DNA from: Rudaeicoccus suwonensis
Lineage (GTDB): Bacteria > Actinomycetota > Actinomycetes > Actinomycetales > Dermatophilaceae
Reading direction: 5' to 3'
DNA: 64,000 nucleotides
NCBI RefSeq assembly: GCF_007829035.1
Contig: NZ_VIVQ01000001.1
Location: 2,294,001-2,358,000 of the forward strand
A program made the translations under genes and the position numbers. Positions 1-64,000 of this stretch are shown in pieces (position 1 is the first letter of the stretch; each line of letters opens with the position of its first letter). The notes under the pieces are model-generated. The model ran no database searches. It saw nothing but the letters and a program-made list of their open reading frames with translations, and was not told the origin of the DNA.

Positions 1-910
1 CCGGGCCCACTCCCGGCAAGCTGTCGAGACCTGCGGCATCGGCGGTGTTGATGTCGACGACTGCGCCGGCCGCTCCCGACCCGGTGGCGGATCCACCTCC
101 CGCACCACCCGAGCCGGTGGCACCGGCCGGCGGCGCGATCGACTCACCCGGCTTCGGCACCTGGATCTGTTCACCGTCGGTGACGACACGAGCCAAGTTG
201 ACTGCAGCGAGATCGGCAGTCGGAAGTGCGCCACCGGCAGCCTCGACCGCATCGCGCACGCGCGACCCGGTACGGATCTCGACCACACCGGGCTTGCGCA
301 CCTGACCCACGACCTGCACCACGACGATCGACTGTCCGGACGACGACGGGGATCCCGACGCCACCTGATCCGCATCTGCGCCGGAGCCGAATCCCGAGCG
401 GGACGAAGGCGATCCGCTGGACGACGCGCTCGCCAACGCGCTGGCTGCGGCCAGCGGACGAGGAGTCGAGCTGGCGCGTGCGAGCACCGCACGACCACCG
501 AAGACCACCGCTGCCACAAGCACGAGCACCACCGCCCCGATCACCGCCAGCCGACTCGGCGCGAGCAGCGGATCACGCAGAGACGACGGCGTACGCACAA
601 GTGGCTCGTGCGGCCGCACGATCTCGGAGTCCCCGGTAGCGCGGTGACGCGCGGCTCGCCCACCGAGGTCGCGCCGCGTTCGAGACGATGTGTCCAGCTC
701 TTCGGTCTCGCCATCGCCGAGCTCGTCTGCGGCGCCACGCCCGCCGAACTCAGCGATCCTTCGAGGCAACTCACTCAGAGTCGAGCGTGGCTGATCCAGC
801 AGCGTCTGCGAAGTGGGCACCCAGCCAGGCGCACGTCGGACAGCCTCGAGTTCCTCCAGCACCGCCGCAAGGCGGTCCGGCACCGGCGCATCAGAACGTG
901 AACGTGGCAT
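1..910 (-). CDS. comEA: ComEA-family DNA-binding competence protein (partial, 3' end off window)
   Basis: Reading leftwards from the ATG at 910, 303 codons are open to the window edge. The predicted protein has an acidic/basic N-terminal cytoplasmic stretch, one membrane segment at about residues 121-138, a Ser/Gly-rich linker, an SLBB domain at about 194-253 (VVQVVGQVRKPGVVEIRTGS) and the start of a helix-hairpin-helix domain (VDINTADAAGLDSLPGVGP, about 285-303). That order is typical of actinobacterial ComEA, which binds incoming double-stranded DNA at the membrane and feeds the ComEC channel. The C-terminal end and any comEC lie outside the window. It follows degV on the same strand after a 133-bp gap that carries a perfect DnaA-box 9-mer. 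Confidence 0.9.
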   Translation of the reverse strand, partial: MPRSRSDAPVPDRLAAVLEELEAVRRAPGWVPTSQTLLDQPRSTLSELPRRIAEFGGRGAADELGDGETEELDTSSRTRRDLGGRAARHRATGDSEIVRPHEPLVRTPSSLRDPLLAPSRLAVIGAVVLVLVAAVVFGGRAVLARASSTPRPLAAASALASASSSGSPSSRSGFGSGADADQVASGSPSSSGQSIVVVQVVGQVRKPGVVEIRTGSRVRDAVEAAGGALPTADLAAVNLARVVTDGEQIQVPKPGESIAPPAGATGSGGAGGGSATGSGAAGAVVDINTADAAGLDSLPGVGP

Positions 911-962
911 GCCGAAAAGCTAGGCGCCACAGCCCAAACCGTCGCCCACAGACTCCCCACCT

Positions 963-971
963 TGTGGACAA
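963..971 (-). promoter_or_regulatory. perfect DnaA-box 9-mer in the comEA upstream region
   Basis: On the minus strand the sequence is TTGTCCACA, the consensus DnaA box of high-G+C actinobacteria. It lies about 53 bp before the comEA start codon, between degV and comEA. A 9-mer of this composition is expected well under once by chance in the window. Whether DnaA binds here is not shown by the sequence. Confidence 0.4.
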
Positions 972-1043
972 CAGCCACGGCACACCTTCGCTGTGGACGC
1001 ACGGCCCCACCATGCCGCACACCTCCCGCGATGTACCGCCGGC

Positions 1044-1943
1044 TCAGCTGAGGTCGTCGCTGATGCTGCTCCTGTGCGCGCTCGGACGTGGCGCCACGAC
1101 CACGGCGAGGGTGCCCGGCCCGACGTGCGCACCCACGACAGCGCCCACCTCGACCATGAGCACGCGCCCGACCTCCGGAATCTCTCGCGCCAGCCGCTCC
1201 GCCAGCACTTCCGCACGATCGCGCGAATCCAGTTGGTGCACAGCAACATCCACGCCGTCGACGTCATCACGCCGCCCCAGCTCAGTGGCCGCGGCCTGCG
1301 CATGCGCCTCGAGCCGCGCCAACGCCTTGCTGGCCGTTCTGACCCGCTCCAACGGCTCGATGTGGCCGTCGCGCACGGTGAGCAGTGGCTTGATCGCGAG
1401 GGCCGAGCCCACCATGGCCGATGCGCGTCCGATGCGTCCTCCCCGTCTCAGGTGCTCGAGTGTGTCGACGTAGAACACGGTGGTCGATGCTTGCGCATGC
1501 CGGCGCGCCGCCTCCGCGACGGCCCCCGCATCTCCTCCGGCCGCCGCCAGATCGGCAGCAGCGAGAACAGCGAAACCCATCGCCATACCTATGGTTTCGC
1601 TGTCGACGACGGTCACCGGCACAGGTGCACTTGCCGACGCAAGTTCGGCCGCTGACAGCGTCGCGGACATCTGCGCGGACAGGTGGATCGAGACGATCGC
1701 CTCGGCGCCGGCATCAGACAGCTCGGCGTACATTCGGGAGAACGCCGCCGGCGCCGGCCGCGACGTCGACACCGGCACGAACTCCCGCAGCGCGGTCGCG
1801 ATCTGCTCGGAGGTGACATCGCGCCCCTCCTCGTGGGAGACACCACCGACGGCGACCTGCAGCGGTATGACGTGGATGCCGTGGCGAGCGGCGAGATCGA
1901 CCGGCAGGTATGCCGTCGAGTCCGTCACCACCGCCACGGTCAT
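1044..1943 (-). CDS. degV: DegV family fatty-acid-binding protein
   Basis: The 299-aa product starts MTVAVVTDSTAYLP, the N-terminal DegV signature (V-DST-LP), and ends with the family's C-terminal glycine-rich strand (VGAHVGPGTLAVVVAP). DegV proteins bind a single fatty acid; in Gram-positive bacteria they act as the FakB-type subunit that presents fatty acid to a kinase, but no kinase gene is visible here. The start lies 7 bp after the leuS stop, so it is almost certainly co-transcribed with leuS. The leuS-degV-comEA order is common in actinobacteria. Length and motifs are normal for the family. Confidence 0.9.
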   Translation of the reverse strand: MTVAVVTDSTAYLPVDLAARHGIHVIPLQVAVGGVSHEEGRDVTSEQIATALREFVPVSTSRPAPAAFSRMYAELSDAGAEAIVSIHLSAQMSATLSAAELASASAPVPVTVVDSETIGMAMGFAVLAAADLAAAGGDAGAVAEAARRHAQASTTVFYVDTLEHLRRGGRIGRASAMVGSALAIKPLLTVRDGHIEPLERVRTASKALARLEAHAQAAATELGRRDDVDGVDVAVHQLDSRDRAEVLAERLAREIPEVGRVLMVEVGAVVGAHVGPGTLAVVVAPRPSAHRSSISDDLS

Positions 1944-1950
1944 CGCAACG

Positions 1951-4809
1951 TCATCCCGCCACGATGTTGACCAGCTTGGGCGCGCGCACGATCACCTTGC
2001 GAATCTGCTTGCCGTCCAACGCTGCCTGGACCTTGGCGCTCTCGCGGGCCAACGACTCGAGGTCGGCTTCGCTGATGTCGGCAGGGACCTCGAGGCGGTC
2101 ACGCACCTTGCCCTGCACCTGCACCACGCAGGTGACGGTGTCGTCGACCAGCAGCGCCGGGTCGGCCACCGGGAACGGCTCGTAGCTGAGCGTCTGTTCG
2201 TGCCCGAGGCGATGCCACAGCTCCTCGGCGATGTGCGGCGCAACAGGTGCGGTCATCAGGATCAGCGGCTCGACGACGGAGCGTGGCGCGGCGCCGGCCT
2301 TGGTGACGGCGTTGTTCAGCTCGATCAGTTTGGCGATCGCGGTGTTGAACTGCAACGCCTCGTAGTCGCGTGCTACACCGTCAATCGTCTTGTGCAGCAA
2401 CCGATTCAGCTGATCCGAGGGAGCATGGTCGGACACGCACAGCTCGCCGGACTCCTCGTCCACGACGACGCGCCACAGCCGCTGCAGGAAGCGCTGCGAA
2501 CCGACGACTGCGCGGGTCTCCCACGGGCGCGACTGGTCCAGCGGTCCCATCGACATCTCGTAGAGGCGGAAGGTGTCAGCGCCATACTGCTCGCACATCT
2601 CGTCCGGGGTCACGACGTTCTTGAGCGACTTGCCCATCTTGCCGTACTCGCGGGTGACGGCCTGCCCATTCCAGGTGTACGTCGTGGCGTCACCTTCGCC
2701 GTGCTCCTCCACCTCGGCGGCCGGCACCGGCGCAAGGCGGTGATCGCGATACGTGTACGCCTGCACATAGCCCTGGTTGAACAGCCGACGGAAGGGCTCC
2801 CGCGAGCTGACCTCGCCCAGGTCGAAGAGCACTTTGTGCCAGAAGCGCGAGTAAAGCAGGTGCAGGACAGCGTGCTCGACACCGCCGACATACAGATCGA
2901 CACCGCCAGGGTCACCCGCGACACCGGCACCGGACCCACGGCCCGGGCCCATCCAGTACTCCTCGCAGCCGCGGTCGACGAATCGGTCGGCGTTGTCCGG
3001 ATCGGTGTAACGCATTTCGTACCAACAGGATCCAGCCCACTGCGGCATCACGTTGGTCTCGCGCGTGTAGGTCTGCACGCCGTCACCCAGGTCGAGTTCG
3101 ACCTCGACCCAGTCGGTCGCGCGGGACAACGGCGACTCGGGCATCGACTCGGCGTCGTCCGGCTCGTAGGTCTTGGGTGAGTAGTCGGCCACCTCGGGCA
3201 GTTGCACCGGCAGCATCGACTCCGGCAGCGCGTGCGCGACGCCATCCTTGTCGTAGACGATCGGGAACGGCTCTCCCCAGTACCGCTGGCGGCTGAACAA
3301 CCAGTCACGCAGCTTGTAGGTGATGGTGCCGTGACCGGCGCCGACCGACTCCAGGTGCGCGATCACTGCGGCCTTCGCCTCGGCGATTCCCTTGCCGTTC
3401 AACGAGATCGATTCGGACTCGGAGTTGATGGCCGGGCCCTCGCCCAGGAACGGCTCGTCGTCGGGGTGACCCTCGCTCGGCTGCACGGTGCGCACGATCG
3501 GCAGGTCGTACTTTTTCGCGAAGGCCCAGTCACGTGCGTCCTGCGCCGGCACCGCCATGATCGCGCCGGTGCCGTAACCCATCAGCACGTAGTCGGCGAT
3601 GAAGACCGGAACCTGTTCTCCCGAAACCGGATTCGTCGCGAAGGCGCCGGTGAAGACACCGGTCTTGGCTTTGTCTTCGTCAGCCTGACGATCCAGATCC
3701 GACTTGCGCGAGGTGCTCAACCGGTATGCCGCAACCGCCTCCTTCGGCGTCGCTGCTCCTTCGGTCCACGCCTGCCGGGTCTGCGCAGGCCATGCCACCG
3801 GGACGAGTTCGTCGACCAGTGGGTGCTCCGGCGCCAGCACCATGAAGGTCGCACCGAAAATCGTGTCCGGTCGTGTTGTGAAGACCTCGATCGTCGCGTC
3901 GCCGGCGGTGAACTCGATCGCGGCGCCGTGCGAGCGGCCGATCCAGTTGCGCTGCATCGCCTTGATCGACTCGGGCCAGTCCAGCAGGTCCAGGTCGTCG
4001 ATCAGCCGATCGGCATACGCGGTGATCCGCATCATCCACTGCGGCAGGTTGCGCCGGAAGACAGGGAAGTCGCCGACCTCAGTGAGGCCTTCGCCGGTGA
4101 CCTCCTCGTTCGCGACGACGGTGCCCAGGCCCGGGGCCCAGTTGACCGCTGCGGACGACTTGTAGGCCAGCCGGCGACCGTCGACCTCGGCACGCTGCTC
4201 CACCGCGGACAACTGCGCCCACTCGCGGCCGTCGGCGGTCGGGAGTGCTCCGGCCTCGAAGGCGGACACCAGTTCCTCGATCGGGCGTGCCTTGCCGACG
4301 CGCTCGTCATACCAGGCGTTGTAGATCCGGGTGAAGATCCACTGCGTCCACTTGTAGAAGCCGGGGTCGATGGTTTGTATGGCGCGGCGGGTGTCATGGG
4401 ACAGGCCCAACTGGCGCAGCTGCCGGATGTAGTTGGCGATGTTGTCGTCGGTCGTCTTGCGCGGGTGCTGACCGGTGCGGACGGCATACTGCTCGGCCGG
4501 CAGCCCGAAGGCGTCGAACCCCATCGTGTAGAGCACATTGCGGCCCATGGCGCGCTGGTGACGGGCGATGACGTCGGTGCCGATGAAGCCCAGCGGGTGT
4601 CCGACGTGCAGCCCGACGCCGGAGGGGTAGGGAAACATGTCCTGAACCATGAATTTCGGCTTGTCACCGATCGCCTGAGGATCGGCCCAGGGGCCGCTGG
4701 GGTTGGGCGCGTTGAAGGTGCCCTCCTCCTCCCAACGGTCCTGCCATCGGCGCTCGATCTGGTTGGCCAGGGCGGGGGTGTAACGGTGGGCTGGCTGCTG
4801 ATCGTTCAT
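1951..4809 (-). CDS. leuS: leucyl-tRNA synthetase
   Basis: This class I aminoacyl-tRNA synthetase charges tRNA-Leu in the cytoplasm. Of its 952 aa, the HIGH-type motif is HVGH at about residues 68-71 (in [16 protein letters not shown]), the connective-peptide editing domain lies in the middle, and the KMSKS-type motif reads KMGKS before the anticodon-binding domain. The frame extends 24 codons upstream to 4881, but that stretch overlaps the predicted attenuator hairpin, so the start is placed at [10 protein letters not shown] (4809). No good Shine-Dalgarno is seen. The upstream region carries a four-leucine leader peptide and a terminator-like hairpin, suggesting control by charged tRNA-Leu supply. 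Confidence 0.97.
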
Positions 4810-4861
4810 CGCAAAACTTTCGTCGTCACTGGTGGCTGGCGAAGCGTCGGACCCGCTACAT

Positions 4862-4888
4862 GAAGAAACCCCTCCACGCATGGAAGGG
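4862..4888 (-). terminator. attenuator terminator upstream of leuS
   Basis: On the minus strand CCCTTCCA (4888-4881) pairs with TGGAGGGG (4876-4869) around a 4-nt TGCG loop: eight pairs including one G-T wobble. It is followed by a T-rich run (TTTCTTC). It lies between the leucine-rich leader peptide and leuS, the position of the terminator in ribosome-mediated attenuators. T-tailed hairpins are rare in such GC-rich DNA, which supports the call. Confidence 0.65.
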
Positions 4889-4914
4889 TCAGCCGCGTCG
4901 AAGTCCGCTTGGCG

Positions 4915-4950
4915 TCAACGCGGCCAGCTAAGAAGAAGCAACCGCCGCAC
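4915..4950 (-). CDS. leucine-rich leader peptide of the leuS attenuator
   Basis: A GTG at 4950 opens an 11-codon reading frame, MRRLLLLSWPR then TGA. It has four consecutive leucine codons (TTG CTT CTT CTT), three of them CTT, which is uncommon in this GC-rich DNA. A possible -10 (TAGCCT) lies 6 nt before the GTG, so the leader may be translated from a leaderless transcript. Stalling at the Leu codons would favour an alternative fold over the terminator at 4862-4888. An inverted CCGCGT/ACGCGG pair just after the Leu codons could form the competing stem. The coding reading is seen; the mechanism is inferred from known amino-acid attenuators. Confidence 0.65.
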   Translation of the reverse strand: MRRLLLLSWPR

Positions 4951-4986
4951 GATGCCAGGCTATCGCACGGCCCCTGGGGTATGACG

Positions 4987-5019
4987 AAGGTCCGGCCCCC
5001 AGCCGGGGAACCGGACCTT
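4987..5019 (-). terminator. hairpin terminator after rpsT
   Basis: A perfect 9-bp inverted repeat (AAGGTCCGG at 4987-4995 and CCGGACCTT at 5011-5019) is extended inwards by a CCCC/GGGG pairing. It lies 22 bp after the rpsT stop codon and upstream of the leuS leader, so it separates the two transcription units. There is no T tract, as is common in actinobacteria. Confidence 0.7.
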
Positions 5020-5041
5020 GCGTGCGTGGTGAGCGCCAGGC

Positions 5042-5308
5042 TCAGGCGTCGATCGAGTTGACCGACTTCGCCAGTGCCGACTTCTTGTTGGCTGCCTGGT
5101 TCTTGTGGATGACGCCCTTGGAGACGGCCTTGTCGAGCTTCTTGGATGCCGTCGCCAGCACCTCGGACGCCTTGGCCTTGTCGCCGGACTCCACAGCCTC
5201 GCGGGTCTTGCGGATCCAGGTCCGCAGCTCCGACTTGTAAGCCTTGTTGCGCTCAGTGCGGATCTGGTTGGTCTTGATCCGCTTCATCTGCGACTTGATG
5301 TTTGCCAC
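5042..5308 (-). CDS. rpsT: 30S ribosomal protein S20
   Basis: The 88-aa basic protein begins [20 protein letters not shown] and has the two long helices and C-terminal AAN-KS-L-K signature of S20, which binds 16S rRNA during small-subunit assembly. The start codon is GTG at 5308; the AAGGAAG Shine-Dalgarno on the minus strand sits 7 nt before it, which fixes the start. It lies alone between holA and leuS on the same strand and is followed by a strong hairpin. Its roughly 150-nt upstream region contains a CTGTCA/TGACAG inverted repeat (5345-5363) that could form a hairpin in the mRNA leader. Confidence 0.97.
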
Positions 5309-5516
5309 GTAAGAACTTCCTTGGTCGAGAAATGGTGAAGAACTCTGTCATTGAGGGTGACAGACGCGGCAACGGATGGGGCGTGGGGACACCCGGGCGA
5401 TGCTGCCGCGCTGATTGGTGCTGTCGTGCGCGCACGACCAGAGCGCGCACGCAAGGCACAAAGCTACCAAAAGCGCGCCATCCCGCCCAAATCGAGGCGT
5501 GCCCGGCAGGGATCCG

Positions 5517-5540
5517 ATGACGCCGGACTTCGGCGGTCAG
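5517..5540 (-). terminator. hairpin at the end of holA
   Basis: The arms TGACGCCG and CGGCGGTCA pair around the short loop GACTT, with one bulged G. The element overlaps the holA stop codon region, so it probably ends the holA transcript on the minus strand. No T tract is present. Confidence 0.4.
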
Positions 5541-6493
5541 CCCTGGCGCTCCCCTGCGATCGTCAGGATGGCGCGCTCCACTGCATACACCGGGTCGCGG
5601 CCGCCACCCTTGACGTCGAAGTCGGCAGCAGCGACGGCCTGTATGGCGCGGCCGAGCCGGTCGCCGTCCCAGCCCTGCGCATCGCGCCGCGCGCGGTCGA
5701 CCTGCCAGGGTGCCATCCCGAGCTCCTTGGCCAGTGCCGCCGACGAACCGCGACCCGCCGTCGCCACCCGCGCGACCTGCCGCAACTGACTGGCCAGCAC
5801 CGCCACGATCGGCACCGGGTCCACCCCTGACGCGAGCGCGTGGCGGAGCAGTCGCAAAGCCTCAGGAGCATTGCCACCCACCGCGGCGTCGGCGACGCGG
5901 AAGCCGGTCGCGTCGACCTTGCCACCGTGATAACGCTCGACATACTCGGCGGTGACAGTGCCTGTGGTGTCGTCGATGAGTTGCTGGCAGGCCGAGGCGA
6001 GCTCGCGCAGATCCTTGCCGACCGCCTCGAGCAACGCGCGCACGGCATCGGGCGCCACCGATCGCCCCTGCCGCCGGAACTCGTTGGTGACGAAGGCGGA
6101 TTTGTCGCGGTCGGACTTGAGCGCGGGAGCATCGATGACGCGCGCGCCCGCCTTCTTCAGCGCATCGAGCGCCTTCTTGCCGCGAACACCACCCTTGTGC
6201 TGCACGATGAGCGTGCCGCCGTCGAGACCACCGGACACAACCGTCACGACGTCACTGACGAGATCCTCGCGGGCTTCGTCCAGGTCACGCACGAGCAGCA
6301 CTTTGGTGCCGCCGAACAGGCTGGGGCTGGCGTGCAGTTGCAGCTCCCCCGACTCGTAGGTCGCTGCGTCGATCCGCACCACCTCGGCACCGGGATCGCC
6401 CGCGAGCAACATGTCGATCGTGCTGGCTGCCGCCCGCTCCGCCAGCAGTTGTTCGGGTCCGGCGATGAGCACCAGAGGCGGCAGGTCCGTCAT
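5537..6493 (-). CDS. holA: DNA polymerase III delta subunit
   Basis: The 318-aa protein starts MTDLPPLVLIAGPEQLLAER. HolA is the clamp-loader subunit that opens the beta clamp; the N-terminal AAA+-like fold (degenerate P-loop), the central FVTNEFRRQGRSV segment and the C-terminal helical collar are recognisable. The open frame runs 67 codons further upstream, but that would overlap the divergent purU gene, so the ATG at 6493 is chosen. That ATG is embedded in a GTATGACG octamer. In many actinobacteria holA follows comEC; here it lies upstream of rpsT and leuS instead. Confidence 0.93.
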   Translation of the reverse strand: MTDLPPLVLIAGPEQLLAERAAASTIDMLLAGDPGAEVVRIDAATYESGELQLHASPSLFGGTKVLLVRDLDEAREDLVSDVVTVVSGGLDGGTLIVQHKGGVRGKKALDALKKAGARVIDAPALKSDRDKSAFVTNEFRRQGRSVAPDAVRALLEAVGKDLRELASACQQLIDDTTGTVTAEYVERYHGGKVDATGFRVADAAVGGNAPEALRLLRHALASGVDPVPIVAVLASQLRQVARVATAGRGSSAALAKELGMAPWQVDRARRDAQGWDGDRLGRAIQAVAAADFDVKGGGRDPVYAVERAILTIAGERQG

Positions 6494-6548
6494 ACTCACA
6501 CTCTGCCATTCGGCACCGACACCGCAGCCACCAACCGAAGGACCGCTG

Positions 6549-7397
6549 TTGAGCGACCCGTCATACGTCATCACCGCGCAGTGCGAGGACCGCCCGGGCA
6601 TCGTGCACGCCCTCAGCAGCGTGCTGGTCGACCGCGACATGAACATCGACGAATGCCAGCAGTTCGGCGACCCGCTCACCGGGCGGTTCTTCATTCGCGC
6701 CCGCGTGCACGGACCCGCCGACCAGGACGCGCTCAGCGAATGCCTCGAGCCGGTCGCCGAGCGGTTCGGTATGACGTGGGGTCTGTGGCCGGCTGCTCAG
6801 CCGATGCGCGCACTGGTCATGGTGTCCGGTCTCGGCCACTGCCTCAGCGACCTGCTCTACCGTCAACAGGCCGGCTCACTGCCAATCGACATCGTCGGCG
6901 TCGGCTCGAACCACCTGACCTTCGCCGCGATGGCCGCCGCGCACGACGTGCCGTTCCACCACATCCCGGTCACGGTCGAGACCAAGGCCAGCGCCGAAGC
7001 CAGGCTGCTCGAACTCGTCGACGAGTATGACGTCGAACTCGTCGTGCTCGCGCGCTACATGCAGGTGCTGTCGGACGATCTGTGCCGGGCGCTCGCCGGG
7101 CGCGCCATCAACATCCACCACTCGTTCCTGCCCAGTTTCAAGGGCGCCCGGCCCTATCACCAGGCGCACGCGCGTGGCGTGAAGCTCATCGGCGCGACCG
7201 CGCACTACGTCACGCCGGATCTGGACGAAGGCCCGATCATCGAGCAGGACACCGCACGCATCGACCACGGCTATCGCGCCGAAGCGATGGTCGTGGCGGG
7301 CCGCGACGTCGAGACGCAGGTGCTTGCCCGGGCGATCACCTGGCACGCCGAGCACCGCGTGTTCATCAACGGCAGCAGCACCGTCGTACTGCGCTGA
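6549..7397 (+). CDS. purU: formyltetrahydrofolate deformylase
   Basis: The 282-aa enzyme hydrolyses 10-formyl-THF to formate and THF, supplying formate for purine synthesis and balancing one-carbon pools. The N-terminal ACT domain (about residues 1-85, starting SYVITAQCEDRPGIVHAL) is followed by a formyltransferase domain with the catalytic HHSFLPSFKGARPYHQA segment and the downstream D in TPDLDEGPI. The start is taken as TTG at 6549 because GAAGGA lies 6 nt before it and the ACT domain begins at once. It diverges from holA and converges on dinG 12 bp away. Confidence 0.93.
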   Translation: MSDPSYVITAQCEDRPGIVHALSSVLVDRDMNIDECQQFGDPLTGRFFIRARVHGPADQDALSECLEPVAERFGMTWGLWPAAQPMRALVMVSGLGHCLSDLLYRQQAGSLPIDIVGVGSNHLTFAAMAAAHDVPFHHIPVTVETKASAEARLLELVDEYDVELVVLARYMQVLSDDLCRALAGRAINIHHSFLPSFKGARPYHQAHARGVKLIGATAHYVTPDLDEGPIIEQDTARIDHGYRAEAMVVAGRDVETQVLARAITWHAEHRVFINGSSTVVLR

Positions 7398-7409
7398 GCG
7401 CCGCCCTGA

Positions 7410-9809
7410 TCAGGCGATGTCGAGACCGAGGGCCTCCGCGCGGGCCGCGACCGCGTCCACCGGCCGATCGAGATGGTCGGCGAGTTCGGCGAGCCCGAGC
7501 CCGAGGTCGGCGCCGTCGCGCAGCTCCTCGTCGTCCTCTGCGCTCCACCCGTCGGCGGGCACGTATGCCGCAGGCGCCTGCGGCACCTCGGATTCGTCCA
7601 CAGGTGCAGCGACCTGCGGCTCACTGACCCGGGCGGTCTCGGGGTCGGGTGCTTCGGGCGTGATCGCCGCTGGCTCCTCCGCCACAGGACCGGCGCCGTC
7701 GGTCATCAGCAGCGTGTCACCCAGAGCGTCGTAGGCGGCGGACTGCTCCAAGCGGTCCGCAGCGGCGGCCGAGCCGAGTGCCGACTCCGCTGTCGCAGAT
7801 GTATTCCGTTGCCTTGCAGCAGTTTTGGGCTTCACCGACTGATGCAGTCGCGCCGGTTCGTGAACCGGCAGCACGGGCGCGGCGACCTCGTCGAGGCGCT
7901 TGAGCGCCTTCAGCACCAGAGCGCGGTCGCTGGTCGGCCAGAACGGTGGCAGCGACTTCTGCAGGAATCCGGCATACCGGGCGGTGACCATCCGGGTGTC
8001 CAGGAAGGCGACGACGCCGCGATCGTCGCCGCGACGGATCAACCGGCCCGCACCCTGCGCCAGTCGCAGGGCGGCGTGTGTCGCCGAAACGGCCATGAAG
8101 CCGTTGCCGCCACGGCGGGCGATCTCTTGCGAGCGCGCAGACGCCAGCGGGTCGTCGGGGCGCGGGAACGGGATGCGGTCGATGATCACCAACTGGCAGG
8201 CTGATCCAGGCACATCGACGCCCTGCCACAGCGTCATGGTGCCGAACAGGCAGGTGCGCCCGTCAGCCGCGAATTGCCGCACCAGCGTGGTGATCTGGTC
8301 GTCGCCCTGGCACAGCACTGGGATGTCGTCGCCGAGGCGGGTGCGCATCTCCTCCGCTGCCGCCTTGGCGGCGCGCGTCGAGGAGAACAACCCGAGAGTG
8401 CGGCCGCCGGCAGCGCGGACCAGCACCTCGATCTCGTCCAGCGCCGCCGGCGAGAGCCCGTCACGACCGGGAGCGGGCAACTGGGAGGCGACATACGCAA
8501 TGGCCTGTCGCGGGTAGTCGAACGGCGAACCGACGTCGAGACCGGTCCACTGCGGGCCACCCTCACCGCGCAGGCCGAGCGTGCCCGCCACCGAGTCGAA
8601 GGTGCCGCCGAGCTCGAGTGTGGCGGAGGTCATCACGACCGTCCGATCGCCAAAAACCTTGTCGCGCAACAACATTGCGACACTCATGGGTGCGACGCGC
8701 AGCACCGCTCCACGCCGCGGGTCCTGGGAGATCCAAACGACGTCGAGTTCACGTCCCTCCAACACGCGGTCGGCGTTGTCGAAGATCTCGTCGACGGCGG
8801 CTCGTGCCACCTGTCGCGCGCCGTCGTTGTCGGCCGGCGTCGCGGGCTTCAACTCCGACTGCACCGACCGCGCGGCGTCGCGGACCCGCGCGAGCGCCAA
8901 TGCCAGCGAGTCGGGCACACCCATGAGTCGGCCTTCGGGAAATCCGCCGAGTAACTCCTGCAGAAGTTCGCCGGCCTCTCGCATCGCCGAGGCATCCGCC
9001 ATACGACCGCAGCGTCGGGCAGCAGTGGCCACCATCGGACCGGTGAGTTCGTCGGTGATCGTCGAGGTGACCCGGTCGACGAGTTCGTGTGCCTCGTCGA
9101 CGACGAGCACGTCGTGTTCGGGCAGCATCTGACGCCCTTCGAAGGCGTCGATGGCCATGAAGCTGTGGTTGGTGACGATGACGTCGACGTTCTTGGCGCG
9201 TGCTCGCGAGCGTTCGACGAAGCACTCCTGCACCATCGGACACTTCGAGCCGAGGCACTCCTCCGCCGACACCGACACCTGCCGCCAGGCACGCTCACTG
9301 ACGCCCGGGACGAGTTCGTCGCGCTCACCGGTCTCGGTCTCCTGCGCCCACTCGCGCAGTCGCACGACCTCCTCGCCGATGCGACCCGCGGCGCGATCGA
9401 CCTCGCCCACCTCGAACAGGCCCTCCTCGTCCTCGGGGTAGCCGCCTTCGATCTTGTGCAGACACAGGTAGTTTCGTCGTCCCTTGACCAAGCCGTAAGT
9501 CGGCCGGCGGCCCAGCTCCGGCGCGAGCGCGTCGGCGATGCGCGGCAGATCACGGTCGACGATCTGGGCCTGCAGCGCGAGGGTGGCCGTCGCAACGACG
9601 GCAGGCTGCCCGGCGGCCACCGCGTGCTTGATGGCCGGCACGAGATATGCCAGTGACTTGCCGGTGCCGGTGCCTGCCTGCACGAGCAGGTGCGAGCCGC
9701 TGGCGATCGCCTGATCGACCGCGCGGGCCATCTTGGCCTGACCGGGCCGGTCGGAGCCGCCCACTCCCCCGATTGCGGCGTGCATGAGCGAATCAAGATC
9801 GGCGGGCAT
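7410..9809 (-). CDS. dinG: DinG/XPD-type ATP-dependent DNA helicase
   Basis: This 799-aa superfamily 2 helicase has Walker A QAGTGTGKS at about residues 44-52, Walker B VVDEAHE, and four cysteines (LCLHK, CLGSKC, ECFVE) positioned as in XPD/DinG iron-sulfur domains. The C-terminal motifs ATLWQGVD-like (MTLWQGVDVPG) and GRLIRR are present. Such helicases unwind forked DNA and RNA-DNA hybrids during repair. The last 110-120 residues are a Pro/Glu/Ala-rich linker plus a short helical module (DGWSAEDDEELRDGADLGLG) not part of the helicase core. No SOS box was recognised upstream. Confidence 0.9.
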   Translation of the reverse strand: MPADLDSLMHAAIGGVGGSDRPGQAKMARAVDQAIASGSHLLVQAGTGTGKSLAYLVPAIKHAVAAGQPAVVATATLALQAQIVDRDLPRIADALAPELGRRPTYGLVKGRRNYLCLHKIEGGYPEDEEGLFEVGEVDRAAGRIGEEVVRLREWAQETETGERDELVPGVSERAWRQVSVSAEECLGSKCPMVQECFVERSRARAKNVDVIVTNHSFMAIDAFEGRQMLPEHDVLVVDEAHELVDRVTSTITDELTGPMVATAARRCGRMADASAMREAGELLQELLGGFPEGRLMGVPDSLALALARVRDAARSVQSELKPATPADNDGARQVARAAVDEIFDNADRVLEGRELDVVWISQDPRRGAVLRVAPMSVAMLLRDKVFGDRTVVMTSATLELGGTFDSVAGTLGLRGEGGPQWTGLDVGSPFDYPRQAIAYVASQLPAPGRDGLSPAALDEIEVLVRAAGGRTLGLFSSTRAAKAAAEEMRTRLGDDIPVLCQGDDQITTLVRQFAADGRTCLFGTMTLWQGVDVPGSACQLVIIDRIPFPRPDDPLASARSQEIARRGGNGFMAVSATHAALRLAQGAGRLIRRGDDRGVVAFLDTRMVTARYAGFLQKSLPPFWPTSDRALVLKALKRLDEVAAPVLPVHEPARLHQSVKPKTAARQRNTSATAESALGSAAAADRLEQSAAYDALGDTLLMTDGAGPVAEEPAAITPEAPDPETARVSEPQVAAPVDESEVPQAPAAYVPADGWSAEDDEELRDGADLGLGLAELADHLDRPVDAVAARAEALGLDIA

Positions 9810-9875
9810 CGCACCAGGGTATGCCGTGCCGACGTCACCGCCGGGCGACCATCCACAGAGCCGTGGCGCCTGGTG

Positions 9876-12560
9876 TCAGCGGCCCGGCATACCGCCCGGA
9901 GCGACGATGAGGTGTGCCACCAGCGCGGTCCAGCCGGTCTGGTGGGTGGCACCGAGCCCCGCACCGGTGTCACCGTCGAAATATTCGCTGAAGGTCACGT
10001 GCTCATCCCACAGCGGCCCGCTCGGATACCAGCGCGGCGTGCCCGGGCGACGACCGTTCGCGCCGACGCGGAACAGGCTGACCAGGCGCTCGGACAGATC
10101 CGCCGCCGCTGCACCGATGGAGCGTTTGTCACCCGACCCGGAGGGATCCTCGACCAGTTCGTCCGGGTAGGCCGCCGCATACGACCACATCGCGTCGAGC
10201 AGCAGATAGTTCACCGGAAACCACACCGGGCCACGCCAATTGGAGTTGCCACCGAACAGGCCCGTGTCGGACTCGGCCGGGTTGTAGCGGATGGAGAAGT
10301 CGCCACCGTCGATGTCCATGCTGAACTGCTCACGGTACTGCGCCGACAGAGATCTGATGCCGTGCGGCGACAGGAACTCCGACTCGTCGAACATCCGCTT
10401 CACCAAGCGGACCCGGCGACTCCGCCCGACCAGTGTCAGCGTCATACGTGCGTCGTCGTGCAGCTCGTGGTGGATCAGCACGTCGGCCAGTCCGGGGTCG
10501 CGCCGTTCGACCCAGTCGACCTCCTTGATCAGCGAGGGCAACTCGACCATCAGCGCCGGGTGCACCGACTCGACAGCGATCAGCGGCAGCAGGCCGACCA
10601 GCGAGCGCACCGGCAGCTGTTCGGAGGATCCATCGGTATGCACGATCGAGTCGTAGAAGAAGCCGTCGTCCTCGTTCCACAGCGAGATGCCACGGCTGCC
10701 GAAGTTCTCCAGTGCACCGGTCAGCCGCAGGAAATACTCGAAGAAGGTGCGCGTGGTGGAGTCCCATCCGTCGGTGTGACGGGTCAGCTCCACCGCGATG
10801 CGCAGCATGGACAGGGCGTAGAACGCCATCCAGCTCGTGGCATCCGACTGCTCCAACCGCATCCCGTCCGGCAGCGGCTGCGAGCGGTCGAACAGGCCAA
10901 CGTTGTCCATGCCGAGGAAGCCGCCCTCGAACAGGTAAGTCCCTTCAGAATCCTTGCGATTGACCCACCAGGAGAAGTTGAAGAGCAGCTTGGTGAACAC
11001 TCGCACCAGGAAGCCGCGGTCGGTGCCGCCATCGACGGTGAACACCTGCCACGCAGCCCAGGCGTGCACCGGTGGGTTGACGTCGTTGAAGTTCCACTCA
11101 TATGCCGGCAGCTGACCGTTCGGGTGCTGTGCCCACTCGCGCACCATGAGTTCGACCTGCGACTTGGCGAAGTCAGGGTCGATCTGTGCGAGGGGAACCG
11201 TGTGGAAGGCGAGATCCCACGAGGCGAACCACGGGTACTCCCACTCGTCGGGCATCGAGATGACGTCGGCGAGGTCGAAATGGGTCCAACTGCTGTTACG
11301 ACCTGTCTTGGGGTCGCGGCGGGCAGCCGGAGGCGTCGGCTGCGCCGGGTCACCCTCCAGCCACTCGTGCACCGAATACCTGAAAAGCTGCTTCCCCCAG
11401 AGCAATCCGGCGAAAGCGCGACGTGCGATATGAGCATCCTCGGCCGTCGTCGTCGCTGGAATCACCGCAGCGTAGAACTCATCTGCCTCGGCGCGACGTT
11501 CGGCGATCACCTCGTCGAAACCGGCTCCGAAAGCAGTGCCGACCGCGGGCGCCTCGAAGGGCGCACTGTCGGCCTCGCTTCCTGCTGCGACCGCGCGCAT
11601 CCGCAGCCGGACGGTCTGACTGGCGCCGGGCGCAATGGCGTCGAAGTGCCACCAGAAGCCGACCTTGGTGCCGTGGTCGTCGCGGGTACGTGATGGATCG
11701 CCGTGCACGATCGCAGTGTCGATGCCATTCTTCGGACAGTCGCTGGCGTTAGCCGAACCCCACAGCGACTCAGCATCGGTCTCGTTGTCACAGAAGAGAA
11801 TTCGCGGGTCGCCATCTGCTTCGATCTCGTAGGTGCCGAGCCAGGCATGCTCGGCTCGGACCACCGGCCCGTCGAGAGCCAGGGAGGGCGCGCGATCGTC
11901 GCGGCCCCAGGCCCACGTGTTGCGGAACCACGCCTGGGGTACGACGTCGACCGGTGCTGCGTCAGGCCCATGGTTGGTGACCGTGACCTCCATCAGCACA
12001 TCGGTCGGACTCGCCTTTGCATAGGTGACGGTCACGTCGAAAAACCTGTTGTCGGCGAGGACCCCGGTGTCGGTGAGCTCGTACTCCGGGTCGAGCTTGC
12101 CACGAGAAGCGTTGCCGGCCAACAGATCCGCATAGGGGAAGGCGGCTTGCGGGTAGCGGTAGAGCCAGGACGCGAACGAGTGCGTCGGCGTCGCATCGGT
12201 CGGCCACCAGATCTCTTTGACGTCTTCGCCGTGGTTGCCCTGGGCGTTGGTCAGCCCGAAGTAGCGCTCCTTGAGCCGGTCGTCGTGGCCGTTCCACAGC
12301 GCGATACCGAGGTTGAGGAATCCGAAGCGGTCACAGAGCCCCGCCATACCGTCCTCGCCCCATCGATAGGCGCGTCGGTGCGCATGGTCGAACGGCAAGT
12401 AGTCCCAGGCGTTTCCGTCCTCCGAGTAGTCCTCACGGACGGTGCCCCACTGGCGACCGGACACGTAGGGCCCCCACAGACGCCACGCTGCGTCGGGTCC
12501 GGAGGATGCCGCGAGTCGGTCGTGCTCGGCGGAGGTCGCGGGTGCGGGTGTGGTCGTCAC
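9876..12560 (-). CDS. GH63/MGH1-type glycoside hydrolase
   Basis: The product (894 aa from GTG at 12560; an ATG at 12605 would add 15 residues) begins with an N-terminal beta domain (RLWGPYVSGRQWGTVREDYS) followed by a large (alpha/alpha)6 catalytic region. Segments such as WFASWDLAFHTVPLAQIDP and WRGPVWFPVNYLL are typical of bacterial family 63 / MGH1-like glucosidases. These are cytoplasmic enzymes acting on alpha-glucosides or compatible solutes such as glucosylglycerate; the real substrate cannot be told from sequence. No signal peptide is seen. It stands alone, with hflX upstream on the same strand after 101 bp. Confidence 0.8.
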   Translation of the reverse strand: MTTTPAPATSAEHDRLAASSGPDAAWRLWGPYVSGRQWGTVREDYSEDGNAWDYLPFDHAHRRAYRWGEDGMAGLCDRFGFLNLGIALWNGHDDRLKERYFGLTNAQGNHGEDVKEIWWPTDATPTHSFASWLYRYPQAAFPYADLLAGNASRGKLDPEYELTDTGVLADNRFFDVTVTYAKASPTDVLMEVTVTNHGPDAAPVDVVPQAWFRNTWAWGRDDRAPSLALDGPVVRAEHAWLGTYEIEADGDPRILFCDNETDAESLWGSANASDCPKNGIDTAIVHGDPSRTRDDHGTKVGFWWHFDAIAPGASQTVRLRMRAVAAGSEADSAPFEAPAVGTAFGAGFDEVIAERRAEADEFYAAVIPATTTAEDAHIARRAFAGLLWGKQLFRYSVHEWLEGDPAQPTPPAARRDPKTGRNSSWTHFDLADVISMPDEWEYPWFASWDLAFHTVPLAQIDPDFAKSQVELMVREWAQHPNGQLPAYEWNFNDVNPPVHAWAAWQVFTVDGGTDRGFLVRVFTKLLFNFSWWVNRKDSEGTYLFEGGFLGMDNVGLFDRSQPLPDGMRLEQSDATSWMAFYALSMLRIAVELTRHTDGWDSTTRTFFEYFLRLTGALENFGSRGISLWNEDDGFFYDSIVHTDGSSEQLPVRSLVGLLPLIAVESVHPALMVELPSLIKEVDWVERRDPGLADVLIHHELHDDARMTLTLVGRSRRVRLVKRMFDESEFLSPHGIRSLSAQYREQFSMDIDGGDFSIRYNPAESDTGLFGGNSNWRGPVWFPVNYLLLDAMWSYAAAYPDELVEDPSGSGDKRSIGAAAADLSERLVSLFRVGANGRRPGTPRWYPSGPLWDEHVTFSEYFDGDTGAGLGATHQTGWTALVAHLIVAPGGMPGR

Positions 12561-12661
12561 GGAATCGAGACTGCCACGGTCACACCCACCGTGGCCGTCC
12601 GGCACCTGCGAATCCGTCGAGAAGGCTCGCGGTCGTCAGGACGTGGGAGTCGCCGACCCGG

Positions 12662-14164
12662 TCAGAGCACGTATGCCGCAAGCTCGGCCTGCAGGGTCGG
12701 CGTCACTTTGGCGTGCACATGGGTGCCCTCGGCCGTGTGCTCGGTGTCGAGCACCTCACCTTCCTCGTGCAGGCTGCTCAGCAGGTCGCCGCGGTCGTAG
12801 GGCAGCAGCACCTCGATGCGGATCTGCGGTCGCGGAAGTTCGGCCGCGATCAACTCGAGAAGTTCGGCGAATCCACTTCCGGTGCGGGCAGATACAGCGA
12901 TCGCATGCTTCTCGCCACGCAACAGCCGGTCGAGCACCTCGGGGTCGGCGACGTCGGCCTTGTTGACGACGATGACCTCTTTCACGTCGTGTGCACCGAC
13001 GTCGGCGAGCACTTCGCGCACCGCGCTGATCTGTGACTCGGGGTCGGGGTGCGAGCCGTCGACCACGTGCAGCAGCAGGTCGGAGTCGGCGACTTCCTCC
13101 AGCGTCGAACGGAAGGCCTCGACGAGTTGATGTGGCAATTCGCGGACGAAGCCCACTGTGTCGGCGAGGGTGTAATGCCGCCCGTCGGCGGTCTCGGCCC
13201 GTCGCACGGTCGGATCGAGGGTGGCGAACAGCTGGTTCTGCACGAGCACGCCGGCACCGGTGAGTCTGTTGAGGATCGAGGACTTGCCGGCGTTGGTGTA
13301 GCCGGCGATCGCGACCGACGGCACGGAGTTCGCGCGACGCGAGTGGCGCTTGGTGTCGCGCATGGTCTTCATCCCGGTCAGCTCGTGCTTGAGCTTGCTG
13401 ATGCGGGTGTTGATGCGTCGCCGGTCGAGCTCGATCTTGGTCTCACCGGGGCCACGGGAGCCCATGCCCTGGCCACCAGCGGCCTGGCCACCGGCCTGCC
13501 GGGACATCGACTCACCCCAGCCGCGTAGGCGCGGGAGCAGGTACTGCAGTTGCGCGAGTTCGACCTGTGCCTTGCCCTCTTTGGACTTGGCATGCTGGGC
13601 GAAGATGTCGAGGATCAGCGCGGTGCGGTCGATGACCTTGACCTTGACGACGTCCTCCAGGCCGCGCCGCTGGCTCGGTGTGAGTTCGGCGTCGGCGACG
13701 ACGGTGTCGGCGCCCTCGGCGATGACGATGTCGCGCAACTCCTGCGCCTTGCCCGAGCCCATCCAGGTGCCCGGGTCCGGCTTCTGCCGCCGCTGCAGCA
13801 CCCCGGCCAGCACGGTGGACCCGGCTGTCTCGGCGAGCGCGGACAGTTCACGCAGTGAGTTCTCGGCGTCGAGCGCCGTGCCGTCGCCCCACACGCCGGC
13901 CAGCACGACCCGCTCAAGACGCAGCTGGCGGTACTCGACCTCGGTGACGTCCTGCAGTTCGGTGGACAGTCCCGCGACACGTCGCAGGGCGGCGCGCTCC
14001 TGACGGTCGAACTGGTCTCCATCGGCGCCGGAGTCCTCGATCAGAAAACCGTCGGAGTCGTAGCGGGGGTCGTGGTCGGCCTCGGCAGCCAGAGCGGCGG
14101 CGCGACCATCGAGCAGATCGGGGCGGGCGGCCATCGCGCCTCCAGGGGTGTGTGTTTCGGTCAT
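12662..14164 (-). CDS. hflX: GTPase HflX, ribosome-associated
   Basis: The 500-aa GTPase has an N-terminal glycine-rich HflX domain (GMGSRGPGETKIELDRRRI) and a G domain with G1 GYTNAGKSS, G3 DTVGF and G4 NKAD. HflX splits stalled or heat-damaged ribosomes and rescues 50S subunits. The start MTETHTPGGAM at 14164 is supported by GAGGAGA just upstream; the open frame before it is unlikely to be coding. The extended acidic N-terminus (about residues 1-70) is an actinobacterial feature. The gene diverges from the ABC exporter and sits near miaA and dapF, as in many actinobacteria. Confidence 0.95.
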   Translation of the reverse strand: MTETHTPGGAMAARPDLLDGRAAALAAEADHDPRYDSDGFLIEDSGADGDQFDRQERAALRRVAGLSTELQDVTEVEYRQLRLERVVLAGVWGDGTALDAENSLRELSALAETAGSTVLAGVLQRRQKPDPGTWMGSGKAQELRDIVIAEGADTVVADAELTPSQRRGLEDVVKVKVIDRTALILDIFAQHAKSKEGKAQVELAQLQYLLPRLRGWGESMSRQAGGQAAGGQGMGSRGPGETKIELDRRRINTRISKLKHELTGMKTMRDTKRHSRRANSVPSVAIAGYTNAGKSSILNRLTGAGVLVQNQLFATLDPTVRRAETADGRHYTLADTVGFVRELPHQLVEAFRSTLEEVADSDLLLHVVDGSHPDPESQISAVREVLADVGAHDVKEVIVVNKADVADPEVLDRLLRGEKHAIAVSARTGSGFAELLELIAAELPRPQIRIEVLLPYDRGDLLSSLHEEGEVLDTEHTAEGTHVHAKVTPTLQAELAAYVL

Positions 14165-14430
14165 GTTCTCCTCAGGTTCGCAAAGGTGAACGCCATACGC
14201 GAATTCTTTATGCCGATCAGCGGGCGCGTCGAACCATTCGTGCCGCACCGCACTGCTCGTACCCGCTCGGACCCGCACGCACCCGCGCGTGTCGCGTCAT
14301 GCGGACTCGCACCGCTCACGAGATGTCGCTGCTGGTCGTCACCGGTGCAGAGAACCGGCACATGCCGACATCTCGCGACCACAAATCTGGCAGGAGCGCG
14401 CCAGACTGCGCCCCTACACTCGGCGTCCTG

Positions 14431-15404
<974 letters not shown>

Positions 15405-15408
<4 letters not shown>

Positions 15409-16280
15409 GCTCACCCGCCACCTCCTCCGCGGCCATCACCGACCGGCCCACCCGATCGGTGACGCGTTCGAGCTGGACAGCTCTCGGTGCACTCATGCTG
15501 CGCGATGTCGTCGTCTTGCGAAAACACTGGTGGGAGTTCGTGATTCGCACACTCATCCAGCCGTTCCTGCTGTGCTTCGTGTTCCTCTATGTCTTCCCCA
15601 AGATCGGCCAGGGCGTCGGCGGAGGCCATGGCGCGAAGGCCGAATCCGGCTTCGCGACCGTGCTCGTTCCCGGCGTCGTCGGCATCTCGATCATGTTTCA
15701 GGGTGTCCAGTCGATCGCGCTGGCGATGGCGCAGGAGTTCGGCTACACACGCGAGATCGAGGACCGTGTCCAGGCGCCCTGCCCGATCTGGCTGGTCGCG
15801 ATCGCGAAGGTGCTCTCGGGTGCGGTGCAGGGGCTGATCTCGGCGATCATCGTGCTGCCCATCGCCTCGGTGGTGCACGCACCCGGCGTCCGCGCCAACC
15901 TCGATCTGCACTGGCTGGTGATCCTGACCCTGGTGCCGCTGTGCTGCGTGGCGATGTCCGGTCTCGGACTCCTGCTCGGCACCACCTTCGAACCACGCAA
16001 CATCGGTCTGATGTTCGGCTTCATCATCCTGCCGATCACCTTCCTCGGCGGCACGTACTACTCGTGGACAAAGCTATCACCGGTGACGATCGGCGGCTTT
16101 CACTGGCTGCAGACGCTCGTGCTGATCAACCCGCTGATCTACGTCAACGAGGGCATGCGCGCGGCCTTCACCGCAGGCCCGCACATGCATCTGTGGGCGG
16201 TCTATCCGGTGATCGTCGCGTTCGGGGCCGGCTTCCTGACGTTGGGGCTGCGCAACTTCCGGCGCCGGGTGCTGTCCTGA
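15405..16280 (+). CDS. ABC-2 type exporter permease
   Basis: The 291-aa membrane protein has six predicted hydrophobic segments and an ABC2_membrane layout: cytoplasmic N-terminus, first helix FVIRTLIQPFLLCFVFLYVF, and a conserved late segment (FIILPITFLGGTYYSWTKL) containing the GG-YS pattern of DrrB-type permeases. Its start overlaps the stop of the ATPase gene by 4 bp, so the two are translationally coupled and form one exporter. Substrate unknown. Confidence 0.87.
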
Positions 16281-16335
16281 ACAATCACCGCGCACGTATG
16301 ACGATCCGCGTCCCGCCGGTAGCCTCATCGACGCC

Positions 16336-16935
16336 ATGAGCGACCACTACTTCTCCGCCCAACCGGCCAGTCCCGACGAACGCCGCACGATCAACGTGCC
16401 GCTCGCCGGTCGAACCCGCGCGGTGCAGGTGGCGCCGGGCGTCTTCTCCGCCGAGCGTATCGACCAGGGCACCTCGGTGCTGCTGCAGCATGCGCCGTTG
16501 CCGCCCAGCGACGGGACCTTCCTGGACATCGGGTGCGGCTGGGGACCGATCGCGCTGTCGCTGGCGCTGCACTCCCCCGATGCGGCTGTGTGGGCGGTCG
16601 ACGTCAACGAGCGCGCCCGCGATCTCACGCACATGAACGCCATCTCGTTGGGCTGCAACCATATTCACGTTGCTGCACCGGACGACGTGCCCGGCGACGT
16701 CCGGTTCGACGTGATCTGGTCGAACCCGCCGATCCGCGTCGGCAAGGACGTGCTGCACGACCTGATGTCGACCTGGCTGCCGCGTCTGGCCCGGGGCGGC
16801 AGCGCGTATCTCGTGGTGCAGCGCAACCTCGGTTCCGACTCGCTGCAGCGGTGGCTGGTCGACCAGGGTCATGCCACCGAGCGATTCACCAGTGTGCGCG
16901 GCTTCCGGATCCTCAGGGTCGCGGCGGCAGCGTGA
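16336..16935 (+). CDS. RsmC-like class I SAM methyltransferase
   Basis: The 199-aa protein carries the SAM-binding motif FLDIGCGWGPIALSLAL at about residues 57-73 and the catalytic motif SNPPIRVGK (N-P-P), which is characteristic of small-domain methyltransferases acting on exocyclic amino groups of nucleobases (RsmC/RlmG family). It is therefore probably an rRNA guanine-N2 methyltransferase, though it is a single-domain form. The last 23 bp overlap the 3' end of the convergent dapF gene. Confidence 0.82.
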   Translation: MSDHYFSAQPASPDERRTINVPLAGRTRAVQVAPGVFSAERIDQGTSVLLQHAPLPPSDGTFLDIGCGWGPIALSLALHSPDAAVWAVDVNERARDLTHMNAISLGCNHIHVAAPDDVPGDVRFDVIWSNPPIRVGKDVLHDLMSTWLPRLARGGSAYLVVQRNLGSDSLQRWLVDQGHATERFTSVRGFRILRVAAAA

Positions 16936-17785
16936 CAGTGCCTTCGGCGACCAGCGCCGCCGGGCCCGACAGCCAGACGCGATCGCCGTCGATGCGCACC
17001 CCGAGACGTCCGCCCGGCACATCGACATTCCACGCGAGCTGATCCAGCGGCTGCCCCGCCCACCACCAGGTCGCGATGGCCGCGGCTGCAGCGCCGGTGC
17101 CGCAACTGCGGGTCTCGCCCGCGCCGCGCTCGTGCACACGCATGCTCACCTGGCCCGGCTCGACCGCTCGCACGAACTCCACATTCGAGCCGTGCTCGGG
17201 ATGCGGGTCGATGTGGGGCGCAGCGCTCAGATCCAGACCACCGAGGTCGACGTCCTGCGGCAACGCCACGACGGTGTGCGGGTTGCCGAGGTCGAGGCTC
17301 AACGCGGGCAAGGGCACCGGCGCGCCGACGACTTGCACGACACTGTCCATGCCCCGCTCGGCGGCCTCGGCCGGACGCGTCAGCCGCCACGGCCCCAGGT
17401 CGGTGCTGAACCCGTCACCCACCGTCAGCACCCGCTTGACCCCGGCACGGGTGGCGATGTCGAACTCGCTGCCGCTGACCAGATGGTGATCGACCAGGTA
17501 TTTGGCGAAGACCCGCGTGCCGTTGCCGCACATCTCGGCGATCGAACCGTCGTGATTGCGGTAGTCCATGAACCACTGCGCCTCGCCGGAGTCATCGCGA
17601 ATCTCCTCTGGCGCCAACGCAATCGGCACGACGCGGATGAGTCCGTCCGCGCCGATTCCGCTACGCCTGTCGCACAGGAAGGTCACCTCCCGCGCGTCAA
17701 GATCGGGGGCGTCGTCATCGGGGGGCAGCAGCACGAAGTCGTTGAGAGTGCCGTGGCCTTTGGCGAATCGCAGCGTCGTCACCAC
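16913..17785 (-). CDS. dapF: diaminopimelate epimerase
   Basis: This converts LL- to meso-diaminopimelate for lysine and peptidoglycan synthesis. The roughly 290-aa protein has both catalytic cysteine motifs: MCGNGTRVFAKY (about residues 87-98) and RSCGTGAAAAAIA near the C-terminus, plus the N-terminal FAKGHGTLNDFVLL. The start is one of two adjacent GTG codons (17785 or 17782), immediately after the miaA stop, so the genes are coupled in the order miaA-dapF. The upstream extension to 17881 lies inside miaA and is rejected. Confidence 0.95.
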   Translation of the reverse strand: MVTTLRFAKGHGTLNDFVLLPPDDDAPDLDAREVTFLCDRRSGIGADGLIRVVPIALAPEEIRDDSGEAQWFMDYRNHDGSIAEMCGNGTRVFAKYLVDHHLVSGSEFDIATRAGVKRVLTVGDGFSTDLGPWRLTRPAEAAERGMDSVVQVVGAPVPLPALSLDLGNPHTVVALPQDVDLGGLDLSAAPHIDPHPEHGSNVEFVRAVEPGQVSMRVHERGAGETRSCGTGAAAAAIATWWWAGQPLDQLAWNVDVPGGRLGVRIDGDRVWLSGPAALVAEGTVTLPPRP

Positions 17786-17786
17786 G

Positions 17787-18710
17787 TCATTGTGTCCGAC
17801 CGCCACTGTCGACGATGTCGAGAGCCCGTTGCAGCAGATGCGGATCGTCATACGGCAGCCAGTTGATGCGTGGATCGGCACCGAACCACGAGTCCTGACG
17901 CTTGGCGAACTTCCTTGTCAATGCTGCTGTTTCGGCCTGTGCTTCATCTTGGTTCAGCCGACCGTCGAGCTGGGCCAGTGCTTGCGCATAGCCGATGGCG
18001 CGGCTTGCGGTGCGTCCCTCACGTATGCCGGCGGTGTCGAGACCGCGCACCTCCTCGAGGAGGCCATCGGCCCACATGCGGGCCACCCGTCGCTCGATGC
18101 GGTCGTGCAACGTGGGTCGGTCGATCCGCAGGCCGATCATCACCGCGGGCCGCAGGAACTGCCGCCGCGGCATGGTCGCGCTGAAGCGCCGGCCGGTGAG
18201 TTGGATGACCTCGAGGGCACGCACGATGCGACGACCGTTCGTGGGCAGGATCTGGGCTGCGGCCTGCGGATCCCGTTGCGCAAGTTCGGCATACAGCTCG
18301 GCGACGCCACGGGCGGCAAGCGCGGCCTCCCACGCGGCGCGCACCTGCGGTTCCGTCGGTGGGATCTGCAGGTCGTCGAGGGCGGCGCGACCGTAAAGAC
18401 CCGAGCCTCCCACCAGCACCGGACGACGGCCACGGCTCTCGATCTGCTGCATCACCGACCGCGAATCACGTTGGTATGCCGCAACACTCGCCTCATCGCG
18501 CACGTCGAGGACGTCTAGCAGATGGTGCGGCACGCCACCACGCTGCGCGATCGGTAGCTTGGCCGTGCCGATGTCCATGCCGCGGTAGAACTGCGAGGCG
18601 TCGGCGTTGACCACCTCACCCCGGAGGGCCTGCGCCAACGCGACTCCCAGGTCGGACTTACCCGTTGCTGTCGCACCGACGACGGCGACGATGGGGGCTG
18701 GAGCACTCAC
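17787..18710 (-). CDS. miaA: tRNA dimethylallyltransferase
   Basis: MiaA transfers a dimethylallyl group to A37 of tRNAs reading UNN codons; its product is then methylthiolated by MiaB, encoded 9 kb away. The 307-aa protein begins at GTG 18710 (VSAPAPIVAVVGATATGKSD, P-loop at about residues 13-20). It has the DASQFYRGMDIGTAK substrate loop and the family segment ILPTNGRRIVRALEV. The longer frame to 19358 is antisense to the next gene and not coding. The stop codon is followed directly by the dapF start. Confidence 0.95.
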   Translation of the reverse strand: MSAPAPIVAVVGATATGKSDLGVALAQALRGEVVNADASQFYRGMDIGTAKLPIAQRGGVPHHLLDVLDVRDEASVAAYQRDSRSVMQQIESRGRRPVLVGGSGLYGRAALDDLQIPPTEPQVRAAWEAALAARGVAELYAELAQRDPQAAAQILPTNGRRIVRALEVIQLTGRRFSATMPRRQFLRPAVMIGLRIDRPTLHDRIERRVARMWADGLLEEVRGLDTAGIREGRTASRAIGYAQALAQLDGRLNQDEAQAETAALTRKFAKRQDSWFGADPRINWLPYDDPHLLQRALDIVDSGGRTQ

Positions 18711-18845
18711 GCCTGCCAGTGTGGCAAACCGCGCGCCGACCGAACCGCACCGCGCCGCATCGGCGACCGCTCGCGCCTTTGCGAACATCAGCCGGAGCCG
18801 CGCGAGGTTGACCCTGCACCTGGTCGAGAGTGTTGGATCTGGCAC

Positions 18846-19856
18846 ATGGACGACCTGCTCTCGATCGGAGAATTCGCGCGGCGCAGCGGCCTCAGCGTGA
18901 GCGCGTTGCGCTTCTACGACCGTGAGCGCGTGCTGGTGCCGACGGTCGTCGACCCGGCAACGGGCTACCGCCGGTACACCATTGACCAGGTCCGGACCGG
19001 GGTGGTGATCGCTTCGCTGCGGAGGGTGCAGATGTCGGTGGATGACATCCGCACGATCGTGGAACTCGGCGACGACACGGGCAGCGTCGTCGATCTGCTC
19101 GACCTGCATCTGGGCCGGCTCGAGGACGGCTTTGCGCAGGCACGACGTGAGATCGCCGCGGTCAAGGCACGGCTTGCAGACGATGCGGCTGCGATCGAGG
19201 TGGTCGTCAGTGCACCCGGTCTGCTGCGGGCGCTGGATGCGGTGCGTTTCGCGGCCGGCGACGACCCCGCCTATTCGATGCTGCACGCCATCCAGTTGCG
19301 TCTGACCCCGCAGGAGTGCCGCGTTGTCGCCACGGATCGTTACCGCCTCGCCATGCATCGCACCGCATGTCTGACCGCGAATGTGCCGGAGGCGGGCGCT
19401 GCGTCATACGTGCGCGATCTGGTCGTGCCCCTCGCGTGGATTGACGAGGTGATGGAAGTGCTTGAAACACAGGATGATTCGCGTGTCACGCTTCACGCGA
19501 GCGGTGGTCGGGTGCGCGTGGATTGCGGGCCGGTCGGCCTCGAAACCCGCACGCTCGACGTCGTCTTCCCGGACGTCGACACCGTGCTGGGCGCCGCTCC
19601 GACCGGCACCGCCACCACCATCGACCTCGGTCAGCTGCGGAAGACCGAAGATGCGCGGACCCTGCTCGTCGATGACGACACCCACGTCAACCGGGCGTTC
19701 CTGCTCGAGGCTGTGACCGCCGCCGGAGGGCAGGCGACGCTGCGACTCGACGGACCGATCGCACCGTTGGCGATCCACGGGATCGACGGGGCGATGTCGC
19801 TGCTGATGCCGATCCGCCCCGAGGACGAGGACGCGAACGAGGTCGGTCGAGCGTGA
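18846..19856 (+). CDS. MerR-family regulator fused to DNA sliding-clamp-like domains
   Basis: The 336-aa protein starts with a clear MerR winged helix-turn-helix (LSIGEFARRSGLSVSALRFY, about residues 5-75) and a helical linker. From about residue 120 it resembles the beta sliding clamp DnaN: CRVVATDRYRLAMHR matches the clamp ATD-RLA motif, then TRTLDVVFPDVDTVL, VNRAFLLEAV and a terminal LLMPIR as in clamp domain 3. It seems to contain clamp domains 2 and part of 3, not a full clamp. A role linking transcription to replication or repair, or use of the fold as a ligand or protein sensor, is inference. Its TGA overlaps the next gene's GTG. Confidence 0.8.
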   Translation: MDDLLSIGEFARRSGLSVSALRFYDRERVLVPTVVDPATGYRRYTIDQVRTGVVIASLRRVQMSVDDIRTIVELGDDTGSVVDLLDLHLGRLEDGFAQARREIAAVKARLADDAAAIEVVVSAPGLLRALDAVRFAAGDDPAYSMLHAIQLRLTPQECRVVATDRYRLAMHRTACLTANVPEAGAASYVRDLVVPLAWIDEVMEVLETQDDSRVTLHASGGRVRVDCGPVGLETRTLDVVFPDVDTVLGAAPTGTATTIDLGQLRKTEDARTLLVDDDTHVNRAFLLEAVTAAGGQATLRLDGPIAPLAIHGIDGAMSLLMPIRPEDEDANEVGRA

Positions 19857-20140
19857 GCGTGCTGGTGCACCTGTGTCGTGGGTGCGGTCACCATGGCGAC
19901 TGGCATCTGCCGCGCAACGCGGGATACACCGGATGCCAGTGCTGCCGAGCCGGCGCCGTCGAGCTCGATCCAATGCCCGTGCTGCAGGAGACGTTCGCGA
20001 TGCCTGGGTGGAGTCCTGAACCGCTGTGGGCGCCCGGCACTGCGCGCAACCCCGGCACCATGCATGCCAGCACGACCTGCTCCTGCGATGCATGCACGGC
20101 CGCCTTCGAGGCACTGACCGGACGCGCCGAGGCCGGCTGA
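19853..20140 (+). CDS. small cysteine-rich (zinc-ribbon-like) protein
   Basis: This 95-aa protein of unknown function has paired cysteines CRGCG (residues 8-12), CQCC (28-31) and CSCDAC near the C-terminus, suggesting one or two metal-binding knuckles. The GTG start overlaps the stop of the MerR-clamp gene (GTGA), so the two are translationally coupled and probably act together. I do not recognise a family. Four octamers or hairpins do not interrupt it, and base composition matches its neighbours. Confidence 0.65.
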   Translation: MSVLVHLCRGCGHHGDWHLPRNAGYTGCQCCRAGAVELDPMPVLQETFAMPGWSPEPLWAPGTARNPGTMHASTTCSCDACTAAFEALTGRAEAG

Positions 20141-20214
20141 CTGTCCACTACTGAGACGGCAACCAGCGCTAAATCCGTTGCGCCACAGTCGGTTTCTGGA
20201 CGACGATGGCCTGC

Positions 20215-21033
20215 ATGACCGACTACCTGTCGCTGAACCGCGCCAACTGGGACGACCGCGCCGCAGCACACGCTGCGAGCGTGGACTATGACGTTGCCCG
20301 CTTGGTGTCCGGCGAGCGCCGGCTCAGCGACGTCGTCGAATTCGACGTGCCGCGCCTGGGTGACATCGACGGGCTGGACGTCGTCCACCTGCAGTGCCAC
20401 ATCGGCACCGACACGCTCTCACTCGCCCGACTGGGCGCGACCGTCGTCGGTCTCGACCTGTCGCCAGAGTCGCTCGCGCAGGCTCGCCGCATCGCCGACG
20501 AGGCGGGGCTGACCGTCGACTTCGTCGAATCCGAGGTGTATGCCGCGCCGACGGCTCTTGGCGGACGCACCTTCGATCTGGTCTACACCGGCATCGGCGC
20601 GCTCTGCTGGTTGCCTTCGATCGAGCGGTGGGCCGCAACGGTTGCGGCTCTGCTGCGTCCAGGCGGGCGGCTGTTCATCCGTGAAGGGCACCCGATGCTG
20701 TGGTCGATGGGCGAATCCGAAACCGCCGTCCAGGTCGAATACCCCTACTTCGAGCAATCCGAACCGCTCGTCTTCACCGACGGCGGCACCTATGTCGAGA
20801 CCGACCACCAGTTCACCGCCAACACCACGGTGGAGTGGAATCACGGCCTCGGTGAGATCGTCACGGCTCTGCTCGACCACGGATTTGCCATCACCGCGCT
20901 CGTCGAGCACGACAGCGCGCCGTGGTGCGCCCTGCCCGGCCAGATGGTCGCGGACGACCGCGGCGAATGGCGCCTGAGCGATCGACCGCAACGTCTCGCC
21001 GCCACCTACACCCTGCAGGCTCGCAAAACCTGA
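20215..21033 (+). CDS. class I SAM-dependent methyltransferase
   Basis: The 272-aa protein begins MTDYLSLNRANWDDRAAAHA and has the SAM motif VVHLQCHIGTDTLSLARLGA, motif VVGLDLSPES and the post-motif GRLFIREGHP. The N-terminal NRANWDDRA block is typical of a widespread actinobacterial small-molecule methyltransferase group annotated only as class I methyltransferase. An ATG 9 bp earlier (20206) is equally possible; there is no clear Shine-Dalgarno. Substrate unknown. It is followed by a perfect 16-bp hairpin. Confidence 0.8.
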   Translation: MTDYLSLNRANWDDRAAAHAASVDYDVARLVSGERRLSDVVEFDVPRLGDIDGLDVVHLQCHIGTDTLSLARLGATVVGLDLSPESLAQARRIADEAGLTVDFVESEVYAAPTALGGRTFDLVYTGIGALCWLPSIERWAATVAALLRPGGRLFIREGHPMLWSMGESETAVQVEYPYFEQSEPLVFTDGGTYVETDHQFTANTTVEWNHGLGEIVTALLDHGFAITALVEHDSAPWCALPGQMVADDRGEWRLSDRPQRLAATYTLQARKT

Positions 21034-21048
21034 CCCGATCTTGTTCTT

Positions 21049-21085
21049 CGATCGGGCACCCAGCCATCGGCTGGGTGCCCGATCG
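21049..21085. terminator. perfect 16-bp hairpin between methyltransferase and rtcB
   Basis: CGATCGGGCACCCAGC (21049-21064) and its exact complement (21070-21085) flank a 5-nt loop. It lies 15 bp after the methyltransferase stop and ends 24 bp before the rtcB start, just before the rtcB ribosome-binding site. It is probably the methyltransferase terminator, but if rtcB is transcribed from upstream it would sit in the rtcB leader and could act as an attenuator. Confidence 0.7.
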
Positions 21086-21109
21086 CGTTGCACGAAAAGG
21101 AGATGCACC

Positions 21110-22279
21110 ATGCAAGAGCTGACGCCGAAGCTGCTCAGCTGGGCTTCGATCATCGAGGATTCCACGCGCGACCAGGCGGTGACGACAGCGAGTATGCCGT
21201 TCATCCATCCTCACGTCGCGCTGATGCCGGACGCACACCTCGGACTCGGGGCGACCGTGGGCTCGGTCATCCCGACGCTGGGAGCGGTGATGCCGGCAGC
21301 CGTCGGAGTCGACATCGGCTGCGGCATGATCGCCGTGCGCACCCAGTTCACCGCATCCGACCTGCCGCAGGATCGGGCAGTGATCCGTCACTCGATCGAG
21401 CGGTCCATTCCGCTGAGCGCAGGCGGTTTCAACCGGACGATTCGGCAGGAGCACACGCAGCGTCGGATCGAAGAGCTGACCATGCTCGCCTCCGACGCGG
21501 GTGTCGAGCCCGACTCGCACGCGTCCAAGTGGCGGATGCAGTTGGGCACGCTGGGTTCGGGCAACCACTTCATCGAGGTGAGCCTGGACGAGACAGACCA
21601 GGTGTGGTTGTTCCTGCACTCGGGATCGCGCGGTGTCGGCAACCGGATCGCCCAGCACCACATCAAGATCGCACAGAAGCTGTGCGATCAGTGGTGGATC
21701 CCGTTGCCGCACAAGGATCTTGCGTACCTCGTCGAGGGCACGGCCGAGTTCGACGCGTACATCCGTGACCTTCGCTGGGCGCAGCACTTCGCGCTGCTCA
21801 ACCGCGAGGAGATGATGGACCGGGTGATCCACGACGTGGGGCACTGGGTCGGCGAGCCGGTCCGCGAGAGCGAGCGCATCAACTGCCATCACAACTACAC
21901 CGAGCAGGCCAAGCACTTCGGCCGCACGGTATGGCTGTCGCGCAAGGGAGCGATCGACGCGTCCACCGGTCGCGCCGGATTGATCCCGGGCTCGATGGGC
22001 ACTGCGTCATACGTCGTGGCCGGCAAGGGCAACCCGCTGTCGCTCAACTCGGCCCCGCACGGTGCCGGACGCACGTACTCCCGCTCGCGCGCCCGGCGCA
22101 CCTTCACCCAGGAGCAGCTCCGGACGGCGATGCAGGGCATCGAGTACCGCGATACCGACGCCTTCATCGACGAGATCCCGCAGGCCTACAAGGACATCGA
22201 CGTGGTGATGCAGGACGCGACCGACCTGGTCGAGGTGCGGCACACCCTGCGGCAGATCGTCAACGTCAAGGGCGACTGA
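21110..22279 (+). CDS. rtcB: RtcB-type RNA ligase / RNA repair protein
   Basis: RtcB joins RNA 2',3'-cyclic phosphate or 3'-phosphate ends to 5'-OH ends using GTP and manganese. The 389-aa protein shows the metal-binding GVDIGCGMIAVRT segment, LGSGNHFIEV, NCHHNYTE, and SAPHGAGR with the guanylylated histidine of the HGAGR motif. The start MQELTPKLLSW at 21110 has an AAGGAGA Shine-Dalgarno 6-7 nt upstream. It is shorter than E. coli RtcB (about 408 aa) but within the bacterial range. No archease gene is adjacent. A 16-bp hairpin lies immediately upstream. Confidence 0.92.
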   Translation: MQELTPKLLSWASIIEDSTRDQAVTTASMPFIHPHVALMPDAHLGLGATVGSVIPTLGAVMPAAVGVDIGCGMIAVRTQFTASDLPQDRAVIRHSIERSIPLSAGGFNRTIRQEHTQRRIEELTMLASDAGVEPDSHASKWRMQLGTLGSGNHFIEVSLDETDQVWLFLHSGSRGVGNRIAQHHIKIAQKLCDQWWIPLPHKDLAYLVEGTAEFDAYIRDLRWAQHFALLNREEMMDRVIHDVGHWVGEPVRESERINCHHNYTEQAKHFGRTVWLSRKGAIDASTGRAGLIPGSMGTASYVVAGKGNPLSLNSAPHGAGRTYSRSRARRTFTQEQLRTAMQGIEYRDTDAFIDEIPQAYKDIDVVMQDATDLVEVRHTLRQIVNVKGD

Positions 22280-22301
22280 TCGGCAGACCGGTCGCTCGCT
22301 C

Positions 22302-23402
22302 TCAGTAGGTCATGCCCATCGCCTCGCGGACGTCACGCAATGTGGCGTCCGCGATGGCGTTGGCGCGCGAGTTTCCGTCTTGCAGAACGGATCGCAGGTG
22401 ACCGGGCTCGGCGATGAGGGCTGCGCGACGACGCCGGTGAGCGGCGAGACCATCGTTGACCACATCGGTCAGCAGTCGCTTCAACGAGGCGGCGCCACCG
22501 TCACCGATCTCGTCGGCGATCTGCCCGGGCTCGCGATCGGTGAACAGGCCGATCATGGTCAGCATGCTCGCGATCTCCGGTCGGCCGACCGGATCGAAGG
22601 TGATGCGTCGTTGCGCATCGGTGCGTGCGCGTCGGATCCGGGCGGCCGTCTCGTCGGCGGTCATCGACAAGGCGATTCCGTTGCCGCGGCTGGTCGACAT
22701 CTTGGTGCCGTCGAGTCCCGGCAGCATTGCCGCGTCGGTCATCAGCGCGTCGGGCTCGGTGAAGACCTCGGCATACCTGGCGTTGAACCGGCGAGCGATG
22801 ACGCGTGTCTGCTCGATGTGCGGCAGTTGGTCGCGGCCCACGGGCACGATGGTGCCGTGGCAGAACAGGATGTCGGCCGCCTGGTGTACCGGATAGGTCA
22901 GCAGCAGTCCGCTGAGCGCGCGGTCACCGGTGGCGGCGAGTTCGGCCTTCACCGTCGGATTGCGGTGCAGCTCGGCCTCGGTCACCAGCGACAGGAAGGG
23001 CAGCATCAGCTGGTTGAGGGCGGGCACGGCGGAGTGCGCGAAGATCGTCGAGCGCTGCGGGTCGATGCCGGTGGCGAGGTAGTCCGCGACCTGCCCCAGG
23101 ACATGGTCCTCGATGTCGCCGACATCGTCGCGGTCGGTGATCACCTGATAGTCGGCAACGAGCACGAAGGTGTCGATGCCCTTGTCCTGGAACGCAACCC
23201 GCGACTTCAGCGTCGCGAACAGATGGCCGATGTGCAGCGGGCCGGTCGGACGATCGCCGGTCAGCACCCGCAGTCGGTCACGGCCGGGCGCGGCCGGATC
23301 GTCGATCATCGCCTGCAGCCGGGCGCTCCTGGCTCGTGCCGTGCTGTATGACGCATCAGCGCCGGCGTCGTGCAGCTCGTCCTGCTCGTGAATGGTGGTC
23401 AT
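22302..23402 (-). CDS. trpS: tryptophanyl-tRNA synthetase
   Basis: The 366-aa class I synthetase has the HIGH-type motif GPLHIGHLFAT and the KMSKS-type motif KMSTSRGN. It charges tRNA-Trp. The start ATG at 23402 has GGAGGA upstream (minus strand GCGGAGGAATCACC). The 150 bp before it contain a tandem-Trp leader peptide and a T-tailed terminator hairpin, so expression is probably set by charged tRNA-Trp. It converges with rtcB. Compared with the short bacterial TrpRS (about 330 aa), it has an N-terminal extension of about 40 residues. Confidence 0.96.
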   Translation of the reverse strand: MTTIHEQDELHDAGADASYSTARARSARLQAMIDDPAAPGRDRLRVLTGDRPTGPLHIGHLFATLKSRVAFQDKGIDTFVLVADYQVITDRDDVGDIEDHVLGQVADYLATGIDPQRSTIFAHSAVPALNQLMLPFLSLVTEAELHRNPTVKAELAATGDRALSGLLLTYPVHQAADILFCHGTIVPVGRDQLPHIEQTRVIARRFNARYAEVFTEPDALMTDAAMLPGLDGTKMSTSRGNGIALSMTADETAARIRRARTDAQRRITFDPVGRPEIASMLTMIGLFTDREPGQIADEIGDGGAASLKRLLTDVVNDGLAAHRRRRAALIAEPGHLRSVLQDGNSRANAIADATLRDVREAMGMTY

Positions 23403-23449
23403 GGTGATTCCTCCGCATGGTCTTGCCCACGCGTGGAGTCATCGTCATA

Positions 23450-23476
23450 CGACAAACGCCGCCCGTGGGCGGCGTT
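23450..23476 (-). terminator. attenuator terminator upstream of trpS
   Basis: On the minus strand AACGCCGCCC (23476-23467) pairs perfectly with GGGCGGCGTT (23464-23455) around a 2-nt loop, giving a 10-bp GC-rich stem. The last TT and the following TGT make a short T run (TTTGTC). It lies 33 bp after the stop of the Trp leader peptide and 52 bp before trpS. Confidence 0.75.
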
Positions 23477-23508
23477 GATGGATAACAGAATTCGTCAGCG
23501 GCCGCCGG

Positions 23509-23547
23509 TCAGGGCAGCCACCAGTTGGTGCGCGTGACGAGATCCAT
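23509..23547 (-). CDS. tryptophan leader peptide of the trpS attenuator
   Basis: A 12-codon frame from ATG 23547 reads MDLVTRTNWWLP then TGA. Two adjacent Trp codons near the end are the hallmark of trp leader peptides. The peptide stops 33 bp before the T-tailed hairpin. A GGCGGCC segment just after the stop is complementary to the first arm of that hairpin and could form the antiterminator. When charged tRNA-Trp is scarce, stalling at the Trp pair would allow read-through into trpS. Peptide and hairpin are seen; the switch is inferred from known trp attenuation. Confidence 0.8.
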   Translation of the reverse strand: MDLVTRTNWWLP

Positions 23548-23573
23548 GCCTCGAAGTGTATGCCGCAGAACGG

Positions 23574-24806
23574 TCATGCCGTGACCGCGGTCGCGCGTCG
23601 AGTCAGCGACGGGATCGCCACTCCGATCGCCAGCGCGCAGACGACAAGCGCTGCGACATACCCGGTCGTGCCGTTCCAGTGCGCCGCGCTGTAGGCGACA
23701 CCCACCACGGCGCCGAGCACGGAACTGCCGACGTAGTAGGCGAACAGGTAGAGCGAACTCGCCTCGGCGCGGTGCTCGACCGCGATCAGCCCGACCCAGC
23801 CGCTGGCGATGGCATGCGCGGCGAAGAAGCCCGCGGTGAACAGCAGCATCCCGAGCAGCACCCACACCAGTTGTCCCGGCAGGGTCAGCAGGAGCCCTGC
23901 GAGGGTCATTGCTTCGGCGGCGAGCAGCGTACGCTGGCGGCCCCAGCGGTCGGCGACACGACCAGCGACCGACGACGACACCGTGCCCGACAAATACATC
24001 AGGAAGACCAGCCCGACGATCGACTCCGGAAGACTGAACGGCGCTGCCAGCAAACGGTATCCGAGCATGTTGTAGACCGAGACGAAACCACCCATGAGCA
24101 GGAATCCGGTCGCGAACAGCGCCACCAGCGCGGGGTTTCGCAGATGTCCCAGCACCGCGCGCGAGGTGTCGCGCAGACCCACCGGCTGCGGCCGGAAGTA
24201 CACCGATGACGGTGCCAACCGGATGAAGACCGCAGTGAACGCCAGCGCGACCAGTGCTGCGGCGGCCATCGCCCACCGCCAGTTGGAGACATCGAGGGTG
24301 AACGATGCGATCAGCCGGCCGGCGAGACCACCGACCGTCGTTCCGGCGATATACCGCCCCATCGCCGCGCCCAAGTGATCTCGATGCACCTCCTCGGCCA
24401 GGTAGGCCATCGCCGTGGCGGGAACACCTGCCAGCGCCACGCCCTGGATTCCCCGAAGCACCACCAGCACCGACATCGAGGGAGCCAGCGGCGCGATGAG
24501 ACCGATGATGGCCGATGCAATTGCCGAACCGGCCATGATGCGGGTGCGCCCGAAACGTTCTGACAACGCGCTCACCGGGATGATCGCCAGCGCCAACAGC
24601 CCCGTGGTTGCGGACACCGACAGCGCGGCGCCTGCCGGTGACACGTGAAAGGACGTCGACAACGCGGGCAGCACCGCTTGAGCGCAGTACATCGCCACAA
24701 AGGTGGTCATGCCTGCGGCAAAGAGCGCGATCGTGATGCGCCGGTAGCCCGCTTCGCCTCGCCGGTATCCGGCCGGGTCGAGTGCTGCCATCGGTGTCGT
24801 CGCCAT
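23574..24806 (-). CDS. MFS transporter
   Basis: This 410-aa membrane protein with about 12 hydrophobic segments begins MATTPMAALDPAGYRRGEAG. The MFS motif between helices 2 and 3 appears as ALSERFGRTRIM, and the second-half equivalent as GRVADRWGRQRT. It resembles the YnfM/DHA1-type proton-driven exporters that are controlled by divergent LysR genes. The ATG at 24806 lies inside a GTATGGCG octamer; a GTG at 24830 would add 8 residues. The divergent LysR gene starts 81 bp away, so the regulator very probably controls this transporter. Substrate unknown. Confidence 0.87.
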   Translation of the reverse strand: MATTPMAALDPAGYRRGEAGYRRITIALFAAGMTTFVAMYCAQAVLPALSTSFHVSPAGAALSVSATTGLLALAIIPVSALSERFGRTRIMAGSAIASAIIGLIAPLAPSMSVLVVLRGIQGVALAGVPATAMAYLAEEVHRDHLGAAMGRYIAGTTVGGLAGRLIASFTLDVSNWRWAMAAAALVALAFTAVFIRLAPSSVYFRPQPVGLRDTSRAVLGHLRNPALVALFATGFLLMGGFVSVYNMLGYRLLAAPFSLPESIVGLVFLMYLSGTVSSSVAGRVADRWGRQRTLLAAEAMTLAGLLLTLPGQLVWVLLGMLLFTAGFFAAHAIASGWVGLIAVEHRAEASSLYLFAYYVGSSVLGAVVGVAYSAAHWNGTTGYVAALVVCALAIGVAIPSLTRRATAVTA

Positions 24807-24887
24807 ACGTCGATTGTGTGACGTCTTCACTTCATCCGGAAATGAGTTAACAACTGATCTTTCATGCGTTTTTGACATAATAGGCGT
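24807..24887. promoter_or_regulatory. divergent MFS/LysR control region
   Basis: The 81 bp between the two start codons are unusually AT-rich for this DNA (GAGTTAACAACTGATC, TTTTTGACATAATAG). They contain an imperfect dyad around CACTTCATCCGGAAATGAG, compatible with a LysR T-N11-A type site, and a CATAAT -10-like hexamer 8 nt before the LysR ATG. The binding site itself is an inference from the divergent arrangement. Confidence 0.45.
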
Positions 24888-25775
24888 ATGCGAGATCTGG
24901 TGCACTGGTTTGTCGTGCTGGCCGAGGAGGAGAACGTCACGGCCGCCGCGGCACGCCTGCAGGTGCCGCAACCGACCCTGTCCCGTCGGCTGGCCGGCCT
25001 CGAACACCGCTTGGGCACAACGTTGTTCGACCGGGTCGGGCGGCGGTTACGGCTCAACGAGGCCGGGCGGGTGTATGCCGAGCACGTCCGCCGCGCCGAC
25101 GATCAGCTGGCCGCCGGGGAACTCGCGATCCAAGACCTCCGCAGCGGCGAGTCACTGATGATCCGGCTCGGTTTCCTGCACTCCTTCGGCAGCTGGCTGG
25201 TGCCTGAGGTGATCCTGCGCAGCCGCACGACCTTGCCCGGCATCCGGTTCGAACTGACGCAGGGCGCGGCTGATGTCATCACCACAGCAGTCGCTGACAG
25301 TGAGATCGACCTCGGCATCGTGTCACCGCGACCGACCGACTCACGGGTGCAGTGGCGTCGCCTGGTCACCCAGGGGGTGCTGCTTGCCCTGCCGGCCGGG
25401 CATCGGCTCGCCGGGCGGTCCAGCGTCGACTTTGCCGAACTGGCAGACGACGAATTCGTTGCCATGGAACCAGGATTCGGCATGCGGCAGGTTCTCGACG
25501 AGATGTGCGAGCAGGCCGGATTCAGCCCTGACATCAGCGTCGAGTGCCAGGAATTGGACACCGTCTCCGGCCTCGTGTCGGCGGGTATCGGTGTGGCATT
25601 GCTGCCCTCGGAAAGGGTCCGGCGGGTGTCGCCCGGCGTGGTCCTCATCGAGGTCACCGGCGCGGACGCGGCCCGCGAGATCGGCCTGATCTGGCCGCGC
25701 GGATCGGCCCTGTCCACGCAGTCACGCGCGGTGCGGGCGGCTGCGGTCGAGGCCGTGCGCGCCAAGCCGGCCTGA
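24888..25775 (+). CDS. LysR-family transcriptional regulator
   Basis: The 295-aa protein has an N-terminal winged HTH (VTAAAARLQVPQPTLSRRLAGLE, about residues 18-40) and a C-terminal periplasmic-binding-like effector domain starting MIRLGFLHSFGSWLV. It probably regulates the divergent MFS exporter, as LysR regulators usually act on the neighbouring divergent gene, and itself. The start MRDLVHWFVVLAEEENV is the standard LysR beginning. Confidence 0.9.
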   Translation: MRDLVHWFVVLAEEENVTAAAARLQVPQPTLSRRLAGLEHRLGTTLFDRVGRRLRLNEAGRVYAEHVRRADDQLAAGELAIQDLRSGESLMIRLGFLHSFGSWLVPEVILRSRTTLPGIRFELTQGAADVITTAVADSEIDLGIVSPRPTDSRVQWRRLVTQGVLLALPAGHRLAGRSSVDFAELADDEFVAMEPGFGMRQVLDEMCEQAGFSPDISVECQELDTVSGLVSAGIGVALLPSERVRRVSPGVVLIEVTGADAAREIGLIWPRGSALSTQSRAVRAAAVEAVRAKPA

Positions 25776-25916
25776 GATGGCACCGCGGTCCGACTTGTAT
25801 GCCGCAGCCGGCGCGCCGCCACCTCCGTGATCCACTGGACGCCGATGGCGCCACAGCTTCACGCTGGCGACCGTGACCTGTCACCGAACACGTCCTGGAA
25901 GGATCCCGACAATCCA

Positions 25917-26921
25917 ATGAACGACTTCGTCCGTGCCACAGTGACCGGCCGCACCGGTCACCTCAGTCTCGACCGGCCGAAGGCGATGAACGCCCTTGTG
26001 CCGCAGATGATCTCGGCTATGGCTGAGTCATTGACGTCGTGGGCTGACGACGACTCCGTCGACCGGGTGGTGATCTCGTCGACCTCGCCTCGCGCGTTCT
26101 GTGCCGGCGCGGACATCCGTGCCATTCGCGCGGGTGTGCTGGCACACGAACCTTGGGTGTCGTCCTTCTTCGAGGACGAATACGCCCTCAACCTTCAACT
26201 CGCGCACTACCCGAAGCCGCTCATCTCGCTGATGGACGGCGTTGCGATGGGCGGCGGGCTGGGCATCTCCGTGCACGGCTCCCACCGCATCGTCACCGAA
26301 CGCTCCGTGCTCGCCATGCCGGAGACGGCGATCGGCTTCATCCCCGATGTCGGCGCGTCTCACTTCCTGCCACGGCTGCCGCGACACGTCGGTCGCTACC
26401 TCGGACTGACCTCAGCTCGCATCGGCGGACCGGATGCCGTCGCCCTCGGGCTGGCCACCCACCTGTGCCCTGCTGACCGGCTCCCCGAACTGCAGGATGC
26501 CTTGCTCACCGGCGTCGACCTTGACTCTGCATTGGCTGCGGTATGCGTCCCGGTCGCGGACGACGACGTCTCGCTGCCGCTGACGCAGATCGAGGCGACG
26601 TTCGGTATGCCGAGCGTGGACGACATCGTGACGGCCTTGCGTCGCGGCGACTCGGAGTGGTGCCGCAGCACGCTCGCTGCCATCGAATCGGTCTGTCCCA
26701 CAACGGTGTACGTCACCGATGCACTGCTGCAGAGCGGCGCACGCAGCACGCTGAGCGAGTGCTTGAAGCGCGAGGCAGCAGTCGGTGCCCGCGTGATTGC
26801 ACGCGGTGACTTCGCCGAGGGCGTCCGCGCCCAGCTCGTAGACAAGGATCACCGCCCACAGTTTGAGCCCGCGACACTTGCGGAGGTTGATTCGGCCGAC
26901 GTGCAGAGCCTGCTGAGCTAG
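25917..26921 (+). CDS. enoyl-CoA hydratase/isomerase family, 3-hydroxyisobutyryl-CoA hydrolase-like
   Basis: The 334-aa crotonase-fold protein has oxyanion-hole segments FCAGADIRAI and GVAMGGGLGISVHG and the MPETAIGFIPDVGASHFLPRL block. The length and the GFIPDVG block match 3-hydroxyisobutyryl-CoA hydrolases (valine degradation) better than plain enoyl-CoA hydratases. The start at ATG 25917 (MNDFVRATVTGRTGHLSL) is preferred; AGGA lies 13-14 nt upstream, which is long. No other valine-pathway gene is adjacent, so the substrate is inferred only from family resemblance. Confidence 0.82.
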   Translation: MNDFVRATVTGRTGHLSLDRPKAMNALVPQMISAMAESLTSWADDDSVDRVVISSTSPRAFCAGADIRAIRAGVLAHEPWVSSFFEDEYALNLQLAHYPKPLISLMDGVAMGGGLGISVHGSHRIVTERSVLAMPETAIGFIPDVGASHFLPRLPRHVGRYLGLTSARIGGPDAVALGLATHLCPADRLPELQDALLTGVDLDSALAAVCVPVADDDVSLPLTQIEATFGMPSVDDIVTALRRGDSEWCRSTLAAIESVCPTTVYVTDALLQSGARSTLSECLKREAAVGARVIARGDFAEGVRAQLVDKDHRPQFEPATLAEVDSADVQSLLS

Positions 26922-27015
26922 CGCCCGGCACGGCCGCACCACAGTCGTCGACGAAACGCTGTGCTACGCCTAGCGGGGTGGTGCCACGCCGAAAGTCGTT
27001 ACTGCTGAGAGCGAT

Positions 27016-28557
27016 TCAGTCCTGGCAGCAGGCGCCCGCACTCGACGGCATCGCGACGGGCGCGCCCACCGACGGCATACCGAGCGAGACCGCGGGCTTG
27101 CGCCCGGCACCCTCGGGCGTGCCCGAATTCTCGCCCTGCAGAGCCGCCCACGCGTCACCGCCGGCAGTGCGGCGCACCGACCACGTGCCACCATCGCGAC
27201 CAGAGTCGGCGACGAGGTGGTGCGGAGCGCCATACGTGACGTCGACCGTCACCAGGTCACCAGGACGCGGGCGCTCGACACCCTCCGGCACCGCGAAGTG
27301 CACGAGACGGTTGTCGCGAGCGCGCCCCGACATACGGTGCGTCTGTGCGTCCTTGCGGCCCTCACCCGGTGCGACCAGCACCTCGACGGTGCGGCCTTCG
27401 ATGGCACGGTTACCCGCCCACGAGACTTCTTCCTGCACCGCGATGAGCCGGTCGAAGCGTTGCTGCACAACAGCTTTCGGCAACTGGTCGGGCAACTCGG
27501 CTGCAGGTGTGCCGGGCCGGATGGAGTACTGGAAAGTGAAGGCCGAGGAAAATCGAGCCTCGCGCACCACGCGCAGCGTCTCCTCGAAATCGGCCTCGGT
27601 CTCACCGGGAAATCCCACGATGATGTCGGTGGTGATCGCCGCATCCGGCATACGTTCGCGGACCCGGTCGATGATGCCGAGGAACTTCGCCGACCGGTAG
27701 GAGCGCCGCATGTCGCGCAGCACCTTGTCCGAGCCGGATTGCAGCGGCATGTGCAGCGACGGCATGACGTTGGGCGTCTCGGCCATCGCATCGATCACGT
27801 CGTCGGTGAAGGCGGCCGGGTGCGGAGAGGTGAAGCGCACGCGCTCCAGGCCCTCGATCTCTCCGCAGGCGCGCAGCAGCTTGCCGAACGCCAACCGGTC
27901 GCCGAACTCGACGCCGTAGGTGTTGACGTTCTGTCCCAGCAGGGTCACCTCGACGACGCCCTGCTCGACGAGCGCGCGCACCTCGGCGAGCACTTCGCCC
28001 GGACGGCGGTCCTTCTCCTTGCCGCGCAGCGACGGCACGATGCAGAAGGTGCAGGTGTTGTTGCAGCCGACCGAGATCGAGACCCAGCCGCTGTATGCCG
28101 AGTCACGCCGCGTCGGCAGCGTGGACGGAAAGGTCTCCAGCGATTCGAGGATCTCGACCTGCGCCTCGCGGTTGTGGCGGGCGCGTTCGAGCAGCACCGG
28201 CAGCGAGCCGACGTTGTGGGTTCCGAAGACGACATCGACCCACGGCGCCCGCGAGACGATGTCGCCCTGGTCCTTTTGCGCCAGGCAGCCGCCGACGGCG
28301 ATCTGCATGTCCGGATGAGCGCTCTTGGCCGGGCGCAACTGACCGAGTTGGCCGTAGAGCTTGCCGGCGGCGTTCTCGCGCACCGCGCAGGTGTTGAAGA
28401 CGACGACATCCGGGTTGTCCGGGCGTTGCGAGGTCGCCAGCCCGGCGACATCGACATACCCGGCGGTCTCCAGCAGACCCGCGATCCGCTCGGAGTCGTG
28501 GACATTCATCTGGCACCCGTGGGTGCGCACCTCGTAGGTCCTGATCGCCTCGCTCAT
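27016..28557 (-). CDS. miaB: tRNA-2-methylthio-N6-dimethylallyladenosine synthase
   Basis: This radical-SAM methylthiotransferase adds a methylthio group to i6A37 in tRNA, acting after MiaA. The 513-aa protein has the three N-terminal Fe-S cysteines (THGCQMN, FNTCAVR, VGGCLAQ), the radical-SAM motif CNNTCTFC in the middle and a TRAM domain near [13 protein letters not shown]. The start [18 protein letters not shown] at 28557 is chosen over an ATG 30 bp upstream. The last 60-70 residues form a Gly/Ser/Pro-rich tail ending in SSAGACCQD beyond the usual MiaB end. Confidence 0.95.
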
Positions 28558-28733
28558 AACCGGTCCAGGGTACGGCCCGGGCGCCACCGGCCACGAATCG
28601 CGCAGCCGCAGTGCGCAGCTGGTTTGTGCTGCAGTGGCCAGCGGTCACTGCGCCCGGGCGAGCGTTCGCACCTTGGCGTCCGATCGGCGGAACCTCGCTC
28701 AGCTCGAGGACGAATCCGCGGAGCGGCCGTGAC

Positions 28734-30095
28734 TCAGAAGACCTTGCCGGGGTTGAGGATTCCGTGCGGATCGAGTGCCGCTTTGACCGCGCGCTGCATG
28801 GCGAGCACCTCGGGACCGAGTTCCTTGGCGACGCCGGGCATTTTCAGCAGGCCGACTCCGTGCTCGCCGGTGACGGTGCCGCCGAGGTCGAGGCACTCGT
28901 CGACGATGCGGTGAAAGGCGCGTTGTGCTCGCTCGCGCGCCGCGTCGTCGCCACGCTCGGTGATCATCAAGGGGTGCAGGTTGCCGTCGCCGGCATGCGC
29001 GACGCTGGCGATGGTGGTGTCGGTCTCGGCGGCGATGACGTCGATGCGCCGCAGCATCTCCGGCACGTGCTCCTTGGGTACGCAGACATCCTCGGTCAGC
29101 AGGTCACCGAGCCGCTCCAGCGCGGGGTACGCCAGCCGTCGGGCGGCCATCATCGCGTCGGCTTCCTCCGGGTCGTCGGTCTCGGCGACATAGGTCGCAC
29201 CACCGACGGTGAACGCCTCCTGCAGTTGCCGCGCAGCCGCAGCGCCCGCCTCCCCCGCTTCGTCGACCACACCGAGCAGCACGACATTCGCTTCCGCGGA
29301 CAGGCCCATGTGGGTCAGATCGTCGACGGCCTTGAGGCAGGTCTGGTCGACGAGTTCGAGCGCCGACGGCGTCAGCCCGCGACGGGCGACCTCGCGGACC
29401 GCGACTCCGCCGTCGACCATGGAGTCGAAGTATCCGATGACGGTGCGGCCGCGATCCGGCAGTGGCCGCAGCTTGACGGTGATCTCGGTGACGATGCCGA
29501 GCGTCCCCTCCGACCCGACGAACAGGCCCACCAGGTCGAGCCCGGCGACTCCCTTGGCGGTGCGGCGGCCGAGGCGCACGATCTCACCGGTGCCGGTCAC
29601 GACCTCAAGAGCGATGACGTAGTCACGCGTCACGCCATACTTCACGCAGCACACGCCGCCGGCGTTCGTGCCGACATTGCCGCCGATGGTCGACCACGGC
29701 GAACTGGCCGGGTCGGGCGGATACCAGAGTCCCTCGGTCGCGACGGCAGCACGCAGGTCGTCGTTGACGACGCCTGGTTCGACGACGGCGATGCGTTCCA
29801 ACGGGTTGATCTCGCGGATTGCGTTCATCTTTGCCAGGGAGATGACGATGCAGCCGTCAAGTGCGTTCGCCCCACCGGACAGTCCTGTGCCCGCTCCGCG
29901 CGCGACCACCGGCACGTCGTGCTTGATCGCCCACCGCACGGTCGCCTGCACGTCGGCAGCATTCCTCGCGCGCACCACTGCCCGGGCCGTGCCGTATGGC
30001 GCCCACTCGGCCTCGTCGTGCAGGTACGACTTCGTCACATCCGGATCGGTCAGCACCTGTGCAGGCCCGAGTTGGGTGACCAGTTCGTCGATCAT
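28734..30095 (-). CDS. FAD-linked oxidase (GlcD/D-lactate dehydrogenase family)
   Basis: The 453-aa protein has the N-terminal FAD-binding PCMH domain (VPVVARGAGTGLSGGANALDG, then VEPGVVNDDLR and TIGGNVGTNAGG). The C-terminal FAD-oxidase domain has the HAGDGNLHPL motif and ends with GEHGVGLLKM and LDPHGILNPGKVF. It is a 2-hydroxyacid oxidase such as glycolate oxidase subunit D or D-lactate dehydrogenase; no glcE/glcF partners are nearby, so it may act alone. The start MIDELVTQLGPAQ at 30095 has AAGGAG 6 nt upstream. The frame upstream overlaps the LysE gene and is not coding. Confidence 0.9.
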   Translation of the reverse strand: MIDELVTQLGPAQVLTDPDVTKSYLHDEAEWAPYGTARAVVRARNAADVQATVRWAIKHDVPVVARGAGTGLSGGANALDGCIVISLAKMNAIREINPLERIAVVEPGVVNDDLRAAVATEGLWYPPDPASSPWSTIGGNVGTNAGGVCCVKYGVTRDYVIALEVVTGTGEIVRLGRRTAKGVAGLDLVGLFVGSEGTLGIVTEITVKLRPLPDRGRTVIGYFDSMVDGGVAVREVARRGLTPSALELVDQTCLKAVDDLTHMGLSAEANVVLLGVVDEAGEAGAAAARQLQEAFTVGGATYVAETDDPEEADAMMAARRLAYPALERLGDLLTEDVCVPKEHVPEMLRRIDVIAAETDTTIASVAHAGDGNLHPLMITERGDDAARERAQRAFHRIVDECLDLGGTVTGEHGVGLLKMPGVAKELGPEVLAMQRAVKAALDPHGILNPGKVF

Positions 30096-30154
30096 GACGC
30101 TCCTTGTCGGTCGGCAGTCTCCTGCCACCGTATGCCGCACCTCGGGCGCGCGAC

Positions 30155-30790
30155 TCAGCGCGGCAGCAGGGTCAAGCCGATGGCGGCAAAGAGACCACCA
30201 GCCACTCGGTCGATCGTGCGCTGCAAGCGGTTGTATGCCGACACCACTGGTCGCGAAGCGGCGCACACGGTGACAACGGCGAACCAGGTCAGCGCCATGG
30301 TCAGCATCACCACGAGGAGCCCGAGGCGACCGGCGACGCCGAGGCCGTGGGGCAGCAACGCTGCGAAAAGGGCGCCGAAGAAGATCAACGCCTTGGGGTT
30401 GGCCAGATTGGTGAACAGGCCGAGTCGCCAGTGCTGCACCGTGCGCATTCCTCGCGGCCGCGATTCTGCTTCGGTGTCGCGAATCTCGTCGCCGGCCCGG
30501 CGGCGGGTCGACCACAACACGCGGAGGCCGTATGCAACGAGCAGCACTGCGCCGACCGTACGGATCACGAGATACAGGTGTTCGTATCGCGCGAGCAGCG
30601 TGCTCAGACCCACCAGGGCGAGCGTCGCCCAGCAGGCGATGCCGCTGACGACGCCTGCGCCGACCTGCAGACCGGCTCGGCGGCCGTGTGCAGCGGAGGT
30701 CCGCAAGACAGCGAGGAAGTCCGGGCCGGGCGCGATGACGGCGATCACCCAGGCGCCGAGCAGCGGCAGCAGCGACACCATGACGCTCAT
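30155..30790 (-). CDS. LysE-family exporter (RhtB type)
   Basis: The 211-aa membrane protein has about six hydrophobic segments and the LysE/RhtB N-terminal signature VIAVIAPGPDFLAVLRTSAAHG, followed by FTNLANPKALIFF. Members export amino acids or related small molecules. Start codons at 30790 (MSVMVSLLPLLG) and 30781 are both possible; the longer frame to 30826 starts with an atypical polar stretch. It stands between the FAD oxidase and recX on the same strand. Substrate unknown. Confidence 0.85.
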   Translation of the reverse strand: MSVMVSLLPLLGAWVIAVIAPGPDFLAVLRTSAAHGRRAGLQVGAGVVSGIACWATLALVGLSTLLARYEHLYLVIRTVGAVLLVAYGLRVLWSTRRRAGDEIRDTEAESRPRGMRTVQHWRLGLFTNLANPKALIFFGALFAALLPHGLGVAGRLGLLVVMLTMALTWFAVVTVCAASRPVVSAYNRLQRTIDRVAGGLFAAIGLTLLPR

Positions 30791-30955
30791 CCAAGCACCG
30801 CCGTGCCGACATGCGCTCGGATTCAACCGATCAGAGGTTCAGGTCTCATCGTCCGGATAGCCAGGCTGAGCAACCCGGATCGCTCAACACATTCACTCGT
30901 TCGTGCCGGAGGCTTTGCTGTTCCGTTCGCAGGCTCGATCGACTCACGCCCCGCA

Positions 30956-31666
30956 CTAGTCGCGTTGGTGTTCGGGCGCATCGGCGATGGCCTCACGGAT
31001 CACCGACCATGACACTGACGACGAATAGCCTTTACGGGCAAGCATTCCCGCCAATCGCCGGGTTTGCACAGTCGCGTCGAGACCGTGCATCGAGCGCAAC
31101 TTCTTGGCAACCAGGGCGGCGGCGCGTTCGCGTTCGCCGTCCTCGTTGATCGTGTCCAACTGCTCGCGTGCGATGTCGTCGCTGATGCCCTTGCGCCGTA
31201 ACTCCTGCGCCAGCGCTCGACGTGCCAGACCGCGCTTCATCTGCTCGGAGCGGACGAGCGTCCCGGCATACGCCTCGTCATCGATGAGGCCGACGTCTTC
31301 CATGCGATCGAGCACCACCTGTGCGACGTCGTCGTCGCAGCCGCGCTCTCGGAGCTTGTCGGCCAACTGTTTGCGACTGCGCGGAGCTGCGGCGAGTTGG
31401 CGCAGGACGATGCCGCGGGCGACCTCATGCGGGTCCGCATCATTGTCGGTCCGGTCCAGTGGCGGCTCGCGACGATGGCGTGGCGTGCGGTCCGGTTGCA
31501 CCGGGCGGCGGCTACTCCGCGCCCGCGCCGGACGACTCCCGGCATCGTTGATGGCGATGTCGTCGGTGTCGCCACCAGCGCCTGAACCTGCCCAGGGACC
31601 GATGACCACTTCTGCTGGATCGATGAAATCCGGCAGCGAATCTGTTTGTCTGTCAAAGGGATTCAT
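30956..31666 (-). CDS. recX: regulatory protein RecX
   Basis: The 236-aa protein has an N-terminal disordered, Arg/Pro-rich extension of about 85 residues. The RecX three-helix repeats follow (VLRQLAAAPRSRKQLADKLR, LIDDEAYAGTLVRSEQ, KGISDDIAREQLD). RecX binds in the groove of RecA filaments and inhibits strand exchange. It is downstream of recA on the same strand with 83 bp between them, a gap occupied by a 16-bp hairpin that could limit read-through from recA. Confidence 0.92.
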   Translation of the reverse strand: MNPFDRQTDSLPDFIDPAEVVIGPWAGSGAGGDTDDIAINDAGSRPARARSSRRPVQPDRTPRHRREPPLDRTDNDADPHEVARGIVLRQLAAAPRSRKQLADKLRERGCDDDVAQVVLDRMEDVGLIDDEAYAGTLVRSEQMKRGLARRALAQELRRKGISDDIAREQLDTINEDGERERAAALVAKKLRSMHGLDATVQTRRLAGMLARKGYSSSVSWSVIREAIADAPEHQRD

Positions 31667-31703
31667 GATGGTGCGATGACACCGCCTTATCCATCGGGAA
31701 CCA

Positions 31704-31745
31704 CAAGCTCGACCGTCGGACGCGAGCGACCGACGGTCGAGCTTG
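31704..31745 (-). terminator. 16-bp perfect hairpin between recA and recX
   Basis: CAAGCTCGACCGTCGG (31704-31719) and its exact complement (31730-31745) flank a 10-nt loop. It begins 5 bp after the recA stop on the minus strand. It probably acts as a partial terminator setting the recA:recX ratio, as known for recA-recX in other bacteria; no T tract follows. Confidence 0.75.
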
Positions 31746-31749
31746 TTGA

Positions 31750-32814
31750 TCAGAAGTCGACTGCGGCGTCGGCGACGGCCTCAAGTGCGGGCTTGTCCGC
31801 CTGCGGGCCGATGCCGAGCTTTTCCTTGATCTTCTTCTCCAGCTCATCGGCCAGGTCGGGGTTGTCGCGCAGGAAGTTACGCGCGTTCTCCTTGCCCTGA
31901 CCCAGCTGGTCGCCCTCGTAGGTGTACCAGGCGCCGGACTTGCGCACGAAGCCCTGCTCCACACCCATGTCGATCAGGCCGCCCTCGCGGGAGATGCCCT
32001 GGCCGTAGAGGATGTCGAACTCGGCCTGCTTGAACGGCGGGGAGACCTTGTTCTTGACGACCTTGACGCGGGTGCGGTTGCCGACCGCATCGGTGCCGTC
32101 CTTCAGCGTCTCGATCCGTCGCACGTCCAGGCGGACCGACGCGTAGAACTTCAGCGCCTTACCACCGGTGGTCGTCTCGGGCGAGCCGAACATGACACCG
32201 ATCTTCTCGCGGAGCTGGTTGATGAAGATCGCCGTCGTGCCAGTGTTGTTGAGGGCACCGGTGATCTTGCGCAACGCCTGCGACATCAACCGGGCCTGCA
32301 GACCGACGTGACTGTCACCCATCTCGCCCTCGATTTCAGCGCGCGGCACGAGTGCGGCGACCGAGTCGATCACGATGATGTCCAGTGAGCCGGAGCGGAT
32401 CAGCATGTCGGCAATCTCGAGTGCCTGCTCACCGGTGTCGGGCTGGCTGACCAGCAGCGAGTCGGTGTCGACGCCGAGCTTCTTGGCGTATTCGGGGTCG
32501 AGCGCGTGCTCGGCGTCGATGAACGCCGCGATACCGCCAGCCCGCTGGGCGTTGGCGACCGCGTGCAGCGCGACCGTGGTCTTACCGGAGGACTCGGGAC
32601 CGTAGACCTCGACCACGCGACCGCGCGGCAGGCCGCCGATGCCGAGTGCGACGTCGAGTGCGATCGCACCAGTCGGAATAACGTCGATCGGCGGACGGAC
32701 GTCATCGCCAAGACGCATGATGGCGCCCTTACCGTGCTGCTTTTCGATCTGTGCCATCACGGTGTCGAGCGACTTCAGTTTGTCGTTGCCACCGGATTTG
32801 GGTGCTGCTGCCAT
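31750..32814 (-). CDS. recA: recombinase RecA
   Basis: The 354-aa RecA has Walker [10 protein letters not shown], the [19 protein letters not shown] segment, Walker [25 protein letters not shown], the L2-region [22 protein letters not shown] and a C-terminal acidic tail. It forms filaments on single-stranded DNA for recombination, SOS induction and integration of transforming DNA. The start [15 protein letters not shown] at 32814 has AAGGAG 9 nt upstream. The 187 codons of open frame before it are not coding. No intein is present. Confidence 0.98.
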
Positions 32815-33180
32815 CGGAAGGCTCCTTGCGTGTCTCGTGGGTTGGGTCGCGTCTACCTGCGACCGTCCGCCGCCCCACGTGCAAGCCGGGCTTTGGAACG
32901 AGTCAGACGCTAGGTGCCAGCACCGACATACCACCGGGGTCGATCCAGCACGTGTGGATAAGTGGCAGGTCTCACGAGCACCTGTGCATGAGCGTAGACC
33001 ACGAACCCGAACACCCGTACGAAGACGCGCCGGTGGCGTGTCGCGTTGTAAGGACGGCGCCTGGGCATCTCGGTGAGCGCTCTGCACTAGGACATCGGCG
33101 ACGGAATTACTGCGCTTACTGAGGATCCCAATTGCAACAGCGAGAGAACACGGCGGCGCATCTGTGGTAGTTCTCTGAAT
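32815..33180 (-). promoter_or_regulatory. recA upstream region (366 bp, no gene)
   Basis: No convincing gene is present. Three things stand out. A perfect TTATCCACA DnaA box lies on the minus strand (32953-32961). A LexA-like half-perfect dyad CGAACACCCGTACGAA lies at 33008-33023, one base off the actinobacterial GAAC-N4-GTTC pattern and about 195 bp from the recA start. A GTATGTCG octamer lies at 32924-32931. The last 60 bp before 33181 probably hold the promoter of the divergent isochorismatase gene. The LexA assignment is weak. Confidence 0.35.
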
Positions 33181-33747
33181 GTGGCTCAACCCGTTGTGAC
33201 TGCGCTGATCGTGGTCGATATGCAGGTGGCATTCGTTCAGGGCGAGGGCGCTTCCCCGCAGATGCCCACTGTGCTTCCGGCCGTGGAGACGCAGCTTCGA
33301 TCCGCTCGAGCCGCCGGCGCCTTGGTCGTGTTCTTGCAGAACGATGGATCCCGTGGCGCGGACGACGAGCCACACACGCCGGGTTGGCGACTGGCACTGG
33401 AGCCATCGAAGGGCGAAGTAGTGATCCGCAAACCGGAAGACAGTGGCTTCGTCGGCACCGACCTCTCACCTTTGTTGGCACGTCACCAAGTCAACGCCGT
33501 GTCCGTCTGCGGGGTCATGTCCGAGATGTGCGTCGCCGCTACCGTCCGCGACGCGGAACGCGAGGGTCTAACCGTGGTTCTTGCGCATGACAGTCATGGC
33601 ACACACCCGGTGCCCGCCTACGCCGACGGCGACATTGAAGTCACTGCTGAGCAGGCAGCACGGGCTGCGGAATGGTCTCTCGGTGACTCGATCTGGATCC
33701 CCCCGACAGGCGCTGAAATCGCGTTCGCTCGACCTTCATCCCAGTAG
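33181..33747 (+). CDS. isochorismatase-family cysteine hydrolase
   Basis: The 188-aa protein has the family layout: catalytic Asp in [13 protein letters not shown] (about residues 9-21), a Lys in [13 protein letters not shown] and the cis-peptide/cysteine motif [20 protein letters not shown] with the nucleophile MCV. Such enzymes hydrolyse amides or vinyl ethers (nicotinamidase, carbamoylase or isochorismatase activities). The start is GTG at 33181. It is the first gene of the accessory block that separates recA from DUF3046 and is followed by an 11-bp hairpin. Substrate unknown. Confidence 0.87.
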
Positions 33748-33786
33748 CAGATCCACCGCTCGTCGGATCTTGCGCCGGTGGATCTG
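33748..33786 (+). terminator. hairpin after the isochorismatase gene
   Basis: CAGATCCACCG (33748-33758) pairs perfectly with CGGTGGATCTG (33776-33786), 11 bp with a 17-nt loop. It starts directly after the TAG stop codon, so it is most likely the transcription terminator. Confidence 0.65.
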
Positions 33787-33808
33787 ATGCGCCTGCAATG
33801 ATCCATGC

Positions 33809-34201
33809 ATGGATGTTGCTGACGAGGTCTGGAACCGAGCGACTTTGGCTGGCGGCAGCGCATCTCAACGCCCAGGCGATTTGGCTTTGACATCGGTGTT
33901 CGGCGTTCACAACCTCGCAATGAGCGGTGGCCTCTTGGACGCAGTAGAGCGAGCGGCTCCGATTCAGCTGGATGCCGCTGAGGCGGGCTACCGCTGGCTC
34001 GGACTCGATGCCGCTGCAGATGTCATAGCGATGCTGCGACGCGAGATCGAGAATGCCACTCTCGACGATGACCACCTCGCGAACGCCTTGGAGTTGCGCG
34101 CAGACGAGGAGTACAACCGTGCCGTGCCCACGGATCAGACGATCTTCAGCGCCTTTCACGCCAAGTTTGTCGCTGACCCTGGGGCCTTCGCGCCTGTGTG
34201 A
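33809..34201 (+). CDS. hypothetical protein, DUF4375-like
   Basis: This 130-aa soluble acidic protein starts MDVADEVWNRATLAGG. The segment FGVHNLAMSGGLLDAVERA followed by AGYRWLGLDAAADVIAML resembles the N-G-G-F pattern and helix of DUF4375 (DMP19-type) proteins, but the match is loose. Function unknown. It is a solitary gene 61 bp after the isochorismatase, in the accessory block. Confidence 0.55.
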   Translation: MDVADEVWNRATLAGGSASQRPGDLALTSVFGVHNLAMSGGLLDAVERAAPIQLDAAEAGYRWLGLDAAADVIAMLRREIENATLDDDHLANALELRADEEYNRAVPTDQTIFSAFHAKFVADPGAFAPV

Positions 34202-34259
34202 GCAGTTCGCGCACGCATCACCGGTGTGCCTGTCGGCGATCGCCAAAAGAGACGCAGCA

Positions 34260-34661
34260 TCAGCGCAGATGGATGAGGCCCGCCCGGGTGGGCGCAAATC
34301 CACAGGCGTCTTCGTAGAACTAGGCCAGATCAGCGACGTAGTCGACGAAGAGCCACTCGCATCCCGCAGAACGCGTTTCGGAGATCGCAAGCTTGACAAC
34401 CGTGGTTCCGAGGCCCTGATGCTGATGACTGGGGTGAGTCTTCGTGTCGATCAGGAAGGCATGATCGCAACCATCCCAGGCGACATTGACGAATCCGACA
34501 AGCTTGTCGTCGGACGTTCTCGCAGCGACCCAACCGAGAGAGTGCGGTCGGATTCGATCCCACCATCCGGGTTCGGCGACTCCGCCACGTGCAATCGTGA
34601 GGTCGACAAGCTCCGCGTCCTCGACCGGTGTCCGCCAACCGAGTGTCACGTTGTGCATCAT
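34260..34661 (-). pseudogene. GNAT acetyltransferase interrupted by an in-frame TAG
   Basis: The first 113 codons (34661-34323) encode a GNAT fold with the acetyl-CoA motif THPSHQHQGLGTTVVKLAI and then LFVDYVADLA. A TAG at 34320-34322 stops the frame. Yet the same frame continues FYEDACGFAPTRAGLIHLR to TGA at 34260, exactly the beta-6/7 end expected of this GNAT group (typically ...FY-ACGF-PT-AGLIHL). So a full-length 133-residue protein is broken by one codon. It may be a recent pseudogene, a still active truncated protein, or a sequencing error. Confidence 0.7.
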
Positions 34662-34787
34662 GCACTCAAGTGTGGAGCAGACGCGCAGCTATCGCGGTAG
34701 TTGCAGTAGCGGTCCCGTATGACGATTCTCTATCGGGCCCTCAAGAAGTCACCTGCCCGAACGACTCAGAACATCTAGCGTGTATCC

Positions 34788-35513
34788 ATGGCGGAGCAGA
34801 TGTCGCAATCGTTCGGAGCTGAGGTCGACGCGTATGACCGCGCCCGTCCCGACTACCCGCGCGATGCGGTGCACTGGCTGCTCGGCGACGCGCACCGTGT
34901 AGCCGATGTCGGCGCCGGAACGGGAAAGTTGAGCGCAGTCATCGCAGAACTTGGCCGCGAGGTGATCGCGATTGAGCCTGACGACGCCATGCGATCGATG
35001 TGCCGGCGTCGGCTGCCTGATATCGAAGTATTCGACGGTTCTGGTGAGCACCTTCCACTACCCGACAGCTCAGTCGACGCCGTGACGTTTGGGCAGGCGT
35101 GGCACTGGGTCGACCCACAACTGGCCTGTGCTGAGGCTGCGCGCGTTCTGCGCCCCGACGGGGTGCTCGCCCTGATGTGGAACGTGCGCGATCAAACAGT
35201 GGATTGGGTTGATCAGCTCACGACCGTCGCGAACGCACAGAACGGTGAAGGATTGGCTTTAGTCAATCCTCCGGCGTTTACGGCACCTTTTCAGCGAGCG
35301 GAGAACCAGCGCTGGTCCTGGACCCGGGACATAACGCCGCAGGAACTCGTCGATCTGATGGTGTCCCGCACTTCCGTGATCACCGCCGACAGCCAAACAC
35401 GCGCCGAGATCATCAACGGTGTACGACACCTTCTAGCAACGCACCCCGGCACTGCCGATCGCCAGGTGCTTCAGCTCCCCTACGTCACCACTGCGTGGAA
35501 GCTCCAACCATGA
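34788..35513 (+). CDS. class I SAM-dependent methyltransferase (Methyltransf_11 type)
   Basis: The 241-aa protein starts MAEQMSQSFGAEVDAYDRAR. It has SAM motif I VADVGAGTGKLSAVIAELG, motif II VIAIEPDD and the FGQAWHWVDPQLACAEAARVL segment typical of the methyltransferases with an A-HW-D block found across actinobacteria. Small-molecule substrate unknown. It is the first of three methyltransferase genes within 2.4 kb. Confidence 0.85.
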   Translation: MAEQMSQSFGAEVDAYDRARPDYPRDAVHWLLGDAHRVADVGAGTGKLSAVIAELGREVIAIEPDDAMRSMCRRRLPDIEVFDGSGEHLPLPDSSVDAVTFGQAWHWVDPQLACAEAARVLRPDGVLALMWNVRDQTVDWVDQLTTVANAQNGEGLALVNPPAFTAPFQRAENQRWSWTRDITPQELVDLMVSRTSVITADSQTRAEIINGVRHLLATHPGTADRQVLQLPYVTTAWKLQP

Positions 35514-35537
35514 ACGATCACAGGCACTGATCGCCAG

Positions 35538-36236
35538 TTAAACGGCCTCTAGCACGAAGAAGAGGAAGCACAGGAATGACTTGCCTTCAGCTAGGCCATC
35601 GGGAAGAAGTTCGCTGGGAGTCTCGGGGGCCGGCGGCGGCTCGCTGACGGTGATGATGCGGAATCCTGCGGACGTGAAGGAGTCCGTCATAGTGTGCAGT
35701 GGGCGGTGGAAGAAGGTCAGCCACACCGTGTGGCCGGAGAAATCGTAGTCCTCGGTGTACTTCGTCACGGCGAAATAGTCGGCGTCGGGGTAGACCACCG
35801 GGAAGATGACCGGGTGGTTCACTGAGACCAACAGCCGCCCGCCCACTTTGAGCACACGTCGGATCTCGGCGAGCGGTTCAGACCAGTCCTCCAGGTAATG
35901 CAATACAAGCGACGCGACGACATCATCGAATTCTGCATCGCCATACGGCAACGGGTCCTGAAGGTCGGCTACACGCAGATCGACATCTTCTCCGAGGCGT
36001 TCACGGGCTAGGTCGACCATCGCGAGACTCCGGTCGAAGCCGACAACCTCGGCGCCGGCCTCACGAAGCTTCGCGGTCGTCGGCCCTGACCCACAGCCCA
36101 CATCGAGGATGCGCCGCCCAGACACGTCCCCGGCAAGTCGCAGCATCGCAGGCTGCTCGTAGTAGGCGTTGAACAGACCCGTCTCGTTCTGTTTCGCGTA
36201 GGCCGCCGCGAAACAGTCGTAGTCACTCTCGGTCAC
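35538..36236 (-). CDS. class I SAM-dependent methyltransferase
   Basis: The 232-aa protein is read from GTG 36236 (MTESDYDCFAAAYAKQNETG), supported by GAGGAG 6 nt upstream. SAM motif I is ILDVGCGSGPTTAKLREAGA and motif IV is FDDVVASLVLHYLEDW. It resembles the UbiE/Methyltransf_11 group. The frame extends to 36401, but that part overlaps the upstream region of the divergent methyltransferase and lacks a better start. Substrate unknown. Confidence 0.83.
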   Translation of the reverse strand: MTESDYDCFAAAYAKQNETGLFNAYYEQPAMLRLAGDVSGRRILDVGCGSGPTTAKLREAGAEVVGFDRSLAMVDLARERLGEDVDLRVADLQDPLPYGDAEFDDVVASLVLHYLEDWSEPLAEIRRVLKVGGRLLVSVNHPVIFPVVYPDADYFAVTKYTEDYDFSGHTVWLTFFHRPLHTMTDSFTSAGFRIITVSEPPPAPETPSELLPDGLAEGKSFLCFLFFVLEAV

Positions 36237-36350
36237 ACGTCGCTCCTCGAGCAGGGATGGCTCGCCGAGGCTACTCGCGCCTGCAGCTTCAGCGGCCCGC
36301 ACACGCCGCAACCCAAAAACAGTGCGCTGTTCGTATGGCAGCATCGGCGC

Positions 36351-37118
36351 ATGGCGACGCGAAATTCCGAGGCAGGAGACGACGCAAATCGTTCGTGGCA
36401 ATCGTTGTCGGCGGGTTTCGAGCAGGCCCGGGCGCGTGAGGATTCTCTCGACCGACTGGTTGAGTGGCCGGCCGAGCGCGCGCTATTGGGTGACGTGGCT
36501 GGGCTTGCGGTACTTGATGCTGGGTGCGGGAACGGTTCCAAGGTTGCGCAACTGGCTGAGGAAGGCGCCGCCCAGGCGGTTGGTGTCGATATCAGCGGCA
36601 ACTTCATCGACCGGCCGGGGATCGAGTTCATTCAAGCGGACCTGTCCGATCTATCCCGCGCCCCTGGCCTGACCGGCCGCCGATTCGACCGCATCCTGTT
36701 CTTGCAGTCTTTCGGCTACGCCAAGGACGGTGTACGAGCGTTGCAGGTCGCGCGAAGCATGCTCACCGAGGATGGATTCATCCTGCTCACCCGCACTCAG
36801 CCGATCCGTTATGCCCTTCAACGGGCCGAGCAGAATGGCACGAGCATCGGCGAGGAGTATTTCTCGACCACACAGTTCTCCTACCAGCACCGCAACTGGC
36901 ACGAACACGTCACGCTCACGAAACGCCCCTACACCATGTCGGATTTACTGAACACGTTCAGCGCCGCGGGCCTTTGGGTCCAAGAGGCCGTCGAACCACA
37001 CATGTCAGCAGAGGCAGCCGCCCGATTCCCAGAGAAATTTGCCGCAGCCAGCGAGGGCTTCGTCGGCATCATCATGTTCAAGCTCAGACCCCTGCGATTC
37101 CAGAGGATCGAGTCTTAG
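36351..37118 (+). CDS. class I SAM-dependent methyltransferase
   Basis: The 255-aa protein has SAM motif I VLDAGCGNGSKVAQLAEEGA, motif II AVGVDIS and motif IV RILFLQSFGYAKDG. It is divergent from the preceding methyltransferase (115 bp apart) and not closely similar to it in sequence. The last codons plus stop (ATC GAG TCT TAG) belong to a 17-bp repeat that recurs 746 bp downstream. Substrate unknown; tailoring of a small molecule is plausible. Confidence 0.82.
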   Translation: MATRNSEAGDDANRSWQSLSAGFEQARAREDSLDRLVEWPAERALLGDVAGLAVLDAGCGNGSKVAQLAEEGAAQAVGVDISGNFIDRPGIEFIQADLSDLSRAPGLTGRRFDRILFLQSFGYAKDGVRALQVARSMLTEDGFILLTRTQPIRYALQRAEQNGTSIGEEYFSTTQFSYQHRNWHEHVTLTKRPYTMSDLLNTFSAAGLWVQEAVEPHMSAEAAARFPEKFAAASEGFVGIIMFKLRPLRFQRIES

Positions 37119-37123
37119 AAGCG
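37107..37123 (+). repeat. 17-bp direct repeat, copy 1
   Basis: ATCGAGTCTTAGAAGCG overlaps the last codons of the methyltransferase at 36351-37118. It matches 16 of 17 bases with the copy at 37853-37869. The two copies bracket the 37169-37747 gene. Confidence 0.5.
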
Positions 37124-37168
37124 AGGACCAGGCGCGCCCAACTCACGTGACATTCTGATAGCCGATCC

Positions 37169-37747
37169 TTAAATGGCACGCCAGTTGTGGGTGGTATCGC
37201 GCACTGGTCGTTGGGTTGTCATTCCGTTCTCGTCCAGTGCGTTGAAGACGTGTAGGTCACCGCGATCTGTTGCCAGCCACACACCGCCGGTCAACCATCT
37301 TCCTCGTTTATTATTCGGAACGCTGAGGCTCCCCGTTTCGAACAAGAAAGACGTCGCGTTGATCTTCGCAACTCTCCCGCCGAGGATCGGCCAGAGATTT
37401 GGATCGGCGGCTCGTTGCCATTGGAGCGGCCATGTCACCCACGCTTGCGGGACGATGCCGACGTCGATGGTGTCCCATGTGATTGAGAGGTCATCGAACT
37501 TTTCCCAGCAGATCTCCAACTGTGGACCGCTATCAAAGCGGAGCACAACCGGCAGATCTCCAAACCACTCCCCGCCCTCAACGACGACGGTCCAGATCTC
37601 GGTCAATCGCCTGCCCACCACTCCGCGCAACGCCACCGCGGCGCGCTCCAGCTGTGCATCGGCAGCGGCGAAATCGGGTAGCCAACCTGATATTTCTGGA
37701 TCTGGTTTCACGCCGTAACGCTTGCACATCTGTGCACCGCTCGACAC
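37169..37747 (-). CDS. hypothetical protein (192 aa)
   Basis: This soluble, Trp-rich protein starts GTG (MSSGAQMCKRYGVKPDPEIS). Features include WTVVVEGGEWFGDLPVVLRFDSGPQLEICW and several WPLQW/GVWLAT segments suggesting a beta-sandwich. I do not recognise a family; the style is like orphan immunity or stress proteins, but there is no adjacent toxin. An internal ATG at 37729 could also be the start. It lies between two copies of a 17-bp direct repeat and may have been inserted as a unit. Confidence 0.6.
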   Translation of the reverse strand: MSSGAQMCKRYGVKPDPEISGWLPDFAAADAQLERAAVALRGVVGRRLTEIWTVVVEGGEWFGDLPVVLRFDSGPQLEICWEKFDDLSITWDTIDVGIVPQAWVTWPLQWQRAADPNLWPILGGRVAKINATSFLFETGSLSVPNNKRGRWLTGGVWLATDRGDLHVFNALDENGMTTQRPVRDTTHNWRAI

Positions 37748-38039
37748 TTGGTTTTGCTCGACATGATCCCTCGGTCACAGCGACGCTTGTGGCGTCCCAC
37801 ACCAGACCGGCAATCACGTCGGAACCGACAACACGCGACGGCCGCATGAAAAATCGAGGCTTAGAAGCGCTCCTGATGTGCTGCTAACAAGGCGACGGCG
37901 CTCTTGGATGCCGTTGAAGCGGCCGGGACCGCCATACGGAACAACCACACCCTGACAGTTCACGTCGGCACGACGCCAACCTGACGTTCGTCTCGACGAC
38001 CGGATAGATCGCGTTTGCCATCTGCGCAAGACTGGGAAC
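37748..38039. other. gene-poor 292-bp stretch
   Basis: No open frame here looks coding. The stretch holds the second copy of the 17-bp repeat (37853-37869) and one GTATGGCG octamer on the minus strand (37930-37937). I see no promoter or terminator I would call. Confidence 0.5.
37853..37869 (+). repeat. 17-bp direct repeat, copy 2
   Basis: ATCGAGGCTTAGAAGCG differs from copy 1 at one position. Here it is intergenic and looks like the fossil of the methyltransferase 3' end, suggesting a duplication or insertion between the copies. Confidence 0.5.
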
Positions 38040-38369
38040 GTGGAAAACGACCACGATGTGGCCCGAGACCGCGAAGTTATGGAGTCGATCACCGGCCTGT
38101 CCTTCGAGATGATGCGGTGGCCATCGGGAGCGATGCAACCTGGCACACGAGTTCGGGTTGTTCAGGATCGGTCATGGGATGGGCGGTGGGCGAGCGAATT
38201 CGATGGCACCATCGACGCGACAATCGTTCCGCTCCTGGTGCGGAACCCCTTGGCCCAGCCCGATGAACGGGAGTACTCAGTGGTCTTCGACACCCCGCAA
38301 CGGGATGCAGGCGGACACGGGCCGTACCGCAAGGCCGTGATCTGGGAACGTTACTTGGAAGAATTCTGA
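38040..38369 (+). CDS. hypothetical protein (109 aa)
   Basis: This small protein starts from GTG (MENDHDVARDREVMESITG). It has a central PGTRVRVVQDRSWDGRWASEF segment and a C-terminal YSVVFDTPQRDAGGHGPYRKAVIW, which look like a small beta-barrel. No family recognised. It is a solitary gene in the accessory block; codon use is similar to nearby genes, giving moderate support that it is real. Confidence 0.5.
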   Translation: MENDHDVARDREVMESITGLSFEMMRWPSGAMQPGTRVRVVQDRSWDGRWASEFDGTIDATIVPLLVRNPLAQPDEREYSVVFDTPQRDAGGHGPYRKAVIWERYLEEF

Positions 38370-38511
38370 ACACGCCGAGTGTCTTACTGCTGCATTGAGC
38401 ATTCTTGCCATGCATCGGCGACTGGCGGTGGCCGGCACATCACGTATCAGTTGCTACCGACCACGAACTGCCCGGTCCCGGCGGTCTATTCAATCGCGCT
38501 AACCTCCGAAG

Positions 38512-39024
38512 GTGAATGAGGCGGAACGAGCCAGAATGTCGTTCGCAGATTTCCTTGCTGTCTACGATCTAAGCTTTCACGGTGCGCAAGTCCTGGTATC
38601 CGCCGCGACGGATCTGCTCGTCCTGGGAATCGATTGCCCTGTCGTGGTGGCGGTAGCAAGCGCGATCATTACCCCCGAGACGAACCGCTTCGTGATAGAC
38701 GATCTTGTCCGTGATGCCAGGGCAGAGTTGGGTCTCGCTCAACTCGACGATGATGCGCTCATCATCCGGGTCGCTCAGTCTCAGCTTCGCCGGTGGGCTG
38801 CGGGTGTAATGTCCGATCGTGAGCTTGCGGCGTGGGCGCACAAGGTGATTGGTCACGACGGTCCGTTCGTTCTACAGGCGCTTGTGAACGCGGACGATGA
38901 ATTTGATGACGTCGATAACAGCTGGACTACCCTCGCCGACGCGTACGTGCATTCAGGCCTGCTCGACACAGCGAGCAACATCTTCGCGCTCGCCGATCCA
39001 TGGGAAATGAACCGTGTGAGGTAA
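38512..39024 (+). CDS. hypothetical protein (170 aa)
   Basis: This acidic, largely helical protein starts from GTG (MNEAERARMSFADFLAVYDL). It contains ELAAWAHKVIGHDGPFVLQALVNADDEFDDVDN, a helical pattern reminiscent of small immunity-like proteins, but I cannot assign a family. Base composition is visibly lower in G+C than the flanking housekeeping DNA, in keeping with an acquired block. Confidence 0.55.
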   Translation: MNEAERARMSFADFLAVYDLSFHGAQVLVSAATDLLVLGIDCPVVVAVASAIITPETNRFVIDDLVRDARAELGLAQLDDDALIIRVAQSQLRRWAAGVMSDRELAAWAHKVIGHDGPFVLQALVNADDEFDDVDNSWTTLADAYVHSGLLDTASNIFALADPWEMNRVR

Positions 39025-39134
39025 ACCGGCAACGACACGAATCGGGGAGCTTCCGTCTCGCAAGCAATCGTTGCACGCATCGTGGCGGACAAAGCCCTAA
39101 ACTCTAAGGTTGCGACGAACCCGAAGGACATTAA

Positions 39135-39629
39135 TTGATTCCGACGATTTTCAGGATCCCGATATCAACGCCAGGAACTTTGTCAATCATTTCACGTCCA
39201 CGAGGCGGAGACTGGCTCGCGGATGAAATCCATGGGCTCAAACTCCTTGGAATCCATGTAGTCGTCAGCCTGCTGACCGTTGAAGAGGAGATCGAACTCG
39301 ATCTTCGTGACGAGAAACGCGTTGTCGAGGCCGCCGGGATCCTGTTTCGACGACTACGCACTCCAGACCGCGGCATTCCAGACCGTCACCGAACTCAAGA
39401 TCTTGCCGATCAGCTCGGGGCTCAGCTTGCCGCGGGATCCAACATTGCCATTCATTGCCGATACAGCATTGGCAGAGCATCCCTGTTTTCTGCGGCGGTG
39501 ATGGTTCGGGCTGGAACGCGGGCCGCGACCGCCTGGTCGTGCATCGAGCACGCTCGCGGTCTGTCCGTGCCAGACACCGACGAGCAGCGACAATTCATCG
39601 ATTCTCTTGGTCGGGCCAGAAGACCGTGA
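39135..39629 (+). CDS. dual-specificity/tyrosine phosphatase-like protein
   Basis: The 164-aa protein has the cysteine phosphatase signature HC-X5-R as HCRYSIGRASLFSA at about residues 108-121, and the upstream family block RPRGGDWLADEIHGLKLLGI then VVVSLLTVEEEIEL. It would dephosphorylate a protein or phospho-metabolite in the cytoplasm. The start is TTG at 39135, supported by GAAGGA 6 nt upstream. The general-acid region is not clear. It is solitary, with no kinase nearby. Confidence 0.75.
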   Translation: MIPTIFRIPISTPGTLSIISRPRGGDWLADEIHGLKLLGIHVVVSLLTVEEEIELDLRDEKRVVEAAGILFRRLRTPDRGIPDRHRTQDLADQLGAQLAAGSNIAIHCRYSIGRASLFSAAVMVRAGTRAATAWSCIEHARGLSVPDTDEQRQFIDSLGRARRP

Positions 39630-39722
39630 GCTCATTTCCAGTGGAACGAAGAAGCTCAATACTCCTAGCCAGCTTCGAGGGGCGCCCTTCTCCTGTCCAT
39701 TTAATAGCAGATGGTCGGCTTA

Positions 39723-40172
39723 TCAGTGCGAGATGAGAACCTCGCGCAGGGATCCGGCATACACCGGATTGTCGATGCCGCGGTCGAGCTTCGGGATGAA
39801 GATGAGGAGTCGAGCGTCGGTGCGGGGATGGTCAGGAAGCACGAACCGCCACCACGCTTGCCATGGTGGATCGATCCCGGCGATCTGAGCAACATTCTCC
39901 TTCAGGATGGGCAGTTGCTTGTCGTCCACCACGACGCTCGGAACGAGTGGAAAGAGAACGCGGTCCCCGGGATGTTCTGGGAACTCGGTGAAGTTACCGG
40001 GACCTAGTGCTTTGGCAAGAGCGTGCGAGGATTCGACCGCCGTATGCCAAGCTGCACCTTGTTCAGCGACCAACGGTCCATCGGCCACCATGACCACGTT
40101 CATGGCGTCCTCGGCGACCGATACGCCACGGAGATGGATAGGGATATCTTCGACCGAGCCCACACGGATCAT
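39723..40172 (-). CDS. hypothetical protein (149 aa)
   Basis: This soluble protein contains FTEFPEHPGDRVLFPLVPSVVVDDKQLP and a Trp-rich stretch QAWWRFVLPD. No family recognised. The coding direction is chosen because the minus-strand frame has a plausible hydrophobic/charged pattern while overlapping plus-strand frames look like shadows. It lies between the phosphatase and DUF4262 genes, facing away from DUF4262. Confidence 0.5.
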   Translation of the reverse strand: MIRVGSVEDIPIHLRGVSVAEDAMNVVMVADGPLVAEQGAAWHTAVESSHALAKALGPGNFTEFPEHPGDRVLFPLVPSVVVDDKQLPILKENVAQIAGIDPPWQAWWRFVLPDHPRTDARLLIFIPKLDRGIDNPVYAGSLREVLISH

Positions 40173-40280
40173 TCGCCGAGACTACAAACGACCAAGACCG
40201 AGCGTCGCTGCATTCCCGGTGCAGCGCCCAAACGAGGCAGTTTGGTGCCAACTTCGCTGTTGAGGCGCCATACTCGCGAT

Positions 40281-40745
40281 ATGCCCGATCATCCCAACCG
40301 ATTGCTCCGAGACCTACTTGACCTCATCGATCGGTATGGCTGGGCGGTGCGACACGTCGCCGCCGGTGATGGCCGACCGCCGTTCTCGTACACAATCGGA
40401 CTCACCGCACTGGATCACCCTGAGATGGTCATGGTCGGGATGCCGCGCGAGCCCGCCCATGCCTTCCTGAATCTCGCCGGCGACGCAATTAAGGCTGGTC
40501 GTACATTCCAGCACGGTGAAATTACTGACGCGCTAACAGATGGTGCCGGAATCGGCATCATCACCGTTGTCGCCGCCGAAGAGCTAACCGCCGTTGCCCA
40601 GGTTTACGGAGTGCCTGTCCAGGCACTACAGCTCATCTGGCCCGATTCGAAGGGCTGGCTTCCCTGGGAACCTGGATACAACAACGCTGCCGAAACTCAG
40701 CCCTTTCTTGGGCCTCTGCCGACAGCTTGGCGTCGGACTCACTGA
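40281..40745 (+). CDS. DUF4262 domain protein
   Basis: The 154-aa protein starts MPDHPNRLLRDLLDLIDRYG. It has the DUF4262 landmarks: PPFSYTIGLTALDHPEMVMVG, a central VYGVPVQALQLIWPDSKG and the closing LPWEPGY. The family is widespread in actinobacteria and functionally uncharacterised. It is solitary; the start is ATG with no strong Shine-Dalgarno. Confidence 0.8.
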   Translation: MPDHPNRLLRDLLDLIDRYGWAVRHVAAGDGRPPFSYTIGLTALDHPEMVMVGMPREPAHAFLNLAGDAIKAGRTFQHGEITDALTDGAGIGIITVVAAEELTAVAQVYGVPVQALQLIWPDSKGWLPWEPGYNNAAETQPFLGPLPTAWRRTH

Positions 40746-40840
40746 TGGGTCGGGCACTCCGCTAACCGATCACTCACCCGGGATGCGTTGGATCATCTCG
40801 GTGATGGCGAATCGACGGACTCAACGGTGAGCTGCCGGGG

Positions 40841-41307
40841 TCAGCGCGCGGGATCGGCGCCGGTGGTCCATTCCTGCAGTGCGGTGCGCGTCGTGGTTTC
40901 CAGGGTCAGTGGGAGCTGCAGGAGGGCCGTTGCTACAGCTGGGAAGAAGGGCGATTTTGTTGCCCATTGGGCACCCGTCTTGGCATCAAAGATTTTTCGG
41001 TCCCCGACATTACTCGTAGGTAAGGCAGGTTTCGTCCGATGGTGACGACCGACACATTGGTGATGTCAGACAAAGCGACCCATTGTCCTGGGCGATATAC
41101 CGTGCGGCGCACGTAGATCCAGTCGGTGCCGATCGCCCAGAACATCCGTCGCATAGCGAGCGCCGTTGGGTAGATAAACACAGCAACGGCTATCGCGACG
41201 CTGACAACGCCGAAGGGAACCGTGACCACTAATGCGCTACCCAAGGCCACTGTTGTGACCAGCGCAATGGCGAGATACACGACAGACTCCGTCGTGCTTG
41301 CTTCCAC
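40841..41307 (-). pseudogene. PH-domain-like membrane protein, apparent frameshift
   Basis: The frame from 41307 encodes two membrane segments (about residues 8-50) and the start of a bacterial PH-like domain (WIYVRRTVYRPGQWVALSDI, VSVVTIGRNLP). It then reads into an unlikely tail (GTEKSLMPRRVPNGQQNRPS) and stops at 40933. A different minus-strand frame continues sensibly from about 41010: VGDRKIFDAKTGAQWATKSP, then a long helix and TTGADPAR, stopping at 40841. A one- or two-base slip near 41010-41035 would join them into a protein of about 155 residues. Either a decaying gene or a sequencing error. Confidence 0.6.
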
Positions 41308-41539
41308 ACTGCCACGACGGGTCCCAGGCCGGGAGCGGGCGGCATGCTAGGCGCGGACGCGAGAAGGCGAAAGATCACACCCGAAGACTAGGGGTCGCTG
41401 CACCATCCGCGAGTCCTCTCGCTCACTCACCGCTGCTGGCGACAAGCGCTGCTGCTACGACGCCGGGACTTCCACCCCAAGGCCCGCACTTCTGGGCTGC
41501 GTCGACCGTCGACGGTTACGTAGACGCTGCTTGCTGAGT
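41308..41539. other. intergenic stretch with no recognisable feature
   Basis: These 232 bp separate the PH-domain gene from the next minus-strand gene. No coding frame, hairpin or octamer repeat was recognised. Confidence 0.4.
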
Positions 41540-42586
41540 TCAGGGGTGGGGATCACTCGTCGTCGGCTCGTCTGTAGTGCCGGCGGCCGTGCAGCAGATT
41601 CTTCGGATACGAGCGAACTGCTCGCCACCTTTTCGCCCGTACCTGTTTGCCCAAGGCTGATCGGGAATGCCGACACGTTCGAGCTCGAGAAACAATCCTG
41701 CGGCGCGAACACGCTCAGCGCGAACACCGTCGCCGACCATGGCGAGAGCGTAAGCAAACCAACTCTGCGCAAGTGGAGTGGATCCGCCAGGCTCGTGATG
41801 TGCGGAGAACACGCTCGCGGAAGCCGCTGCACCGATCTCCGCTGCAACTTCAGGTTTGCGGAAATGTGCTTTCGCCGCAACTGGGTCGTTGTCCCAGTGT
41901 GCTAGGTACATACGAAACTCTTCGTGTGCTCGGACGAGCCCGACCCGGCCGAGATTGCCGTCAGGCAACGTTCGGTCCCCTTCGCGCGCAACATCGAACA
42001 TCAATGTGTGGCTTCCTGACCATTTCTGCGCCACGGCGGATGTGATCGCAAGCCATCCCGGAACGAAACCATCGTCACGCCGTCGCATCGATTCGAAGCG
42101 TCCTAGGACGTCGTCCTTTGGAATTTGGAGGCCGGTGCCCGTCCAGATCAGCTGTGACCACGGGTACGGGTCACGCGGTTCAAGGTCAACAGCCTTACCG
42201 AACGATTCCTCAGCGGCTCGCAACAGACTGAAGAAGTCGCCCCAGGCACTCCGGTCGACCGTGTTTGCTTTGCCGTTGCCGCGAACATCCCACGCAAGCC
42301 GGCACAGCTGCGAACCACGCACCGCGTGCGCTAAGCCGCTGCGAGGGCAACTGAGCACCCAATCATCGATTGGATCCAGCCGTCTCAAGGCTGCCGCAAC
42401 ACTGCCTCGCGTGTCCCAGTCCTCGCTGTTGCCGTGAGCATCCTCGACCGAACGCCAGTCGCCCTTTTCGAGTGCCGTCATTGACAACTTCGCAGCCGGC
42501 ACACCGCCAGCGGGATCAAAGACGACCGACGGTAACGGCGACGGGCTCACAGGTTCATTTTTCTGACGCCTAAAGAAAGGTGGCAC
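41540..42586 (-). CDS. hypothetical protein (about 348 aa)
   Basis: This large soluble protein is of unknown function. Helical segments such as LLRAAEESFGKAVDLEPRDPYPWSQL have a TPR-like look. The motif HEEFRMYLAHWDNDPVAAKAHFRKPEVAAEIG and the closing QSWFAYALAMVGDGVRAERV suggest helical repeats. The start is uncertain: GTG 42586 (MPPFFRRQKNEPVSP) is preferred because the frame upstream to 42742 overlaps the divergent gene and is Cys/His-rich in an unlikely way. No partner gene is apparent. Confidence 0.6.
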   Translation of the reverse strand: MPPFFRRQKNEPVSPSPLPSVVFDPAGGVPAAKLSMTALEKGDWRSVEDAHGNSEDWDTRGSVAAALRRLDPIDDWVLSCPRSGLAHAVRGSQLCRLAWDVRGNGKANTVDRSAWGDFFSLLRAAEESFGKAVDLEPRDPYPWSQLIWTGTGLQIPKDDVLGRFESMRRRDDGFVPGWLAITSAVAQKWSGSHTLMFDVAREGDRTLPDGNLGRVGLVRAHEEFRMYLAHWDNDPVAAKAHFRKPEVAAEIGAAASASVFSAHHEPGGSTPLAQSWFAYALAMVGDGVRAERVRAAGLFLELERVGIPDQPWANRYGRKGGEQFARIRRICCTAAGTTDEPTTSDPHP

Positions 42587-42616
42587 CCGCCGAACATAGT
42601 TGAAAGCGCAGCATCC

Positions 42617-43195
42617 GTGTTGTGCGCACGTTCCGACTTTTCGCGAGAGGATGCACTCGTGCACATTGTCATGAACGAGTCGATGCGAGTTATCTACGCG
42701 TCGGCGGTCGCAGGAGCCGAACCATTCGACCTTCCAGCTCACCTTCGCGCGATAGCTGAGGCAGGCGTCATCCTCGCCAACGATCGTCTCCAGCTCGCGA
42801 GTCGCGAGTGCATCTCACCACCGCCGACCAGTTTTGATGATTGGGATGCCGAACGGTGGACAAACAAGGTTCATCTGGACACACCAAGGTCAGTCGGTGA
42901 TTCACGATGGCGAGGGGAACTTCTTCGAAACGGGCTTGAGTTGGCGCAACGGCTCCTAGCCATGGCTCTCGAGCTACCCACGTTGCCCACGCTGCCCGTT
43001 CAGGCAGTGATCAGCCTTCAGTCCGCGGAAGGTGAAGTCGACTCGGAAGTAGACCTTGCCACTGGAGTTCTTCACCTGTATCTGGTTCGCGCACCAGATG
43101 AGGACCTTTCGCTCACGGTGCACAAGTTCGCACAGCCTGTCGCCGTACTGACCGCCAATGCATCGGCCACGAACTCCCCCACCGAGGGTCACTGA
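42617..43195 (+). CDS. hypothetical protein (192 aa or shorter)
   Basis: This soluble protein contains MNESMRVIYASAVAGAEPFD and EVDSEVDLATGVLHLYLVRA. No family recognised. Starts at 42617, 42659 (GTG) or 42671 (ATG) are possible. It diverges from the 41540-42586 gene. It is the last gene of the accessory block; the transglutaminase on its right resumes the housekeeping-like composition and octamer density. Confidence 0.5.
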   Translation: MLCARSDFSREDALVHIVMNESMRVIYASAVAGAEPFDLPAHLRAIAEAGVILANDRLQLASRECISPPPTSFDDWDAERWTNKVHLDTPRSVGDSRWRGELLRNGLELAQRLLAMALELPTLPTLPVQAVISLQSAEGEVDSEVDLATGVLHLYLVRAPDEDLSLTVHKFAQPVAVLTANASATNSPTEGH

Positions 43196-43337
43196 GAGCT
43201 TGTGAAGCCCTCATCTGTTACGCCGCCGACCGCCGCGAGGCACATCACCCGCATCTGTTCCAGAAGAGTCGCCTCGACGACCGCGTCAATGCGCCGATGC
43301 TGTCGGACCTGACAGCGGCGCGTCATACAGCTCGTCG

Positions 43338-44144
43338 TCAGCGACCGAGCAGCACCAGACCGGTGTGGTTGTCGCCGGGCAGGGCGGCGTCCGACAGCAC
43401 CGCCGAGACGGAGATGCCGGTGAGCGTCACCGCTGCGCCATAGGACGACAGGAACGACGTGTCTGCGGCATCCCGGCCGGTTGCGATCCGCAGCAACGAC
43501 TGCCGAGGCGCCAAGCCGGTCGCGTCCAGCGCCTGCCACGCGCCGTCGACATACGCCTCAACGACGGCGTGGAAGTCCATCGGATCGAGGCCGGGCGCAT
43601 ACGCCGAGACCAGTCGCGCCGGCACGTCGCGGGCGCGCAGCAATGCGATGACCAGGTGCGTGAAGTCGCGGCATACACCTTGACCCTCCAGCAGCGTGTC
43701 GAGCGCGCCGTCGGTGGGCTTGGACGCCCCCGGCACATAGGCCGTGCGCTCGTGCACGAAGTCGCGCACCGCCAGCACCAACTCGGCACCGGTCAACCCG
43801 TCGAAGCGCTCCGCCGCGATGCCGGCGAGGCGATCGGACTCGGCGTAGCGGCTCGGCACCAGGTTGCTCAACTGTTCGCGCACCGGCTCGTCGAGCGTTT
43901 CCTCGTAGCCGGAAACCGTTGCGGCGTAATCGATCTCGACATCACCCGCGGTGACGTCGACGACATGGAAGACGGCATGACGCTCCGCGGTCACGACCTC
44001 CGGACTTAACTCGACCCCGCCGGCGACGATCGTCAGCCGGTCGTCCACGGTCAGACCGGGGCACCGCGCCGCGGCAACGGAGATCACCAGGCGAGCGTCC
44101 CCCGCCACCTGCAACTGCATGTTCGATGTCACCGAACGTTTCAT
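43338..44144 (-). CDS. transglutaminase-like protease-fold protein
   Basis: The 268-aa protein has an N-terminal beta domain and a transglutaminase-like core with the Cys-His-Asp triad visible: GVCRDFTHLVIALLRA (Cys), DFHAVVEAYVDG (His) and LDATG (Asp). Bacterial members act as peptidases or amidases on unknown substrates. It ends near the accessory block boundary. The downstream neighbour on the same strand upstream of it is DUF3046, with only 1 bp between the stop and this start, so they may be co-transcribed. Confidence 0.85.
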   Translation of the reverse strand: MKRSVTSNMQLQVAGDARLVISVAAARCPGLTVDDRLTIVAGGVELSPEVVTAERHAVFHVVDVTAGDVEIDYAATVSGYEETLDEPVREQLSNLVPSRYAESDRLAGIAAERFDGLTGAELVLAVRDFVHERTAYVPGASKPTDGALDTLLEGQGVCRDFTHLVIALLRARDVPARLVSAYAPGLDPMDFHAVVEAYVDGAWQALDATGLAPRQSLLRIATGRDAADTSFLSSYGAAVTLTGISVSAVLSDAALPGDNHTGLVLLGR

Positions 44145-44145
44145 C

Positions 44146-44373
44146 TCAGTCCTTTCCCGTATCGCGCACGGGCACGTCGCGGCCGAGGCGACGTTCCGGC
44201 GGAATCTGCAGGTCCTCGCACAGCGCGAACCACACTTCGCGCGGCTTCATTCCCGCTTCGAGCGCGTCGTCGGGGGTCCGGTTCGCGAGCGCCTCCAACA
44301 CGTGACTGCTGGTGAGCATGCGCCCGTATGCCGAGCCGAACTCGTCGTCCACCAACTGCCAGAACTGAGACAT
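44146..44373 (-). CDS. DUF3046 family protein
   Basis: The 75-aa protein starts MSQFWQLVDDEFGSAYGRML and contains LTSSHVLEALANRTPDDALEAG and PREVWFALCEDLQIPPERR, the whole length of DUF3046. The family is actinobacterial, of unknown function, and its gene normally lies next to recA-recX. Here it is 11.3 kb from recA, which marks the intervening DNA as an insertion. The start at the internal ATG 44373 gives the usual family length. Confidence 0.85.
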   Translation of the reverse strand: MSQFWQLVDDEFGSAYGRMLTSSHVLEALANRTPDDALEAGMKPREVWFALCEDLQIPPERRLGRDVPVRDTGKD

Positions 44374-44431
44374 CTTCACGATCAGCAAGGGTAGGCGCGT
44401 CTGACGGCCTCGGGTGTGTCAGGCTTCGCTC

Positions 44432-45388
44432 ATGGAGTTGATCGTCGCCCCGGAAGTCCCCACGTCATACGCCCGCGTCCGCGAGCCGCAGCAGCCGCCC
44501 ATCCGCGTGGGTGTCGTTCAGCACCAATGGGATTCGGACGCTGATGCGTTGCAGGAGTCGCTGCGAGACGGCATCCGCCAGGCCGCTGAGGCGGGTGCGC
44601 AGATCGTCTTCCTGCCCGAGCTGACCCTGTCGCGATATCCCGCGGACACGCTACCGACGGGTACCGCCAGCGACATCGCCGAGAGCCTGGATGACGGCCC
44701 GACGGTCACCTTCGCCCGCGCGGCCGCTCGCGACTTCGGCGTCCACGTGCACGCCTCGCTCTACGAGCGCAATGACGCCGGCGACGGTCTCGGCCTCAAC
44801 ACCGCGATTCTCGTGTCGCCGACCGGCGAGTTGGTCGGACGCACCCGCAAGACGCACATCCCGGTGACGGCCGGTTACTACGAGGACAAATACTTCCGGC
44901 CCGGCCCGTCGGACAACGCCTACCCGATCGTCGAACTCGCCGAGCCCGCAGTGAAACTCGGCCTGCCGACGTGCTGGGACGAGTGGTTCCCCGAGGTCGC
45001 CCGCTCGTACGCCCTCGGCGGCGCCGACCTGCTGGCCTATCCGACGGCCATCGGCTCCGAGCCCGACCACCCCGACTTCGACACCGAGCCGCTGTGGCAG
45101 GCCACGATCACCGGGCACGCCATCGCCAACGGCCTGTTCATCGTGGTGCCCAACCGCTTCGGCAGCGAAGGCCTGATCACGTTCTACGGATCCAGCTTCA
45201 TCGTCGACCCATACGGCCGGGTGCTCGTGCAGGCGCCCCGCGACCGGGCCGCGGTGCTCGTGGCCGATCTCGACCTGGCCCAGCGCGGTGACTGGCTCGA
45301 TCTGTTCCCGTTCCTCGCGACCCGCCGCCCCGACACGTATGCCGGACTCGCTGCGCCTGTGCAGCCGCAGCATCGCCGCGACGTCTGA
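44432..45388 (+). CDS. carbon-nitrogen hydrolase (nitrilase superfamily, N-carbamoylputrescine amidase-like)
   Basis: The 318-aa protein has the Glu-Lys-Cys triad of the nitrilase superfamily: FLPELTLSRYP (Glu), GRTRKTHIPV (Lys) and GLPTCWDEWFPEVARSYAL (Cys). The CWD-WFPE block and the flanking YYEDKYFRPG segment resemble N-carbamoylputrescine amidases/beta-ureidopropionases, but the residue set is not decisive. It is likely cytoplasmic amide hydrolysis. It diverges from DUF3046 with 58 bp between starts. No agmatine deiminase gene is seen beside it. Confidence 0.82.
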   Translation: MELIVAPEVPTSYARVREPQQPPIRVGVVQHQWDSDADALQESLRDGIRQAAEAGAQIVFLPELTLSRYPADTLPTGTASDIAESLDDGPTVTFARAAARDFGVHVHASLYERNDAGDGLGLNTAILVSPTGELVGRTRKTHIPVTAGYYEDKYFRPGPSDNAYPIVELAEPAVKLGLPTCWDEWFPEVARSYALGGADLLAYPTAIGSEPDHPDFDTEPLWQATITGHAIANGLFIVVPNRFGSEGLITFYGSSFIVDPYGRVLVQAPRDRAAVLVADLDLAQRGDWLDLFPFLATRRPDTYAGLAAPVQPQHRRDV

Positions 45389-45488
45389 CCGGGCAGACCT
45401 CACCGAGCACGTATGCCGCACAGCTCTCGTCGCCCACGCCCCTGCGAGCGATAGCCGCTGTCGGTGCCGGATGGCAGGCTGACCCCTG

Positions 45489-50255
<4,767 letters not shown>

Positions 50256-50273
50256 TAGCCCCTGGAGTCACCG

Positions 50274-51119
50274 ATGCCTGAAGGTGACGTTGTCCGCAAG
50301 ACGGCGCAACGACTGGACCAAGCGCTTGCGGGCCGGCCACTCGTGGGCGCCGAGCTGCGGTGGCCGAGCCTGGGCGACCGGAGCCTGCACGGGATGACCA
50401 CGACCGAGGTGGTCAGCCGAGGCAAGCACCTGCTGCACCGGCTCGACAGCGGTCTGACCCTGCACTCGCATCTGCGCATGGAGGGGTCGTGGCGGGTCCG
50501 CCCGACGTCGGCGGTGACACCAAAGGTGGCGGCACGCAGCGACATACGTGCGCTCTTGGCCACCGACACCTGGGCTGCGATCGGCTACCGGTTGGGGCTG
50601 CTGGAGTTGTTCGCGACGCGTGAAGAGGACCGCGTCGTCGGCCACCTCGGCCCCGACATCCTCTCGCCCGAGTGGGACGCCGACGAGGCCGTTCGACGTT
50701 TGCGGAGGCAGCCGGCGGAGACGATCGGTGCGGCGCTGCTGGATCAACGCAACCTGGCCGGCATCGGCACGATGTTCGCCGCGGAGGCACTGTTCGAGCA
50801 GCAGGTCCCGCCCTGGCAACCGGTCGCCCAGACCACCGACGAGCAGGTGCACGGCACGCTCGCCGCAGCGCATCGGCTGATGACCCGCTCGATGGACCAA
50901 CCGCTGCGCATCGTCACCGAGCGCACGTCCACCACCGAGGACACCCGGGTCCACGCCCGCAGCGGCCGGCCATGCCTGCGCTGCGGCGGCACCGTGCGCG
51001 TGGCGATGATCGGCACAGCGCCGCAGGAGCGGACGATGTTCTATTGCCCGACCTGCCAGGGCGGCCTCGGCCCGACCGACGACGGCCGCACGCAACGCCC
51101 GCTCAACAGCCAGCGCTGA
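50274..51119 (+). CDS. nei: Fpg/Nei-family DNA glycosylase (endonuclease VIII type)
   Basis: The 281-aa enzyme starts MPEGDVVRKTAQRLDQAL with the catalytic Pro1 (after Met removal) and Glu2. It shows the H2TH region (AALLDQRNLAGIGTMFAAEAL) and a C-terminal zinc finger CLRCGGTV ... CPTCQGG. The PEGD N-terminus points to Nei rather than Fpg (PELP). It excises oxidised pyrimidines. It lies 18 bp behind lhr, so translation is probably coupled with that repair helicase. Confidence 0.93.
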   Translation: MPEGDVVRKTAQRLDQALAGRPLVGAELRWPSLGDRSLHGMTTTEVVSRGKHLLHRLDSGLTLHSHLRMEGSWRVRPTSAVTPKVAARSDIRALLATDTWAAIGYRLGLLELFATREEDRVVGHLGPDILSPEWDADEAVRRLRRQPAETIGAALLDQRNLAGIGTMFAAEALFEQQVPPWQPVAQTTDEQVHGTLAAAHRLMTRSMDQPLRIVTERTSTTEDTRVHARSGRPCLRCGGTVRVAMIGTAPQERTMFYCPTCQGGLGPTDDGRTQRPLNSQR

Positions 51120-51158
51120 CACCGCGACTTTGTGGGCGAGGGGCCGCTGGCCGATGTC

Positions 51159-52094
51159 TCAGGCTCGGCTACCAACGCCGCCAGCAGGCGCGATCGCGGC
51201 GATGGCCGCCAGATCCGCGACAGTGAGAGTGATGTCGACGGCGGCGATGTTCTCCGCAACCCGACCGGCGTTGCGTGAGCCGGGGATCGGCACGATGTAG
51301 TCGCGTTGGGCCAGGAGCCACGCGATTGCCAACTGGGACAGGCTCGCGCCCTTCCTGCTGGCGAACTGGGTCAGCTGGCCGACGATCTCGACGTTTTCGT
51401 CGTAGTTCTCTGGTTCCCACCACCCGATGCGCTGGCGGAAGTCGTCGGCGGCATAGGCGCTGCGCGGCTGTACTGCCCCGGACAGGAAGCCTCGCGCCAG
51501 CGGCGAGTAGGCGACCATGCCGATGCCGAGTTCTTCGATGACGGGCAACAGTGACTCGGACTCGCGGGCGAAGATCGAGTACTCGCTTTGCAGCACCGAG
51601 ATCGGATGGACAGCGTGCGCCTTGCGGATGCTCTCGGCGTTCGTGTTGGACAGCCCGAGGTACTTCACCTTGCCGGCCTCGACGTACTGCTTCATCACTC
51701 CGACGACTTCCTCGACGGGAACGGCCGGGTCGTGGACGTGCTGGTAGAGCAGATCGATCGAGTCGACCCGCAGGTTCTGCAGGCTGGCGTCGACAACCGT
51801 GCGGATGTGCTCGGGGCGCGAGTTGGGTGCGAACGACGGGGTGAAGCCGAACTTCGTGGCGATCGTGACCTGGTCACGGATAGGTGCCAACGCCGTACCG
51901 AGCAGCTTCTCGCCAACGCCCCACCCATACATCTCGGCGGTGTCGAAGTGAGTCACGCCGAGTTCGTGTGCCCGACGGATCGCGCTGATCGACCCGGCGT
52001 CATCCGTGGGACCGTAGCCGATCGCGGTGCCCATCGCGCCGTATCCGATGGCGCTGACGGTTAGACCCTGCTGCCCGAGGTTGCGCTGCTGCAT
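51159..52094 (-). CDS. aldo/keto reductase
   Basis: This 311-aa NADPH-dependent TIM-barrel oxidoreductase has the catalytic Asp-Tyr pair FDTAEMYGWGVGEKLLG, Lys in VTIATKFGF, His in LLYQHVHDP and the C-terminal cofactor motif IPGSRNAGRVAENI. It resembles the YghZ/perakine-reductase group. The start is taken as ATG 52094 because GAGGAG lies 6 nt upstream; the ATG at 52100 abuts the Shine-Dalgarno. A divergent TetR gene and two palindromic operators strongly suggest TetR repression with an unknown inducer. No GTATGNCG octamer lies in this gene or the next three. Confidence 0.92.
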   Translation of the reverse strand: MQQRNLGQQGLTVSAIGYGAMGTAIGYGPTDDAGSISAIRRAHELGVTHFDTAEMYGWGVGEKLLGTALAPIRDQVTIATKFGFTPSFAPNSRPEHIRTVVDASLQNLRVDSIDLLYQHVHDPAVPVEEVVGVMKQYVEAGKVKYLGLSNTNAESIRKAHAVHPISVLQSEYSIFARESESLLPVIEELGIGMVAYSPLARGFLSGAVQPRSAYAADDFRQRIGWWEPENYDENVEIVGQLTQFASRKGASLSQLAIAWLLAQRDYIVPIPGSRNAGRVAENIAAVDITLTVADLAAIAAIAPAGGVGSRA

Positions 52095-52112
52095 GTTCAT
52101 CTCCTCAAAATC

Positions 52113-52133
52113 CAAACCGAACGGTTCGGTTTG
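52113..52133. promoter_or_regulatory. TetR operator 1 in the AKR/tetR intergenic region
   Basis: The arms CAAACCGAAC (52113-52122) and GTTCGGTTTG (52124-52133) form a perfect dyad around one central G. It lies just upstream of the aldo/keto reductase ribosome-binding site, in a position to block its promoter. Confidence 0.75.
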
Positions 52134-52157
52134 AGGATACGCTCTCGGACCAGATTT

Positions 52158-52185
52158 CCAAACCAGACGGTTTGGTTCGTATCCT
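52158..52185. promoter_or_regulatory. TetR operator 2 and tetR -10 element
   Basis: The dyad CCAAACC-AGAC-GGTTTGG (52158-52175) shares the CAAACC/GGTTTG half-sites of operator 1. A TATCCT -10-like hexamer follows at 52180-52185, only 6 nt before the tetR ATG, so tetR mRNA may be leaderless and autorepressed. Confidence 0.7.
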
Positions 52186-52191
52186 TCAGTC

Positions 52192-52767
52192 ATGTCAGGA
52201 GCAGATTCGACCCGTGACCGGATCGTCGCGGCCGCGACGGCCGAGTTCGCGCAGCACGGCATTGCTGGAGCCAGGGTCGAACGGATCGCCAAGGCAGCTC
52301 GCACCAGCAAGGAGCGCGTCTATGCGCACTTCGGTAGCAAGGACAAGCTCTACCGGTTCATCGCCGGGCGGGAGCTCATTGCCATGTCCGAGGCCGTGCC
52401 GCTGGACCCAGCAGACCTGCCGGGCTACGCCGTCCGCGTCCACGATCACATCACAGAACACCCAGAACGACTTCGGCTGATGAAGTGGGGTCAGCTGGAA
52501 CTTCCCTCAGGCCCTGCCAGCGTCGATGACGCCGTCGACGTTGTCGTTGTCAACAAGATCGAGCAACTACGCCGGGCCCAGACCGATGGCGTCCTTGATG
52601 CCAGTTGGGATCCGATCGACATCCTCGTCTTCGTCAGTCAGCTCGCGACGTCGCCCATCGACCCCGGCAGTTCGATCAACGATCAGCAGCGCACCGCGTT
52701 CAGGGCTGCGCGTCGCGACGCGATCAAGAAAGCTGTTCAGCGGCTCTTCCCGGCGATCAACGCCTGA
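52192..52767 (+). CDS. TetR-family repressor
   Basis: The 191-aa regulator starts MSGADSTRDRIVAAATAEFA. The N-terminal HTH (GARVERIAKAARTSKERVYAHFGSKDKLY, about residues 25-53) is classic TetR; the C-terminal part is the all-helical ligand domain. It is divergent from the aldo/keto reductase and most likely controls it and itself through the two dyads in the 97-bp gap. Confidence 0.92.
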   Translation: MSGADSTRDRIVAAATAEFAQHGIAGARVERIAKAARTSKERVYAHFGSKDKLYRFIAGRELIAMSEAVPLDPADLPGYAVRVHDHITEHPERLRLMKWGQLELPSGPASVDDAVDVVVVNKIEQLRRAQTDGVLDASWDPIDILVFVSQLATSPIDPGSSINDQQRTAFRAARRDAIKKAVQRLFPAINA

Positions 52768-52874
52768 GATCGGAGAAGCGATCGCCGCACCGGTCACGTG
52801 GCGAAGAACCACAAATCGATCACGATCGTGTCGCCTCTGACGCACGCGACCGCGCAGCCCGTTTGGATGCAGGC

Positions 52875-53285
52875 ATGGGGCGGAGGAAACGGACAGCAAT
52901 CGCAACGGCCGTCATCGTGGCCGCTTGCTACGTCTTCTGGTGCTTCCAGGGCGGCCGCCTCCAAGCCGGGCCAGAAGGGCTGCTTCATCCCGTGGGGGCG
53001 TACTGGGTCACGAAGACACTCCAGTTGAGATGCATCGACGCCCAGACATCCGCGAGTGCGCTGAGTATTCAGGCGTATATCGGAGACGACGACAGAAATC
53101 CGCAGATCGCGGTGACGCTGGCCGATCGATCTCGCATCGTCCTCAAGGGAAAGCTGCAGGAGAACATCGCCTACGGCGCCATGCCGACGCAACTTGATAC
53201 CACCACGATTCTCGTTCCCTTGACGATTTCTTACACGGGACAAAACATCTACAGCGGAAGGAAATTGCTGCAGTATTGCCCGTGA
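52875..53285 (+). CDS. hypothetical membrane-anchored/secreted protein
   Basis: The 136-aa product starts MGRRKRTAIATAVIVAACYV: a basic N-terminus and one hydrophobic segment (about residues 8-24) followed by an extracytoplasmic region with two cysteines (LRCIDAQ and a terminal LLQYCP) that could form a disulfide. No family recognised. It is preceded by 107 bp without features. Codon use is less GC-biased than the neighbours, in line with an acquired segment. Confidence 0.55.
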   Translation: MGRRKRTAIATAVIVAACYVFWCFQGGRLQAGPEGLLHPVGAYWVTKTLQLRCIDAQTSASALSIQAYIGDDDRNPQIAVTLADRSRIVLKGKLQENIAYGAMPTQLDTTTILVPLTISYTGQNIYSGRKLLQYCP

Positions 53286-53330
53286 TTCAGCAACCACGTT
53301 GCAGCTGATGACACCGAAGAAACGGATGTC

Positions 53331-53906
53331 TCAACAGTCGGCGATGAAGCGGGTGCGGTCGCTGGCGATCAGTCCGTAGATCCAGGAGTCCGACACGTCT
53401 CCGTCGACGATGCAGTCCTGCCGCAGACGACCTTCTCGGACAAAACCTGACTTTTCGAGGACCCGGGCGCACGCGAGGTTGCGGGTGTCGAGCTCGGCTT
53501 GAACTCTGTTGAGGTCGAGGGCGTCGAAGGCCCAGTCCAGCATCGCCAGAACGACCTCCGTCGCGTATCCGTGGCCCCACGACGGCTTCGCGAAGCAGAA
53601 ACCGACGGCAGCGCTGCGGAAGTCGGGATTCCAGCGACTCACACTGCACCACCCGAGAAAGGCACCGTCATCGAGTCGCTCGACGACCACCCGAACGCCG
53701 ACGTCGTCGGCGCTCATCGCATGGCACTTGTCGATGAAACGCGTAGCCCGCTCCTGATTGCTCCACGCCGGCTCGTCCCAGTACCGCAAGACATCACGGT
53801 CGGTCATCAACGAGAACAGCTCTTCTCCGTCGGATTCGCGGAAGGGCCGAAGATGCAGTCGTTCGGTGCGAAGGTCGGGCGTTTTCAAACTCACGGACGT
53901 GATCAT
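53331..53906 (-). CDS. GNAT acetyltransferase (RimJ/RimL type)
   Basis: The 191-aa protein begins MITSVSLKTPDLRTERLHLR, the usual RimJ/RimL start. It has the acetyl-CoA motif SWGHGYATEVVLAMLDWAF and the closing LDTRNLACARVLEKSGFVREG block. It acetylates a protein N-terminus or small molecule; no specific substrate can be named. An ATG 24 bp upstream is possible. Confidence 0.88.
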   Translation of the reverse strand: MITSVSLKTPDLRTERLHLRPFRESDGEELFSLMTDRDVLRYWDEPAWSNQERATRFIDKCHAMSADDVGVRVVVERLDDGAFLGWCSVSRWNPDFRSAAVGFCFAKPSWGHGYATEVVLAMLDWAFDALDLNRVQAELDTRNLACARVLEKSGFVREGRLRQDCIVDGDVSDSWIYGLIASDRTRFIADC

Positions 53907-53930
53907 GCCAGCGCTACTCGCCAGGTTCAC

Positions 53931-54070
53931 GGGCTTTTACGATTCGCCAGGTCCATGGAACCTAGGACGTTCGCGTGGCCTGCAACGGGCGACACAGTCT
54001 CATCGCGCAGCCGAAATCACCTGATAGATATCAGGATTCGCGACGCCTCGGCACATTGCCGAGAATGAAC
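53931..54070. promoter_or_regulatory. GNAT/clgR intergenic region with a short palindrome
   Basis: It contains CCTGATA-GA-TATCAGG (54020-54035), a short AT-rich perfect dyad about 35 bp downstream of the clgR stop. It may be an operator or weak terminator. Nothing else recognisable. Confidence 0.35.
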
Positions 54071-54367
54071 TCAGGCTGCGGAAACGACCGGCGCAACGGG
54101 ACCGACAGGCAGCGGCACGGGTGCGGTGACCGCCTCGGCCACGGCGATCCGCTCGGACACCTGCAGCATGGTCTCCGACAGCGGCAACCCGAGCGCGCTG
54201 CACACCGAGGCGAGCAACTCCGAGGAGGCTTCCTTCTCACCGCGCTCGATCTCGGACAAGTAGCCCAACGACACCTGGGCGCTGGACGCGACATCGCGCA
54301 GCGTCCGACCCTGCACCTGGCGCGCCTCGCGCAGCACGTCGCCCAACTCACGGCGGAGCAGGATCAT
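54071..54367 (-). CDS. clgR: XRE-family regulator ClgR
   Basis: The 98-aa protein has a Cro/CI-type HTH ([30 protein letters not shown], about residues 21-50) identical in style to ClgR, the actinobacterial activator of clp protease and stress genes. It ends in an A/V/P-rich tail of the kind used for Clp-dependent turnover (VAPVVSAA). The start at 54367 has a strong AAGGAGG 6 nt upstream. A TAAGGT -10-like element lies on the minus strand at 54420-54425. It sits downstream of cinA, as in corynebacteria and mycobacteria. Confidence 0.92.
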
Positions 54368-54507
54368 GGGCGCCTCCTTGTGCTGAGCTGGCGGACAGGT
54401 CTTCGATCTGGTGGGCACCACCTTAGCCGGATGCCCTGACGCAGCCCGGGCGGGCGACGCCGATGCACCATCGACAACTCGCGCGAGGCGTCCGTTAATC
54501 CCAGCGC

Positions 54508-55035
54508 TCATCGGCGTTCGACGCACTGTCTGAGCAGTTCGAGCACCGCCCGCACCGTGGCTGCGCGAATCTGATCGCGGTCGCCGCTCAAAGAGAGGAT
54601 GCGCACCTCGTCGACCGGTACGCCTGGCGCGTCATCCCACCCGGTCGCGATGAAGACCCGTCCCACCGGCGCGCCGTCCTGCTCGGCCGGTCCGGCCACA
54701 CCCGTCGTCGCGATTCCATGCGTCGCACCCATCAGCCGGCGCACGCCGTGCGCCATCTGCCGGGCCACCTCCGCCTGCACCGGTCCCCCACTGCGCAACA
54801 GCAGATCATCCACACCCAGCACCCTCGCCTTGGTGTCCGTCGCGTATGTCGCAACGCCCCCACGCACCACCGCGCTCGCGCCGGGGACAGCGGTCAGGGC
54901 AGCGGTCACCAGACCGCCGGTCAGCGACTCGGCGGCAGCGATCGTGCACCCGTGCCGCGCCAGCAGTGCGATGAGTTCGCGGTCGTCGTCGTGTGCAACG
55001 GGGGCGGTGGTGTCGTGATCCGGTCGCTGCGTCAT
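54508..55035 (-). CDS. cinA: CinA C-terminal-domain amidase (nicotinamide mononucleotide deamidase)
   Basis: The 175-aa protein comprises only the CinA C-terminal (PncC) domain: [38 protein letters not shown] and [22 protein letters not shown]. It hydrolyses NMN to nicotinate mononucleotide for pyridine nucleotide recycling. In streptococci the longer CinA is part of the competence regulon, but this short form need not be. The start ATG lies within a GTATGACG octamer (55030-55037). It follows pgsA with 27 bp between them. Confidence 0.92.
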
Positions 55036-55062
55036 ACCGCTGTCATACTCCCGCCGCGAACG

Positions 55063-55794
55063 TCACCGTCCGGCGGCGCGCCGCTCGCGCCGCAACCGGG
55101 AGCGCTCGCTGTTGCGCCGCAGCGACATCGCGCGGAAGACGTAGTCGACGCCGGTCACCACTGTGACCACCACCGCGGCCGCCATCACGATCCACGCGAT
55201 GACATCCCACACGCCGCTCATCGGCAGCAGGAAGAAGCCGATCGCGATGGCCTGCAGCAGAGTCTTGAGTTTGCCGCCGCGACTGGCGGGCAGCACACCG
55301 TGCCGGATCACCGACAGGCGCAGCAGGGTGATGCCGACCTCGCGCACGAGGATCACGACCGTCACCCACCACGGCAGCCGGCCGATCACCGAGAGCCCGA
55401 CCAGCGCCATGCCCATGAGCGCCTTGTCCGCGATCGGGTCCATCATCTTGCCGAAGTCGGTCACCAGGCCACGCGATCGCGCCAGGTCGCCGTCGATGCG
55501 GTCGGTGATCGAGGCGATCGCGAAGACAGCCACTGCCGCCAGCCGGTAGCCGGTGTCGTGGCCGCCGTGCGTCAGCAACAACCAGCCGAAGACCGGCACG
55601 AGCACGACGCGGAACATGGTCAGGGCGTTGGCAATGTTCCAGTTGCTGACACCGGTGCTCGGGGTCGAGGCGGGGTCCGGCACCGGCTCGATGAGCGGCT
55701 CGCCCGCGGCCCGTCGTCGCTCGAACTCCGCGCGCCGACGTTCGAGCTCCTCCCGCGCGGTCGGCCTGTTCTCGCGGCGGTCGGCTGCGCTCAC
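55063..55794 (-). CDS. pgsA: CDP-alcohol phosphatidyltransferase, phosphatidylglycerophosphate synthase
   Basis: The 243-aa membrane enzyme has the CDP-OH-P motif [27 protein letters not shown]-type sequence (D-x2-DG-x2-AR-x8-G-x3-D-x3-D, about residues 97-119) and four to six hydrophobic segments. An N-terminal charged tail of about 40 residues precedes them. It transfers glycerol-3-phosphate to CDP-diacylglycerol. The GTG start overlaps the rimO stop (GTGA), so it is translationally coupled to rimO. Confidence 0.93.
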
Positions 55795-57275
55795 ACCGGC
55801 TCCGCGATCAGGTCGATGCCGTGGGTGTCGACGACGCGTGCGGTCACGATGTCGCCGACCGCAGGCAGCGGAGCGCCCGGGCGCAGCGACAAGATCGTCT
55901 CGCCGTCGACATCCGGGCCCTGCTGGCCGGCGCGCCCGCGGACCTCCGGCTCAGCCTCGTCAGCGTCGCCGAAGTCGTCGAATTCGTCTGCGTCACCGAC
56001 GGATTCGACGAGCACCTCGAGGGTCTCGCCGATGCGTTCGGTGGCGCGTTGCAGGTTGAGCTCCTCGACCAGTCGCTGCAAGTGCGCTAGCCGGTCGGCC
56101 ACCTCGGCCTCGGGAAGCTTTGCGTCATACGTCTCGGCCTCGGTGCCGTCCTCGTCGGAGTAGCCGAACACCCCGACCACGTCGAGGCGGGCCTCGGTCA
56201 GGAAGGACTCGAGCTGCTCGAGGTCGGCGTCGGTCTCACCGGGGAATCCGACGATGACATTGCTGCGGACGCCCGCGTACGGCGACCGTCGCCGCACCTC
56301 CTGCAACAGCGTGAGGAAGGACTCGCGGTCACCGAACCGGCGCATCCGGCGCAGCAACGGCCCGCTCGCATGCTGGAACGAGATGTCGAAATACGGGACG
56401 ACCCCGGGCGTGGAGGTCATAACGTCCAGCAGGTCGGGCCGGATCTCAGCAGGCTGCAGGTAGGACACGCGAACCCGCGAAATGCCTTCAACCGCAGCAA
56501 GTTCCGGCAGCATCGTGTCGAGCAGCCGCAGGTCACCGAGATCCTTGCCGTACGACGTGGAGTTCTCGCTCACCAGGAAGATCTCGCGCACGTCGTGCTG
56601 CCCCAGCCAGCGCGCCTCGGCCAGCACATCCGACGGGCGGCGGGAGACGAAGGCACCGCGGAACATCGGGATCGCGCAGAATGCGCACCGCCGGTCACAC
56701 CCGGAGGCGATCTTCAGCGGTGCCCACGGCCGACCGTCCAGCCGCGCACGGATCACTCGCGGCGCCGCGACCGGCGACTCGACGGCCACATCGGCGGGTT
56801 CACGCACATCACCGTGCCCCGGGATCGCACCCGCGGCGTCCTGGCGCTGCACCGGCGACAGCGGCAGCAGCTTGCGCCGGTCCCCCGGCGTGTGGGATGT
56901 CGGTGCGTGGCCGTTGAGCACGGCCGTGAGCTGCGCGGACATGTCGGTGTACGAGTCGAATCCGAGCACCGCGTCGGCCTCGGGCAGCTGGGCGGCGAGC
57001 TGCTCGCCATACCTCTCGGCCAGGCAGCCGACCGCGACGACCGCCTGCGTGCGGCCGTGCTCCTTGAGGTCGTTGGCCTCCAGCAGCGCGTCGATGGAGT
57101 CCTTCTTGGCCTGCTCGACGAAGCCACACGTGTTGATGACCGCGACATCGGCTTGCGCCGCGTCGTCGACGAGGGTCCAGCCTTCGGCGGCAAGACGGCC
57201 GGCGAGCTCCTCCGAATCGACCTCGTTGCGGGCGCAGCCAAGGGTCACCAGCGCAACGCTGCGGGGGGAGGTCAT
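55791..57275 (-). CDS. rimO: ribosomal protein S12 methylthiotransferase
   Basis: This 494-aa radical-SAM enzyme starts [20 protein letters not shown]. It has UPF0004 cysteines (LGCARN, INTCGF, VGCLAE), radical-SAM [19 protein letters not shown] and a C-terminal TRAM domain. It adds a methylthio group to Asp of S12. The region between the UPF0004 and radical-SAM parts is longer than in E. coli (a Pro/Gly-rich insert), which is usual in actinobacteria. The frame upstream of 57275 is not coding. A TACAGT -10-like hexamer lies 7 nt before the ATG, so a leaderless start is possible. Confidence 0.95.
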
Positions 57276-57351
57276 GCGCTCAACTGTATTGGACCGGCAT
57301 GCAGCCGACCCAGACCACGCTGCCCGGCTCGCCGGTGGTGAGATGTGCTGT

Positions 57352-58551
57352 ATGTCGATGACCCCTTCCGCCGCCAGCCTCGCCCGCGTGACCGCCCTGC
57401 TGGGTGAGCATCCGCTCATCGACGGCCACAACGACCTGGCCTGGGCGGCACGGGAACTCGTCGGCTACGACTTCGACAAGCTCGACCTGGCCGCCGGCAC
57501 CGCCGACCGCACGCACACTGACATTGAGCGGCTGCGCCGCGGGCACGTCGGCGCGCAGTTCTGGTCGGTTTTCGTCCCCTCGAACCAGCCGGGCAGCGAA
57601 GCCCTCACCCAGACGCTGGAACAGATCGACGCGGTGCACCAGTTCGTCGGCCGGTGGCCGGAGGCCTTCGGCCTCGCGCGCACCGCCGATGAGGTGGAGT
57701 CGGTCTTCGCCTCCGGCCGCATCGCCTCCCTGCTCGGCGCCGAGGGCGGTCAGTCGATCGACAGCTCTCTGGCGGCGCTGCGGATGCTCTACGTGCTGGG
57801 CGTGCGCTACATGACCCTTACCCACAACGACAACAACCCCTGGGCGGACTCGGCGACGGACCTCCCGGAGCACGACGGCCTGACCCGGTTCGGCGTGGAG
57901 GTGGTGCGCGAGATGAACCGCATCGGCATGCTGGTCGACCTGTCGCACGTCTCGGCAGACACGATGCGCGCCGCCCTGGCGGCCTCGGAGGCGCCGGTCA
58001 TCTTCAGCCACTCCTCCGCCCGGGCCGTGTGCGACTCGCCACGCAATGCACCCGACGACGTCCTCGAGACGGTGCGCGACCGCGGTGGTGTGGTCATGTC
58101 CACCTTCGTGCCGGCATTCGTCTCGCAGGAGTGCGCGGACTGGCGGGCACGAGCGCAGGACGCCGCACGCGACGCCGGCGTGGTGCCGACCGACCACGTG
58201 GCGTTCACCGCGTTCGCCCGCACCTGGGCGCAGCGCCACCCGGAGCCGACCGCGACGCTCGACGACGTGATCGCGCACTTCGTCCACATCCGCGAGGTCG
58301 CCGGGATCGACCACCTCGGTGTGGGCGGCGACTACGACGGCGTGCCGGGGCTGCCGCTGGGGCTGGAGGACGTGTCGTCATACCCGGTGGTCTTTGCCGC
58401 GCTGGCCGACCTCGGCTGGTCGGACGAGGACCTCGCCAAGGTCGCCGGCGGCAACGTGCTGCGGGTGCTGCGCGATGCCGAGTCCGTCGCACGCGACCTG
58501 CAGACCACCCGTGGCCCGAGCGTGGCCACCATCGCCGAACTCGACGGCTGA
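57352..58551 (+). CDS. membrane dipeptidase (renal dipeptidase, M19 family)
   Basis: The 399-aa zinc peptidase has [14 protein letters not shown] (His/Asp metal ligands), [11 protein letters not shown] (bridging Glu), [12 protein letters not shown] (His), [11 protein letters not shown] (His) and the closing [10 protein letters not shown] (Asp). Family members cleave dipeptides, including D-amino-acid and beta-lactam-like substrates. No signal peptide is present, so it is probably cytoplasmic. The ATG at 57352 is preferred (57343 and 57358 also possible) and it overlaps a GTATGTCG octamer. It diverges from rimO 76 bp away. Confidence 0.9.
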
Positions 58552-58575
58552 GCGCGCCCGACCCGGGCGTCGCGG

Positions 58576-60789
58576 TCACGACGTCGGGGTCGGAGCCCCC
58601 TGCACGAGGCACTGCGACGGCGAGTGGCCGCCCTTGGGGAAGGCCACCGCGAGCGCCTGCGCGATGTCGTGTGCACGCGCGATGTAGCCGGGTGTCGTGA
58701 AGTGGATGCCGTCGCTGATGAACCATTTGTTCTGCACCTGGTCGGCCCAGTTCGCGACACGCATCGTGGGGTACTTCTTGCACGCGTCCAGCAGAGCGTT
58801 GTTCCACTTCTGCATGTTGGCCTCGGAGTACGCCGGATTGCTCGGGTTGTGCACCCGCACGTTGACCCACAGCACATCGTCCGAGCCGACGAGTTGCATG
58901 AGGCGTGAGATCCGTTGCGGCAGTGAGACATTCCCGCCGACAGCCTGGTCGGCGGTGTCATTGGTGCCCAGCGCGAAGACCCAGCAGCCGTGGTAGCCCG
59001 CGGCGATCTGCTGCTGAACGACGGTCGCCGCATTGGGGTGGCCGTCGAGGGTCTCGACGATGGACCGCCCCCCGGAGATCTCCGGGGTGTATGACGTGAC
59101 GCCGACGTCGCGCAGTTGCTGCGGGTACTGCTGCGCGGGGTTGGGGATGTAAGAGTTGCCCAGCAGCCCGTCGGAGGTGGAGTCGCCGACATGCACGACG
59201 TGGGTGCACGACGACTGCAGCACGCCCGGACCGCCGATCGCGACCGACGGGGTGGCCGAGGAACTGGGTGAACCGCCACCGGAGGGTTTGGCGCTGCCGG
59301 TCGGCACCGACCCCGGAGAAGTCGGGGTGGGACTCGCCGGAGCGGCCGCGGCGTCGCTGGCCGCCATGAGATTCAGTGGGAGGGCCTGTGGCACGACCAT
59401 GACCGCCACTGCCAGTGCACCGACCATCGCGCTGCCGGCTCGCACGTTGAGCCGACGCGACAGCACTCGTGCACGTGCAACGTCGACGGGGGTGGCCGCG
59501 ACCGGTGCGGCAGAGACGGGCGCAGCGACCGGTGTCGCCACCGGCAGCGGTGCTGTCTCGTCGGCCTCTGTTACGGCGGCCAGGTGCGGTCGCACCGGCA
59601 GACGGACCGCGCCGGGGATCTGCCCGGGCAGCGGCACAGCAGTGGCGTCGGCGTCGATGACCGCCTCGGGCGGCAGGATCGGCTCCACCGCTGTGGTGCC
59701 ACGTCGACGCAGCGCTGCGCGCAGCCCGAGGGTGCGGATCGGATCTTCGACATACCGCCACGACAGGGCCGAGATGAGCACGGTCAGTATGACGACCGCG
59801 GCGCCGTGGGCCAGACCGTTCGCCAACACGCCGTTCGTCGGCATGAACACCAGGATCGGCAGGTGCCACAGGTAGATGCCGTACGAACGCTCGCCGATCC
59901 ACGTCAGCGGTCGTAGCGCGAGCACGCGGCCGAGGATGCTGCCGGGCGTGCTGATCGCGAGCAGCACTGCGCCGGTCGCGACGGACAACGCCAGCAGCCC
60001 GAAACGGTAGGTGGACAGGTCGTATTCGGTCGTCTCACTGACCAGCACACCGATCACGACCAGCCCGAGCACGCCGGCGACGTCGATCGCGCGCCGGTGC
60101 TCGGGCAGCCGCTCGCGACGGCCGTGCAACCACAATGCGAGCGCGGCGCCGACGAGCAGACCGCCCACCCGGGTGTCGGTGCCCTCGTAGGCGCGCGTGG
60201 TGTCGAAGCCGCTCTTGGCCAGCATCGACAGTTCGACGAAGGAGGCCGCGGCCAGCAGCGCTGTGATCACCGCCATGACCCGGGTATGACGGCGGGTCAC
60301 GAACCACAACGCAATCAGCAGCAGCGGCCAGACCAGGTAGAACTGCTCCTCCACCGACAGCGACCACAGGTGGTCGAAGGGGCCGGTGTTGAACCGCGCG
60401 AAGTAGGAATCACCGGCCAGGATCGTGTGCCAGTTGGCGACATAGAACAGGGCCGCGATCGCGTCGACGCCCCAGGTGCCTGTCTCCCCCGGCCGTCGGA
60501 TGACCGTCGCGACCATCGTGACGATCAGCAGCAGGACGACCGCCGGCAGCAGCCGGCGAGCCCGCCGCACCCAGAAGCTGCGCAGGTCCCAGCCGCGCTG
60601 CTGCGCGCCGGATAACAAAATGGAGGTGATCAGGAATCCCGAGAGCGTGAAGAAGATCCCCACGCCGAGCAACCCGCCACCGGCGTGCGGGACGTGCAGG
60701 TGGTAGGCGATCACCAGTGCGACCGCGATCGTTCGTAGTCCGTCCAGTCCTGGGACGTAGTGCTTGACGCCCCCGATCGGCTTGGGCAC
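58576..60789 (-). CDS. OafA/YrhL-type acyltransferase with C-terminal SGNH domain
   Basis: This 737-aa membrane enzyme has an N-terminal Acyl_transf_3 domain (about residues 1-370, ten or so helices; HYVPGLDGLRTIAVALVIAYH with the catalytic His, WSLSVEEQFYLVWPL). A low-complexity Pro/Ser/Thr linker with one more membrane segment follows. The C-terminal SGNH hydrolase domain has HVGDSTSDGLLG (Ser), GTNDTAD (Asn) and SDGIHFTTPGY (Asp-His). Such proteins O-acetylate cell-wall or exopolysaccharides outside the membrane. The stand-alone gene converges with the dipeptidase. Confidence 0.9.
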   Translation of the reverse strand: MPKPIGGVKHYVPGLDGLRTIAVALVIAYHLHVPHAGGGLLGVGIFFTLSGFLITSILLSGAQQRGWDLRSFWVRRARRLLPAVVLLLIVTMVATVIRRPGETGTWGVDAIAALFYVANWHTILAGDSYFARFNTGPFDHLWSLSVEEQFYLVWPLLLIALWFVTRRHTRVMAVITALLAAASFVELSMLAKSGFDTTRAYEGTDTRVGGLLVGAALALWLHGRRERLPEHRRAIDVAGVLGLVVIGVLVSETTEYDLSTYRFGLLALSVATGAVLLAISTPGSILGRVLALRPLTWIGERSYGIYLWHLPILVFMPTNGVLANGLAHGAAVVILTVLISALSWRYVEDPIRTLGLRAALRRRGTTAVEPILPPEAVIDADATAVPLPGQIPGAVRLPVRPHLAAVTEADETAPLPVATPVAAPVSAAPVAATPVDVARARVLSRRLNVRAGSAMVGALAVAVMVVPQALPLNLMAASDAAAAPASPTPTSPGSVPTGSAKPSGGGSPSSSATPSVAIGGPGVLQSSCTHVVHVGDSTSDGLLGNSYIPNPAQQYPQQLRDVGVTSYTPEISGGRSIVETLDGHPNAATVVQQQIAAGYHGCWVFALGTNDTADQAVGGNVSLPQRISRLMQLVGSDDVLWVNVRVHNPSNPAYSEANMQKWNNALLDACKKYPTMRVANWADQVQNKWFISDGIHFTTPGYIARAHDIAQALAVAFPKGGHSPSQCLVQGAPTPTS

Positions 60790-61075
60790 TGCGATTCCCC
60801 CTTCTCAACTCTCGTCGTGTCGCCGCGACTCGCTTCCGCTCGGCCGTTCCACCCCGGCAGACGCCTGACACCGCTGCGCGGTTGGGTCCGACCCTGTGTC
60901 GGAGGGCGGAACGCCCCATCGTCGGATTTTCAACGGTAACAACCGGTTCCGCCTTCTCCCGGTCACGACATGCGTATCCGCCCATCGGATCGCAGGCCGT
61001 AAAAATCACGTCAACGCCCCTCAAGGTCGCGTCAATTCACGAGGCGCCGCGCCATACCGGTCTGAGGCTGGGCGC
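60790..61075. promoter_or_regulatory. acyltransferase/kdp divergent intergenic region (286 bp)
   Basis: No gene is seen. Two CGTCAA hexamers lie 21 bp apart (61009-61014 and 61030-61035), a spacing of two helical turns that would suit a response regulator such as KdpE, but this is only suggestive. One GTATGGCG octamer lies on the minus strand at 61050-61057, 19 bp before the kdpF start. I do not recognise a c-di-AMP riboswitch here. Confidence 0.35.
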
Positions 61076-61162
61076 ATGGCTGAATACATCGTCGCGGGCG
61101 TGATCGCCTTCGCCCTGCTGGTGTACCTCGTGTACGCCCTGATCTACCCGGACAAATTCTGA
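61076..61162 (+). CDS. kdpF: potassium-transporting ATPase small subunit KdpF
   Basis: This 28-residue single-helix peptide (MAEYIVAGVIAFALLVYLVY, then ALIYPDKF) ends in the conserved YP-KF of KdpF, which stabilises the KdpABC complex in lipid. Its stop overlaps the kdpA start by one base. It is the first gene of the kdp operon, normally induced by potassium limitation through KdpDE. Confidence 0.93.
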   Translation: MAEYIVAGVIAFALLVYLVYALIYPDKF

Positions 61163-62811
61163 TGAGCGAGACCGTCAGCGGACTGCTGACCATTGCCGTC
61201 CTGGTTCTTGCGCTCGCCCTGGTGTATGTCCCGCTCGGCGACTACATGGCCCGTGTCTTCACCAGCGACAAGGATCTCGCGCCGGAACGGTTCGTCTACC
61301 GTCTCTGCGGCATCAATCCCCGCTCCGAACAGCGGTGGAGTCTGTATGCCGTGTCGGTGGGTGCCTTCTCGGTGGTGTCCATCGTCGTGCTGTGGGCGAT
61401 GCTGCAGTTCCAGTCGCATCTGCCACTGGCGCGTGGCGCAACCATGGACTGGCACACAGCGATCAACACCGCCGTCTCCTTCGTCACCAACACCAACTGG
61501 CAGAGCTACTCCGGCGAGACCGGTGTGTCCGCGCTCGTGCAGACGCTCGGGCTGGCAACCCAGAACTTCGTCTCCGCCGCCGTCGGTCTGGCGGTGGCCA
61601 TCGCGCTGATCCGGGGCCTGTTGCGCAACCAGAGCGGCACGATCGGCAACTTCTGGGTGGATCTGGTGCGCGGCACCTTCCGGATCCTGCTCCCCCTCGC
61701 CTTCATCGCGGCCGTCGTCCTGCTCGCCGGCGGCGTGATCCAGGACATCTCGGCCTCGCAGACCATCACGACGATCACCGGCAACCACCAGGTGATCGAG
61801 CACGGCCTGGTCGCCAGCCAGGAGGCCATCAAGGAACTCGGCACCAACGGCGGCGGCTACTTCAACGCCAACTCCGCGCATCCGTTCGAGAACCCGAACG
61901 GATTCACCAACATCTTCGAGATCTTTCTACTGCTGGTGATCCCGTTCTCGATGCCCCGCACCTACGGCCGCATGGTCGGCGACAACCGCCAGGGTCTGGC
62001 CGTCGTGGGCTTCATGGCCTTCCTGTGGACCATGATGCTCACCGTCATCACCTGGGCCGAGGTCGCCGCCTCACACAGCCCCACCGGTTCGATGGAGGGC
62101 AAGGAGGTGCGCTTCGGCGTCTGGGCGTCGGCTCTGTTCGCCAACTCGACCACCGCGACCTCGACGGGAGCGGTCAACTCATGGCACGAGTCGTACAGTC
62201 CGATCGGCGGCGGCGGCACCATCGTCAACATGGCGCTGGGCGAGATCAGTCCTGGCGGTGTCGGCTCCGGCATGTATGGCGCGCTGGTGATCGCGATCCT
62301 CACGGTCTTCATTGCCGGGCTCATGGTCGGCCGCACGCCCGAACTGCTCGGTAAGACGATCGGCCGCAAAGAGATCACGCTGGCGTCGCTCTACACCGTG
62401 GTCACACCCGCGCTGGTGCTGATCGGCACAGCTGCGGCGCTGGTCGTCAAGAGCGCGAAGGCCGGTCTGCTCGCCACCGGGCCGCACGGCCTATCGGAGA
62501 TGCTGTACGCCTACACCTCGGCGGCCAACAACAACGGCTCCGCGTTCGCCGGTCTAACCGCCGACCAGCCGTACCTGAACCTCACCCTGGCAGCAGCGAT
62601 GTTCTTCGGCCGATTCGTGCCGATGATGCTGATTCTGGCTCTCGCCGGCGCCCTGGCGAAACAGAAGCGACGTCCCGCAGGCGACGGAACCATGCCCACC
62701 CACACACCACTGTTTGCCGGACTGATGGTCGGCGTCGCGGTCCTGGTGACCGGGCTGACGTTCCTTCCCGCCATCGCGCTCGGCCCGCTCGCGGAGGCCT
62801 TCCAGAAATGA
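61162..62811 (+). CDS. kdpA: potassium-transporting ATPase subunit KdpA
   Basis: The 549-aa potassium-binding channel-like subunit has ten or so membrane helices. The selectivity-filter loops appear as TNTNWQSYSGE, TNGGGYFNANSAHPFENP and TSTGAVNSWHES. It resembles a Trk/Ktr-type channel with four pore loops and passes potassium to KdpB. Start and stop overlap kdpF (1 bp) and kdpB (4 bp), so translation is coupled through the operon. Confidence 0.96.
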   Translation: MSETVSGLLTIAVLVLALALVYVPLGDYMARVFTSDKDLAPERFVYRLCGINPRSEQRWSLYAVSVGAFSVVSIVVLWAMLQFQSHLPLARGATMDWHTAINTAVSFVTNTNWQSYSGETGVSALVQTLGLATQNFVSAAVGLAVAIALIRGLLRNQSGTIGNFWVDLVRGTFRILLPLAFIAAVVLLAGGVIQDISASQTITTITGNHQVIEHGLVASQEAIKELGTNGGGYFNANSAHPFENPNGFTNIFEIFLLLVIPFSMPRTYGRMVGDNRQGLAVVGFMAFLWTMMLTVITWAEVAASHSPTGSMEGKEVRFGVWASALFANSTTATSTGAVNSWHESYSPIGGGGTIVNMALGEISPGGVGSGMYGALVIAILTVFIAGLMVGRTPELLGKTIGRKEITLASLYTVVTPALVLIGTAAALVVKSAKAGLLATGPHGLSEMLYAYTSAANNNGSAFAGLTADQPYLNLTLAAAMFFGRFVPMMLILALAGALAKQKRRPAGDGTMPTHTPLFAGLMVGVAVLVTGLTFLPAIALGPLAEAFQK

Positions 62812-64000
62812 ACTCATTGATGTCCCTGGCGGCGCAGTCGATGCCCGATGCGCTGCGCAAGTTCAACCCGCGCCATCTGTGGCGCACCCCCGTGATGTTC
62901 GTGGTCTGGGTCAGCGCGCTGCTGACCACGATCGAGGCATGTGTCCACCCGTCGTGGTTCGCCTGGCTCGTGGCGATCTGGCTGTGGGCGACGATCCTGT
63001 TCGCCAACCTCGCCGAGGCTGTCGCCGAAGGGCGTGGCAAAGCACAGGCGGAGACACTGCGCAAGACCCGCACGACCACCACCGCACGCCGGCTGCTGGA
63101 GGACGGCTCCGAGGAGCAGATCGCCGCAGCCGACTTGAAGCTGCACGACCGGGTGGTCGTCGAAACCGGCCAGGTGATCCCCGGTGACGGTGACGTCGTC
63201 GAAGGCATCGCGACCGTCGACGAGTCGGCGATCACCGGTGAGTCCGCACCGGTCGTGCGAGAGGCCGGTGGTGACCGATGCGCGGTCACCGGCGGCACCA
63301 CCGTGCTGTCCGACCGCATCGTGGTGCAGATCACCTCCAAACCCGGTGAGACCTTCATCGACCGGATGATCGCGCTCGTCGAGGGCGCCGAACGGCAGAA
63401 GACCCCCAACGAGATCGCGCTCGGGATCCTGCTGATCGTGCTGACGATCGTCTTCCTGCTGGCTGTCGGCACCATCCCTCCGCTCGCAGGGTTCAACGGT
63501 CACAAGCCGTCCGTCATCGTGTTGGTGGCGCTGCTCGTCTGTCTGATCCCCACCACCATTGGCGCCCTGCTGTCCGCGATCGGCATTGCCGGTATGGACC
63601 GCCTCGTGCAGCGCAATGTGCTGGCGATGTCCGGGCGCGCGGTCGAGGCCGCCGGTGACGTGTCGACGTTGCTGCTGGACAAGACGGGCACCATCACCCT
63701 GGGTAACCGTCAGGCCAGCGACATCGTGGTCGTCGGCGAGGGCGACAAGACCGAGGTCTACGAGCTGGCCCACCTGTCCTCGCTCGCCGACGAAACACCC
63801 GAAGGCCGCTCGATCGTCGACTGGACGGCCAAGGAGCTCGGTCACACCTCCGAGTCACCGAAGGATGCCGAGGTGGTGCCGTTCACGGCACAGACCCGGA
63901 TGAGCGGCCTCGATCTGGCCGATGGCACCGAACTGCGTAAGGGCGCCGCCAACTCGGTGGCAAAGCTGGTGCGCGACTCCGGCGGCCGAGGGGCCGACCA
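62808..64000 (+). CDS. kdpB: potassium-transporting ATPase subunit KdpB (partial, 3' end off window)
   Basis: The first 397 codons of this P-type ATPase are present. The actuator motif TVDESAITGESAPV (TGES), the phosphorylation motif LLLDKTGTITLGN with the acceptor Asp, and the first membrane helices (WVSALLTTIEACVHPSWFAW) are visible; the nucleotide-binding domain is cut by the window edge. It energises uptake by KdpA. The ATGA overlap with kdpA indicates coupling. Confidence 0.96.
   Translation, partial: MNSLMSLAAQSMPDALRKFNPRHLWRTPVMFVVWVSALLTTIEACVHPSWFAWLVAIWLWATILFANLAEAVAEGRGKAQAETLRKTRTTTTARRLLEDGSEEQIAAADLKLHDRVVVETGQVIPGDGDVVEGIATVDESAITGESAPVVREAGGDRCAVTGGTTVLSDRIVVQITSKPGETFIDRMIALVEGAERQKTPNEIALGILLIVLTIVFLLAVGTIPPLAGFNGHKPSVIVLVALLVCLIPTTIGALLSAIGIAGMDRLVQRNVLAMSGRAVEAAGDVSTLLLDKTGTITLGNRQASDIVVVGEGDKTEVYELAHLSSLADETPEGRSIVDWTAKELGHTSESPKDAEVVPFTAQTRMSGLDLADGTELRKGAANSVAKLVRDSGGRGAD

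Follow-up and report, generated by a model that had tools for sequence, protein, structure and literature searches.

A gene of Rudaeicoccus suwonensis encodes a protein of 336 residues in which a MerR-type DNA-binding domain is fused to the remnant of a DNA sliding clamp (18846..19856, forward strand, in the 64,000-nucleotide stretch of DNA analysed here, referred to as the window). The assignment draws on the open reading frame, Pfam and NCBIfam profiles, an AlphaFold2 model, and Foldseek and VIA-align comparisons. A sequence-only reading of the window had proposed that a MerR helix-turn-helix was joined to clamp domains at this locus, and profiles, predicted fold and 86 relatives agree with that proposal. 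Judged from the sequences, what survives of the clamp is its peptide- and antibiotic-binding pocket, and the fusion is a member of an actinomycete family.

Domain architecture and predicted fold

The first part of the gene (18846..19178, forward strand) encodes the MerR DNA-binding domain, matched by Pfam across residues 6-72, and a long alpha-helix at predicted residues 78-111 in the secondary structure of the model. PF00376 (MerR) matches residues 6-44 (E 4e-13, above its curated cut-off) and PF13411 also scores above cut-off (E 2.5e-12); by analogy, the helix would be a dimerisation helix. Clamp domain II follows (19179..19574, forward strand; residues about 112-243), delimited by VIA-align and by a match of PF02767 (DNA_pol3_beta_2) to residues 126-243 (E 6.8e-11, above curated cut-off), and the table of pocket residues places the segment ATDRYRLA (162-169) within it. 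The remainder (19575..19853, forward strand) codes for clamp domain III in a shortened form that includes pocket residues N282 and F285 and a C-terminal MPIR (321-324), as located by alignment with the Escherichia coli clamp and by the model. The motifs ATDRYRLA, FPDV and LLMPIR lie where the sequence-only reading had put them, and they align with pocket segments of DnaN. Neither PF00712 (clamp domain 1) nor PF02768 (domain 3) is among the Pfam families listed at E up to 1; of the full three-domain clamp set (PF00712, PF02767, PF02768), the fusion protein carries PF02767 alone. The NCBIfam dnaN model TIGR00663 covers residues 118-278 at E 3.9e-11, with a score well under the model cut-off, as would be expected where the clamp part is a fragment.

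The AlphaFold2 model of the fusion protein, computed with 71 family members as input, has a mean pLDDT of 91.2 and a pTM of 0.81, and the 50 top PDB rows that Foldseek returned for it are all beta clamps (best E 1.7e-13). Superposition by VIA-align of model residues 112-325 on residues 120-366 of the E. coli clamp gave Z 22.2 and rmsd 2.6 over 205 residues, and superposition on 5ah2, the M. smegmatis clamp solved together with a natural product, gave Z 20.8 and rmsd 2.3 over 200 residues. A Micromonospora member whose domain III is more complete was modelled at pLDDT 93.2 and superposed on the clamp with Z 25.6 and rmsd 2.4 over 229 residues. The clamp likeness of residues 120-336, on which the earlier reading had staked its claim, thus withstood the attempt to refute it: the predicted structure resembles a clamp by both Foldseek and VIA-align.

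Clamp domain I is missing from the fusion protein in structural and sequence alignments, and residues 267-275 and 284-313 of the E. coli clamp have no counterpart in the window protein. Domain III is present in shortened form with its pocket columns retained, which bears out the earlier view that only domains 2 and 3 would be found. These lost parts (domain I, E. coli 267-275 and 284-313) contain what we take to be the clamp dimer interface, and given their loss the remnant should be one that does not form a ring. The genome of R. suwonensis has two PF02767 loci, the true dnaN and the fusion gene; the fusion gene lies away from the dnaN locus, and in alignment its product is 22% identical to the organism's own DnaN.

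Conservation of the ligand pocket

The pocket of the E. coli clamp comprises 18 residues (PMC11139829, excerpt). Across 87 family genes, the consensus residue of actinobacterial DnaN occurs with a mean frequency of 0.74 at these 18 positions, compared with 0.20 at 224 others (Mann-Whitney P 6e-8), where the consensus was derived from 20 DnaN, the other columns run from residue 125 onward, and structural and binding constraint would both give the same signal. If a residue counts as DnaN-compatible when it equals that of E. coli or ranks among the three most frequent in actinobacterial DnaN, the window protein is compatible at 16 of 18 pocket positions, against 75 of 177 other aligned positions. 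Pocket positions 174, R176, P242, N320, M362, P363 and R365 are kept in 71 to 87 of the 87 genes; among the most conserved columns are also E. coli V170, A171, D173 and V361, which are off the pocket list and adjacent to it in sequence. The pocket for clamp-binding motifs between domains II and III should persist in the window protein.

Family, distribution and gene neighbourhood

The comparison set of 87 consists of the window gene, loci L003-L006, L008 and L009, and the best 80 of 394 loci, with L007, which is cut by a contig end, omitted; the set leans to close relatives because the best 80 of the 394 were used. Two alignments, A2 and A4, hold 71 of the 87 genes and 39 genes, respectively. 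Within the own genome and its relatives, the clamp part is present at 8 of 31 loci (L001-L031). Among the best 80 of 394 loci, members were found in Streptomyces, Kitasatospora, Micromonospora, Actinoplanes, Asanoa, Blastococcus, Nocardia, Pseudonocardia, Nocardioides, Terrabacter, Ornithinimicrobium and other genera. At the level of the phylum, matches that start in the MerR part occur in at least 11 of 396 genomes, all within the class of the window; the remaining matches listed in these 396 genomes start at model position 95 or later and are DnaN-like.

No neighbour gene is constant across genera when all kinds of gene called around the family loci are considered, these calls coming from a home-made codon-score caller that overlooks short genes, including the Cys-rich gene described below. 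Many Micromonospora (e.g., L038, L046 and L080) carry the fusion gene between saccharopine-dehydrogenase-like and seryl-tRNA-synthetase-like genes, as named by eye. Neighbours in the window, also named by eye, are dapF, miaA, a methyltransferase and RtcB; the miaA-like gene (17787-18710, reverse strand) and the dapF-like gene (16913-17806, reverse strand) run divergently from the fusion gene. An informal look at the neighbourhoods noticed no clamp-antibiotic biosynthetic cluster beside family genes. A phage origin was considered and set aside: a tblastn search against phages returned matches to the MerR part only, in 6 records, none of them covering 80%. The fusion is likewise not mainly plasmid-borne, since only 5 of 62 matching plasmid records contain at least 80% of it; these five are replicons of 0.9-3.1 Mb from Streptomyces and Embleya.

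Internal start and Cys-rich partner

An in-frame ATG stands at the boundary between the MerR and clamp parts in 59 of the 87 genes. A Shine–Dalgarno (SD) match of at least four precedes 53 of these 59, against 37.3 expected under synonymous recoding of the upstream codons (maximum 47 in 1000 recodings), and GGAG ends 6 nt before the boundary ATG in 47 genes; elsewhere, 41 of 310 other in-frame ATGs have an SD match of at least four. With a match of at least five the excess is weak (28 observed, 22.0 expected, maximum 28). The rare arginine codon AGG helps to form the SD sequence at this place (17 of 22 there against 32 of 953 elsewhere, in 24 Streptomycetaceae; P 9e-20, calculated over related genes that are not independent). 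With GTG included, an SD sequence and start codon are found at the boundary in 60 of 87 genes, and initiation there would yield a free clamp-domain isoform. The window gene has no internal start at its MerR/clamp boundary.

The window gene is instead followed by a gene for a small Cys-rich protein of 95 residues (19853..20140, forward strand), which begins with GTG, overlaps the fusion-gene stop by 4 bp and has no Pfam match. The overlap recurs in relatives, with nine of them (L003, L004, L008, L034, L036, L042, L086, L089 and L108) having the fusion and Cys-rich pair with an equal overlap, and the Cys-rich gene is probably a translationally coupled operon partner of the fusion gene. The Cys-rich gene also occurs by itself: in G026, the genome that contains L009, a homologue (L258) stands alone behind an operator copy of its own. 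The internal start is absent from all 10 genes that have a Cys-rich partner. In the tree, a single branch (support 99/93) separates the 60 internal-start genes from the 10 Cys-rich-partner genes, with 17 rows in neither group and several rows, the window gene included, on long branches.

A predicted operator at the gene itself

A putative MerR-type promoter/operator lies at 18808..18838 on the forward strand, recognised in alignment with 86 relatives: it consists of a TTGACC -35 box, a 19-bp spacer with an imperfect palindrome and a -10-like TTGGAT. The predicted window operator reads TTGACCCTGCACCTGGTCGAGAGTGTTGGAT and ends 7 nt 5' of the ATG. In the 130 bp scanned upstream of each gene, TTGACCCTCGACCTGGTCGAGGCCNCAGGGT or a form with at least 23 of 31 positions equal was found for 87 of 87 genes, all of which show the layout of -35 box, 19-bp palindromic spacer and -10-like box predicted as the operator. 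Promoters with spacers of 19-20 bp are activated by MerR regulators (PMC8113463, excerpt). Generic sigma-70 and terminator scans of 18500-20300 returned nothing; a 19-bp spacer is beyond the range of that promoter scan.

When up to two mismatches were allowed, the pattern found in the own genome the window site exactly plus one 2-mismatch site (control 2), and a kin-fitted pattern with up to three mismatches found the window site plus one 3-mismatch site (control 1); no operator at dnaN and no second good operator were found there. A position weight matrix (PWM), derived from 81 self sites (that of the window and those of 80 loci) so that self sites score high by construction, gave 27.3 for the window operator and 1.5 for the next best site in the 64-kb window. 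At a threshold of 15, the same matrix found 84 sites in 1.54 Mb around 80 family genes, namely the 80 self sites and 4 reverse readings of them.

Beyond the own genome, the strict pattern found 20 sites in 19 of 22 other genomes of various genera (control 0), 19 of them, judged by coordinates or sequence, the promoter of the fusion gene itself and one before dnaN in Micromonospora matsumotoense; the self site stands alone in 18 of the 22. The three genomes without a strict-pattern site (G023, G026 and G066) have operators of their own that deviate from the pattern. A second pattern with up to three mismatches gave 18 sites in 16 of the same 22 genomes (control 1), including, beyond the self sites and one dnaN site, a single 3-mismatch site (G064:C44). 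In seven genomes of the own and close groups, the kin-fitted pattern with up to three mismatches gave 15 sites (control 5): 6 self sites, a 1-mismatch site before the Cys-rich homologue in G026 and 8 sites with three mismatches. In most of these genomes the protein thus seems to have no target but itself, as far as operators close enough to the patterns are concerned, diverged ones being invisible to them. From the position of its operator, the window gene is predicted to be autoregulated, and it would be a minimal autoregulator. The operator sits in a gap of about 136 bp shared with the divergent miaA-like gene, and an effect on miaA may be conceivable.

A predicted larger regulon in Micromonospora

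In 29 Micromonosporaceae genomes, the operator pattern found 60 sites (control 0), 26 of them self sites by sequence and 34 others. The non-self sites stand before dnaN (7), one MFS transporter (13), another MFS protein (1), TPR-like small proteins (10) and YunG-like proteins (2), with one site (L193, G080:C448) having no clear downstream gene; the gene calls around these sites are home-made.

In 22 of 23 Micromonospora the PWM recovered the dnaN operator, which lies 688-705 bp upstream of the start of dnaN and is oriented towards it (L148:1326-1356, with equivalents in L197-L203, L205-L218 and L225), at scores of 21.4-43.0; the top second-best score, 9.2, is a reverse reading of the same site. 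In L148, the one region read whole, the operator lies directly 3' of the end of a dnaA-like reading frame and ahead of TGTGGATAA-like boxes. The site is missing in one Micromonospora (G091) and in 6 of 6 other Micromonosporaceae, and of 20 genomes whose dnaN was scanned, the single one with the operator is a Micromonospora. We assume that dnaN is the target of this putative operator, an effect on dnaN being an assumption at a distance of about 690 bp; the site may serve another transcript.

For the MFS gene (PF07690, E 2e-30), all 16 of 16 orthologues with at least 60% identity carry the operator, at 7-14 bp from the gene start; none of the 10 weaker homologues fetched does, their best upstream site scoring 16.5 at a distance of 949 bp. 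TPR-like proteins of about 140-180 residues, as called, are encoded immediately after the operator in Micromonospora, Asanoa and Plantactinospora (L175, L176, L177, L179, L180, L185, L188, L190, L195 and L196), and the two compared with Pfam gave weak TPR matches under cut-off. A YunG-like protein lies directly behind it in a Micromonospora and an Asanoa (L184 and L189), one confirmed by Pfam (E 1.5e-43) and the other recognised by eye.

Proposed role and alternative explanations

It is quite probable, in our estimate, that the clamp part acts as a sensor, an idea already raised in the earlier reading and now backed by retention of the pocket, by the predicted self operator, and by the candidate Micromonospora operators at dnaN and the transporter. 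We propose that a MerR dimer would occupy its own promoter, with the captured clamp remnant (domains II and III) and its ligand pocket as the effector domain. A compound that occupies the pocket would bind the remnant, upon which the dimer would remodel the promoter with its 19-bp spacer and synthesis of the protein would rise. Each additional clamp-like pocket would then serve as a decoy that spares DnaN, given that the fusion protein, having the same pocket as DnaN, would sequester the same ligand. In many relatives, the internal start would add the pocket domain alone, as TipAS is made from TipA, and in Micromonospora the regulon would have expanded to take in the target gene dnaN as well as an MFS transporter, both raised by the same signal. 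By analogy, these self, dnaN and transporter arms are those that would be expected for resistance to a clamp-directed drug.

The most likely inducer, we infer, would be a clamp-pocket antibiotic of the griselimycin/mycoplanecin type. Clamp antibiotics occupy both subsites of the pocket, and a second DnaN is encoded in the clusters for griselimycin and mycoplanecin (PMC10817943, excerpt); resistance to cyclohexyl-griselimycin accompanies amplification of segments with dnaN (PMC8765428, excerpt). The drug reading draws on the relatives, chiefly those of Micromonospora, given that the window gene has no internal start and its own genome no operator at dnaN. Taken whole, as a TipA-like sensor and decoy with a clamp-pocket antibiotic as its ligand, we hold this reading to be somewhat better than an even bet. 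The roles of the TPR-like, YunG-like and Cys-rich partners fall outside the proposed model and are unexplained by it.

The strongest rival is that the protein serves clamp homeostasis or the response to replication stress, its pocket reading the cell's own clamp-binding motifs (those of polymerase, repair or clamp-loader proteins) and adjusting dnaN and itself. The retained pocket residues are those that bind clamp-binding motifs, and the likely targeting of dnaN in 22 of 23 Micromonospora also fits homeostasis. However, homeostasis hardly accounts for an MFS transporter in the regulon or for a decoy made from an internal start; the dnaN operator was not seen outside Micromonospora (one of 20 genomes, itself a Micromonospora, and none of six other Micromonosporaceae), and so patchy a family (at least 11 of 396 genomes of the phylum) would be odd for a core control. 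We regard homeostasis as unlikely, while giving it appreciable weight.

The small-molecule character of the proposed ligand is put in question by another explanation, in which a foreign clamp binder, such as a clamp-blocking phage protein, is sensed and the cell is flooded with decoy pockets. The decoy would act identically against such a protein, and the structures matched by the model include the complex of the clamp with Gp168 (7evp), presumably a phage clamp inhibitor. Yet the transporter suggests a small compound, and no neighbour gene is constant across genera; a phage ligand seems improbable to us. Sensing itself would be dispensed with if the clamp part were a structural relic that aids dimerisation or binds something else, its pocket residues being kept for folding. 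The conserved V170, A171, D173 and V361, which lie beside the pocket list and not on it, are what this would lead one to expect, but the listed pocket positions are held in 71 to 87 of 87 genes despite the loss of domain I, and the window protein has kept the pocket while shedding much of domain III. We consider a relic very improbable.

Returning to the antibiotic-sensing proposal, we give an even chance to its general form: a target-mimic resistance switch of actinomycetes, in which a copy of the clamp pocket senses clamp-blocking antibiotics and floods the cell with decoys, often from two starts, and in which Micromonospora additionally raises dnaN and an exporter. If true, this would be a regulator with a domain of the essential replication clamp as its sensor, linking clamp occupancy to transcription, and from its wide distribution it would follow that natural products directed at the clamp are common in soil. 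The proposal yields a concrete prediction on how cells resist antibiotics that target the clamp, a class studied against mycobacteria, and the operator and regulator together could serve as a reporter for finding new members of that class. It also points to a candidate regulated promoter upstream of Micromonospora dnaN. In the portions of the open-access literature covered by our search, no description was found of such a promoter, of a MerR operator upstream of dnaN, of a DNA-clamp domain as a MerR effector or of a MerR-clamp fusion, in keeping with the earlier remark that the function is undescribed.

Comparison with known systems

The fusion shares with DnaN the fold of domains II and III and the pocket that receives clamp-binding motifs and griselimycin. 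Unlike DnaN, it has no domain I, a shortened domain III and a fused MerR part, and no ring formation is expected of it. GriR and MypR, the second DnaN of the griselimycin and mycoplanecin clusters, provide a precedent for an extra copy of the drug target that is linked to resistance (PMC10817943, excerpt). They are DnaN-encoding genes within biosynthetic clusters, whereas the fusion places a truncated clamp within a regulator, with no such cluster noticed adjoining it.

TipA already exemplifies a MerR regulator that combines a drug-binding domain with autoregulation and a free-domain isoform. From its two starts come TipAL and TipAS, of which TipAS predominates and sequesters antibiotics (PMC7762955, excerpt). 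Like the fusion, members of the TipA class (TipAL/TipAS, AlbA and SkgA) combine a MerR helix-turn-helix and helix with a ligand-binding C-terminal domain and an operator of their own. The second start of TipA frees the ligand-binding domain, and an equivalent signal is present in 60 of the 87 fusion-family genes, though not in the window gene. PF07739 (TipAS), the effector domain of that class, is not among the Pfam matches of the fusion protein at E up to 1; the effector of the fusion is instead a DNA-clamp remnant, which by analogy would mimic the drug target itself.
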